A stretch of 35,627 bases of DNA from a virus, in the IMG/VR virus record IMGVR_UViG_3300034418_006733, positions 1 to 35,627 of that record; one strand, given 5' to 3'. A model generated the notes under the pieces. The model made no database searches, was not told the origin of the DNA, and saw only the letters and a list, made by a program, of their open reading frames with translations. Made by a program: the position numbers and the translations under genes. This document shows, piece by piece, positions 1 through 35,627 of this stretch (position 1 is its first letter; each line of letters starts with the position of its first letter).

Positions 1-504
1 GGTCTAGATGGTTCTTATAATTTAGTTGAAGAAACTGTTGACATGGATGGAACAACTACAGTTACGACCACACAAACTTTTTTAAGAGTATTTAGAATGT
101 CTGTTGAAACAGCAGGAACATCTGGAAATAATATTGGAAATATATCTGCAACTTATACAGGGGGATCAGATGTAGCCGCAACTATAACTTCTGGTAATGG
201 ACAAACTTTAATGTGTTTATATACCATACCTGCAGGTTATACTGGTTATTTATTATCACTAAATGTATCATCTGGTAAAGACCAAGAAATGGATTTTAAA
301 TTTATACAACGAGATAATGGTATTGCTAATGCAGCATTTCAAACAAAACAATTTTTAAATGTTAGAGGTGGTCAGACAACTGTTATCTTTAATGCAATCA
401 ATGTAATACCTCAAAAGTCAGATATCTATGTTTCTGGAAAGGCAAGTTCTACCTCTTCTGCTTCTGCTTCATTTGATTTATTATTAGTACAGGATGGATA
501 TTAA
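1..504 (+). CDS. Phage virion-associated protein, 5' partial
   Basis: The frame is open from base 1 and the first ATG (43) has no ribosome binding site, so the gene most likely starts upstream of the window. The visible 167 residues are rich in Thr, Ser, Gly and beta-prone segments without Cys clusters or membrane spans, as expected of a virion surface or adaptor protein. Segments such as 'IFNAINVIPQKSDIYV' resemble unnamed structural proteins I recall from marine podoviruses. Its stop overlaps the next start (TAATG), placing it in the structural operon. The exact role is unknown. Confidence 0.7.
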   Translation, partial: GLDGSYNLVEETVDMDGTTTVTTTQTFLRVFRMSVETAGTSGNNIGNISATYTGGSDVAATITSGNGQTLMCLYTIPAGYTGYLLSLNVSSGKDQEMDFKFIQRDNGIANAAFQTKQFLNVRGGQTTVIFNAINVIPQKSDIYVSGKASSTSSASASFDLLLVQDGY

Positions 505-836
505 TGGCAAATATTTATAAAAACGCATTTTATGATCCGGCCGTTACTACACCAGTAACTGTGTATACAGTTCCTTCTAATTCAAGATCTATTATACAAA
601 ACATTCAGATTACTAACGAATCAGGATCTTTAGTTGTTATAGTAAGTGCTACAGACACTTCTGCAACAACAGATTATCAAATTGCTTATGCGTCTATTTC
701 AGGTCCTACTATTTGTAACCTAGCAAAAGGACCAATTGTGTTAGAAGAAGGAGATATTCTAAAGATTGCATCTTCTAATACAGCTGGTATAAGTGGTATT
801 ATATCAATTTTAGAAATGAACAGAGAGGATAGATAA
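504..836 (+). CDS. Small virion protein, beta-rich (hypothetical)
   Basis: This 110-aa protein starts on an ATG that overlaps the previous stop. It reads as a compact beta domain: 'VTVYTVPSNSRSIIQNIQI' then 'PIVLEEGDILKI', ending 'ISILEMNREDR'. The pattern of a 'TVPxxxxxIIxxIxI' strand followed by 'LExGDxLKI' is common in small structural proteins of marine phages, possibly head decoration or tail components. The function is inferred from position and composition only. Confidence 0.7.
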   Translation: MANIYKNAFYDPAVTTPVTVYTVPSNSRSIIQNIQITNESGSLVVIVSATDTSATTDYQIAYASISGPTICNLAKGPIVLEEGDILKIASSNTAGISGIISILEMNREDR

Positions 837-1084
837 TGCCATTTATAGAACAAGAAGAGTCTTTTGCTAAACAAATTATTGATGGAAAAGAAGTAGAAGT
901 ATATAGACCAAGAGTAGAAGTTACTCTTAAAAATTTAGAAACAGGAAAAGAATATATGTCAGATGCGGAAGCAATGGCGGATGTTCAAGATGCCAATACA
1001 AGCACTAAACCAGAGCATATTTCAAGAAGTGTGCATGTAAAAGTGTTAAGTTTACCATTAGGTGCTAATACCAACCTTGGTTAA
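836..1084 (+). CDS. Hypothetical protein in the structural operon
   Basis: This 82-aa charged protein has an ATG overlapping the preceding TAA. It contains 'VEVYRPRVEVTLKNLETGKEY' followed by an acidic, Ala/Asp-rich stretch. No membrane segment, Cys pair or known motif is visible. Translational coupling to the two preceding virion genes suggests a structural or assembly role, but the family is not recognised. Confidence 0.65.
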   Translation: MPFIEQEESFAKQIIDGKEVEVYRPRVEVTLKNLETGKEYMSDAEAMADVQDANTSTKPEHISRSVHVKVLSLPLGANTNLG

Positions 1085-1107
1085 TATATTGACTACTGTT
1101 CTAAAAC

Positions 1108-1122
1108 CTAGTAAATTACTAG
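1108..1122. repeat. Short perfect dyad in a 71-bp gap
   Basis: Arms CTAGTAA (1108-1114) and TTACTAG (1116-1122) surround one A. The dyad lies in the only spacer of the left structural block and could be a weak hairpin or protein site. There is no T-tract, so a terminator is not supported. Confidence 0.4.
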
Positions 1123-1155
1123 ATTAAGGCTTAATTCAAGACTAGCCAGCTTGCC

Positions 1156-1596
1156 ATGGATTTCATATTTGATAAGAAGATTATTAAAGATATATATCAA
1201 GTTATATCTTTATATAAGAAGTTTGATAGATATAAGATAAATACTAAAGAAAATCTATACTATCACCTACTACCTTCTTTTAAATTGAATCAATATAAAA
1301 TACACAAAAACGGAGACGAAGTGATTGCTTTTACCAATTGGGCTTTTTTAGATAAAGAGTCTAGTGACTATTTTGTACAAACTGGGTTTATAGATGACAA
1401 TAAATGGAACAGTGGTAATATAGTGTGGCATGTTGATACCGTTTGTGTTAAAGATATTAAAAAAGTTATGCGTTGGACAAAACAATATTTTACTAATTTA
1501 CTAGGTTTGGGAAAACCAGTTCATTGGCTTCGTGTAGATGACAATGATAATATCTATAGAAAAACAACAAGATATACGAAGGAGATTTATAAGTAA
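1156..1596 (+). CDS. HlyC-like (toxin-activating lysine-acyltransferase family) protein
   Basis: The 146-aa protein aligns by eye with the RTX toxin acyltransferase HlyC over most of its length. Shared pieces are 'LLPSFKLNQY' (HlyC LPAIRANQY), 'AFTNWAFL' (AYCSWANL), 'WNSGNIVWHVDTV' (WTSGDRKWFVDWI) and 'VHWLRVDD' (FRAIRVD). HlyC has a GNAT-like fold and uses His23 and Asp92; the Asp is conserved here as D94, but no His sits at the His23 position (a Tyr or Asp falls there). No RTX toxin gene is nearby. It lies among virion genes, so it may acylate or bind a virion or host protein, or be catalytically altered. The family call is good, the function open. Confidence 0.7.
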   Translation: MDFIFDKKIIKDIYQVISLYKKFDRYKINTKENLYYHLLPSFKLNQYKIHKNGDEVIAFTNWAFLDKESSDYFVQTGFIDDNKWNSGNIVWHVDTVCVKDIKKVMRWTKQYFTNLLGLGKPVHWLRVDDNDNIYRKTTRYTKEIYK

Positions 1597-3191
1597 TGGG
1601 TGGTTCTAATCCAGTTAGCAAAGTAATTAAAAAAGTAACTAAACCAGTTGCAAAGGTATTAGATAAAATAGTACCTAATGAAATTAAACCTGCGTTACCT
1701 TATTTAGCAGCAGCATTTCCATTTTTAGCACCTGGAGCATATGGAGCTATGGCTGGTGGTTTAGGTAGTTTAGGAATATCTAATCCAATGATACAAAGAG
1801 CTTTAATATCAGGAGGTTTAAATTTAGCTTCACAATTACCACAAGAAGGTGCAGCTGAAAGAGGTATTAATCCTTTATCATTAGCATTAGCAGCAGGTAC
1901 CGGAGCATTAACTGCACCAACTGGTGCAGATACATTAAGAGGAATGCAGTCTTATGCTAATCTTGGAGATATAGGAACGGAAACTGCAACTAGAAGTCTT
2001 TTAGAAAAAGCAGGAGATTTTGGATTAGAAACTTTAGCAAAAGGATCAGAATTTTTAAGTGCAGGCGCTTCACCTGAAGCAAGTTTAATGCAAAGTATAA
2101 AAGCAGCTGCTCCTTCAGTAGGAATGGCAGCAACTGAACAAGCAGTTCTTGCAGCACAAAAAGCTAAAGAAGATTATGAAAAAGAATATCAAGGCTGGCA
2201 AGATTTCACAGGACAACAACTAGCAGATTTTAGTGCAGGAAGAAGAGCAGCTATTTTAGCTTCCATGACAAGAGCAGGACTAGATGATGATACTATTACT
2301 TCTACATTAGCAACATTAGGTTTAAGAAATGGTGGTAGAGTTGGATATAGTAATGCTGGTATTGTTTCGTTAACAGATGAAGATTCAGGGGTTATGTATT
2401 ATGATGAAAATGAAAAACCTATTAATAAAGAACAAGCAATGAAACTTTTTAATCAACAAGCTGAAGAAGAAAATAATTCAAGACCTTTAAATAGAGAAGA
2501 TATTTTACAATTTTATTCAGATACACATACTACTTCTAAAATATTAGATAAAATTTTAAAAGATAAAGAATTTAAAGATCCTAATGATTATAGAAGATTA
2601 GAAAGAATTATAAATGAATATGGAGATGGAAAATATGATTTAGATACAACTAACTATCCAGATAAAAAAGAACTTATGAATGCGGAAAAATATTTTGATA
2701 AATTTAATGTTGATACAAGAGGAGTCGATACAAAATTAAATAATATTTTGATGGATCAAGGTTCTGAAGAATTTGGTAAATTATATAATTATGGAAAAGT
2801 AGAATATAATTCGCCAGAAGGAATCCAAATAGTAGCTGATAAATTAGGTGTATCTTTTGAAAAAGCAAAAGATATTAAAGATGTATTTGAAAATAGATTA
2901 GTAAATATGAATTTAAAAGCAAAGATGAAAGATCGTGGAATTGATATGAAAGCTAATGGTGGTATTATAGGTTTAATGGGTGGTGGAATGCCATCTATGG
3001 AAATGGATTATAGAGGTGGTGGATTTATTCCTGTTGGGGCACAAGAAAGAGCGGACGACGTTCCTGCAAGACTTTCTAAAAATGAATTTGTAATGACCGC
3101 TGATGCAGTGAGAGCTGCGGGTGGTGGAAGTGTCAATGAAGGAGCAAGAAGAATGTACGAATTAATGAACAACCTGGAAGCAAAAGCATAA
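1596..3191 (+). CDS. Putative internal virion protein with GGRVGY and DDVPARLS motifs
   Basis: This 531-aa protein starts at a TAATG overlap. It has a basic Lys/Val-rich N-terminus, then a Gly/Ala/Leu-rich hydrophobic region (about residues 33-105), a charged middle, and a Gly-rich C-terminus. 'NGGRVGY' occurs at residues 245-251, 'NGGIIGLMGGGM' near residue 452, and near the end 'ERADDVPARLSKNEFVMTA', a segment found in phage virion proteins. The hydrophobic N-terminal part suits a protein that leaves the capsid and inserts in the host envelope. No enzymatic motif is seen. The role in DNA delivery is inferred from position and composition. Confidence 0.65.
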   Translation: MGGSNPVSKVIKKVTKPVAKVLDKIVPNEIKPALPYLAAAFPFLAPGAYGAMAGGLGSLGISNPMIQRALISGGLNLASQLPQEGAAERGINPLSLALAAGTGALTAPTGADTLRGMQSYANLGDIGTETATRSLLEKAGDFGLETLAKGSEFLSAGASPEASLMQSIKAAAPSVGMAATEQAVLAAQKAKEDYEKEYQGWQDFTGQQLADFSAGRRAAILASMTRAGLDDDTITSTLATLGLRNGGRVGYSNAGIVSLTDEDSGVMYYDENEKPINKEQAMKLFNQQAEEENNSRPLNREDILQFYSDTHTTSKILDKILKDKEFKDPNDYRRLERIINEYGDGKYDLDTTNYPDKKELMNAEKYFDKFNVDTRGVDTKLNNILMDQGSEEFGKLYNYGKVEYNSPEGIQIVADKLGVSFEKAKDIKDVFENRLVNMNLKAKMKDRGIDMKANGGIIGLMGGGMPSMEMDYRGGGFIPVGAQERADDVPARLSKNEFVMTADAVRAAGGGSVNEGARRMYELMNNLEAKA

Positions 3192-3192
3192 C

Positions 3193-3945
3193 ATGGCAGT
3201 AACACCAACATCAGTAACACAAACATTAACATCACCTATTTTAGAAGGTTCGCTAACCGCGTTTCTTAAATCTCTTGAACCTCTTATGGGTCAACAGATT
3301 AAGACAAGTGCCTACGCTCCGCAAATTGCAGCTGAATCAGCATTACAACAACAAGCGAGAACTTCGGCTGGTGGATTAGGTTCATTAGTTGGACCAGAAG
3401 CTTATCAAGCTTACATGTCACCTTATCAACAAGAAGTCATTGACACGACTCTTGCAGAAATGGACAGACAAGCAGCAATTCAAAGACAAGGAATTGGTCA
3501 ATCTGCAATTCAAGCAGGTGCGTTTGGTGGTGGTAGAGAAGGTGTTCAATTAGCAGAGTATGATGTAAATGCTTTAATGAAAAGAGCACAAGCACAAGCT
3601 GGATTACAACAACAAGGTTTTCAATCAGCACAAGATCAAGCATTAAAACAATTACAAGCACAACAAGGTTTAGGAACATACCAAACTCAATTAGGTCAAG
3701 CCGGCCAAGCACAACAACAAGCTATTCTAGATGCAGCACAAGTTGCAGCTAAAGAAGCTACTTATGAACCATTCACAAGACTTGGTTTAGTAGGTCAACA
3801 ATTAGCACAAATTCAACCAGGTGCTTTCCCAACACAAAGTGTTGGATATCAACAGCCTCAAGCTCCAGTTAGTCCTTTATCTACTGCATTGGGAGTAGGA
3901 ACAGGAATTGCTAGCATTGGATCCAAATTAGGATTGTTTGGCTAA
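3193..3945 (+). CDS. Putative internal virion protein, Gln/Ala-rich
   Basis: This 250-aa protein is very rich in Gln and Ala, predicted mainly helical and coiled coil between about residues 50 and 190, with a Gly-rich hydrophobic tail ('LGVGTGIASIGSKLGLFG'). This composition resembles the small internal core proteins of podoviruses (T7 gp14-like role), but no sequence family is recognised. It lies 1 bp after the preceding stop and overlaps the next start, so the genes around it are translated together. Confidence 0.6.
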   Translation: MAVTPTSVTQTLTSPILEGSLTAFLKSLEPLMGQQIKTSAYAPQIAAESALQQQARTSAGGLGSLVGPEAYQAYMSPYQQEVIDTTLAEMDRQAAIQRQGIGQSAIQAGAFGGGREGVQLAEYDVNALMKRAQAQAGLQQQGFQSAQDQALKQLQAQQGLGTYQTQLGQAGQAQQQAILDAAQVAAKEATYEPFTRLGLVGQQLAQIQPGAFPTQSVGYQQPQAPVSPLSTALGVGTGIASIGSKLGLFG

Positions 3946-5228
3946 TGAGTAAAATTTTAAGAAGACCTATGTTTAGAGGTGGACGCGTCGATAGCCGCGG
4001 AACGGGGATTACTTCTGGATTAATGAATGGTGGTAGAGTTGGATATAATATTGGTGGAGCCGTACGTAATTGGTTCAGCCGAATAGCAGGTCAAGCACCA
4101 AAAGGTGCAACAGGTCCAGCAAGCATTAACACAGCAACTACAACAGGTGGACAATTATTAGAATCAGCTAGACCTATGCAAGGTCCAAACATAAGTCCAT
4201 TTCAACAAGCAATGGAAGATAGATTAAAACCAAAATTAGTTACAGGCAGAACAATAGGACAACGTCTTTTAGATATGGGTGGAAGATTTGTAGGAGGTAA
4301 TCCAGCTTTAAGTATGATAGGAGCAACAGCAGCTGCTTTTGCACCAGTTGCAGGATTAGCTGCAGCCAATGCTCCAGAAACAATAGAAGAATTACAAATC
4401 ATGAAACAATATGGTCCTGTAGATGAAACGTGGACTGAAGATATGATTCAACAATATGAAGCAGATAGAGCAGAAGCTAGAAAAACAGGAACTCCTTTGG
4501 GAACAGGAGAAACTGGAATAACTTCTTCTGATGAGGAATTACAAAAAGTATTAGAAAGTCAGGTTAAAAAACCAACAACTAGTCTTGAACAAAAAACAGA
4601 TGATGTAACACAAAAAGTAGTAGACACAGAAGAACCTGAACTTACAGTAGATGATTATATAGATTTATTAGGTGGTAAAAAAGCTATGCGAAGAGATGTA
4701 GGTGACATGCTTGGAAGAGCAAGTGCGGCATTTTTAAAACGTCCTGCAAGAGGAGAAACTAGAGGTATTACAGATGCATTAGGAGATTTCATGGCGGCAG
4801 AAGTAGCGGCTGGTCCAGGTAGAAGAGAAAAAATTGAACAAACTGCAGCTATGTTAGATATTAAAGATAAACAAGCCACTAAACGAGCTAAAGAACAAGT
4901 TGAATTATTTAAAGGACAAGAAGATTATAGAAGTAAATTAGCAACTGCAAGAGCTAAAGGAACTATTGATGATCAATATTTAGTAGCGAAAAAAACAGAA
5001 GGAAAACCAGCAGCAACTGCTATTGCAATTAGAAATAGTTTACCAGGATATCAAAATAGAGAGTTTGAAGTAGTAGAAGAAAAAGAAGCTAAAAATAGAC
5101 AAATTACAGAAAACGATATAGGTAAAGTTATTATTCAAGGAAATAAAAATGGAACCTATACAGCAAAAGAAATTATAAAAAAACCAGACGGTACAATAGG
5201 TATTAATATTTTATATACCGCACAATAG
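3945..5228 (+). CDS. Putative virion protein with N-terminal GGR repeats
   Basis: This 427-aa protein begins with a basic segment carrying 'FRGGRVDSRGTGITSGL' (from residue 10) and 'NGGRVGY' (residues 28-34). A hydrophobic Ala/Gly stretch follows near residues 120-145 ('MIGATAAAFAPVAGLAAANA'), then an acidic middle and a Lys/Glu-rich C-terminal half. The N-terminal signature is recurrent in uncultured marine phages and its function is unknown. It is probably an internal or tail-associated virion protein delivered with the 1400-aa partner. Confidence 0.6.
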   Translation: MSKILRRPMFRGGRVDSRGTGITSGLMNGGRVGYNIGGAVRNWFSRIAGQAPKGATGPASINTATTTGGQLLESARPMQGPNISPFQQAMEDRLKPKLVTGRTIGQRLLDMGGRFVGGNPALSMIGATAAAFAPVAGLAAANAPETIEELQIMKQYGPVDETWTEDMIQQYEADRAEARKTGTPLGTGETGITSSDEELQKVLESQVKKPTTSLEQKTDDVTQKVVDTEEPELTVDDYIDLLGGKKAMRRDVGDMLGRASAAFLKRPARGETRGITDALGDFMAAEVAAGPGRREKIEQTAAMLDIKDKQATKRAKEQVELFKGQEDYRSKLATARAKGTIDDQYLVAKKTEGKPAATAIAIRNSLPGYQNREFEVVEEKEAKNRQITENDIGKVIIQGNKNGTYTAKEIIKKPDGTIGINILYTAQ

Positions 5229-5239
5229 GGAGATAAATA

Positions 5240-8200
5240 ATGGTATCCTTGATAGATGTTCTTCCTGATGAAGATAATAAAAAAAATACACAACAAATTC
5301 TTACATTAGAAAATATAGATAAACCTACTAAAGGCATTACGCTAGCTGATGTTGATAAAAAAGATGAAAAGAGAGAAGAAGAAGTTGGAACAATCCGTTC
5401 TATTCTATCTGGTGTAGCATCCGGTTTATTTAAAATACCAGAAGGAGTTGTTTCATTAGGTGCTAACTTAATTGATTTAGGTGCTAATACAAATACCGCT
5501 GCAAGTGTAGAAAAATTCTTTGATAAAATAAATCCATTTGATGAAGCAGCAGAAGCAACTGCCGCAGGAAAAATTACAGAAACAATTATTAACCTGGGTA
5601 TACCAGGTGGTATTGCTTTTAAAGCAGGTAAAACTTTTGCTAGGAATGCTTTGCTAGCAAAACAAAATGGTAAGTATGTAAACTTAACCGGAGAAGCGGG
5701 TAAAAAATTATTAAAAAATATTAAAGATGGTGAGTTAACTACTTTAGGAAAAGCAGTTGAATATGGAGCAGGTGCTGGACTAGGTGGTGTAGCTGAAGGA
5801 ATTTTTGTAGGAGATGTACAGGAAGCAGGGACGTTTGGAAATTTATTAGGTGGACCAACAGAATTAAGTAAAACAGATGAATACAATGCAAAAGAAGCAT
5901 TAAAAGATAGATTAAAATTTGGAATTGAAGGAGCTGCTTTTACAGGGATACTAGGAGCGGGGGCCGCTGGTATTAAAAAATTAAGAAATCAAAAAAGTGG
6001 TGGAAAAGTTATTACTAATAAATTAGATCGCTGGATTGATAAAAATATATCTCAACCGTTAAGAGCAAGAGGTATTGATCCTCAAGAAATATTTAACATA
6101 AAACAAGGTAAAGAAGGACAAATAGGAAAAGATTTAAACATTGCTAGAAACTATACTTATGACATTGATAGACAGTTAGATAAATTATTTCCTTTTTGGA
6201 AAAGAGTTGTAGGTGATAAAACAGTTGCGGCTGAAAGAGAAGCGATTAATAAAGAATTGAATGAAGTATTACTATCTGGTTCTGGTAAAAATAAATCTAT
6301 AAGTCCTATTTTTAAAACCGTAGATGAATTAGATTCAGCAGGTAAACCTACAGGTAAACAAATTTTTAATGTTGCATTTGATGAAATGGATCAAACTAAA
6401 TTAGATGCATTTAAAAGCAAATTAGTAAATAAATTTAAAGCAGCTCCTGATGATGTAGAAAATATATTTACTACTTTAAAAGATGTAAGATCTGGTTGGG
6501 GAAATTTATTTTCAGCTGCTGGAAAAAGATTAGAAAAAGAATCTTTAGAAGATTTTAAATTATTAATGAAAGAAAAAGTTCCTAATTTTTTAAATTCAAG
6601 CTATAAAATTTTTGATGATAAGATATCTAAAACTGGATTTCAATTAGCAAATAATTATCAACCACCTAGAACTATTATCAATGAAGCTACAGAACAAATA
6701 AAAAATATTGTAAAAGATAACACAAAAGGAAAAATTATTTTAGATAATTTTGAAGCTGAAACAATTGTAGAAGATATATGGAAGACAGCAAAATTACCAC
6801 AGGGATTTAAATTAAAATCTGAATTAAGTTTTACAGGACCTGATTTTTTAAAAAAATCTTTTTTAGATAAAACAATGACAGTTAAAGGAGATATAAAATA
6901 TTCAGATCTTTCAGGGACATCGCAAAAAGTTATAGATAAATTATTAGGAAGAAATGAAAATGCATTGTCTACTATTTTGCAAGGTACTAATAAACTATCC
7001 ATGGTTGTTAGAAGTAATCAATACTTTGATAACTTATTAAAAAAATCAAATGAAATGCAAATACTTCGTTCAACTCAAATTGATGAATACATGAAACAAG
7101 GATTAACTAGATCAGAAGCAGAAAAAAAAGCAATAGCACCTTTGTTTGTTGATAGTGCTGAAGAAGCTAGAAGAGTTTACGGAGGTACCGATAAAGACAT
7201 AGCCATGGTGGGAGCAACTAAAAGTGCAAGAGGAGTTGAGGGAATGCAAGTTATTGATCCTTTTTATGATCCTAGTGCTGCTATTGGTTATACAAGCAGA
7301 GGAATAAAACAAGGTGAGGCTCAAGTAGCTAAAGTTATTAACCCATTAGAAGGAAAATGGGCCATGGCGGATACCGTAACAGCATTAGAAAATGTAAAGA
7401 CTAGTTTTTTAGGTGATGGTATGGCAGCTCAATTATATCAAAATCTTATTTTATATCCTAAAGCTACTTCTCAATTAGCTAAAACAGTTTTGGGACCTAT
7501 TACTCACTTACGTAATTTTATGAGTGCTTCTATGTTTGCTGCTGCTAATGGGATTATGCCGTTTGCAGATAGTGAAGCAATTAAACAAGCACGTCAAGCA
7601 GTTCAAATTTTTGGAAGAAATAAAGAAGGTAATCAATTGTATCAAAGATTATTAGAGTTAGGTGTGGTTAATTCAAATGTTAATATAGGAGATTTAACTA
7701 GATTATTAGATGATGTAAAATTTGGTTCTACGTTAGGACAAGTAAAAGTATTTAAAGGATTTATGAACCGATTAAATAAAATACAACAATTTGCACAAGA
7801 TGCATATACAGCGGAAGATGATTTTTGGAAAATATTTACCTGGTTTGGTGAAAAAGGAAAATTACAAGCAGCGTATAAAAATGCAGGTTTAAATCTAGGT
7901 GATGATATTTTAGATGAGTTTGGTAAAAAAACAGGAAGAATTTTTAATGAAGAGTTTTTAGAATTAGAAGCTGCAAACATGGTTAAAAATCAAGTTCCTA
8001 ATTATGCTTATGTTAACAATTTTGTTAAAGCTTTACGTCAATTACCTTTTGGAAACTTCGTATCTTTCCCAGCTGAAATGTTAAGAACTACAACTAATAT
8101 TGTAGAAAGAGCCATTGATGAAATTAGTTATAAAACTATGATTAATGGTAGAGTGGTAAGTCCTTTAAAAGGAAGAGGAATACAAAGATTAGTTGGTCTT

Positions 8201-9442
8201 GGTATAACAACTACTGCAGTTCCGGCTATTGCAGTGGAAGCAGGTAAAACAATTTACAATGTTTCTCAAGAAGAAATAGATGCAATGAGAAGATATGTTC
8301 CAAGATGGTCTAAAAATTCTACTTTAATTCCTACTAGAGATAAAGATGGAAATTTAGAATACATAGATTTTTCTCACATGAATGCATATGATACAGTTAC
8401 TAGACCTATTCAAACTATTTTGAATGCGGTTCAAGAAGGAAGAGTAGATAAAGATGGTTTAATGGATGACTTCATTCTTGGTTTAGCTGAATCTACTAAA
8501 GAATTAGGAGCTCCTTTTGTTAGTGAATCTATTTGGACTGAAGCATTATTAGATGTATCTCCAATCAGAGGAGGGAGAACAGCGGATGGAAGAGGTATTT
8601 GGAATCCATTAGATACAACAGGAGATAAAATACAAAAAGCATTAGCTCATTTAGCAGTTACTCAAGCTCCGCTTAACTATAAACAATTAGAAAGACTCGG
8701 TCTTTCTTTATTACCTAAAGATTCTGCTGGAAGATTTGATAAATATGGAAATGAATTTGAATTAGGAAATGAATTAATGGGAATGGTTGGATTAAGAAAT
8801 GTAAAAGTTAATCCAGAACGTGGAATAGAATATAAAATAACTGATTATAAAAAAGGTGTACGTAATGCTAGAAGTTTATTTACTACTGCTACTACAAAAG
8901 GTGGACCTATTACTCCAGAAGAAATTGTAGATGCATATTTAAATTCTAATAGAGCTTTATATCAAGTAAATAGAAATTTATATAAAGATATACAAGCAGC
9001 TAAAATTTTAGGAATGAATAGATCTAAAGTAGAAGAAAGTATGATTAATAGAGGTGAAAGAAAAGCATACAATGCTTTAGAAGAAAATACATTTAGACCT
9101 TTGACTATTTCAAAAGATGTAAGAGATTTATTTGAAGCTAATGCGAGAGAATTAGGATTAGGGAATCCTTTTGAAGCTGCATATAATGAAATACAAAAAT
9201 TAATACAACAATTAAGTAGAGTAAAATTAGATGGTGATTTTTTACCTGATTTAGAAAATCCATTTAGAAATGTACCAGAACCTACATTAGGACCCGCAGC
9301 AAATCTAGGAGTATTACCTCCAGTAGTAACAGCAAGTAACCCAGCTGTACTAGCTGCTAATCAACAAATAGTGAGTGGTGTAAATCCAAAAACAGCACAA
9401 CTAATTCAACAGTCTAATGCGTTAGACACTTTTATTAAATAA
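5240..9442 (+). CDS. Large internal virion / DNA-ejection protein (1400 aa)
   Basis: This is the largest protein in the window. It starts at an ATG 6 bp after AGGGAGA, a good ribosome binding site. Gly/Ala-rich amphipathic segments lie near residues 50-260 (for example 'LGIPGGIAFKAGKTFARNAL' and 'AAFTGILGAGAAGIKKL'), followed by long Lys/Glu-rich helical regions and a Pro-rich tail. Size, position after smaller internal proteins and just before lysis genes, and the lack of fibre-like repeats match the giant ejection proteins of podoviruses (the role of T7 gp16). No lysozyme or transglycosylase catalytic motif was recognised. Confidence 0.65.
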   Translation: MVSLIDVLPDEDNKKNTQQILTLENIDKPTKGITLADVDKKDEKREEEVGTIRSILSGVASGLFKIPEGVVSLGANLIDLGANTNTAASVEKFFDKINPFDEAAEATAAGKITETIINLGIPGGIAFKAGKTFARNALLAKQNGKYVNLTGEAGKKLLKNIKDGELTTLGKAVEYGAGAGLGGVAEGIFVGDVQEAGTFGNLLGGPTELSKTDEYNAKEALKDRLKFGIEGAAFTGILGAGAAGIKKLRNQKSGGKVITNKLDRWIDKNISQPLRARGIDPQEIFNIKQGKEGQIGKDLNIARNYTYDIDRQLDKLFPFWKRVVGDKTVAAEREAINKELNEVLLSGSGKNKSISPIFKTVDELDSAGKPTGKQIFNVAFDEMDQTKLDAFKSKLVNKFKAAPDDVENIFTTLKDVRSGWGNLFSAAGKRLEKESLEDFKLLMKEKVPNFLNSSYKIFDDKISKTGFQLANNYQPPRTIINEATEQIKNIVKDNTKGKIILDNFEAETIVEDIWKTAKLPQGFKLKSELSFTGPDFLKKSFLDKTMTVKGDIKYSDLSGTSQKVIDKLLGRNENALSTILQGTNKLSMVVRSNQYFDNLLKKSNEMQILRSTQIDEYMKQGLTRSEAEKKAIAPLFVDSAEEARRVYGGTDKDIAMVGATKSARGVEGMQVIDPFYDPSAAIGYTSRGIKQGEAQVAKVINPLEGKWAMADTVTALENVKTSFLGDGMAAQLYQNLILYPKATSQLAKTVLGPITHLRNFMSASMFAAANGIMPFADSEAIKQARQAVQIFGRNKEGNQLYQRLLELGVVNSNVNIGDLTRLLDDVKFGSTLGQVKVFKGFMNRLNKIQQFAQDAYTAEDDFWKIFTWFGEKGKLQAAYKNAGLNLGDDILDEFGKKTGRIFNEEFLELEAANMVKNQVPNYAYVNNFVKALRQLPFGNFVSFPAEMLRTTTNIVERAIDEISYKTMINGRVVSPLKGRGIQRLVGLGITTTAVPAIAVEAGKTIYNVSQEEIDAMRRYVPRWSKNSTLIPTRDKDGNLEYIDFSHMNAYDTVTRPIQTILNAVQEGRVDKDGLMDDFILGLAESTKELGAPFVSESIWTEALLDVSPIRGGRTADGRGIWNPLDTTGDKIQKALAHLAVTQAPLNYKQLERLGLSLLPKDSAGRFDKYGNEFELGNELMGMVGLRNVKVNPERGIEYKITDYKKGVRNARSLFTTATTKGGPITPEEIVDAYLNSNRALYQVNRNLYKDIQAAKILGMNRSKVEESMINRGERKAYNALEENTFRPLTISKDVRDLFEANARELGLGNPFEAAYNEIQKLIQQLSRVKLDGDFLPDLENPFRNVPEPTLGPAANLGVLPPVVTASNPAVLAANQQIVSGVNPKTAQLIQQSNALDTFIK

Positions 9443-9447
9443 TCAAT

Positions 9448-9666
9448 ATGAAAATGGAACCCAAAACAGTTAGAGAACATATCGTATCGCTTTACGGCCA
9501 TATTACAGGTTTGAAAAAAGAATTATATACTATTAAAAACAACCACTTAAAACACATACACGAAGATGTAGAGAAATTGGGCGGTAAAATAGACAAGATC
9601 TATTGGGTTCTTTTAGCAGCAGTGGGAACAGTTGCGCTCTTCGCAATTGAAAGGCTGTTATCGTGA
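9448..9666 (+). CDS. Holin-like small membrane protein
   Basis: This 72-aa protein has a charged, heptad-like N-terminal half and one C-terminal membrane span ('VLLAAVGTVALFAIERLLS'). It lies directly upstream of the endolysin-type peptidase, whose GTG start overlaps its stop. Size, one membrane span and this neighbour suggest a holin or pinholin with a cytoplasmic helix. Membrane topology is inferred; an alternative is a small membrane-anchored virion chaperone. Confidence 0.6.
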   Translation: MKMEPKTVREHIVSLYGHITGLKKELYTIKNNHLKHIHEDVEKLGGKIDKIYWVLLAAVGTVALFAIERLLS

Positions 9667-10121
9667 AACTATCTGCAAATTTTGAGCTATTTGAATTAAT
9701 CAAATCACAGGTCGCGGAGCGTAAGGGTATACCTAATAATCCTTCTCCAGATCAAATTGACAATTTAAAATCTTTATGTATTAATATATTGCAGCCTATT
9801 CGTTCCGAATTTGATAAGCCTGTTATTATTTCAAGCGGATTTCGGAGCGCGGAACTTTGTATTGCAATTGGTTCTAAACCAACATCACAGCATGCCGAGG
9901 GTAAAGCGGCAGACCTAGAAATACCTGGAATAGATAATATGGAGTTAGCGATGTGGATTAAAAACAATTTAAATTTTGACCAACTCATTTTAGAGTTTTA
10001 TAAAGATGGACAACCAAACAGTGGTTGGATTCATGTATCGTGGAACGGGGATGATAACCGTAATCAAACTTTACGCGCAATGCGTAACGACAACGATAAA
10101 GTTGTCTACAAACCTTGGTAA
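9663..10121 (+). CDS. Peptidase M15 family endolysin
   Basis: This 152-aa protein matches the M15 (D-Ala-D-Ala carboxypeptidase-like) zinc peptidases used as phage endolysins. The expected ligands are visible: H77 and D84 in 'SQHAEGKAADLEI' and H124 in 'GWIHVSW', with the preceding 'VIISSGFRS' strand. It would cleave peptide bonds in host peptidoglycan. The start is GTG, overlapping the holin-like stop (GTGA), which gives a coupled lysis pair. No signal peptide is seen, so export would depend on the holin. Confidence 0.85.
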   Translation: MKLSANFELFELIKSQVAERKGIPNNPSPDQIDNLKSLCINILQPIRSEFDKPVIISSGFRSAELCIAIGSKPTSQHAEGKAADLEIPGIDNMELAMWIKNNLNFDQLILEFYKDGQPNSGWIHVSWNGDDNRNQTLRAMRNDNDKVVYKPW

Positions 10122-10126
10122 TATAA

Positions 10127-10696
10127 ATGAGCGGTGAAGTACTAGTACATAAACATCTTATTGTCCGTGCTGAAGCAGTCAGCCCACCTATGAATCCAGA
10201 ATTTTTAACTAAATGGTTAAAAGATTTTATTAAATATATTAATATGAAAGTATTAATGGGTCCTTATGTTATTTATCATGATGTACCAGGTAATAGGGGT
10301 ATCACAGGAGCTGCTATTATAGAAACTTCACATATTGTTATGCATGTTTGGGATGAACCATCTCCAGCGTTAATGCAATTTGATGTATATTCTTGTGGTG
10401 AATTTGATCCTGAAAAAATTTGTAGAATGATACAAAGAGATTTTGAAATAACTAAAATTGATTATAAATTTTTAGATAGAGAAAATGATTTAACAGATAT
10501 TAAAGGCGGAACATTTAAACCTATCATAGCTAAAAATTATGAAAATAAAATTAAAGAAGAAAAAAATAAAGTTTTATTACAAAGTAGAAAAGAAGTAGAA
10601 ATTAATGCTAATGGAACTTCTGGATACACTATTAAAGAAGGACCAAATAAGGGAAAAGTGTTACAACACATAACCATTCCAGGTAAAAATGTGTAA
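10127..10696 (+). CDS. speD: S-adenosylmethionine decarboxylase-like protein
   Basis: This 189-aa protein has the core of the prokaryotic AdoMet decarboxylase family, which makes decarboxylated AdoMet for spermidine synthesis with a pyruvoyl group formed by self-cleavage. The core is 'ETSHIVMHVWDE' with the would-be pyruvoyl Ser68, His73, and Cys90 in 'FDVYSCG'. In typical enzymes the cleaved bond is Glu-Ser; here Thr67 precedes Ser68 and Glu is one residue earlier. About 70 extra C-terminal residues are rich in Lys and Glu. It sits between lysis genes, an unusual place. It may be an active auxiliary metabolic enzyme or a diverged paralogue. Confidence 0.7.
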   Translation: MSGEVLVHKHLIVRAEAVSPPMNPEFLTKWLKDFIKYINMKVLMGPYVIYHDVPGNRGITGAAIIETSHIVMHVWDEPSPALMQFDVYSCGEFDPEKICRMIQRDFEITKIDYKFLDRENDLTDIKGGTFKPIIAKNYENKIKEEKNKVLLQSRKEVEINANGTSGYTIKEGPNKGKVLQHITIPGKNV

Positions 10697-11073
10697 TGAA
10701 ACTAAACGAAAATACAAATATTGCTTTACCAATTAGAAACCTACTAGCTATTGTAGGTGCAGTAGCAATAGGAGTATGGGCTTATTTTGGGGTCATTGAA
10801 AGACTCAATCAATTAGAAACGAAAAATAAATTATTTGAACAAGATTTATTAGAAGCATCTAAACAAAAACCTATTGACCAAGAACAATTTATGCTGATTG
10901 AATATATTACCAAACAATTAGAAAAACATGCAAAAATGTTAGAGGATAATGTCCATACAGGTGTGATGTTAAAACAATACGATAAAGAAATTGAAAGATT
11001 AAAAAAAGATGTAGAAAAATTAAAAGATGCTACACGAGATATTAAATTTGCAAATGGAAATGGTAAACATTAA
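10696..11073 (+). CDS. Membrane-anchored coiled-coil protein (spanin-like)
   Basis: This 125-aa protein has one N-terminal membrane span (about residues 13-32, 'LPIRNLLAIVGAVAIGVWAY') and then a long charged coiled coil to the C-terminus. This is the architecture of inner-membrane spanins (Rz-type), and the gene lies next to the endolysin and small secreted-type proteins. The start overlaps the preceding TAA. No sequence-level family is recognised, so the spanin role is inferred from architecture and position. Confidence 0.55.
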   Translation: MKLNENTNIALPIRNLLAIVGAVAIGVWAYFGVIERLNQLETKNKLFEQDLLEASKQKPIDQEQFMLIEYITKQLEKHAKMLEDNVHTGVMLKQYDKEIERLKKDVEKLKDATRDIKFANGNGKH

Positions 11074-11288
11074 TGATCGAAATGGTTGTAGCTTTATGTT
11101 TATTTTTGAATGATAAAATGATAGAACATTCGCACAAAAAATCATTATCAGAGTGTCTAGAGACTAAAAGAAAAATAGAACGAAATAATGATAGTGGTAA
11201 TTCATATGTCCAATGTGCTGTAGTGAAAGCAAAAGTATATGTGGACCAACATGGAATTAAACGAATAGAAAAGATTGAAGGACATTAA
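11073..11288 (+). CDS. Small protein with hydrophobic N-terminus and two Cys
   Basis: This 71-aa protein starts at a TAATG overlap. A short hydrophobic N-terminus ('MIEMVVALCLFL') is followed by a charged domain with two further Cys, suggesting an envelope-targeted, perhaps disulfide-bonded protein. The next two genes have a similar make-up, so the three may form a set acting in the periplasm late in infection. Function unknown. Confidence 0.6.
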   Translation: MIEMVVALCLFLNDKMIEHSHKKSLSECLETKRKIERNNDSGNSYVQCAVVKAKVYVDQHGIKRIEKIEGH

Positions 11289-11512
11289 TGGAAACTTTTA
11301 TAATGATTGTAATGTTATGCCACCTGGATTTTATAGGTCAGGAAGGATGTATTCCTATGACACCTAATCCTCAAGTTTATTATAGTTCTAAAAAAGAATG
11401 TATGAATGCTAGTATTCAAAAAATGGAAGATATGAAAACGGTTGCTATTTACAATAATATAACAGTCACACAGACATATGCTACTTGTATAAAAGAGGGT
11501 TCGTCTACATGA
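11288..11512 (+). CDS. Small Cys-containing protein of the lysis block
   Basis: This 74-aa protein is coupled to its neighbours (TAATG before, ATGA after). The hydrophobic start 'METFIMIVMLCHLDFIG' could be a signal or anchor, followed by Cys residues in 'EGCIPMTP', 'KKECMNA' and 'YATCIKEG'. The pattern suggests a small exported disulfide protein. Not recognised as a named family; one option is an outer-membrane spanin partner, although no lipobox is seen. Confidence 0.6.
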   Translation: METFIMIVMLCHLDFIGQEGCIPMTPNPQVYYSSKKECMNASIQKMEDMKTVAIYNNITVTQTYATCIKEGSST

Positions 11513-11628
11513 CGAATTGTATTTATAGAGTTTACAAAGGATTTTGCCTCTTATTAAAAGATTGTAAGTGTCAGAAAAAAATATGTGAAGACATAGATAA
11601 TTTGAATCCTTTTAAGTTTTCTCTATAA
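11509..11628 (+). CDS. 39-aa Cys-rich peptide
   Basis: The ATG overlaps the preceding TGA (ATGA) and the frame runs 40 codons. The peptide contains 'CIYRVYKGFCLLLKDCKCQK' then a further Cys, giving five Cys in the first 26 residues. It could bind a metal or form disulfides. Translational coupling supports it being real; function unknown. Confidence 0.55.
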   Translation: MTNCIYRVYKGFCLLLKDCKCQKKICEDIDNLNPFKFSL

Positions 11629-11670
11629 AAAAGTCTTCCATAGAAGCTCATAAACGCACGAAATCACCCC

Positions 11671-11700
11671 TTGACAATACCCAGGTACCCACCATATATT
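11671..11700 (+). promoter_or_regulatory. Sigma70-like promoter for hsp20
   Basis: TTGACA (11671-11676) and TATATT (11695-11700) are separated by 18 bp, in the 134-bp spacer upstream of the Hsp20 gene. A 10-bp perfect palindrome GTTGGCCAAC (11722-11731) lies just downstream of the expected transcription start and could be an operator. Confidence 0.65.
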
Positions 11701-11721
11701 GCATATTGGTGCAACAATTGG

Positions 11722-11731
11722 GTTGGCCAAC
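11722..11731. promoter_or_regulatory. Palindrome, possible operator of hsp20
   Basis: GTTGGCCAAC is a perfect 10-bp palindrome about 20 bp downstream of the -10 box and 31 bp before the start codon. A TTGCA/TGCAA dyad spans the -10 region just upstream. A binding protein is not known. Confidence 0.35.
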
Positions 11732-11762
11732 TAACTTGCTTAATTTAACAAAGGAGTAGTAT

Positions 11763-12170
11763 ATGACAAGTTTTGATTTAATAAATTCAGTACATAAACA
11801 ATTTTTTGATAAAGGATTAGACGTTTTTGATAACGTATTTGATTCCTGGTCAAAAGTAACTGGTTTTCCTTTTTGGAATGTTGTGAAATATTCTAAAGGT
11901 AAATATGGTTTAGAACTAGGATTAGCTGGCTTCAAGAAAGAAAATGTTCTTGTAGAAGTTAATGAAGGAGTTTTATCTATAGAGGGAAAAGTAGATGACG
12001 CAGCAGTTGATTATGTACAAAAAGGATTATCAACTAAATCTTTTTTCAAACAATTTTCATTACCTAATGATGCTATAGTAGACGAAGCTACTATGGAAGA
12101 TGGTATGTTAAAAATTAAGTTTGGTCTTAAAGATTCTGAAAAGAAATCTCAAAAGGTTAACATTAAATAA
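11763..12170 (+). CDS. Small heat shock protein, Hsp20 family
   Basis: This 135-aa protein has the alpha-crystallin domain pattern: 'GLAGFKKENVLVEVNEGVL' followed by 'SIEGKV', 'FFKQFSLPNDAIVDEATMED' and 'GMLKIKFGL', with 'KVNIK' at the C-terminus resembling the I-x-I tail. Such proteins are ATP-independent holdases that keep unfolding proteins soluble. A strong ribosome site (AAAGGAG) precedes the ATG and the gene has its own promoter. Hsp20 homologues occur in marine phages, where a role in virion protein folding is suspected but not shown here. Confidence 0.85.
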   Translation: MTSFDLINSVHKQFFDKGLDVFDNVFDSWSKVTGFPFWNVVKYSKGKYGLELGLAGFKKENVLVEVNEGVLSIEGKVDDAAVDYVQKGLSTKSFFKQFSLPNDAIVDEATMEDGMLKIKFGLKDSEKKSQKVNIK

Positions 12171-12241
12171 TGTTTCCCTATACTGAAGAGGAGTGGGAAT
12201 TTATTTCCCGCTCCTTTACACCCTACAACGAAATTCCTTAA
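12170..12241 (+). CDS. 23-aa peptide coupled to hsp20 (candidate)
   Basis: The ATG overlaps the Hsp20 stop (TAATG). The frame gives 23 residues, 'MFPYTEEEWEFISRSF' plus seven more, ending on a TAA that shares its bases with the stop of the opposite-strand helicase (TTAA). Most of it is encoded by the hairpin at 12187-12217. It may be a real small protein or a by-product of a terminator preceded by a chance start. Confidence 0.4.
   Translation: MFPYTEEEWEFISRSFTPYNEIP
12187..12217. terminator. Hairpin between convergent hsp20 and helicase genes
   Basis: A 13-bp stem (12187-12199 with 12205-12217, including G-U pairs) closes a 5-nt loop, with core GGAGTGGGAA against TTCCCGCTCC. It lies exactly between the convergent Hsp20 and SNF2 helicase genes, so it can serve both strands. 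The following T run is short, so efficiency is uncertain. Confidence 0.6.
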
Positions 12242-13671
12242 ATCCATTCTTTTAATTCTTCTCCCATTATGGTAGAAGCTATATCTATTTTTTTACGTAA
12301 TGCTTTCACAATTTTTTCATCTACCGTTTTGGCAGCAATTAAATCTACATACGTTACTGACTTCTTCTGACCTATTCTATGTGCTCTATCTTCTGACTGT
12401 AATCTTTTTTCTAGATCGTATCCGTTAGAATAATAAATTACATTACTTGCACAAGTTAATGTAATTCCATAACCACCTGTTTGTGGATTACCAACAAAAA
12501 ATCTATAAGAAGAATTAACATCTTGAAATTTTTCTATATTTTTTTGTCGTTGATCAGAAGCAATAGCACCGTAGTATTGGACCACAGAATCATCTCCATA
12601 TTTTTTCTTAATAGCAGAAACAATATGTTCTATATCATAAATATAATTAGCCCAGATAATTGCTTTACCTTCTATTTCATCTAATACATCCATTAATTCA
12701 TTTAAACGATTTGATTTTAATTCAGTAATACCACCCTCATCTGTTTTTAAATGACCACAAGTGATTTGATGTAAACGCATCATTTGTGTAAGAACATGAG
12801 GAGCTGTAGCGAGCTTACCTTTTATCATAGCAAGGGCCGCGGATTTCATAGTAGCGTATGCTTTTTCTTGCTCTTCAGTTAGTTCTACTTCACGTTTGAT
12901 ATAAATTTTATCGGGTAGATCCAGACAATCTTCTTTTAATACACGGTAAGAAAAAGCTTTTAATATTTCAGCTAACTCATCTAATCTTTGATAATGACTA
13001 ATTATTTGTACTCTACGACCACCAAAATTTCTATCTAACATAACCGCATATCTATTTCTAAAAGAATAAAAAGAAGCATGTCCTAATAAATCTTCATTTA
13101 AAAATGCACATTGTGTATATAAATCTAATGGACTTTTGGTTACAGGAGAACCAGTTAAGATTCTTCTGTAAGTTGCATATTTTCCTAATGCAAGAATAGC
13201 TTTGGTTCTTTTTGCGGTTGGAGTTTTAATAGAAGTAGACTCATCTATTGCCATAATAGTTTTATGGGTTCGTAAAAACTTACCTGCAAACTCTAAACCT
13301 TTTTTAGTACTAAAGGCCTCAACATTCATTACAAGGATGTGAAGGTCATAGTCAGATTTGAACAATTGTTGATACTCTTTATCCTTTGCTTTAGATGTTG
13401 AAGCAGTCCAAAGTACCATTTTGTGTTGTATGTGACTAGCTAAATGTATTGGTATTTCAGAAGAATACCAGTTTCTATAAACACCTTTTGGTGCTATAAT
13501 AAGCGCCGCATTTATTTTACCATTATCATAAAGCATAGCAATATTATCTACTAATACTTTAGATTTACCGGTACCCATTTCCATAAAGTAACCGTATTCC
13601 TTTTTATCCCACGATTTTTCCAACGCAGTAATTTGATGTGCGTATGGCTTTGTCTTAAATTTATAGTTCAT
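12238..13671 (-). CDS. SNF2-type superfamily 2 helicase
   Basis: The 477-aa protein (ATG at 13671, chosen because upstream codons run through the promoter) has helicase motifs in order: I 'MEMGTGKSK' (GTGKS 33-37), II 'AIDEST' (a DEAH-box variant), III 'LTGSPVTKSP', then the C-terminal lobe with 'FVGNPQTGGYGITLTCA' and VI 'SEDRAHRIGQKKSV'. The last is typical of SNF2/RapA-like ATPases that translocate on duplex DNA. It is the only gene on this strand between two plus-strand blocks and has a divergent promoter shared with the early block. The role is probably DNA remodelling during replication or recombination. Confidence 0.85.
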   Translation of the reverse strand: MNYKFKTKPYAHQITALEKSWDKKEYGYFMEMGTGKSKVLVDNIAMLYDNGKINAALIIAPKGVYRNWYSSEIPIHLASHIQHKMVLWTASTSKAKDKEYQQLFKSDYDLHILVMNVEAFSTKKGLEFAGKFLRTHKTIMAIDESTSIKTPTAKRTKAILALGKYATYRRILTGSPVTKSPLDLYTQCAFLNEDLLGHASFYSFRNRYAVMLDRNFGGRRVQIISHYQRLDELAEILKAFSYRVLKEDCLDLPDKIYIKREVELTEEQEKAYATMKSAALAMIKGKLATAPHVLTQMMRLHQITCGHLKTDEGGITELKSNRLNELMDVLDEIEGKAIIWANYIYDIEHIVSAIKKKYGDDSVVQYYGAIASDQRQKNIEKFQDVNSSYRFFVGNPQTGGYGITLTCASNVIYYSNGYDLEKRLQSEDRAHRIGQKKSVTYVDLIAAKTVDEKIVKALRKKIDIASTIMGEELKEWI

Positions 13672-13691
13672 AATTATTTTCTTCTTTCTAC

Positions 13692-13719
13692 TTGACAGAT
13701 ATATAGGAATGATTATATA
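13692..13719 (+). promoter_or_regulatory. Promoter for the replication block (right arm)
   Basis: TTGACA (13692-13697) and TATATA (13714-13719) are 16 bp apart, with the expected start about 17 nt before the ATG at 13743. It overlaps the minus-strand promoter in a symmetric arrangement. Confidence 0.6.
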
Positions 13720-13727
13720 GATGTCAA
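13700..13727 (-). promoter_or_regulatory. Promoter for the SNF2 helicase (left arm)
   Basis: Read on the minus strand, TTGACA (13727-13722) and TATATA (13705-13700) are 16 bp apart, and the expected start is about 22 nt before the helicase ATG. The two promoters share one 36-bp imperfect palindrome bounded by TTGACA and TGTCAA. Confidence 0.6.
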
Positions 13728-13742
13728 CAGTAGAATAATAGA

Positions 13743-14150
13743 ATGAAGAATAAAATTTTTGAGTTATATAAACCGAAGTCATTAGCAGAATTTTTAGAAT
13801 TCTATAAAGAGAATCCTGAAGAAAATTTTGTTTATGTATTACAGCATCCACCTGCAAATATAAATATTTTAGGTGCATCTGATTTTGGTTACCTGGTTAT
13901 TTGTTTACCTAACTATGGACCAGACTCACAAATTATTTTTTCATCTAGTCCTTTTGTTTTTAAAATGAAAAAAAATTTAAGGGACTTTAGACCTCAAGAT
14001 TATTTATTGTTAACAGGAGATCCTGCAGTTATTGGTATTTCTTGTGCAATTGTAAGCGACCAAACTAATGGTCAATTTAACCTCTTGAAATGGGATCGAC
14101 GAGAGGCTAAATACTATCCTATAAATTTCGATCTCTATCAGAAAGGATAA
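13743..14150 (+). CDS. Hypothetical protein, first gene of the replication block
   Basis: This 135-aa soluble protein follows the divergent promoter. There is no clear ribosome site, which is notable for a first gene. The sequence is aromatic-rich with an alpha/beta look ('VYVLQHPPANINILGASDFG', 'QDYLLLTGDPAVIGISCAIV'), and no nucleotide-binding or metal motif is recognised. It is probably an early phage protein of unknown function. Confidence 0.6.
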   Translation: MKNKIFELYKPKSLAEFLEFYKENPEENFVYVLQHPPANINILGASDFGYLVICLPNYGPDSQIIFSSSPFVFKMKKNLRDFRPQDYLLLTGDPAVIGISCAIVSDQTNGQFNLLKWDRREAKYYPINFDLYQKG

Positions 14151-14154
14151 TACT

Positions 14155-14718
14155 ATGAGTAACGAAGTAAGTAACATGATGTTGGAAGACTCTAAAGATC
14201 TTCTAGACAATGTTGAAATAACTACAATCGCAGCTGAATGTCAGAAATTAAAAAACATTGAAGATGAGATTCAGAAAACAGAAGAACTATTAAAAAATTT
14301 AAAAACAATGGCGGATGATATTGGTTCCAGGGTTATACCGGAACTACTTGCTGAACAAGGTTTGAGTTCAATCAAACTATCAGACGGTTCATCTGTTTCA
14401 GTTAAAAAAGAATTTAGGTGCACTCTTCCTAAAGATGATGTGAAGAGAGAAGCAGCCTATCAATGGCTTCGTGATCAGGGGTTAGGTGACATTATTAAAA
14501 ATAATGTGATTGTAACTTTTGGTCGTGGGGAAGATGACAAGGCACAACGTTTGTTGGACCTTGCGGCGTCTAATGGTTTTCAACCACAGCAGAAATCTGA
14601 TGCGGCTTGGAATACATTGACAGCCCTATTCCAGGAGCGTGTCGAGTCCGGGCTCGACATGCCTTCTGATATCTTTAATACGTGGATTAAAGATAAGACT
14701 AAAATAACCCGAAAATAA
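14155..14718 (+). CDS. Hypothetical early protein with N-terminal coiled coil
   Basis: This 187-aa protein has a good ribosome site (AAAGGA). Residues about 25-60 form a heptad-rich helix ('ECQKLKNIEDEIQKTEELLK'), followed by a mixed domain with 'LSDGSSVSVKKEFRCTLP' and a C-terminal helical part. It directly precedes the SSB-like gene and shares its 'MSNEV' start. A DNA-binding or replication-accessory role is possible from position, but no family is recognised. Confidence 0.6.
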   Translation: MSNEVSNMMLEDSKDLLDNVEITTIAAECQKLKNIEDEIQKTEELLKNLKTMADDIGSRVIPELLAEQGLSSIKLSDGSSVSVKKEFRCTLPKDDVKREAAYQWLRDQGLGDIIKNNVIVTFGRGEDDKAQRLLDLAASNGFQPQQKSDAAWNTLTALFQERVESGLDMPSDIFNTWIKDKTKITRK

Positions 14719-14731
14719 TGGAGAAACGATA

Positions 14732-15505
14732 ATGAGTAATGAAGTAGTGGCTAAAAAAGACACTGGATCACTTGCCTTGTTTGGTAATGATGCAGCAAAA
14801 GGTTTTGAGAATATGACGCAGGAAGATCTTGCGTTACCTTTTCTTCGAATCTTGGGACAACTATCACCGCAGGTAACTGAAGGTGATGCAAAGTATGTAA
14901 GTAATGCGAAGCCTGGCATGATTTACAATACTGTTACCAGCGAATTATTTGATGGTAAAAAAGGTATCAAGATAATTCCTTGTTACTATAAAAAGGATTT
15001 TCCTGAATGGTCAGATAGAGGGGATGGGCCTGGAGCACCAGTTGCTATTCACCTACCTAACAGTCCGGTAATCCAAACAGGTAAGAGAGATGGATCTAAA
15101 ATTAGATTACCTAACGGTAACTATTTAGAAGAAACAGCTTCTTACTATGTTATGGCTGAAACAAAAACAGGTGGATTTACACCTGCGTTGATTACAATGA
15201 AATCAACACAACTTAACGTTAGTAAGAAATGGAATTCAATGATGAAGACCATACAAATTCCTGACGGTAAGGGTGGTTTTGCAATACCACCAATGCATGG
15301 GGTAGTTTATAATCTAGCATCAACATTACAAAAGAACGACAAAGGTTCTTGGTATGGTTGGGTTGTAAACATGGATAGAATCATGGGAGCAGACGATAAG
15401 TCTTTATACTTAATGTGTAAAGATTTTAACGGTAATGTTTCCAAGGGTAACGTGCAAACAAAAGCAGATGTGGAAGAGATCGCTAAAGACAATGCTCCTT
15501 TTTAA
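14732..15505 (+). CDS. Putative ssDNA-binding protein (SSB-like C-tail)
   Basis: This 257-aa protein has GGAG 8 bp before the ATG. It carries 'LALPFLRILGQLSPQVTEGD' near the N-terminus, a beta-rich middle, and ends '...EIAKDNAPF'. An acidic stretch closing in Pro-Phe is the hallmark of SSB proteins, where it recruits replication partners. Its place just upstream of the primase fits a gp2.5-like role. The central fold cannot be confirmed by eye, so the call is an inference from tail and context. Confidence 0.5.
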   Translation: MSNEVVAKKDTGSLALFGNDAAKGFENMTQEDLALPFLRILGQLSPQVTEGDAKYVSNAKPGMIYNTVTSELFDGKKGIKIIPCYYKKDFPEWSDRGDGPGAPVAIHLPNSPVIQTGKRDGSKIRLPNGNYLEETASYYVMAETKTGGFTPALITMKSTQLNVSKKWNSMMKTIQIPDGKGGFAIPPMHGVVYNLASTLQKNDKGSWYGWVVNMDRIMGADDKSLYLMCKDFNGNVSKGNVQTKADVEEIAKDNAPF

Positions 15506-15523
15506 GTATTGTGTTTAGTATAA

Positions 15524-15543
15524 GGGGCCTAGCAATAGGCCCC
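15524..15543 (+). repeat. GC-rich hairpin between SSB-like and primase genes
   Basis: GGGGCCTA (15524-15531) pairs perfectly with TAGGCCCC (15536-15543) around a GCAA tetraloop (GNRA class). No T-tract follows, so this may be an RNA stability or partial termination element that separates expression of the abundant SSB-like protein from the primase. Confidence 0.55.
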
Positions 15544-15568
15544 ACAACAAAAATAGAAAGAAGTTTTA

Positions 15569-17092
15569 ATGAAAGATAAGTTTAAAGAAATATTTGAGGG
15601 GTTAAAAATAGCTTATGGTCAATATCAAAAAGGTGAGCGTGGTGAAAATGGTAAACAAGGTGGTAAGGCATTTATTGTTAGAGGTAATGTTACAGATGAT
15701 CTTTGGGAAAATCATCTCAAAGGTAAAGGACCTGCTCTTGGTATTATACCGATTACCGAAAATAATACTTGTAAGTGGGGTTGTATTGATATTGACGAAT
15801 ATAATTTTAATCATGCTTTACTTATATCTAACATACGTGAATTAAAACTTCCTTTAATTGTGTGTCGCTCTAAATCTGGGGGAGCACATGTATTTTTATT
15901 TACTAAAAAATTTATACCTGCTTCTTTAATGCAAGGAACATTAAAGAAAATGGCAAAGATATTAGGATATGAAGGATGTGAAATCTTTCCTAAACAAACA
16001 GAAATATTAGTGGAACGTGGTGACACTGGTAATTTCTTAAACTTACCTTACCACAATGAAATGAAAGGGTTACGATATGCTATCAACGATAATGGTACCG
16101 GTTGTACACTTGAGGAATTTTATAAGCTCTATGATGTTTATGCTTGCGAAACAGAAGACCTCAAAGAAATTAAAATTGAAGAAAAGAAAATCGAAGAAGC
16201 GTTCAAAGATGGACCTCCTTGCTTAAATAAATTAGCTTCCACAGGGTTTGGAGAAGGATCTAGAAATAATGCATTATTTAATATTGCAGTTTATTTTAAG
16301 CAATCTAATCCAGATACCTGGGAAGATGAAATTGTAAAAGCAAACATAGAATATATGACTCCTTCATTAAGTAATAATGAAGTTCAACAATTGATTAAAT
16401 CAGTTAATAGAAAAGGTTATGATAAATATAGATGTAAAGATGCTCCTATTAATTCAGTATGTCAATCAAGTCTATGTAGATTAAAAAAATATGGAGTTGG
16501 TTTTGGGGAAGAAGAAATGCCAATACTAGGTAACCTAACAAAGTATGCATCTAAACCACCACAATGGTTTTTAGATGTAGGGGAAAATAGAATTGAATTA
16601 AAGACAGAGCAATTATATATGCCAGGATTATTTGCACTAGCATGTTTAGACCAGGCTAATTTAGTTATTCCTATTCCTAAACCAAAAGATTGGAAACAAC
16701 ATTTTTTAAAACCAATGATGAATAATTTACAAGAGATTGAACCATTAGAATCTTTAGATCCAATTAATGAGATAACTTCTTTATTACAAGATTGGACTAC
16801 GAATAGACAATCAGCAAGAACTATGGATGATATTTTAAATAAACTTCCCTACACAGATGAGAATAGAGAATTTACTTATTTCAGAAGAGAAGACTTTTAT
16901 AGTTTTTGTAAAAAGAATAATTGGGAACATGATAAAATTAAAACAGGAAATTATCTTACTCAATTAGATTGTTTTGTGGAAGAGTTTAGACCTAACATAA
17001 AAAATCAACAACCAAGAGTTATTAAAATTAAAACAATGAAGAAGATAGATGCTTCTGTTTCTAAAATAAAATATCAGCAAGATGACTTCTAG
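15569..17092 (+). CDS. Archaeo-eukaryotic type primase (TOTE-like AEP domain)
   Basis: This 507-aa protein has the AEP primase signature: the metal-binding D74-x-D76 in 'GCIDIDEYN' and 'SKSGGAHVFLF' (residues 101-111, His107), then 'EIFPKQTE'. This order is typical of the AEP domain of TOTE elements and related phage primases. It is followed by a PriCT-like helical region ('GEGSRNNALFNIAVYFKQ', near residue 230) and a Cys-containing loop 'SVCQSSLCRLKKYG'. It would prime phage DNA synthesis for the family A polymerase encoded downstream. The C-terminal ~190 residues are not recognised. Confidence 0.8.
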   Translation: MKDKFKEIFEGLKIAYGQYQKGERGENGKQGGKAFIVRGNVTDDLWENHLKGKGPALGIIPITENNTCKWGCIDIDEYNFNHALLISNIRELKLPLIVCRSKSGGAHVFLFTKKFIPASLMQGTLKKMAKILGYEGCEIFPKQTEILVERGDTGNFLNLPYHNEMKGLRYAINDNGTGCTLEEFYKLYDVYACETEDLKEIKIEEKKIEEAFKDGPPCLNKLASTGFGEGSRNNALFNIAVYFKQSNPDTWEDEIVKANIEYMTPSLSNNEVQQLIKSVNRKGYDKYRCKDAPINSVCQSSLCRLKKYGVGFGEEEMPILGNLTKYASKPPQWFLDVGENRIELKTEQLYMPGLFALACLDQANLVIPIPKPKDWKQHFLKPMMNNLQEIEPLESLDPINEITSLLQDWTTNRQSARTMDDILNKLPYTDENREFTYFRREDFYSFCKKNNWEHDKIKTGNYLTQLDCFVEEFRPNIKNQQPRVIKIKTMKKIDASVSKIKYQQDDF

Positions 17093-17297
17093 TATAGGAA
17101 TTAATTGGCGTTTAAAATTAACTCAAAAAATTGATTGCTTGTCTAAACAAGTAGATAAATTAAGTGCAAGAAATAAATTTTTAGAAAATAAATTAAGAAA
17201 ATATAGAAATGAAAACAATAATACTAGGACCACCGGGAACGGGAAAAACAACGACACTATTAAATTTAGTGGACGAATTTATTCAACAAGGAATTAG
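17082..17297 (+). CDS. Small coiled-coil protein overlapping primase and helicase genes (candidate)
   Basis: The frame begins 11 bp inside the primase end, fills the 116-bp gap, and overlaps the helicase start by 89 bp in another frame. The first ~45 residues form a clear heptad helix ('LTQKIDCLSKQVDKLSARNK'), while the overlapping tail is Asn/Thr-rich and looks like a by-product of the helicase codons. The N-terminal part is likely to be translated. Confidence 0.45.
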   Translation: MTSSIGINWRLKLTQKIDCLSKQVDKLSARNKFLENKLRKYRNENNNTRTTGNGKNNDTIKFSGRIYSTRN

Positions 17298-18717
17298 GCC
17301 TAAACAAATAGGTTATTTTTCTTTTACGAAGAAGGCTGCAAGAGAAGCAGCTAATCGTGCGTCTGAAAAATTTGGATTAGATGTAGAAACAGATTTAGCT
17401 AACTTTAGAACATTGCATTCATATGCATTTAGAATGTTGGGTATGAGTAGAGAAAAAATGATGAAGACAGAAGATTATAAAGAGTTTGGTCAAAAATGTG
17501 GCATACCTATTAAGACTGCAAACTTTTCAGGAGAGGACGGAACCTTTAATTCAGATAATGAATATCTTACTATTATCAATACAGCGGCTGTTAAGAGAAT
17601 GGATCTATTAGATTATTATGATTCTAGAAAAAACTTATTAGATATAGAGCGGAATACTTTATTCTTACTTTCAGAGGAACTCAAGAGATTTAAAAAAGAA
17701 AAAGAACTTAAAGATTTCAATGACTTATTGGAAGATTTTATTGCAAAAGAAATTAGTCCAAGCTTTGAAGTATTGTTTATTGATGAAGCACAAGATCTAT
17801 CTTTAATACAATGGGAAATGGTTAGATCCCTTTGGAGTAATTCTAAAAAAACTTATATCGCAGGGGATGATGACCAGGCTATTTTTAAATGGGCCGGTGC
17901 AGATGTAGATCACTTCATTGCATTAAAAGAAGAGGTGGATGATATTAAAACATTAGAACAATCTTATCGTATTCCAGGCGGACCTATTCATGAACTATCA
18001 CAAAAAATAATAAGCAAAGTACAAAATAGATTTGATAAACAATATAAGCCGAGACATGAAGTAGGAATTTTAAAAAGATATTCTGATATTACTCAAGTAG
18101 ATATGAGTCAGGGAAATTGGTTAGTATTATCTTCAGCAAATTATTTTTTAGATGATGTAAAAGAATTATGTGAGTTAAGAGGTTGGTATTATCAATACAA
18201 AGGACAAAACTCTATTAGTTTAAAATTATTATTAGCATTAAATAATTGGGAAGCATGGAGAAAAGGTTGTTATTTAAACAATTTAGAAATAAAAAATATC
18301 TATGAATACCTGGGTGCAAACGTATTAGAAGGTTTTAGAAAAGGAAAAACATTACATGCTGAAACTAAATATACATTAAAAGAATGTATAGAGCAGTATG
18401 GTTTGTTAACAGATAAGGTTTGGTATGAATCATTTGAGGGTTTAGATACTCTCACAGAAAACTACATTCGTAATATGAGGGCGAATGGAGAGATGATAAA
18501 TAAAAATCCTCGTATCATAATGTCAACTATACATGGAGCTAAAGGAGGAGAAGCGGATAAAGTTTTATTGTTACAAGATTTAACTAACGCAGCACTTGAA
18601 ACATTTGCACACGATCCAGACGAATTACATCGTTTGTTTTATACGGGTGCAACAAGAGCGAAGCGTGAATTACATATTGTGGACCCAAAAAACTTTGACC
18701 GTGCTTATTTAATATGA
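17209..18717 (+). CDS. UvrD/PcrA-like superfamily 1 helicase
   Basis: The 502-aa protein shows all SF1 motifs: Walker A 'GPPGTGKT' (7-14), Ia-like 'FSFTKKAAREAANRA', II 'FIDEAQDLS' (DEAQ 192-195), III 'IAGDDDQAIFKWAGA', IV 'LEQSYRIPGG', V 'STIHGAKGGEADKVLLL' and VI 'FYTGATRAKRELHIV'. Such enzymes unwind DNA 3'-5' or 5'-3' in an ATP-dependent way. It is shorter than host UvrD (about 700 aa), as usual for phage Dda/UvrD-like helicases. It is likely the main unwinding enzyme here, as no DnaB/gp4 helicase is found. Confidence 0.88.
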   Translation: MKTIILGPPGTGKTTTLLNLVDEFIQQGIRPKQIGYFSFTKKAAREAANRASEKFGLDVETDLANFRTLHSYAFRMLGMSREKMMKTEDYKEFGQKCGIPIKTANFSGEDGTFNSDNEYLTIINTAAVKRMDLLDYYDSRKNLLDIERNTLFLLSEELKRFKKEKELKDFNDLLEDFIAKEISPSFEVLFIDEAQDLSLIQWEMVRSLWSNSKKTYIAGDDDQAIFKWAGADVDHFIALKEEVDDIKTLEQSYRIPGGPIHELSQKIISKVQNRFDKQYKPRHEVGILKRYSDITQVDMSQGNWLVLSSANYFLDDVKELCELRGWYYQYKGQNSISLKLLLALNNWEAWRKGCYLNNLEIKNIYEYLGANVLEGFRKGKTLHAETKYTLKECIEQYGLLTDKVWYESFEGLDTLTENYIRNMRANGEMINKNPRIIMSTIHGAKGGEADKVLLLQDLTNAALETFAHDPDELHRLFYTGATRAKRELHIVDPKNFDRAYLI

Positions 18718-18959
18718 CCAATAAATCAATGTTTGATAAAATAATAAATGCATCTGAACGTCAAGAGGGAGGAACTCATTATAATAAATATAGTATTCAA
18801 CCCTATGCATTTACAAGAAGCAATAACTTGTCTTTTTTTCAAGGCAATGTTATTAAGTATGTGGTTCGTTATAAAGATAAAAACGGTATTGAAGATTTGA
18901 AAAAAATTATTCATTACTGTGAATTAGAAATTGAAGAAATGAAAAAGGAAGAGAAATGA
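18714..18959 (+). CDS. DUF3310 family protein
   Basis: This 81-aa protein matches the DUF3310 pattern common in phages of many hosts: 'GGTHYNKYSIQPYAF' followed by 'LSFFQGNVIKYVVRYKDKNG' and 'EDLKKIIHYCELE'. The family is proposed to bind nucleotides and often lies in nucleotide-metabolism or replication blocks. It is coupled on both sides (ATGA overlaps) to the helicase and the polymerase. The biochemical role is unknown. Confidence 0.85.
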   Translation: MTNKSMFDKIINASERQEGGTHYNKYSIQPYAFTRSNNLSFFQGNVIKYVVRYKDKNGIEDLKKIIHYCELEIEEMKKEEK

Positions 18960-20818
18960 GAAGTACCCAAATACCCTTATTCAGTCCGGATACGGAATGG
19001 GTAATGCCTGATGAACTACGCGATTTGCGCGGTCATAAAGAAATAGCAATTGATTTAGAAACCAATGACCCGGAGTTAATAACTCTCGGATCGGGGAACG
19101 TGGTTGGACGTGGTCATGTTGCAGGTATCGCTATTGCTGTAGAAGGTTGGTCTGGTTACTATCCTATTCAACATGAACTTGGAGGAAATTTAGATAAGAA
19201 ATTAGTTTTATCATGGCTCCAAGATATGTTTAATCAAGAAGATACTACCTTTATTTTTCATAATGCAATGTATGATGTGTGTTGGCTACGGTCTATGGGC
19301 CTAACAATCAAAGGTAAAATTGTAGATACCATGATTGCAGCATCTTTGATTGATGAAAATAGAATGTCCTATCGTTTAGATACATTAGCAAAATTTTATG
19401 TTGGTTTAGGTAAGGATGAAAAAATATTACAAGAAGCAGCAAAAGATTATGGCCTGGACGCAAAAAAAGATATGTGGAGATTGCCTGCTCTTTTTGTTGG
19501 ACAGTACGCGGAACGTGATGCGGAAGCTACGTTAAAACTTTGGCAACGATTAGATACAGAACTTCACAACCAAGAATTAATGGATATATTTAATTTAGAA
19601 ACAAAATTATTTCCATGTTTAGTAGACATGAGATTCAAAGGTGTAAGAGTTGATTTAGAAAAAGCTGAAAATATTAAAAATAATTTAATGCAACGTGAAG
19701 CTAAAATAGTCAATAAAATCAAAGAGTTAACTGGTATTGAAGTAGAAATACATGCGGCAAGATCTATTGCAAAAGCATTTGATAAATTACAATTACCATA
19801 CGACAGAACAGAAAAAACAAGTGAACCAAGTTTTACAAAAAACTTTTTACAAAATCATCCACATGAATTACCAAAATTAATTGCAGATGCCAGAGAGATT
19901 AATAAAGCGCATACAACTTTTATAGATTCTATTACCAAACATGCAGTCAATGGAAGAATACATGCAGACATAAATCAAATTAGATCTGATCAAGGAGGAA
20001 CTGTTACAGGTAGATTTTCTATGAGTAATCCAAACCTACAACAAATTCCTGCAAGGCATCCAGAATTGGGTCCAATGATACGATCTATATTTATTCCAGA
20101 GGAAAAATGTAAATGGGGTTCCTTTGACTACTCACAACAAGAACCAAGAATTTTAGTACACTATGCCAAGTTACAAAATTTAGAGGGAGTGGATGAAATT
20201 GTAGATGCATATAATTCAGGGGACGCAGACTTTCACCAGGTAGTTGCTGATATGGCAGGTATTGAACGTAAACAAGCTAAAACAATTAATTTAGGTCTAA
20301 TGTATGGAATGGGTAAAAATAAATTAATGTCTGAATTAGGATTGATGAAAGAATCTGCAGAAAAATTAATTAAACAATATCATATGAAAGCACCTTTTGT
20401 TAAAAAGCTTATGGATAATGTAACCAGGAAAGCAGAGAACTACGGTAAGATTAGAACGTTAGGCGGAAGAGCCTGTCATTTTGATTTATGGCAACCTACT
20501 CAATTTGGTGTGTTTAAACCTTTACCATTAGAGCAAGCAAGAAAAGAATATGATGAGCCTTTAAAAAGGGCCTTTACTTACAAAGCTTTAAACAAATTAA
20601 TCCAAGGATCTGCTGCCGACATGACTAAAAAATCTATGGTAGCTTTATATGAAAATGGAATTATTCCTCATATTCAAATACACGATGAGGTGGACATTTC
20701 TGTATCATCTGATAAACAGTCAGAACAGATTATAGAAATTATGGAATCTGCTGTGACTTTAAAAGTACCCAATAAAGTAGATTATGAAAAAGGAGATAAT
20801 TGGGGAGACATTAAATAA
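18956..20818 (+). CDS. polA: Family A DNA polymerase with 3'-5' exonuclease
   Basis: The 620-aa enzyme has an N-terminal DEDD exonuclease ('AIDLET', D33 and E35; 'FHNAMYDVCWL'; 'YAERDAEATLKL') and a complete polymerase domain: motif A 'GSFDYSQQEPR' (D391), motif B 'RKQAKTINLGLMYG' (R438, K442, Y450) and motif C 'HDEVD' (H576-D577-E578). It lacks a 5' nuclease domain. Residue L446 takes the position of E. coli Pol I Phe762 (Tyr526 in T7). It is the replicative polymerase of this phage, coupled to DUF3310 and the SF1 helicase. Confidence 0.95.
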   Translation: MRSTQIPLFSPDTEWVMPDELRDLRGHKEIAIDLETNDPELITLGSGNVVGRGHVAGIAIAVEGWSGYYPIQHELGGNLDKKLVLSWLQDMFNQEDTTFIFHNAMYDVCWLRSMGLTIKGKIVDTMIAASLIDENRMSYRLDTLAKFYVGLGKDEKILQEAAKDYGLDAKKDMWRLPALFVGQYAERDAEATLKLWQRLDTELHNQELMDIFNLETKLFPCLVDMRFKGVRVDLEKAENIKNNLMQREAKIVNKIKELTGIEVEIHAARSIAKAFDKLQLPYDRTEKTSEPSFTKNFLQNHPHELPKLIADAREINKAHTTFIDSITKHAVNGRIHADINQIRSDQGGTVTGRFSMSNPNLQQIPARHPELGPMIRSIFIPEEKCKWGSFDYSQQEPRILVHYAKLQNLEGVDEIVDAYNSGDADFHQVVADMAGIERKQAKTINLGLMYGMGKNKLMSELGLMKESAEKLIKQYHMKAPFVKKLMDNVTRKAENYGKIRTLGGRACHFDLWQPTQFGVFKPLPLEQARKEYDEPLKRAFTYKALNKLIQGSAADMTKKSMVALYENGIIPHIQIHDEVDISVSSDKQSEQIIEIMESAVTLKVPNKVDYEKGDNWGDIK

Positions 20819-21456
20819 TGTCTTATCTCAATGCAAATATCCCACCTATCTACTGCAATGTAAGGAAGGAATATCTTTATGACTTTAAACAACATCATGG
20901 TGAAAGTGAAGAGTGTGTTATTTTTGGTTTGGCAAGCATTACAGGGCGTGCCTTATTATTTCACATCCTACTCCCGAACGGTGCGGTCTACTATCGATTG
21001 CCTATCAGCGCGTTTTTCCAAAAACGTTTTTCTAGATCCGAAGTGCCCGATATGTCAATTGACTCGTTACAATTGTGGAATTGTTTTAGTTATTATCCTG
21101 CTATTACTACTTTTGATTTTTTAGGGGGACAACGTGGAAAATTCTTGGACAAAAGTAAAAAGTTTCTTGAAGCTGAATATTGCTTTACTGTTGATTGGGC
21201 ATCGCCTGAAAGTAATATCTTGGATACAGATCATAGCGAAGTACCTCAAGAGCACAAGTGTGCACATGTTTTGGCTCTTTATAACGGTAATTATGCAGCT
21301 ATGCCTAACAATCGTATTTTGTGGAACATTCCTCATTATACTACTTCTAGTACCATTCCAGATTATAAAGTCCAAACTACAGTCTGGAACGTAGAAAACA
21401 AAGGTTGGATAACAGAGGATAGTGATGTTATGTTCTATGATATTAATGAAACGTAA
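20818..21456 (+). CDS. Conserved hypothetical phage protein
   Basis: This 212-aa protein has a start overlapping the polymerase stop (TAATG). It is rich in Tyr, Trp and Cys, with stretches such as 'VIFGLASITGRALLFHILLP' and 'RILWNIPHYTTSSTIPDYKV'. It looks like a globular mixed alpha/beta protein without membrane spans. Its fixed place after the polymerase suggests a replication or takeover role, but no family is recognised. Confidence 0.65.
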   Translation: MSYLNANIPPIYCNVRKEYLYDFKQHHGESEECVIFGLASITGRALLFHILLPNGAVYYRLPISAFFQKRFSRSEVPDMSIDSLQLWNCFSYYPAITTFDFLGGQRGKFLDKSKKFLEAEYCFTVDWASPESNILDTDHSEVPQEHKCAHVLALYNGNYAAMPNNRILWNIPHYTTSSTIPDYKVQTTVWNVENKGWITEDSDVMFYDINET

Positions 21457-21688
21457 AAAGAAAACTAAAATAAAAGAAGAAGAAAATATTTTTGGATTTG
21501 AAGTAGATGTTGCTAAAGGTGTTTGTCCTTACTGTAAAGAAAATACTGTTTTAATATCTATTGTTAAAAATTATTATCGTTGTGGAACTTGCGGAGAGGA
21601 TACAGAACAATATATAAATGGTTCTATTAAATATTTACCTTTAAATATAAAAATAGGAGATCTAAAATTACATGGCGAAAAAAAGTAA
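21446..21688 (+). CDS. Small zinc-ribbon protein
   Basis: This 80-aa protein has a Lys-rich N-terminus followed by two Cys pairs, 'CPYCKEN' and 'CGTCGED', 20 residues apart, a classic zinc ribbon. Several in-frame starts exist (21422 GTG, 21425, 21437, 21446); the last is chosen because it gives the usual short overlap (11 bp) with the preceding gene. A nucleic-acid binding or regulator role is likely. Confidence 0.65.
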   Translation: MKRKKKTKIKEEENIFGFEVDVAKGVCPYCKENTVLISIVKNYYRCGTCGEDTEQYINGSIKYLPLNIKIGDLKLHGEKK

Positions 21689-21794
21689 AGACGCAGTTTT
21701 TTTACAAAGAAAAAATATCAAAAGGCCTGGTAGGCATTCAAAAAAACACAAGGGGCCCAAAAGATCAGAACGCGGCCAAGGTCACCCAGGTTAA
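21672..21794 (+). CDS. 40-aa very basic protein
   Basis: The ATG lies inside the end of the zinc-ribbon gene and the frame encodes 'MAKKSKDAVFLQRKNIKRPG' and then a His/Lys/Arg/Gly-rich tail ending 'RGQGHPG'. About 40 percent of residues are basic. Similar short 'KRPGRHSK' proteins recur in marine phages as I recall them; RNA or ribosome binding is plausible but unproven. Confidence 0.6.
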   Translation: MAKKSKDAVFLQRKNIKRPGRHSKKHKGPKRSERGQGHPG

Positions 21795-21801
21795 TAATTG
21801 C

Positions 21802-21830
21802 TGCCCGCCCTGAAGAAATCAGGACGAGCA
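21802..21830 (+). repeat. Imperfect hairpin in the 155-bp spacer
   Basis: Positions 21802-21813 and 21819-21830 pair in 10 of 12 positions (two C-A mismatches) around AGAAA. No T-tract follows. It precedes the internal promoter at 21880 and may attenuate read-through from the block upstream. Confidence 0.45.
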
Positions 21831-21879
21831 AACAAAAGGTGTGAGAAGAGAATTTCTTTATACCTTAAAAATTAATTAG

Positions 21880-21907
21880 TTGCAAGGACTTGTTTTTGTG
21901 TTATAAC
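21880..21907 (+). promoter_or_regulatory. Internal sigma70-like promoter
   Basis: TTGCAA (21880-21885) and TATAAC (21902-21907) are 16 bp apart. Together with the preceding hairpin and the long leader before the ATG at 21950, this suggests a second transcription unit starting with the RHH-like gene. Confidence 0.5.
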
Positions 21908-21949
21908 TTCCCATATAAAACAAACAACAAAACAGAAAGTGAGAAACAA

Positions 21950-22129
21950 ATGGCAGATCCAAATAAATTCAAATCAGTATCCGTACCTATAGAAACCTAT
22001 AAGAAGCTTAACTTTTTAGCGGATGGAAAGTTTTTAGATGCACAGCTTACGATTAGTAAAACAATCGAAGCACTTGCTTCAAGAGCGGCAAAAAAATTAG
22101 GTTACAAAAATGGTAATGGCAAATTATGA
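21950..22129 (+). CDS. Small ribbon-helix-helix-like protein
   Basis: The 59-aa protein starts at ATG 21950; an upstream in-frame start would lie in the promoter and is rejected. The pattern 'FKSVSVPIETYKKLNFLADG' followed by 'TISKTIEALASRAAKKLG' is like a MetJ/Arc-type strand then two helices, so it may be a small DNA-binding regulator. The call rests on pattern only. Confidence 0.5.
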   Translation: MADPNKFKSVSVPIETYKKLNFLADGKFLDAQLTISKTIEALASRAAKKLGYKNGNGKL

Positions 22130-22275
22130 GTCAAAATATTATTTGTCCGGAATGTAAAGGTAATGGTTTTGTGTGGGTAACTGCACCGGAGCCTAAAAAA
22201 GATAGGTGGGCAATTGATTGTAAGCATTGCGATAACCAGGGTGAATTAAAAACAAACGAAGAGGAAAAAATATGA
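22126..22275 (+). CDS. 49-aa zinc-finger-like protein
   Basis: The ATG overlaps the previous TGA. Two Cys pairs, 'CPECKGNGF' and 'CKHCDNQGE', resemble the CxxCxGxG zinc modules of DnaJ. Such small proteins are common in phage early regions. Function unknown. Confidence 0.6.
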   Translation: MSQNIICPECKGNGFVWVTAPEPKKDRWAIDCKHCDNQGELKTNEEEKI

Positions 22276-22370
22276 AACATATCGTAGGTTATTATTGGGA
22301 CGGAAAGGAACATTATGTTATTTACCAAGATGAAGACGGTAATACGAACATGGTTTTGGAATCAAATTAG
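22272..22370 (+). CDS. 32-aa protein
   Basis: The ATG overlaps the preceding TGA (ATGA) and follows GAGG at a suitable distance. The peptide 'MKHIVGYYWDGKEHYVIYQD' plus 12 residues looks like a beta hairpin. Translational coupling is the main support. Confidence 0.5.
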   Translation: MKHIVGYYWDGKEHYVIYQDEDGNTNMVLESN

Positions 22371-22452
22371 TAACCTAGGTTGTTACTTATCAAATGTAAG
22401 TTGGAGAAAATTGTATCGTGACTACCAATCCAGTCGCAAAGCACTTAAATAA
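22330..22452 (+). CDS. 40-aa aromatic/basic protein overlapping both neighbours (candidate)
   Basis: This frame starts inside the 32-aa gene, bridges the gap and ends inside the next gene. It encodes 'MKTVIRTWFWNQISNLGCYL' and 'SNVSWRKLYRDYQSSRKALK', with five Trp/Tyr-type aromatics among basic residues. No ribosome site is visible. It may be membrane-associated. It is reported because its composition looks protein-like. Confidence 0.35.
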   Translation: MKTVIRTWFWNQISNLGCYLSNVSWRKLYRDYQSSRKALK

Positions 22453-22567
22453 ATTTAATAAGGCGAAGCGCATTGAAGATAAAAGATATAAAAAACAATT
22501 AAAACGAATGGAGAAAGAAGTACAACAGGTGAAACATATGCAAAGGACAATCTATCAACATGATTAA
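22418..22567 (+). CDS. 49-aa basic helical protein (GTG start)
   Basis: A GTG with GGAG about 10 bp upstream opens a frame encoding 'NPVAKHLNKFNKAKRIEDKR' and a Lys/Gln-rich helix. 'NPVAK' at the N-terminus followed by a basic helix is a pattern I recall from small proteins of cyanophages and pelagiphages. It overlaps the next start by 8 bp. Function unknown. Confidence 0.55.
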   Translation: MTTNPVAKHLNKFNKAKRIEDKRYKKQLKRMEKEVQQVKHMQRTIYQHD

Positions 22568-23087
22568 TATTCCTATTAGTGATGAGTTAAGAGATTACGC
22601 CTGGAAACAAGTATCTATTAAAAATTTTGGTAACCGTCGTAGTGGGTTCAATGGTAGTAAAGAAAAACAATACACCGGCATTCTGGGTGAATGTATTTTG
22701 TACCAGGTTATTTATAATCGTTTACCGACCTATGATAGCGGATCGGTGATCGCGGATATAGTTGTTAATGATAAAACCATAGATATTAAAACCATGGCAA
22801 GAAATGTAGATATGAAAGATTTTTATGTTCACAATTTTGTTGGTTATCAAAAAGATAGTAAGAATGATATTTTACTTTTTATTAGTATTAATAAAAAAAC
22901 AAAAGTAGCACAGATTTGTGGGTGGTTACCTAAAGAAACTTTTTTACAACAAGCAAATTTTTTTGATAAAGGTAGTGTACGAACTAGATCGGACGGCACT
23001 AGCTTTACTACTATGGCCCCGTTGTATGAAATAGAAAATAATAAATTACATAAAATTACTTCTGTAGAAGATTTACGAAAACTATAA
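22560..23087 (+). CDS. PD-(D/E)XK nuclease-like protein
   Basis: This 175-aa protein has an arrangement expected of the restriction-endonuclease fold: E44 in 'GILGECILYQVI', D66 in 'VIADIVV' and D75-x-K77 in 'KTIDIKTMA'. A later strand, 'VAQICGWLP', completes the core. A role in recombination, junction cleavage or host DNA breakdown would suit its place in the replication block. The specific substrate is unknown. Confidence 0.6.
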   Translation: MINIPISDELRDYAWKQVSIKNFGNRRSGFNGSKEKQYTGILGECILYQVIYNRLPTYDSGSVIADIVVNDKTIDIKTMARNVDMKDFYVHNFVGYQKDSKNDILLFISINKKTKVAQICGWLPKETFLQQANFFDKGSVRTRSDGTSFTTMAPLYEIENNKLHKITSVEDLRKL

Positions 23088-23713
23088 TGAACTCATTGAA
23101 AAAAAAAGAATACAACAAACGATACTGGGAAAAGAATAAAGAACGATTAAAAATAAAAAACAGAGAACGAGGCAAAAGATATCGTGCAGATCCTAAAAAT
23201 AAAGAAAAAATAAGAGAAAGTAATAGAAAATATGCAATAAAAAACAGAAAAAAAATACTTGCATATCACGCAAAATATAGAAAAAAAAATAAAGAAAAAA
23301 TTAATCAAGGAGGTAAAGAATGGTATTATAAAAATAAAGAAAAAGTTAGAGCAAGACAAAGAATTTATGAACGAATAAGAAGAAACACTTTACATTTTAA
23401 AATAAAAGATAATATGCGTAAAAGAATTAAAACTGCATTAAAAAAAGATAATGGAAAAAAAACAAAAAGAACTATGAAATTAGTAGGTTGCACCGTTGAA
23501 CAATTAAAACAACATATAGAAAAACAATTTAAACCAGGAATGAGTTGGGAACAAAGGGATTCGTTTCATATTGATCACATCATACCTTGCGCCAGTTTTG
23601 ATCTAACTAAATTATCGGAACAAAAAAAATGTTTTCATTACACTAATTTACAACCCCTCTATCCCATAGAGAATATAAAAAAAGGAGCGAAGTTAAACTA
23701 TGAAATGGAATAA
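23087..23713 (+). CDS. HNH endonuclease, copy 1
   Basis: This 208-aa protein has a long Lys/Arg-rich helical N-terminal region built of repeated 'Y/W-x-K-N-K-E' units, then the HNH core: 'KLVGCTVEQLKQHIEKQF', 'GMSW', 'HIDHIIPCASFD' (H161, D163, H164), 'CFHYTNLQPL' (N187) and 'ENIKKG'. Enzymes of this type nick or cut DNA and often behave as free-standing homing endonucleases in phages. It lies immediately before the RecB-like exonuclease and is paralogous to 24394-24954. Confidence 0.85.
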   Translation: MNSLKKKEYNKRYWEKNKERLKIKNRERGKRYRADPKNKEKIRESNRKYAIKNRKKILAYHAKYRKKNKEKINQGGKEWYYKNKEKVRARQRIYERIRRNTLHFKIKDNMRKRIKTALKKDNGKKTKRTMKLVGCTVEQLKQHIEKQFKPGMSWEQRDSFHIDHIIPCASFDLTKLSEQKKCFHYTNLQPLYPIENIKKGAKLNYEME

Positions 23714-24404
23714 AAAATTTATCTACCCTAAATCACAACGAGAAATTATCAATGGAAAGCGACACTATGATATTAAAGCACAAAAATTACCGTCGGTTAC
23801 TACGATACTATCTGCAACGCAATCTGAAGCGAAGCAAGCTTCATTAGCAGCGTGGCGTGCCAGAGTAGGAGAGGATCAAGCAACGCGGATCGTGGATGAT
23901 GCTGCGACCAGGGGGACAGCGATGCATAAAATTCTGGAAGAATATATTCAGGGCCAAGGTTATTTGGATTTAACTCCGACCGGACTGAATGCACACAACA
24001 TGGCTATTCAAGTAATTCAAAATGGATTGTCCAATGTCACCGAGTATTATGGCCTCGAAGCAACGTTATATTATCCAGGACTATACGCAGGTGCTACCGA
24101 TATGGTGGGAGTGCATAAAGGACAGGACGCTATTATTGATTTTAAACAAACCAATAAACCAAAAAAGAGAGAATGGATTGAAGATTATTGTTTGCAATTA
24201 GCAGGGTATGCCATGGCGCATAATTTTATTTATAAAACTTCTATCACCAAAGGTGTGATTATGATGTGTAGTAAAGATAATTATTATCAAGAGTTTGTGA
24301 TAGAGGGAGCCGAGTTACAAAAATATAAACATGAATTTTTACGAAAGGTAGCTCAATATTATAAAATGCAAGATGAAGGGGCTCTTGACAATAATGCCGT
24401 ATAA
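23700..24404 (+). CDS. RecB/MGME1-like PD-(D/E)XK exonuclease
   Basis: The 234-aa protein shows the full RecB-type nuclease signature: H76 in 'RGTAMHKILEEY', E120 in 'YYGLEATLY', D134 in 'YAGATDMVG', D147-x-K149 in 'AIIDFKQTNKP', and Q166xxxY170 in 'YCLQLAGYAMAH'. Such enzymes degrade DNA ends and fill the place of T7 gp6-type exonucleases in recombination and host DNA recycling. It is coupled to, and bracketed by, two HNH endonucleases. Confidence 0.85.
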   Translation: MKWNKKFIYPKSQREIINGKRHYDIKAQKLPSVTTILSATQSEAKQASLAAWRARVGEDQATRIVDDAATRGTAMHKILEEYIQGQGYLDLTPTGLNAHNMAIQVIQNGLSNVTEYYGLEATLYYPGLYAGATDMVGVHKGQDAIIDFKQTNKPKKREWIEDYCLQLAGYAMAHNFIYKTSITKGVIMMCSKDNYYQEFVIEGAELQKYKHEFLRKVAQYYKMQDEGALDNNAV

Positions 24405-24954
24405 AAACTCTATTAAACAAAAAGAAAATGTAAGAAAAAATTATTTAAAAAGAAAAAAAGAAAATTACCAATTATGGTTAGAAAAATCACGTATTTATTG
24501 TAAAAAATATTATTTAAAAAATAAAGAAAAAGAAAATAAAAGAGTTAAGTTATATAGATTAAAAAATAAAGAAAAAATTAAAATTACAATGAATAAATAT
24601 TACAGAAATAGAAGAAAAAAGGATATGGCTTGGAGACTTTTGGTAAATGTTAGAACAAGAATAAATCATGCTTTAAAAGGAACGGTTAAAAAATCTAATA
24701 AAACAAAAAAATTAATAGGTATTTCAGTAGAAGGATTAGTTAAATATATTGAAAGTAAATTTTTACCAGGTATGAGTTGGAAAAAACGTCATTTAATTCA
24801 TATTGATCATATTAGACCATGTGCTAGTTTTGATTTAACGGACCCAAAACAACAAGCCATATGTTTTCATTACACTAATCTACAACCATTGTGGGCTATA
24901 GATAACTTAAAGAAAGGAGCAAAACATGAAACAACTAATGCACGAGTTGAGTAA
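24394..24954 (+). CDS. HNH endonuclease, copy 2
   Basis: The 186-aa protein starts at ATG 24394, giving an 11-bp overlap with the exonuclease; an upstream start at 24373 lies deeper inside that gene. The architecture is the same as copy 1: a basic N-terminal repeat region, 'KKLIGISVEGLVKYIE', 'GMSW', 'HIDHIRPCASFD' (H136, D138, H139), 'CFHYTNLQPLWAIDNLKKG'. It is diverged from copy 1 but clearly the same family, suggesting duplication or two independent homing events around one nuclease gene. Confidence 0.85.
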   Translation: MPYKNSIKQKENVRKNYLKRKKENYQLWLEKSRIYCKKYYLKNKEKENKRVKLYRLKNKEKIKITMNKYYRNRRKKDMAWRLLVNVRTRINHALKGTVKKSNKTKKLIGISVEGLVKYIESKFLPGMSWKKRHLIHIDHIRPCASFDLTDPKQQAICFHYTNLQPLWAIDNLKKGAKHETTNARVE

Positions 24955-25081
24955 CTTATATAAAGCATTTACTAATGCTGAAAACGAGGAGATCAAACAA
25001 ATGTGGGAGAAAAAATGGTATGAAAAAGTTACAATCATTGCCAATGAAATTATAAAAGAAAAGGAAAAGTCATGCGATTAA
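24926..25081 (+). CDS. 51-aa helical protein
   Basis: AAAGGAG, 7 bp before the ATG, is one of the better ribosome sites here and lies inside the end of HNH copy 2 (29-bp overlap). The peptide is highly charged and helical ('MKQLMHELSNLYKAFTNAEN' and a Trp/Lys-rich second half). It overlaps the next start by 10 bp. Function unknown. Confidence 0.6.
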   Translation: MKQLMHELSNLYKAFTNAENEEIKQMWEKKWYEKVTIIANEIIKEKEKSCD

Positions 25082-25305
25082 GAGATTTACAGTCCGTTTT
25101 GGGAAAGTTTACCGATAATGAAAAAGGAACGATTATATCGGATTGTCCTATTTATATTGAAACATTAGACGGTCATCTGGAAGAGGTGAGAAAAATAGAA
25201 CTACAACAAAATCAAATTATAGGTAGTCCGGAGCCTGCTAGGGTTGTATTAAAATCTGAAAATTTAAAAAGGTGGAAGTCACACACGTTTAACGGTAGGA
25301 AGTAG
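25072..25305 (+). CDS. Hypothetical protein, last gene of the replication block
   Basis: This 77-aa beta-rich protein includes 'TIISDCPIYIETLDGHLEEV' and 'PARVVLKSENLKRWKSH'. It is followed within 7 bp by a strong terminator, so it closes the long plus-strand transcription unit. The family is not recognised. Confidence 0.6.
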   Translation: MRLRDLQSVLGKFTDNEKGTIISDCPIYIETLDGHLEEVRKIELQQNQIIGSPEPARVVLKSENLKRWKSHTFNGRK

Positions 25306-25311
25306 GGATTA

Positions 25312-25348
25312 AAGGGGTCTTTATTGAGGTAAAGACCCCTTAATTTTT
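25312..25348 (+). terminator. Rho-independent terminator of the replication block
   Basis: A perfect 12-bp stem, AAGGGGTCTTTA (25312-25323) with TAAAGACCCCTT (25330-25341), closes a 6-nt loop and is followed by AATTTTT (25342-25348). It sits between the last plus-strand gene and a convergent small minus-strand gene. Confidence 0.85.
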
Positions 25349-25354
25349 GATGAA

Positions 25355-25489
25355 TTACTCGTCGTCTTCGTCTTCTACCTCATCGTCCCAATCTTCTTGC
25401 TCCTCACAAGCTTTATCTCTGATTGTTTCGATGTCTTGTTCGATTCTATCTAGGATATCCTCGATCGTTTCTTCCTTTTTTCTTGGCAT
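25355..25489 (-). CDS. 44-aa acidic protein
   Basis: On the minus strand, AGGAGC lies 6 bp before the ATG. The peptide starts 'MPRKKEETIEDILDRIEQDI', continues as a charged helix, and ends in a run of Asp/Glu with one Trp. A basic head with an extremely acidic tail suggests a DNA-mimic or protein-binding peptide. It is alone on this strand between the terminator and the repeat island. Confidence 0.6.
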   Translation of the reverse strand: MPRKKEETIEDILDRIEQDIETIRDKACEEQEDWDDEVEDEDDE

Positions 25490-25572
25490 TATAGTGCTCC
25501 TATGTTGTTGTTGAGGGGTCAAACGATACGCGTTCCGCGGTCGGGTGACAAGTAAAATGTTATGCTGAAAAT

Positions 25573-25593
25573 GGAGCGGGGAGCGCGGAGCGT
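25573..25593. repeat. Three tandem 7-bp repeats GGAGCGN
   Basis: GGAGCGG, GGAGCGC and GGAGCGT follow one another without spacing. They are GC-rich in an AT-rich setting and not within a supported gene. Confidence 0.7.
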
Positions 25594-25617
25594 TGATTTC
25601 ATTATCTTTTATTTATT

Positions 25618-25639
25618 ATAGTAAACATTTGTTTACTAT
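25618..25639. promoter_or_regulatory. 22-bp dyad, probable protein-binding site
   Basis: ATAGTAAACA (25618-25627) is the exact inverse of TGTTTACTAT (25630-25639) with a TT centre. Length, spacing and lack of a T-tract suit an operator or initiator site bound by a dimer, rather than a terminator. Confidence 0.6.
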
Positions 25640-25673
25640 CGTTGCCAGGTATAAGTGGAAGTTAGGGGTCATG

Positions 25674-25699
25674 TTTTTTTTTTAAAAAAAATTTTTTTT
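25674..25699. other. T10-A8-T8 tract
   Basis: 26 bases contain only T and A in three homopolymer runs. Such tracts bend DNA and melt easily; here the tract lies between the dyad and the TGGCA repeats. Confidence 0.6.
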
Positions 25700-25740
25700 A
25701 GGCTGGCAGAGTGGCAAATGTCTTAAAAATCGATTATAAG

Positions 25741-25816
25741 TGTTGGTATTAAACAAAAAAAGCTTGCCAGAGCAGTCATTTTGCAGTGGCAAGGTCTGGC
25801 AAATCTGTTGGTATTA
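25741..25816. repeat. Direct repeat TGTTGGTATTA with inverted CTTGCCA/TGGCAAG between
   Basis: The exact 11-mer occurs at 25741-25751 and 25806-25816. Between them CTTGCCA (25763-25769) and TGGCAAG (25787-25793) form an inverted pair with a 17-bp spacer. More TGGCA copies lie on either side. Confidence 0.6.
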
Positions 25817-25968
25817 TTAGCTTTTTTGATTTTTCGTGTTGGCAAGAAATCAATATGTTAAAAAAGTCAATCAAATAGCCATTTCTCCGTACTCTGCGCG
25901 CGCGACCTTTTTTGTTTTTTAAAAAACTTTATAGGGGTCAAAATCCTCCTTATGTGTTAGAAACTGAA

Positions 25969-26259
25969 ATGCCTGGCAAAAATAAAAAATCTAAATATCA
26001 ATCTTTATTGATAAGCAAGAAAAGATATTACTTCTATAAAATAACTTGGCTTGATATTGTTGGTGATTCTGGACATGCAAACTCTGAAGAGTTTATGAAA
26101 TTGAATCCTGCAGTCATGGTTAGTTATGGTTATATCTTTAGCAAAGATAAAACTTGTATTAGAAGTTTTGCAAGTTATGATAGTAAGGAAGAAGCATTTA
26201 GTGATAGGAATGTATATCCAACTGGATGTGTTATTAAGTTAGAAAAAATAAATATATGA
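25969..26259 (+). CDS. Hypothetical phage protein
   Basis: The frame is open from a TTG at 25912 but ATG 25969 is the safer start (96 aa); neither has a good ribosome site. The core 'ITWLDIVGDSGHANSEEFMK' and 'AVMVSYGYIFSKDKTCIRSF' followed by 'DRNVYPTGCVIKLEKI' is beta-rich and resembles a small protein family I recall from marine phages. Not assigned to a function. Confidence 0.65.
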   Translation: MPGKNKKSKYQSLLISKKRYYFYKITWLDIVGDSGHANSEEFMKLNPAVMVSYGYIFSKDKTCIRSFASYDSKEEAFSDRNVYPTGCVIKLEKINI

Positions 26260-26396
26260 AAAATACTACGTTAACGAAAAATATGCCTAACGTAAAATGG
26301 AATCAGTTACCACCTACCAAAGGCCCAGACTCACAAGGTCTGCAACCAAAGAGATTTAAAACTATTTTATCTCTAAAGAAAAAGGAAACTAAATGA
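26256..26396 (+). CDS. 46-aa basic protein with PPxKGPDSQG motif
   Basis: The ATG overlaps the preceding TGA. The peptide contains 'KWNQLPPTKGPDSQGLQPKR', a Pro/Gly core that recurs in short proteins of marine phages as I recall them, followed by a Lys-rich tail. Function unknown. Confidence 0.6.
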   Translation: MKNTTLTKNMPNVKWNQLPPTKGPDSQGLQPKRFKTILSLKKKETK

Positions 26397-26527
26397 TAAA
26401 GTTTTTAGGAAAAATTAAAAGCAACGTTCACTTTTTATGGACTAAAATAAATAATCCATTTAATCAGACTCAAGGTCTTTCTTTATTTGTAATTGTGATT
26501 CTGTTGTTGATTCTTCTGTATAGATAG
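26393..26527 (+). CDS. 44-aa single-span membrane peptide overlapping terS (candidate)
   Basis: The ATG overlaps the preceding TGA (ATGATAA context). A basic N-terminal half is followed by 'LSLFVIVILLLILLYR', a clear membrane span. Its last 68 bp are antisense to the 3' end of the terminase small subunit gene. Coupling and the span argue for a real gene; the hydrophobic stretch could also be a by-product of the antisense Gln/Asp/Glu codons. Confidence 0.4.
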   Translation: MIKFLGKIKSNVHFLWTKINNPFNQTQGLSLFVIVILLLILLYR

Positions 26528-27011
26528 GTTCTTCTTCAGCAGTAATATTAATTATATTTTTGTGATCTTCTAAAATTTGTTTCATTTTAGATTGTAATTC
26601 TTCTTCACTTAATTGATCTAAATTACCTGTCATTACTAATTTTTGATCAACATATAATCCTCCGGCCTTTCCCCTTGCTATCTCTGCATTAATCGCAGCA
26701 CTCCAGGCCCCTTTTTTCTGCGCCTCATCTCTTAACTTCGCTAGTTCACCTAAATGTTTTTGAAAAGTAATTCCGTATTTTTCTTGAACCTCTGCTCGTA
26801 ACTCATTTATATATCTTACAACTAATGGTGAGTATTTAGGACTACGGAGCTCGCTCGCAGCCTGTCTTGGTCTTGTTTTGTATCCTGCTTCAAATGCGCA
26901 TTCCGCAGGCGACATTCTGCCCTCGTTGTAAACTAACAACTCTGCGAATTTGATTTGTTTTTCTGTAAGTTTTGCGGGTACTCCCATAATAATTTGACTT
27001 TTATCGTACAT
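26460..27011 (-). CDS. terS: Terminase small subunit
   Basis: This 183-aa protein (ATG 27011; a TTG at 27026 and an ATG at 26987 are alternatives) has the Terminase_2-type DNA-binding domain: 'LTEKQIKFAELLVYNEG', 'SPAECAFEAGYKTRPRQAAS' and 'LRSPKYSPLVVRYINELRAE'. A helical oligomerisation region and an acidic C-terminus follow. It would recognise the packaging site and load the large subunit. Unusually it lies about 6 kb from the large subunit and on the other strand, as the last gene of a minus-strand operon. Confidence 0.8.
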   Translation of the reverse strand: MYDKSQIIMGVPAKLTEKQIKFAELLVYNEGRMSPAECAFEAGYKTRPRQAASELRSPKYSPLVVRYINELRAEVQEKYGITFQKHLGELAKLRDEAQKKGAWSAAINAEIARGKAGGLYVDQKLVMTGNLDQLSEEELQSKMKQILEDHKNIINITAEEEPIYTEESTTESQLQIKKDLESD

Positions 27012-27050
27012 TGGCGTATAGTTCAACTACTATTTGTAGTGTTTCATTAT

Positions 27051-27106
27051 GAGGGGTTGGCTTACGAAGTATAACCTTGTTAAGTAGTACGGAAACTGAA
27101 CCCCTC
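27051..27106. repeat. 8-bp inverted repeat with 40-nt interior
   Basis: GAGGGGTT (27051-27058) and AACCCCTC (27099-27106) are exact inverses. They frame the untranslated region just upstream of terS and could form a closing stem of a structured leader. The GAGGGGT core resembles the AGGGGTCA motif of the 25.5-kb island. Confidence 0.5.
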
Positions 27107-27113
27107 GTAAAAA

Positions 27114-27263
27114 TTAAGACTTATATCTATTTTTAAAAACTTCTATTAAATCCATAATGTAAACAAATTCAGCCCCTGGGTTTTTGTCAGACCAATCTAT
27201 TTCAGAATTTGTTACACACACTTCTATAATTTCATTTAATAATTCTTCTGTACTTCTATTCAT
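27114..27263 (-). CDS. 49-aa acidic protein
   Basis: GGAGGAGTG before the ATG is a strong ribosome site. The peptide 'MNRSTEELLNEIIEVCVTNS' continues with 'EIDWSDKNPGAEFVYIMDLI' and looks like two helices. It is part of the minus-strand operon leading to terS. Function unknown. Confidence 0.65.
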   Translation of the reverse strand: MNRSTEELLNEIIEVCVTNSEIDWSDKNPGAEFVYIMDLIEVFKNRYKS

Positions 27264-27271
27264 TATGCTTG

Positions 27272-27433
27272 TCACTCCTCCATTTCAGTTATAGTTATTT
27301 CTGCCCGTTCCTCTAAATTTAGAACGCTTTCAAGTTCACAATTTATAAGTTCATGATTATGTAAATGATAAAATACAACTTCGTCATTTTTTTTACATTT
27401 TTTTAACATGGTCATTAGTTCTTTTACTTGCAT
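27272..27433 (-). CDS. 53-aa hypothetical protein
   Basis: The start at 27433 overlaps the end of the upstream gene by 10 bp; a second in-frame ATG lies at 27415. The protein is charged, with 'KKNDEVVFYHLHNHELINCE' and a Glu-rich end. Its last codons contain the ribosome site of the next gene, so both are translated in series. Confidence 0.55.
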   Translation of the reverse strand: MQVKELMTMLKKCKKNDEVVFYHLHNHELINCELESVLNLEERAEITITEMEE

Positions 27434-27591
27434 GCTTGTGCCTTTTCTTTTTGCTCGTCAGCTTGTGCCCTATGTTGATTTGATTTTTTTTCACCGCACT
27501 CTAATTCTAAAAAAGTAAAACCGTCTAATTTTTCCTCTTTAGCCCCCAGGCCCAATAATAGGGCCCGAAGTTCCTCCACTGAATTAATCAT
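27424..27591 (-). CDS. 55-aa hypothetical protein
   Basis: The ATG at 27591 overlaps the preceding gene's stop and follows GAGGA, which favours it over an upstream start at 27627. It begins 'MINSVEELRALLLGLGAKEE' and ends in a Gln/Lys/Ala-rich tail. Function unknown. Confidence 0.55.
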   Translation of the reverse strand: MINSVEELRALLLGLGAKEEKLDGFTFLELECGEKKSNQHRAQADEQKEKAQACK

Positions 27592-27808
27592 AACAATTAA
27601 AATCCTCCTCATTAACATACATATCAAAGCCGTATTGATCTAAACTTCCTTTGTATCCTATTTTATTTAATGCGGACTGGAGCCAGTCAATGTCCCCGGC
27701 GCTCCAATATTTTTCAAAAATAGATACAAATTTATTTTTAAATTCACCCGGCAATGGTGGGTAAAAATTACTGTCTAAATGCATCCTCAAACTATGCGCT
27801 TTTTTCAT
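27584..27808 (-). CDS. 74-aa hypothetical protein
   Basis: The start at 27808 (AAAGGA upstream) is preferred over the longer frame from 27883, which would overlap the previous gene more. It contains 'FYPPLPGEFKNKFVSIFEKY', 'DIDWLQSALNKIGYKGSLDQ' and a Tyr/Asp-rich C-terminus. Soluble; no recognised family. Confidence 0.6.
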   Translation of the reverse strand: MKKAHSLRMHLDSNFYPPLPGEFKNKFVSIFEKYWSAGDIDWLQSALNKIGYKGSLDQYGFDMYVNEEDFNCYD

Positions 27809-27825
27809 TGTTTCCTTTCTGTTTA

Positions 27826-28074
27826 TTAATCTAATAAAGTATAATATTCTTGAGTGAAATGTTTTTGAAACCAGGTTATGCATTTTTGCATAGTTTTATA
27901 ATCACCATTTATTTCTGCATTTTTTATTTTAACGTATACACCCCTGGCAAACCTCGGTAGCTTGCACACTTCACCGCTATACGGGTTCATTTCTTCAACT
28001 ATTTCACAATCATTATATAAAACATCACACGGAAGTTTTATTTTTTTGTTATTATATACTATTGTTTCTTTCAT
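27826..28074 (-). CDS. 82-aa hypothetical protein
   Basis: GGAAAGGA lies just before the ATG. The protein shows 'LPCDVLYNDCEIVEEMNPYS', 'GEVCKLPRFARGVYVKIKNA' and a helical end, with several Cys but no paired zinc motif. A strong hairpin at 28094-28124 lies immediately upstream in its leader. Confidence 0.6.
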   Translation of the reverse strand: MKETIVYNNKKIKLPCDVLYNDCEIVEEMNPYSGEVCKLPRFARGVYVKIKNAEINGDYKTMQKCITWFQKHFTQEYYTLLD

Positions 28075-28093
28075 TTTTTCCTTTCCGTTTAGT

Positions 28094-28124
28094 GGGGTAA
28101 CATTTAAAAATTAAATATTACCCC
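28094..28124 (-). terminator. Long hairpin in the operon leader (attenuator-like)
   Basis: Positions 28094-28107 pair with 28111-28124 in 13 of 14 positions around an AAA loop, with four G-C pairs at the base. On the minus strand it lies 20 bp before the 27826-28074 gene. No long T-tract follows, so it may be a partial terminator or RNA stabiliser. Confidence 0.5.
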
Positions 28125-28163
28125 GGTTCCAGTATTTTAGCTTGTAATTAAAAACTTCACTTG

Positions 28164-28169
28164 ATTATA
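28164..28169 (-). promoter_or_regulatory. Possible -10 box for the terS half of the operon
   Basis: A perfect TATAAT reads on the minus strand, between the 33-aa gene and the hairpin. The -35 is poor (TTGTAA at 19 bp), so the promoter is weakly supported. Confidence 0.3.
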
Positions 28170-28184
28170 CAATGTTACTCAAAT

Positions 28185-28286
28185 TTAATTACAATACAGG
28201 TTTTCTGTATCACCTTTTTTTAATGTTGCGGGTGTGTATCTCAACAATAGAGCGAATACCCACGCGATCAAAAAACTTTTAAACAT
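28185..28286 (-). CDS. 33-aa membrane peptide
   Basis: The ATG lies inside the last codons of the GP88-like gene. 'MFKSFLIAWVFALLLRYTPA' is a likely single membrane span with a basic flank, followed by a short polar tail with one Cys. Coupling and hydrophobicity support a real small membrane protein. Confidence 0.5.
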   Translation of the reverse strand: MFKSFLIAWVFALLLRYTPATLKKGDTENLYCN

Positions 28287-28989
28287 CTAAAACAAACCCC
28301 GTTTTATCGTGCCTTGCTTTACCTTTAGCATATAGACCGGCAATAATATTTTTAGGGTCTTTAAATCTAACATCAGACTCATCAGCATTAATAACTTTAT
28401 AGCCATTAAATTTTTTAGGAAGTTTTTCAGTTCTAAATACAGCTGAAATATTGCCCCCTCTTTTTAAAATATCAAAAGCCTGGGTTTTGTTGTCCTCGTT
28501 TAATGAATATGTTAAATGATAATTACTAGGGTATTCACCATTAGCCCACTTCAGAGCGCGTTTATAAATTTTGGTATAATCATAAAATTGTACTTCTGGA
28601 AACTTTTCAAAAATACCGTGACGCTCCCAGGATATATCCGACGTTCCGTTTAATCTTACAGCAGGCTGAAAGCCTTTTTTTTTACATCGGCCCACGTGCA
28701 ATTTTATTTCTTTTTCTAATTGTTGTAAAAAACTTTCACGCTCTAAAAAATACCACCTTGTCTTATTAACTCGGCCTTGCCTTACCGGACGCATAACACC
28801 CCGCCCCGCTGTAAATAAACAACTAGCCCGGCACCCTGCGGACGCCTGGGGACATGTATTAAAACCGCTAGACTCGGCAGGGGCCAAATATAAAATAGCC
28901 GTCATTACTTTTAATTTTTGGCCTTTGATTGTTTTGGCGTTATTATCAACGTTCAATAACTTTTTTGATTTATTAAATTCTATTAACAT
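28279..28989 (-). CDS. Phage GP88-like protein
   Basis: This 236-aa protein matches the gene-88 family known from mycobacteriophages and many marine phages: 'FNTCPQASAGCRASCLFTAG' (C46, C53, C57) followed by an Arg-rich 'VRQGRVNKTRWYF' stretch and 'RLNGTSDISWERHG'. The Cys cluster suggests a bound metal or Fe-S cluster. The biochemical role is not established. It is coupled to genes on both sides of the minus operon. Confidence 0.8.
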   Translation of the reverse strand: MLIEFNKSKKLLNVDNNAKTIKGQKLKVMTAILYLAPAESSGFNTCPQASAGCRASCLFTAGRGVMRPVRQGRVNKTRWYFLERESFLQQLEKEIKLHVGRCKKKGFQPAVRLNGTSDISWERHGIFEKFPEVQFYDYTKIYKRALKWANGEYPSNYHLTYSLNEDNKTQAFDILKRGGNISAVFRTEKLPKKFNGYKVINADESDVRFKDPKNIIAGLYAKGKARHDKTGFVLDV

Positions 28990-29251
28990 CCTCTACCCCT
29001 TTCATGATTGTATTGATTATTTTTTGTTTTAAATTAGAATTTTTATTGCTTAACTTGGTGATTGTTTCCTCCTGATCTATCAACTTTTTTTGCAATGCTC
29101 TTATAAAGTGGGTAATATGCATATCACCGTATTTTAAAAATTTTTCTTTACTACTAGAATAATACTCAACTTCTAAAAATTCCGACATGTCACAAGGCAC
29201 CGCCCGGTTATCAAGTATAGATTGTATTTCAAATATAGTTTTTAATTTCAT
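28973..29251 (-). CDS. 92-aa hypothetical protein with C-terminal coiled coil
   Basis: The start at 29251 is preferred over 29269, which would overlap the upstream gene. A first part, 'MKLKTIFEIQSILDNRAVPC', is followed by a helical Lys/Asn-rich region ('LIDQEETITKLSNKNSNLKQ'). It overlaps GP88 by 17 bp. Function unknown. Confidence 0.6.
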   Translation of the reverse strand: MKLKTIFEIQSILDNRAVPCDMSEFLEVEYYSSSKEKFLKYGDMHITHFIRALQKKLIDQEETITKLSNKNSNLKQKIINTIMKGVEDVNRI

Positions 29252-29253
29252 GG

Positions 29254-29502
29254 TTAACAGTCCCCGCAATAGTTATTATTAAAGGGGTTGACGTAGTCGG
29301 CTTTTAATAAACAAGCGCAACTTAAACAATAAACCCCAGGTTGTGCATAAAATATTTTACCCGTGTTAATATCGACATGAGTAATTTTAAACTCCTGGCG
29401 CAGGTCATTTAATTTATGCTTTTTAAATTTTTCTACAAACTCCGAGTTAAACTCATCCTTTATAATTTGTAGTATTTCTTTTTTATTTAATTTTTTTAAC
29501 AT
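29254..29502 (-). CDS. 82-aa zinc-binding protein, first gene of the minus operon
   Basis: A basic helical N-terminal half is followed by two Cys pairs, 'CLSCAC' and 'CGDC' at the very end, forming a likely zinc ribbon. Its ATG lies 7 bp after the -10 box of the divergent promoter, so the transcript may be leaderless. It could be an early regulator, as first gene of the operon. Confidence 0.65.
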   Translation of the reverse strand: MLKKLNKKEILQIIKDEFNSEFVEKFKKHKLNDLRQEFKITHVDINTGKIFYAQPGVYCLSCACLLKADYVNPFNNNYCGDC

Positions 29503-29508
29503 TATTCC

Positions 29509-29537
29509 TATATATTCCTATATAATTCATATGTCAA
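29509..29537 (-). promoter_or_regulatory. Promoter of the minus-strand operon
   Basis: Read on the minus strand, TTGACA (29537-29532) and TATATA (29514-29509) are 17 bp apart. The expected transcription start falls at about 29502, which is the A of the first ATG. Confidence 0.75.
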
Positions 29538-29569
29538 TACTTATTATTATAAATTCTTATAATATCCTA

Positions 29570-29597
29570 TTGACATTAATTTCTAATAATTTATAAA
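29570..29597 (+). promoter_or_regulatory. Divergent plus-strand promoter
   Basis: TTGACA (29570-29575) and TATAAA (29592-29597) are 16 bp apart, about 20 nt before the AAAGGTG/ATG of the 29624 gene. Its -35 and that of the minus promoter form an inverted pair, TGTCAATA/TATTGACA. Confidence 0.75.
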
Positions 29598-29623
29598 GAT
29601 TGAAATTAACAAAAGGTGAAAAT

Positions 29624-29821
29624 ATGAAATATATAATAATTAAAAAATGGAAAATGAGAGGTGCCAAAGCCTCCTATTACCTGGAGGAAGTTACAGACTC
29701 TATAGAGGAGGCCAATAGAAAATTATCGGCTCATAATGTATTAAAAAAGGATGAGAACGATAGCTTTTATATCGTTCCATTTAATGAAGAAGTACTAGTT
29801 TTAGATAAATTAGCCTCTTAA
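29624..29821 (+). CDS. 65-aa hypothetical protein
   Basis: ATG 29624 has AAAGGTG at the proper distance; an upstream TTG at 29600 is rejected because it lies at the transcription start. The protein begins 'MKYIIIKKWKMRGAKASYYL' and is alpha/beta with 'YIVPFNEEVLVLDKL' at the end. It is under its own promoter, opposite to the terS operon. Function unknown. Confidence 0.6.
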   Translation: MKYIIIKKWKMRGAKASYYLEEVTDSIEEANRKLSAHNVLKKDENDSFYIVPFNEEVLVLDKLAS

Positions 29822-29824
29822 AAA

Positions 29825-29852
29825 TTGACAAAATAGGGTATCACCGTATATT
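29825..29852 (+). promoter_or_regulatory. Promoter of the VRR-NUC gene with overlapping dyad
   Basis: TTGACA (29825-29830) and TATATT (29847-29852) are 16 bp apart. TCACCGTA (29841-29848) and TACGGTGA (29858-29865) form an 8-bp dyad covering the -10 box and the GTG start codon, so a repressor or an RNA hairpin could act here. Confidence 0.65.
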
Positions 29853-29861
29853 AATTGTACG

Positions 29862-30239
29862 GTGAAACCCGAGTCAAAATTTTATCAACAAATCAAAAAA
29901 AATACCCCTTTAATTAAGTGGACTAGGTTGGAGTCCTGGGCCTCGTTCGGCGTTCCAGATTTATTAGGTTACCATGATTTATGCGGTTTTTTCATGGTCG
30001 AGTTAAAAATACAGACCGGCAATAAAATTAAATTTTCACCCCACCAGATACTATTTCACACCACCAGAAAAGAGCGTAATTTTATCTTGGTTAACCATAA
30101 AAACCCCGGCCCCCGTTCCTCTGTTAAACTTTACCGCTCCGCGGATATTGAAAAGCTTATCAACGACCCGCGCACCGCGTCCCCCCTGGCCGAAAATGAT
30201 TTTACAAAAATAGAAAAAATATTAATCAATCAACAATAA
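29862..30239 (+). CDS. VRR-NUC / Holliday-junction-resolvase-like nuclease
   Basis: This 125-aa protein has the small PD-(D/E)XK core: 'SFGVPDLLGYHD' (D33), 'FFMVELKIQTGNKI' (E47-x-K49) and 'FSPHQILFH'. VRR-NUC domains cut branched or flapped DNA. It starts with GTG (29862) about 3 nt after the expected transcription start, with no ribosome site. A GC-rich hairpin follows the stop. Confidence 0.75.
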   Translation: MKPESKFYQQIKKNTPLIKWTRLESWASFGVPDLLGYHDLCGFFMVELKIQTGNKIKFSPHQILFHTTRKERNFILVNHKNPGPRSSVKLYRSADIEKLINDPRTASPLAENDFTKIEKILINQQ

Positions 30240-30242
30240 CCC

Positions 30243-30263
30243 CGAACCGCGCGCCCCGGTTCG
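30243..30263 (+). terminator. Hairpin after the VRR-NUC gene
   Basis: CGAACCG (30243-30249) pairs with CGGTTCG (30257-30263) around a GC-rich 7-nt loop, 3 bp after the stop. No T-tract follows, so termination efficiency is uncertain. Confidence 0.5.
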
Positions 30264-30283
30264 CGGGCTGTCAACTGTCCAAA

Positions 30284-30312
30284 ATGACGCGCGACAATTT
30301 GTCGCAGGTCAT
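30284..30312. repeat. Interrupted dyad next to GC-rich repeat 1
   Basis: GCGACAA (30291-30297) and TTGTCGC (30299-30305) are exact inverses around one T, with an outer ATGAC (30284-30288) and GTCAT (30308-30312) pair separated by two mismatches. Together they form a 29-bp interrupted palindrome, likely a protein-binding site. Confidence 0.55.
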
Positions 30313-30313
30313 C

Positions 30314-30343
30314 GGCTCGTGGCCCTCGGGCCCACCCACCCGG
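30314..30343. repeat. GC-rich intergenic repeat, copy 1 (G-quadruplex motif on minus strand)
   Basis: Form: GGCTCGTG, spacer, GGGCCCACCCACCCGG. On the minus strand positions 30341-30323 read GGG-T-GGG-T-GGG-CCCGA-GGG, which satisfies the usual four-run quadruplex pattern. Three related copies follow at 30372, 32344 and 32420. Confidence 0.7.
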
Positions 30344-30371
30344 CTAAAAAAAAAATAAAGCTTGCTCGCGA

Positions 30372-30403
30372 GCTCGTGCCCTCTGGGCTCCCACCCCTCC
30401 CCC
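30372..30403. repeat. GC-rich intergenic repeat, copy 2
   Basis: Form: GCTCGTG, spacer, GGGCTCCCACCCCTCCCC. It is diverged from copy 1 at the 3' end but keeps four C-runs (G-runs on the minus strand), with one loop of eight bases. Confidence 0.65.
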
Positions 30404-30438
30404 TGCCTCGATTTTTTGAAATTTTTAAAAATAATAAA

Positions 30439-30465
30439 CCCCGCTCCGCGATTTGCGAAGCGGGG
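30439..30465 (-). terminator. Rho-independent terminator of the 30.5-32.2 kb operon
   Basis: A 7+3-bp stem (30439-30445 and 30447-30449 with 30455-30457 and 30459-30465), broken by one C-A mismatch and closing a 5-nt loop, is followed on the minus strand by TTTATTATTTTT. It lies 12 bp after the last gene of the minus block. Confidence 0.85.
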
Positions 30466-30476
30466 TATTTGCGTAT

Positions 30477-30779
30477 TTAAAACGCGCTAACAAGTAGGCG
30501 TTCGGTGTATGTTTTCCCGTCAATACTTCTTACGGGAATGACGGTCGTATATTCCTGCAAATGGTCGATATCTCTTATATCCTTATAATCCTTTTGCACC
30601 GCTTCGAAATTTTCGTACTCGGTAAAATCGCAACGGATCGCGACGGGATCAAAGGGAATGTCCTCCTCAAAGTCCTCGTAGTATTCAAACAAAGCTTTTG
30701 AGCCCTCATAGCTAAAGCCGTTTTGATCTTGTGTCATTATACCAATAAATTGGTATTCACTTATCGTATCAACTAGCAT
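30477..30779 (-). CDS. 100-aa hypothetical protein
   Basis: The start at 30779 has GAGGAG upstream, preferred over 30812. The protein is acidic with 'FEYYEDFEEDIPFDPVAIRC', 'FTEYENFEAVQKDYKDIRDI' and a beta-rich tail. Similar 'VAIRCDFTEY' proteins occur in phages and plasmids as far as I recall, without assigned function. It is the last gene before the operon terminator. Confidence 0.65.
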   Translation of the reverse strand: MLVDTISEYQFIGIMTQDQNGFSYEGSKALFEYYEDFEEDIPFDPVAIRCDFTEYENFEAVQKDYKDIRDIDHLQEYTTVIPVRSIDGKTYTERLLVSAF

Positions 30780-30833
30780 TGTTTCCTCTCCTCTTTTTGT
30801 TTCTGATCTCATCAGCTACGGCCTAACCGCAGG

Positions 30834-30851
30834 ACGCCCCGCCTGGGGCGT
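30834..30851 (-). repeat. Perfect GC hairpin inside the minus operon
   Basis: ACGCCCC (30834-30840) pairs with GGGGCGT (30845-30851) around a 4-nt loop, in the 78-bp spacer between two genes. No T-tract follows; it may be an mRNA processing or stability element. Confidence 0.55.
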
Positions 30852-30857
30852 TTCGAT

Positions 30858-31022
30858 CTAGTTAATTAACTCTGCCTCTTTGTAAGCATTATCATCAAAA
30901 CAAAGTTCGCCTTGAATATCCATGCCCCCATTGTCCAAAAGTATTTTTTTTGCTTCATCCTCATTGTTCGCAAATATTTCATAATAATAATAACAAGGTA
31001 CTTTAAATTCGTATTTCCTCAT
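30858..31022 (-). CDS. 54-aa hypothetical protein
   Basis: The ATG overlaps the upstream TGA (ATGA). It reads 'MRKYEFKVPCYYYYEIFANN', 'EDEAKKILLDNGGMDIQG' and an acidic tail, a strand then helix pattern common in small phage proteins. No ribosome site other than coupling is visible. Confidence 0.65.
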   Translation of the reverse strand: MRKYEFKVPCYYYYEIFANNEDEAKKILLDNGGMDIQGELCFDDNAYKEAELIN

Positions 31023-31210
31023 CGCTTTTTTTCCTCCTCAATTAATTTATCAATTGTATTATAAATCAAATCCTCAACGCTCCTCAAAGTCATTGAACTT
31101 TCTAAATTTATAAAATGCGTTCGGTGACTGTGTTTGTGATTTAAGATCACCGACCAACGGCCCGCGTTGCTTTGTGGGCTTTCAATTTCCCACCCCTGGT
31201 ATGCTCTCAT
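31019..31210 (-). CDS. 63-aa hypothetical protein
   Basis: ATG 31210 is chosen because it overlaps the stop of the upstream 57-aa gene (ATGA) and has AAAGGA upstream; a longer frame from 31258 would overlap that gene by 50 bp. It contains 'MRAYQGWEIESPQSNAGRWS' and 'VILNHKHSHRTHFINLESSM', then a helical tail. Function unknown. Confidence 0.65.
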   Translation of the reverse strand: MRAYQGWEIESPQSNAGRWSVILNHKHSHRTHFINLESSMTLRSVEDLIYNTIDKLIEEEKKR

Positions 31211-31380
31211 AGCTTTTGTCCTTTCGTTGTTAAATTGTATCCAAGTTTTTTTATGCATTCAATAACCCCAGGCAACAAAGTTTTGTTGCCCGAGATGTTA
31301 GCGAATAGTTTTGCTTTATCGCATACGGGATAAATTAATTGGTTCCCGTAAACGCTTTTCTTTTCTACGATCAGTTCCAT
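31207..31380 (-). CDS. 57-aa hypothetical protein
   Basis: The frame from ATG 31380 joins the stop of the upstream gene and the start of the downstream gene through overlaps, which makes it a convincing operon member. It reads 'MELIVEKKSVYGNQLIYPVC', 'DKAKLFANISGNKTLLPGVI' and a Lys-rich end. Function unknown. Confidence 0.65.
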   Translation of the reverse strand: MELIVEKKSVYGNQLIYPVCDKAKLFANISGNKTLLPGVIECIKKLGYNLTTKGQKL

Positions 31381-31610
31381 TATTTTTCTTTCCTCCTTTT
31401 TTCGTAATATGATTTTTGTATTTTTACTTCTTCTTCAGCGTAGGCAATTGCTCTGTCAATTGGTCTGTCAAAATTCAAAACCATGTCGACAATTCTTCTT
31501 AACCTTGCCCAATCCTCGTTCCACTTTCCGTAGGTCTTTCGGTCAATCGTTACGATTGCTTCAATTAATGCTCCTCGGTATGCTTCCATTCTTTGTTGGT
31601 CATTAGTCAT
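31380..31610 (-). CDS. 76-aa helical hypothetical protein
   Basis: AAAGGAG precedes the ATG. The protein is helical and charged, with 'MTNDQQRMEAYRGALIEAIV', 'TIDRKTYGKWNEDWARLRRI' and a Lys/Arg-rich C-terminus. It overlaps the next start by one base. No family is recognised. Confidence 0.65.
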   Translation of the reverse strand: MTNDQQRMEAYRGALIEAIVTIDRKTYGKWNEDWARLRRIVDMVLNFDRPIDRAIAYAEEEVKIQKSYYEKRRKEK

Positions 31611-31631
31611 TTTACTTTCTCCTTTTTGTTT

Positions 31632-31829
31632 TTAGTTTTTTAAATCTTTTAAAATTGCTAAAGAAAAAACTCTAACAAATTTTTTTAACCAATCTTGCTG
31701 TTTTAAAGACAGGTTTGGATTATTAAAAATTAAATGGATTGGCTCATAAAAAGACTTTGATACAATCTCAATTTTATTTGTATTAATCCATTTTTTATAA
31801 ATAGATTTTAACTTATCAGTATGTTTCAT
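31632..31829 (-). CDS. 65-aa basic hypothetical protein
   Basis: AAAGGAG lies 7 bp before the ATG. The sequence is Lys-rich with 'MKHTDKLKSIYKKWINTNKI' and 'LSLKQQDWLKKFVRVFSLAI'. It may bind nucleic acid or membrane; no family is recognised. Confidence 0.6.
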   Translation of the reverse strand: MKHTDKLKSIYKKWINTNKIEIVSKSFYEPIHLIFNNPNLSLKQQDWLKKFVRVFSLAILKDLKN

Positions 31830-31832
31830 TTT

Positions 31833-32228
31833 TTATTCTCCTTTGTAGTTTTTATATTTAAGAAGATGTTTCAAACAATCTTCTTTTTTTAATATTGTTT
31901 TTAAAGTTGGTTGCATCAACGGACATTTATCATCGTGTTTAAATCCAAACACCGCATGAACCAATTCATGATAAACAATATTTCTTAACGCATCTTCATT
32001 CATATCAATTGCTTTTTTTGTAATCCACAATTGACACTTTCCCCTGGATGCAAGTCCCAACAAGTTGTCCTCGCATCGCGCTTCGCCAATCCTTACTTCT
32101 ACTCTTGGCAAAGTTTTAATATGATCTTTAACTTCATAGATCATATTGATTACTTTTCTTCTTAATGAATAAACTTCATCATTCATTTTAAAGTTTTTTA
32201 TTTCTTTTGTTTGCATTTTTGTTTTCAT
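31833..32228 (-). CDS. Zinc metallopeptidase-like protein (HExxHxxxGxxH)
   Basis: This 131-aa protein carries 'YHELVHAVFGFKHDDKCPLM': H87, E88, H91, G95 and H98, then a Met105 that could form a metzincin Met-turn. The spacing is one residue longer than the canonical HExxHxxGxxH. It is the first gene of the minus operon. A small phage protease acting on a host or virion protein is possible; an SprT-like or simple zinc-binding role cannot be excluded. Confidence 0.65.
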   Translation of the reverse strand: MKTKMQTKEIKNFKMNDEVYSLRRKVINMIYEVKDHIKTLPRVEVRIGEARCEDNLLGLASRGKCQLWITKKAIDMNEDALRNIVYHELVHAVFGFKHDDKCPLMQPTLKTILKKEDCLKHLLKYKNYKGE

Positions 32229-32328
32229 TTTTCTTTCTTTTGTTTAAGCTTACAGTATCATTGTCCCTATTAGCATCAAGCATTATTATTAGAAAATCCC
32301 ATAAGTAGTTGAATACATTAGATTAAAG

Positions 32329-32337
32329 TTATCCACA
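32329..32337 (+). promoter_or_regulatory. Perfect DnaA-box 9-mer
   Basis: TTATCCACA equals the consensus bacterial DnaA box. A single copy can occur by chance in a 35-kb AT-rich sequence, but it lies in a dyad-rich intergenic region. Confidence 0.4.
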
Positions 32338-32343
32338 ATCCAC

Positions 32344-32372
32344 GGCTCGGTGACCGCGGTGCCCACCCACCC
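32344..32372. repeat. GC-rich intergenic repeat, copy 3
   Basis: Form: GGCTCGGTG, spacer, GTGCCCACCCACCC. Same orientation as copies 1 and 2, 7 bp after the DnaA-box match. Confidence 0.65.
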
Positions 32373-32377
32373 AGGTC

Positions 32378-32413
32378 GTTGCACTGTGGCAACAGTGTTG
32401 TAAATTTACAACA
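32378..32413. repeat. Alternative hairpins and 18-bp palindrome
   Basis: GTTGC/GCAAC (32378-32382, 32389-32393) and CACTGT/ACAGTG (32382-32387, 32392-32397) use the same bases and exclude each other. TGTTGTAAATTTACAACA (32396-32413) is a perfect 18-bp palindrome. The cluster lies exactly between GC-rich copies 3 and 4. Confidence 0.65.
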
Positions 32414-32419
32414 GTATGA

Positions 32420-32446
32420 GCTCGTGAACTATGGGCCCACCCACCC
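32420..32446. repeat. GC-rich intergenic repeat, copy 4
   Basis: Form: GCTCGTG, spacer, GGGCCCACCCACCC. The 14-bp second half is identical to copy 1 about 2.1 kb away. Confidence 0.7.
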
Positions 32447-32687
32447 GTAAACAAACAACGTAGGGTACCTTAACCAAAGGTCAATCTAGAAAATCGAAAC
32501 ACCCCCACCCCCTTTTTCGGGCCCGCAGACAATAGACTTACCCTTATATCTAGGTTTTAGACATATACTTGCTAAAAAAACTAAATGGCATTACAATTAT
32601 AAAATCAGAAAAATTTTATAGGGGGTACCCCTAAAAAAATAAAAACTCTGCAAAACAGAATGCCAAAAAAATTCTGCAAAAAATTTT

Positions 32688-34151
32688 ATGGATGAAGAAC
32701 TAATTAATAAGTTACCACCCGATGCGAAAAAAGAATTTATTAAATACGCATTAAAACTTTCCGAAAAAAAAATTAAATCAAAAGTCCACGATGACTTTAT
32801 GGGTTTTGTCAAACATGTTTGGCCTGAATTTATTGAAGGTAAACATCATAAAATTATTGCGGATAAATTTAATAAGATTGCTACGGGAGAAATTAAACGA
32901 CTAATTATTAACATGCCGCCGCGGCACACGAAGAGTGAATTTAGTTCCTTCTTACTTCCTGCCTGGATGATTGGCAGACGTCCTAAATTAAAAATTATTC
33001 AATCGACCCACACGACCGAACTTGCAGTTAGGTTTGGTAGAAAAGCAAAAAACTTAATGGACTCTCCAGAATATAAGCAAGTGTTTGAAACAAGATTACG
33101 AGAAGATAGTCAAGCCGCGGGCAAATGGGAAACAGAACAAGGCGGTGAATATTATGCAGCCGGTGTAGGATCGGCGATCACGGGCCGTGGAGCGGATTTA
33201 TTGATTATTGATGACCCACACTCGGAGCAAGATGCGTTGAACATGCAAGCTATGGAACGAGCTTATGAATGGTATACCTCTGGTCCTCGTCAGCGTTTAC
33301 AACCAGGCGGAGCGATTGTCTTGGTTATGACCCGGTGGAACATGAAAGATTTAACAGGGATGTTACTGAAAAGCCAAAAAGAATTAAAATCAGATCAATG
33401 GGACATTGTAGAGTTCCCTGCTATCTTACCTAGTAATAAACCTGTCTGGCCAGAATATTGGAAGCTAGAAGAATTAGAAGGAGTCAAAGCTTCTCTATCG
33501 GTAGGTAAATGGAATGCACAGTGGATGCAAAATCCAACATCGGAAGAAGGTAGTTTAATTAAAAGGGAATGGTGGAAGACTTGGGATAAAGGATATATTC
33601 CTCCTCTGCAACATGTCATTCAAAGTTATGATACAGCCTTTTTAAAAAAAGAATCTGCCGACTATTCTGCTATCACCACCTGGGGAGTTTTCTATCCAGA
33701 CCAAGACAGTGAAGCTAATTTAATTTTATTGGATGCTGTGAAGGAACGATTAGAATTTCCCGAATTAAAGAAAAAAGCAATGGAACAATATAGATACTGG
33801 AATCCCGAAACGGTGATCGTGGAAGCAAAGGCTTCTGGAATGCCACTTACTTATGAGTTGCGTAAAATGGGGATACCTGTTATAAATTTCACTCCTAGTA
33901 GAGGAAACGATAAACATGCTAGGGTTAACGCCGTATCACCCTTATTTGAAAGTGGTGTTATCTGGGCGCCGGATGAAAAATTCGCTCAAGAGGTCATTGA
34001 AGAATGTGCAGCTTTTCCTTATGGGGATCATGACGATTTAGTTGACTCCATGACACAAGCAGTGATGCGTTTTAGACAAGGTGGTTTTATTTCGCATCCA
34101 GAAGATGAACATGAAGAAAAAATGCCACCAATGGAACGAACGTATTATTAA
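32688..34151 (+). CDS. terL: Terminase large subunit
   Basis: The 487-aa protein has the packaging ATPase and nuclease: Walker A-like 'NMPPRHTKS' (residues 75-83), Walker B 'LLIIDDPHSEQ' (DD 175-176), coupling motif near 'VLVMTRWNM', then nuclease acids D315 in 'SYDTAF', E379 in 'VIVEAKASG' and DD 449-450 in 'GDHDDLVDS'. It cuts concatemers and drives DNA into the prohead. No ribosome site is seen before ATG 32688. The matching small subunit is at 26460-27011 on the other strand. Confidence 0.92.
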   Translation: MDEELINKLPPDAKKEFIKYALKLSEKKIKSKVHDDFMGFVKHVWPEFIEGKHHKIIADKFNKIATGEIKRLIINMPPRHTKSEFSSFLLPAWMIGRRPKLKIIQSTHTTELAVRFGRKAKNLMDSPEYKQVFETRLREDSQAAGKWETEQGGEYYAAGVGSAITGRGADLLIIDDPHSEQDALNMQAMERAYEWYTSGPRQRLQPGGAIVLVMTRWNMKDLTGMLLKSQKELKSDQWDIVEFPAILPSNKPVWPEYWKLEELEGVKASLSVGKWNAQWMQNPTSEEGSLIKREWWKTWDKGYIPPLQHVIQSYDTAFLKKESADYSAITTWGVFYPDQDSEANLILLDAVKERLEFPELKKKAMEQYRYWNPETVIVEAKASGMPLTYELRKMGIPVINFTPSRGNDKHARVNAVSPLFESGVIWAPDEKFAQEVIEECAAFPYGDHDDLVDSMTQAVMRFRQGGFISHPEDEHEEKMPPMERTYY

Positions 34152-34161
34152 GGAATAAAAT

Positions 34162-34641
34162 ATGCCAATTGCACTTATGTTTCCCTTTGCTGAAGCTGCA
34201 GGACTTACTCTAGCTGGTTTAGGTATGCAAAAAGCTACAGAGTTGATTATGAATTATATTCAAACCAACCCAGAGAAATCAAAAAAAATTTTAGAAACTA
34301 TTAGTCCAATAGGTGGACTTGGTTCTATTCTAATGAACAAAGAATCAGAAAAAGAAACTTCTAGTGAACCAGAAAAAAAAGAAGGACGTTCTAAAAAAGA
34401 AGTAGTGTTAGATGCTATCCGAGAAGGAAAAGCAGGTAGAGGAAATTACTCTAGTCCAGAAGCAACAGGACCTGCTACTAGTATTCGCGGAAATGTTATT
34501 AGAGGTTTAGAAGATGAAGGCTATGTAAGTAAAGAAAGAGTAACTCCAGGAGAAAAAGGTAAAAGCAAAGAAACTTTTGATTACAAAAAATTTTATAAAG
34601 CCGATGGTGGTTTAATAACTATGTTTAGGGAAAAATTATAA
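34162..34641 (+). CDS. Hypothetical protein with winged-helix-like region and ADGG tail
   Basis: This 159-aa protein has a hydrophobic N-terminus ('LMFPFAEAAGLTLAGLGMQK'), a Lys/Glu-rich linker, then 'SKKEVVLDAIREGKAGRG' and 'SIRGNVIRGLEDEGYVSKER', which looks like a winged helix. Near the C-terminus is 'KADGGLITMF', a variant of the GGRVGY-type motif found in other virion proteins here. It lies between terL and the expected portal gene. A head assembly or virion role is inferred. Confidence 0.6.
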   Translation: MPIALMFPFAEAAGLTLAGLGMQKATELIMNYIQTNPEKSKKILETISPIGGLGSILMNKESEKETSSEPEKKEGRSKKEVVLDAIREGKAGRGNYSSPEATGPATSIRGNVIRGLEDEGYVSKERVTPGEKGKSKETFDYKKFYKADGGLITMFREKL

Positions 34642-35393
34642 TGGGAAGAGGTTTCACAAAAATGATTAAGAGCGCTGAAACGCAAGGGGTGCTTAAACAA
34701 ATTCCTCCTGATGCAGCACAGGCAATGGGTCAAACAAATACTCTTTTAGGTAATATAGTAAAAGCAAGTGGCGTTGCAACTCCTGTAGTACAACCAGTGG
34801 CACCATTGCAATTTAATAATCCTGAAAGAGCAGAAAGAATTGAATCTTCTTTGGGTAGGGCTGCTTTTGGACCAGATAGAATTAGAGAAATTTTAATGCA
34901 ATTAAAAGGTTTAAGTTTTTTAGCCGATGGTGGAAGAGTTGGATATGCTGCTGGTGGAGTAACACACGTAATTCCAAAAAATTTACCATTAACACTTAAT
35001 GAAGCTATTAATAAATTTGGTTTTGATGCTGTTATGGGTAAAACAATTCAAAGCGGAGGAGAAGAACCTGGAATGTATCAACCAGGACAATATACGCAGT
35101 ATTATAATTTAATGGAAGCAGAATCTGGCGGTGGAACAGGTTTAAAAGAACAATATAGACCTGCAATTGCACCAGTAGGTACTATTTTACCATCAAAACC
35201 AGGAACGATTGGTTATACAGGACCTGAAACGACAACTGCACCAGTAGCAGATATAGCAGGAAGAAGACAAAGAATAGAGGATTCATTAACAAGAGCAGCT
35301 TTTGGTCCGGAAAGAATTAGAGAAATTTTAAAACAATTAGAAGCTTCTAGTTTTTTCGCAGACGGTGGTATTGTTAGTTTATTAAAAAAATAA
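34641..35393 (+). CDS. Putative virion protein with two copies of a RAAFGP-ADGG module
   Basis: This 250-aa protein starts on the overlapping TAATG. It contains a ~35-residue module twice: 'RIESSLGRAAFGPDRIREIL' followed by 'LADGGRVGYAAGG' (near residues 73-110), and 'RIEDSLTRAAFGPERIREIL' followed by 'FADGGIVSLLKK' at the C-terminus. Between them lies a Pro/Gly/Thr-rich region. The module couples a short amphipathic helix to the GGRVGY-type motif. Function unknown. Confidence 0.65.
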   Translation: MGRGFTKMIKSAETQGVLKQIPPDAAQAMGQTNTLLGNIVKASGVATPVVQPVAPLQFNNPERAERIESSLGRAAFGPDRIREILMQLKGLSFLADGGRVGYAAGGVTHVIPKNLPLTLNEAINKFGFDAVMGKTIQSGGEEPGMYQPGQYTQYYNLMEAESGGGTGLKEQYRPAIAPVGTILPSKPGTIGYTGPETTTAPVADIAGRRQRIEDSLTRAAFGPERIREILKQLEASSFFADGGIVSLLKK

Positions 35394-35626
35394 TGGATAT
35401 TAAATACAACGAAACATTAGGTTACTTTGTGAATACAGCTAATGATGAACCTGTAACTCAAGCAGAACTATTACAATGGGCGGATGAAAATCCAGAACCT
35501 TTAGAAGGACCTAAACAATCTAATACTGCTATGGTAAAACAATTAATAGAAAGTTTGACAGTTAAAGAAACCCCTGGTAATACAGAGGTAGAAGAAGGTG
35601 TTGAAACAATCAAAAAAACCATATAG
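35393..35626 (+). CDS. 77-aa acidic protein at the right edge
   Basis: The ATG overlaps the preceding TAA. The protein begins 'MDIKYNETLGYFVNTANDEP', has a helical middle ('TQAELLQWADENPEPLEG') and an acidic tail, and stops one base before the window ends. In this position a portal gene would be expected next. The role is unknown. Confidence 0.6.
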   Translation: MDIKYNETLGYFVNTANDEPVTQAELLQWADENPEPLEGPKQSNTAMVKQLIESLTVKETPGNTEVEEGVETIKKTI

Positions 35627-35627
35627 A

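Follow-up and report, generated by a model that had tools for sequence, protein, structure and literature searches.

The 479-bp noncoding island described here is probably the iteron-type replication origin of a pelagiphage relative, judging by comparison with related phages. It carries several short direct repeats beyond what chance would give, and their position, layout and pattern of word change are shared by relatives. Similarity among islands appears to follow the UvrD-like helicase and the C-terminal winged helix of the primase rather than TerS.

Setting and limits of the island

The window, which is the whole stretch of DNA that we analyzed, is a 35.6-kb virus record of 35,627 nt, listed as linear by IMG/VR. 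It encodes a polymerase with 86% identity to its counterpart in phage 023Pt_psg01 and 53 to 55% identity to those of the Pelagibacter phages HTVC027P and HTVC023P. The window is therefore a relative of the HTVC023P-type pelagiphages, which infect bacteria of the SAR11 type, and is a fragment of such an HTVC023P/HTVC027P-type relative. Phages of the HTVC023P type have been described as abundant and widespread in ocean waters (PMC9599517). The replication block is upstream of the island, and a minus-strand gene block headed by terS lies to its right (Table 1); the primase and helicase genes end about 7 to 9 kb upstream of the island.

The first-pass annotation had given this interval as 25490 to 25911 (420 bp). 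The island is real, and its left edge is the start of a 44-amino-acid (aa) minus-strand acidic ORF (25489), but the right edge had to be moved. Homologues of the 96-aa gene place its start at ATG 25969 and rule out TTG 25912 as the start, so the island runs from about 25490 to 25968. We found no ORF longer than 40 aa with a credible start inside it, in agreement with the earlier statement that it holds no credible gene. The public record of 023Pt_psg01 (MW574966) truncates the 96-aa gene, giving it as 14008 to 14166 rather than 13876 to 14166.

Other parts of the window yielded separate observations. Two HNH-type endonuclease genes (23087 to 23713 and 24373 to 24954) are paralogues, about 52% identical over part of their length, with one exonuclease gene between them. 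A second noncoding island (32229 to 32687), just upstream of terL, has several hairpin-like repeats and a perfect DnaA box (TTATCCACA) at 32329, of which about 0.45 would be expected by chance per window (hand estimate). The noncoding GC-rich stretches 30240 to 30476 and 32340 to 32450 have GGGCCCACCCACCC-type segments in common. No tRNA was found in the window, and an attachment-site reading was rejected.

Table 1. Features of the island and of the neighboring genes in the window
Feature	Coordinates	Strand	Remarks
AEP-TOTE/PriCT primase	15569-17092	+	predicted C-terminal winged helix, residues about 393-496; candidate origin-binding protein
UvrD/PcrA-type helicase	17209-18717	+	among tested proteins, its divergence best predicts island similarity
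PolA	18956-20818		replication block
Exonuclease	23700-24404		replication block
44-aa acidic ORF, left border	25355-25489	-	AGGAG upstream; inside a 55-aa frame; tblastn matches in close relatives
Promoter-like TTGTCA-17-TATCGT (25551-25523), towards acidic ORF	25523-25551	-	conserved in six close relatives
Perfect dyad ATAGTAAACA-TT-TGTTTACTAT, operator-like	25618-25639	.	conserved with changes in close relatives
Inverted iteron copy TTGCCA	25642-25647	-
A/T tract T10A8T8	25674-25699	.	most relatives have an A/T tract here
Iteron cluster 1, two direct copies, 8-bp pitch, TGGCAGAGTGGCAAA	25704-25718	+	counterpart in relatives
TGTTGGTATTA box, copy 1	25741-25751	+	exact repeat; TTGGTAT/ATACCAA in 13 of 23 islands
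Iteron cluster 2, one inverted TTGCCA and two direct copies (TGGCAAGGTC TGGCAAA), 10-bp pitch	25764-25803	.
TGTTGGTATTA box, copy 2	25806-25816	+	exact repeat
Single iteron copy TTGGCAAG	25839-25846	+
GC box and T-run GCGCGCGCGACCTTTTTT	25896-25913	+	most conserved 18 bp of the element
96-aa protein of unknown function, right border	25969-26259	+	weak phrog_25889 match
terS	26460-26984	-	first gene of the minus-strand block right of the island

Sequence features of the island

Several features reported in the first-pass annotation were found as described. The T10A8T8 tract is exact and the only one of its kind in the window, the GCGCGCGCG run is exact (25896 to 25904) and holds the sole GCGCGCG of the window, the dyad is a perfect 10+2+10 arrangement (ATAGTAAACATTTGTTTACTAT), and the terminator to the left of the island is present at 25312 to 25341. 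The iteron-like repeats comprise seven copies of TGGCA/TGCCA in about 200 bp (25643 to 25844), compared with 50 in the whole window, together with the 11-mer TGTTGGTATTA, which occurs twice. A Poisson scan gave a P value of about 5e-8 for the 5-mer cluster; this cluster ranks ninth among 512 k-mer classes, and therefore the local repeats by themselves are only suggestive. It is their conservation in relatives that makes the cluster convincing and indicates that the island is not a chance assembly.

The proposal that T10A8T8 is a melting tract was not supported. In the nearest-neighbor profile the tract, a stiff A-tract, is not unusually unstable, and the window has much less stable sequences. 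GC skew likewise lends no support to an origin, since it changes with gene strand alone, both in the window and in two complete genomes, those of 023Pt_psg01 and HTVC027P. No DnaA box is present in the island, the one in the window being that at 32329. DnaA boxes occur in many iteron-type origins, though not in all, and are not strictly defining.

Conservation in related phages

We compared the architecture of the islands of 23 genomes, and both the position and the layout of the intergenic region were conserved, as the first-pass annotation had proposed to check. In the common order, a segment of the TATAGT or dyad type comes first and is followed by an A/T tract, a pair of iterons, a TGTTGGTAT-type box (TTGGTAT/ATACCAA, in 13 of the 23), a second iteron cluster, a GC box (GCGCGCGCGACC) with its T-run, and a small gene. 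The second cluster usually has a single inverted copy and two or three direct ones, spaced at a pitch of 8 to 10 bp, as in GTGTGCCAAGGGTGTTGGCACAGCCTGGCACAG (L182), TTGTACCAAACACCCTTGGTACAATTAGGTACAATTGGTACAATT (L322), TTGTAACAAAACGCTGTTACAATGGTGTTACAGCTGTTACAAT (L311) and TTTGGTAGTAAAACGTCTACTACCTTGCTACTACC (L319). The lake phage DSL-LC04 has the same layout at the matching intergenic position and carries GTGCGCGCGCGATACTTTTTT in that gap.

Within a genome, both clusters use one iteron word, and that word differs between lineages (TGGCA, TGGCACA, TGTTACAAT, TGGTACAATT or TACTACC). The two halves of an island share 6.2 8-mers within a genome, versus 1.5 between genomes and a shuffle maximum of 1.6. 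A word that is shared within each genome and drifts between lineages is what would be expected of binding sites co-evolving with one initiator. In phage 023Pt (59.8 kb), 7 of the 13 copies of TGGCACA fall in the roughly 216 bp of the island. With the fixed split of the islands used here, HTVC027P has no 7-mers common to both halves, which counts against the origin reading.

The full GC box is absent from L312, L314, L319 and HTVC023P and is therefore not essential to every member. We searched viral contigs for the 16-mer GCGCGCGACCTTTTTT; among the matches listed, it adjoins terS in most of the contigs fetched, and the contigs carrying it form at least three groups, namely, pelagiphage-like contigs, group B (e.g., L142 and L179) and group C (L129 and L156). 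The same 16-mer gave only scattered matches in 257 Gb of cellular genomes, about the chance level for a 16-mer. An automatic detector requiring a GC box, a T-run and three identical 6-mers gave a single hit in the window, at the island; it missed relatives with degenerate units and scored a few places elsewhere. L008 and L010, both close relatives, lack the middle part with the iterons upstream of the 96-aa gene and have a short GGTGG array (GGTGGTGGTGG) there instead.

Proteins that vary with the island

We used Mantel tests on 22 related genomes to relate island similarity to protein identity. The correlation was highest for the UvrD-like helicase (rho of 0.67), followed by PolA and the primase (0.49 each), the SSB-like protein (0.44) and TerS (0.25), although such tests are lenient on related genomes, overstate significance and can be misled by proteins that evolve at different rates. 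The helicase correlation stayed significant with PolA, the primase, the SSB-like protein or TerS held constant, whereas the TerS correlation was lost given PolA or the primase. Beyond the helicase, no other protein added clearly by the alignment-based measure; by the shared-7-mer measure, PolA kept a borderline 0.22 (P = 0.048). The helicase model is a compact UvrD-type fold, and when the protein was scanned in sliding windows, no single region followed the island.

Within the primase, the C-terminal part (residues 414 to 493) tracks the island better than the catalytic domain does (0.58 versus 0.44), with a partial correlation of 0.43 given the catalytic domain (P = 0.001). The predicted primase combines an AEP domain closest to CRISPR-associated PrimPol (Z of 20) with a PriCT region and, at its C terminus, a winged helix. 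The winged-helix model matches the oriT-binding protein TcpK (Z of 8.0, 90 to 94 residues, root mean square deviation of 3.2 to 3.6) and the winged helices of origin-recognition complexes (Z of about 6), values that indicate a common fold and not a function. Together, the correlations point to a partner protein and are no proof of one.

Alternative readings of the island

The first-pass annotation had offered a regulatory hub as an alternative, and this may apply to part of the island. Its 5' quarter resembles a promoter region that would serve the minus-strand gene, and the dyad is operator-like. The first 130 bp, with the promoter and the dyad, are probably a separate transcription-control part. 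Extended to the whole island, such a reading would make the repeats operators of a phage regulator that switches the middle plus-strand genes and the minus-strand block to the right, with the GC box and T-run as promoter or leader of the 96-aa gene. The conserved minus-strand promoter-like site with the dyad and the location of the island at a change of gene direction both fit this, as does the arrangement in distant phages. Salmonella phage PMBT28, Acinetobacter phage Barton and Pseudanabaena phage Pan1, whose helicases belong to the same family at about 30% identity, carry repeats (TGGAACG, GGGGTAACA and TGCAGGGT) in two islands that flank the replication module. In PMBT28, the islands at 20677 to 21128 and 43541 to 44009 hold 14 of the 23 genome copies of TGGAACG; enrichment in Barton is weak, with 7 copies of GGTAACA found versus 7.4 expected in the genome, six of the seven being in the two islands. 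Repeats in islands around the replication module of these phages extend the pattern and speak for an origin. Two islands would also suit operators, however, which counts against the origin reading, and for this reason we keep control of transcription by the whole island as an unlikely but live alternative. Against it, the element is kept while the downstream gene differs (the 96-aa gene in pelagiphages and an unrelated small gene in groups B and C and in DSL-LC04), the next gene lies at a variable distance from the element, the helicase is a better predictor of island similarity than neighboring genes are, and we found no regulator gene that tracks the island.

We judged a cos or pac packaging site recognized by the small terminase to be very improbable. 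The element lies within 1 kb of terS in nearly all relatives, though the orientation of terS flips between groups, and the GC box resembles lambda cosN (GGGCGGCGACCT); in lambda cos as in the island, a GC-rich ...GCGACCT is followed by A/T-rich DNA near terS. Here, however, the element and TerS dissociate in both directions. L106, L148 and L161 have one TerS type and L130, L140 and L162 another, only 35 to 36% identical, whereas the elements of the two sets are 96 to 100% identical over up to 230 bp (100% over the 230-bp element for L106/L161 versus L130/L162). Conversely, L312/L314 and L319/L326 have TerS proteins that are 68 to 73% identical and islands that are unrelated (z near 0). The element thus does not covary with its cognate TerS, and the GC box is no gathering point of contig ends (1 within 40 to 110 bp of the gene versus 12 in the next 490 bp); on these two grounds, we rejected the packaging reading. 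In addition, 81 related genomes from viromes or sorted cells were circularized by terminal overlaps of 100 bp or more (PMC9599517), which fits poorly with unique cohesive ends. In the near-identical pelagiphages L106, L130, L140, L148, L161 and L162, terS has been exchanged beside an unchanged element, a natural recombination hot spot.

The island is also noncoding and conserved and has inverted repeats, as would a structured or small RNA, yet no Rfam match rose above threshold. What is conserved in it is a set of direct repeats, and from genome to genome all copies change their word together, unlike base-pair covariation. An RNA product is the least credible of these readings and is extremely unlikely.

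Comparison with known origins

We therefore return to the iteron-type origin. The part of the earlier proposal that found support is the iteron origin, by comparison of position, layout, word pattern and the tracking by the helicase and the primase winged helix; the melting tract found none. Initiator genes often adjoin their origin, and the roughly 9 kb between the primase gene and the island counts against the origin reading.

The closest organization is that of the origins of phage-inducible chromosomal islands (PICIs), and the island most likely works like such an origin, by analogy. In the origins of SaPIs and of Gram-negative PICIs, an AT-rich stretch separates two sets of short iterons, the sequence of which varies by element (PMC6092414). 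The island is alike in its two iteron sets flanking an AT-rich region (clusters 1 and 2 in the window and two clusters in most relatives) and in an iteron word specific to the element, and in both cases the replication module pairs a primase with an initiator or helicase. The PICI origin differs in lying directly 3' of its initiator gene, and because the island is not so placed, we do not claim membership in that class. The island further has an extra GC box with a T-run and a TGTTGGTAT-type box, its helicase is of the UvrD/PcrA type, and it belongs to autonomous phages, whereas PICIs are satellites.

Two other systems share the proposed combination of iterons and a primase. Satellite phage P4 has short iterons in both orientations at ori1 and crr, bound by a primase-bearing initiator (the alpha primase-helicase), much as we propose for the island; P4, however, uses two separate sites far apart and a fused primase-helicase, while we found only one iteron island in the window. 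The oriV of RSF1010 (IncQ) works with the RepB' primase, RepC and RepA, and RepB' is a structural match of the window primase. The likeness lies in iterons and a dedicated AEP-type primase that would act at the origin; the difference is that we recognized no RepC-like iteron binder or hexameric RepA-type helicase near the site.

Proposed mechanism and significance

We propose that the TGGCA iterons of both clusters are recognized by a protein of the phage. The most likely candidate is the AEP primase, which would bind them with its C-terminal winged helix, possibly joined by the UvrD-like helicase. The bound complex would open the AT-rich DNA between or beside the clusters, primers would be laid, with the GC box and T-run as a possible start site, and the UvrD-like helicase and PolA would extend from the primed site, in a direction that we can only infer. 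Literature searches returned no described pelagiphage origin and no iteron phages with this helicase. It is conceivable, though doubtful, that pelagiphages and their lake relatives have a new class of phage origin, in which an AEP primase reads co-evolving iterons through its C-terminal winged helix, the helicase is of the UvrD rather than the DnaB type, and replication starts at a conserved GC box with a T-run.

A defined element and a named candidate initiator make the origin question in HTVC023P-type phages testable, and the element is a natural coordinate zero for their genomes. That TerS and the element dissociate also shows independent exchange of the packaging gene immediately next to the element. 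The many natural variants of one iteron system are study material for the co-evolution of an initiator and its sites.

Follow-up and report, generated by a model that had tools for sequence, protein, structure and literature searches.

The interval between a predicted Hjc/VRR-like nuclease gene and the gene of the terminase large subunit (TerL) is probably an accessory-gene array in which units bounded by a 27-bp repeat, R, come and go through recombination in linkers composed of the repeat plus promoter or terminator sequence. R is confined to the nuclease-TerL interval, in one orientation and with sharp edges, and the units between its copies are independently present or absent among related phages. 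The analysis started from a 35.6-kb virus record (the window, meaning the whole stretch of DNA analysed), whose relatives include phage 023Pt_psg01 and the SAR11 phage HTVC027P. Judged by its sequence, the window is a fragment of a pelagiphage of the HTVC023P type (PMC9599517). HTVC023P-type phages infect SAR11, which is among the most abundant ocean bacteria, and many of their genes are unexplained. An R-bounded locus would provide an address for fast-changing accessory genes and a natural place to seek early host-takeover or counter-defence genes; a simple pattern suffices to pull its cassettes out of metagenomes, and the locus offers a testable case of phages with no evident integrase that trade small genes as regulated units.

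Repeat copies and resident operon of the window

The four repeat copies that the earlier note had reported, all in one orientation, were recovered at their positions (Table 1) and lie far above chance. The PWM threshold passed by all four copies (maximum for R, 53.3) yielded a mean of 0.01 matches when the window was shuffled 100 times at the dinucleotide level, and the combined R pattern had 0 occurrences in the window shuffles; the GGGCCCACCCACCC half by itself is weaker, with 3 matches versus 0.39 expected. Intact R is 27 bp long and reads GCTCGTG-n6-GGGCCCACCCACCC. That all copies share GCTCGTG and GGGCCCACCCACCC, as also proposed, is strictly true of two of the four, R1 and R4, but not of the decayed ones: R2 retains GCTCGTG but has GGGCTCCCACCCC in its right part, and R3 carries GTGCCCACCCACCC and is decayed on its left side.

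Table 1. Features of the repeat-bearing region and its surroundings in the window
Feature	Position	Strand	Basis or remark
R1, repeat copy 1, intact	30315-30341	+	PWM 51.8; directly right of nuclease gene
R2, repeat copy 2, decayed	30372-30398	+	PWM 24.8; tandem with R1, 30-bp gap
R3, repeat copy 3, decayed	32346-32372	+	PWM 18.0
R4, repeat copy 4, intact, TerL-proximal	32420-32446	+	PWM 51.2
Intrinsic terminator of minus-strand operon, cassette left end	30438-30466	-	12-pair stem, T-rich tail
Cassette body, seven ORFs	30477-32228	-	ORF list
Cassette ORFs	30477-30812, 30858-31022, 31019-31258, 31207-31380, 31380-31610, 31632-31829, 31833-32228	-	
SprT-like ORF	31833-32228	-	SprT-like match E 0.0019, below Pfam cut-off
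Left anchor, Hjc/VRR-like Holliday-junction-resolvase-type nuclease (predicted)	29862-30239	+	PHROG Holliday junction resolvase/endonuclease
Right anchor, TerL	32688-34151	+	Terminase_6C E 1e-11
Terminase small subunit (TerS)	26460-27026	-	phrog_51 E 1e-8; outside the array
GP88 gene	28279-28989	-	Pfam GP88 E 8e-55; outside the array in the window

The seven minus-strand genes described between the repeats are present as ORFs, and the claim that they have their own terminator is confirmed by the strong stem at the left end of the cassette. Most of the seven have no or only weak relatives in Pfam and PHROG. As a whole the operon is unique, but three of the genes are found in other phages in different company (clusters 21, 17, and 23). 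The same probable reading of the interval as a cassette array would make this operon the resident cassette, with R1-R2 to its left as a tandem pair of the type left where a unit is missing and R3-R4 as the closing end of the array. The array of the window is found with identical spacing in contigs L095 and L147, which come from two other samples.

The left-anchor nuclease has 125 residues and carries the family signature GxPD...ELK with invariant G30, D33, E47, and K49. A Pfam Hjc match was obtained for 13 of its 42 relatives (best, 0.0015); the AlphaFold model, a confident one (pLDDT 89), has archaeal Hjc Holliday junction resolvases as its best PDB fold matches, followed at a lower rank by a VRR_NUC structure, and the protein is accordingly named here as a predicted Hjc/VRR-like nuclease. 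Its gene is unannotated in the public records MW574966 (about 15017-15396) and MN698241 (16216-16584).

Directly 5' of TerL lies an AT-rich block (AAAAAATTCTGCAAAAAATTTT, 32660-32687) that is kept in 023Pt_psg01, HTVC027P, L031, and L042 and may serve as a late promoter or in packaging. Left of TerS, the noncoding stretch at 25690-25830 contains several TGGCA/TGCCA direct repeats.

Confinement of the repeat to one interval

Pattern scans of IMG/VR combined with a TerL search gave 640 copies of R at 205 loci in 178 non-redundant contigs, most of the loci having been fetched through the R motif itself. A single copy among the 640 lies in the minority direction. R is upstream of TerL in all 401 copies from contigs in which TerL is present and on the TerL side of TerS in 377 of 378 copies; only 1 copy is found left of the nuclease gene, the end of which is separated from the first R by a median of 53 bp. 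023Pt_psg01, whose complete genome measures 59.8 kb, has five copies, all inside the nuclease-TerL interval, and none in the other intergenic gaps. Some phages scored as R-negative have a one-base-longer variant with a GGGCCCACCC core. The part of the literature that was searched contained nothing on pelagiphage repeats at the terminase.

The copies are about 80% identical to one another, and their 12-bp flanks are about 27 to 32% identical, close to random; R is thus a separate element, not the centre of some more extensive stretch of homology. RNAalifold found no conserved structure on either strand among 286 distinct copies. Three explanations of the repeat sequence were tried and rejected: a host-derived origin (the R pattern has no match in 84,980 bacterial and archaeal species genomes), a motif of other phage families (a full match occurs in only one of 50,697 phage records, that of 023Pt_psg01, and the carriers are family members plus one markerless 1.85-kb contig), and concerted evolution within a genome (similarity of 0.80 between copies of the same genome and 0.79 across genomes).

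Since the direction of R is constant in convergent, divergent, and tandem gene gaps, it is neither a simple promoter nor a simple terminator; it is probably a protein-binding boundary site, a putative role. R might instead be a regulatory or insulator site, used by a phage regulator or separating transcription units; each unit would require its own copy, so that all borders retain one, and recombination would be a by-product. Its position at nearly all transcription-unit borders (93% of copies are intergenic) and close upstream of the leftward promoters of the layout found in the window would fit such a site, but an orientation indifferent to that of the neighbouring genes and the gaps of 023Pt_psg01 that have no R do not, and we consider this explanation rather unlikely.

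The position of R relative to TerL also raises the question of packaging, the role that the earlier note had offered as an alternative. A terminase recognition site (pac- or cosB-like) multiplied by the growth of the array would agree with the invariable location of R upstream of TerL in a fixed orientation and with the contig ends, which pile up 0 to 1 kb upstream of TerL in 38 of 77 cases (L007-L086). These ends form no sharp peak, however, and are diffuse, a pattern that variation among strains would likewise produce; they may reflect breaks in assembly at the variable array or diffuse genome ends, and are at most suggestive of packaging. The gain and loss of R takes 6 changes on the nuclease tree, 7 on that of TerS, and 8 on that of TerL, so that its presence follows none of the three closely. 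Contig L017, with TerS and TerL 82% and 88% identical to those of the window, lacks R throughout the 6 kb preceding TerL, and 023Pt_psg01 has the same R with a TerS that is only 36% identical. Because R does not travel with the terminase, the packaging suggestion is not supported, and a terminase site is very improbable.

Equally improbable is a replication origin with the copies as its iterons. The copies are directional, and the same TerS-TerL region bears GCTTGNN heptad arrays in HTVC027P and 33- and 58-nt iterons in HTVC023P, but R is spread over 0.5 to 5 kb at unit borders instead of being clustered, it is absent in L017, and the skew here follows the gene strand. In HTVC027P (MN698241, L153) the heptad arrays are located at 16499-16635, 17396-17446, and 17719-17746, in gaps where relatives carry R; the 3' end of the nuclease gene, which is unannotated there, runs through the first of them, and 16 of 17 heptad pairs are within the nuclease-TerL interval on the same strand. 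HTVC023P (MN698239, L151) has its tandem direct repeats between TerS and TerL at 12469-12567 and 14918-15089. Repeats in this interval may thus be common more widely in the family, with heptads like those of HTVC027P as a possible ancestor of GCTYGNN, the left half of R.

Array layouts and the probable gain and loss of cassettes

The distances between adjacent R copies are bimodal, 0 to 69 bp or at least 210 bp with none in between, and tandem pairs with the short gaps are typical of the family; the short gaps are empty, and each long one holds a single unit. Two layouts were observed. In layout A (the 023Pt_psg01 type), leftward TerS and rightward nuclease are followed by R, leftward GP88, R, leftward small genes, R, rightward genes, a tandem R-R, and rightward TerL, so that GP88 is the first cassette of the array. 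In layout B, that of the window, GP88 is outside the array, and the order is leftward TerS, leftward GP88, rightward nuclease, R-R, a variable leftward operon, R, and rightward TerL. The 65 contigs with both anchors contain 0 to 5 cassettes and measure 554 to 5243 bp from anchor to anchor. In many relatives with layout A, GP88 is separated from the cassette that follows by a stretch with a long, imperfect inverted repeat, GATCCCAGGTCC ... GGACCAGGGATC (for instance, L006 16370-16440).

Transcription signals are found at the cassette ends. A leftward terminator is present at the left end of 38 of 155 cassettes, about a quarter, versus 2 of 155 in the cassette middle; minus-strand TTGACA occurs at 64 of the 155 right ends versus 7 in the middle, and an ATCCCAT element at 55 versus 8. 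Each unit would therefore be self-contained in transcription, consisting in layout B of a terminator, leftward gene(s), and a promoter, and the directional R would separate the units and bound the array at both ends.

Gene content between the copies differs among related phages, and R lies neither at random positions nor always around the same genes; the check proposed by the earlier note, whether the repeat flanks variable cassettes, thus has a positive answer. Cassette types occurring in more than one context form 15 clusters, and units are independently present or absent in V-[17]-2, 2-[9]-10, V-[16]-25, and 16-[25]-14. The cassettes do not shuffle freely; their order is almost invariable. 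Both 2-10-8 and 2-9-10-8 arrays occur; in contigs having cassettes 2 and 10, cassette 9 is present between them in 4 and missing in 4. The combinations 16-25-14, 25-14, and 16-14 are all seen (L219, L240, L266). Cassette 17 is located before GP88 in two layout-A contigs and adjoins the nuclease in one layout-B contig.

Junctions lacking the cassette, which the earlier note also suggested looking for, exist as well. Besides the 2-10 and 2-9-10 arrays, L129 has an extra terminator-gene-promoter unit plus R exactly at the site of the tandem R-R in L109; the flanks of this occupied/empty pair are 94% and 81% identical, the second being closest next to R, and the breaks are at R. L042 represents a zero-cassette array with the nuclease, one R, and TerL, and no gene in between.

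For most pairs with and without cassette 9, the left homology runs through R and ends 3 to 28 bp past it, and the right homology starts 58 to 99 bp ahead of R, which delimits an exchange zone of R and the adjoining promoter; in L240 the zone is R plus the terminator. The crossover zone thus comprises R and about 100 bp of neighbouring promoter or terminator sequence, and since homology continues past R where linkers are shared, R is not necessarily the crossover point. Units would be gained or lost by homologous (annealing-type) recombination between the R-plus-promoter/terminator linkers of co-infecting phages, and such exchange would keep R in a single orientation and leave a tandem R-R where a unit is missing.

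None of the 51 indels scored in close pairs (at least 85% identity) runs exactly from R to R, and homology breakpoints, counted per sequence, show no excess at R (40, versus 32.9 expected at other intergenic sites; the maximum of 300 null draws is 54). A two-sided breakpoint count of 20 versus 2.2 is biased, because R is the shared anchor. The segments were cut at R by definition, so that R-bounded units are in part a product of construction. From the proposal of a modular cassette exchanged through the repeats, the cassette is retained, but exchange by way of R itself is an inference in the face of these indels and breakpoints. Short repeats may mislead assemblers, and some contigs are possibly chimeric at repeats; a pure assembly artefact is disfavoured because the array occurs in independent samples (the window, L095, and L147), in recurring cassette combinations, and in one complete genome.

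The same data bear on whether R is a true recombination site, recognized or cut by a phage protein that actively moves the cassettes, perhaps the Hjc/VRR-like nuclease in its integrase-like position. The nuclease gene directly left of the first R, the predicted Hjc-type fold, the sharp bounds of R, and the precise R-to-R example of L129 and L109 would suit this mechanism. VRR-type enzymes, however, are described as structure-selective (PMC4103454), the nuclease is also found in phages that have no R, the distribution of R departs from the nuclease tree (6 changes among 42), R has no folded attC-like structure, and the recent indels are not at R. Such a recombination site is unlikely. Slightly less likely still is an integron-like system of cassettes in lytic phages, with gain and loss driven by a dedicated enzyme (possibly the flanking nuclease) that would recognize R. 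We favour recombination in the shared linkers.

Comparison with known systems

PeSL, the mobile regulatory cassettes of T4-type phages reportedly described by Arbiol et al. in 2010, are intergenic linkers of promoter plus terminator that provide homology for the shuffling of small hyperplastic genes. The array shares with them the promoter or terminator at the linkers, in part of the cassettes, and the differing gene content between linkers among relatives. It differs in its sharply conserved, directional 27-bp R, neither promoter nor stem-loop, at every border, and in being restricted to one locus between two fixed genes. PeSL belong to T4-type phages with T4 early promoters, whereas the relatives here are HTVC023P-type podoviruses; the array thus resembles a PeSL in operation without belonging to that class.

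In integrons, n cassettes lie in a linear array with n+1 sites, the repeats all point the same way, a fixed gene occupies one end, and empty arrays occur. By analogy, the R array looks like an integron in all of these respects but differs in others: R has no attC-like single-strand fold, a defining integron feature, no tyrosine integrase was seen at the array among the window genes scanned, the end gene encodes the Hjc/VRR-like nuclease (predicted), and the cassettes bring their own promoter and terminator in a nearly fixed order.

Phage morons are likewise accessory genes with their own promoter and terminator; they are single insertions at scattered sites with no common border repeat, in contrast to the R array with its common repeat at one locus. 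The start-associated sequences of cluster K mycobacteriophages are short, asymmetric, conserved intergenic repeats of unassigned function. R has the same properties of length, asymmetry, conservation, and intergenic location but is tied to unit borders and one locus instead of gene starts.
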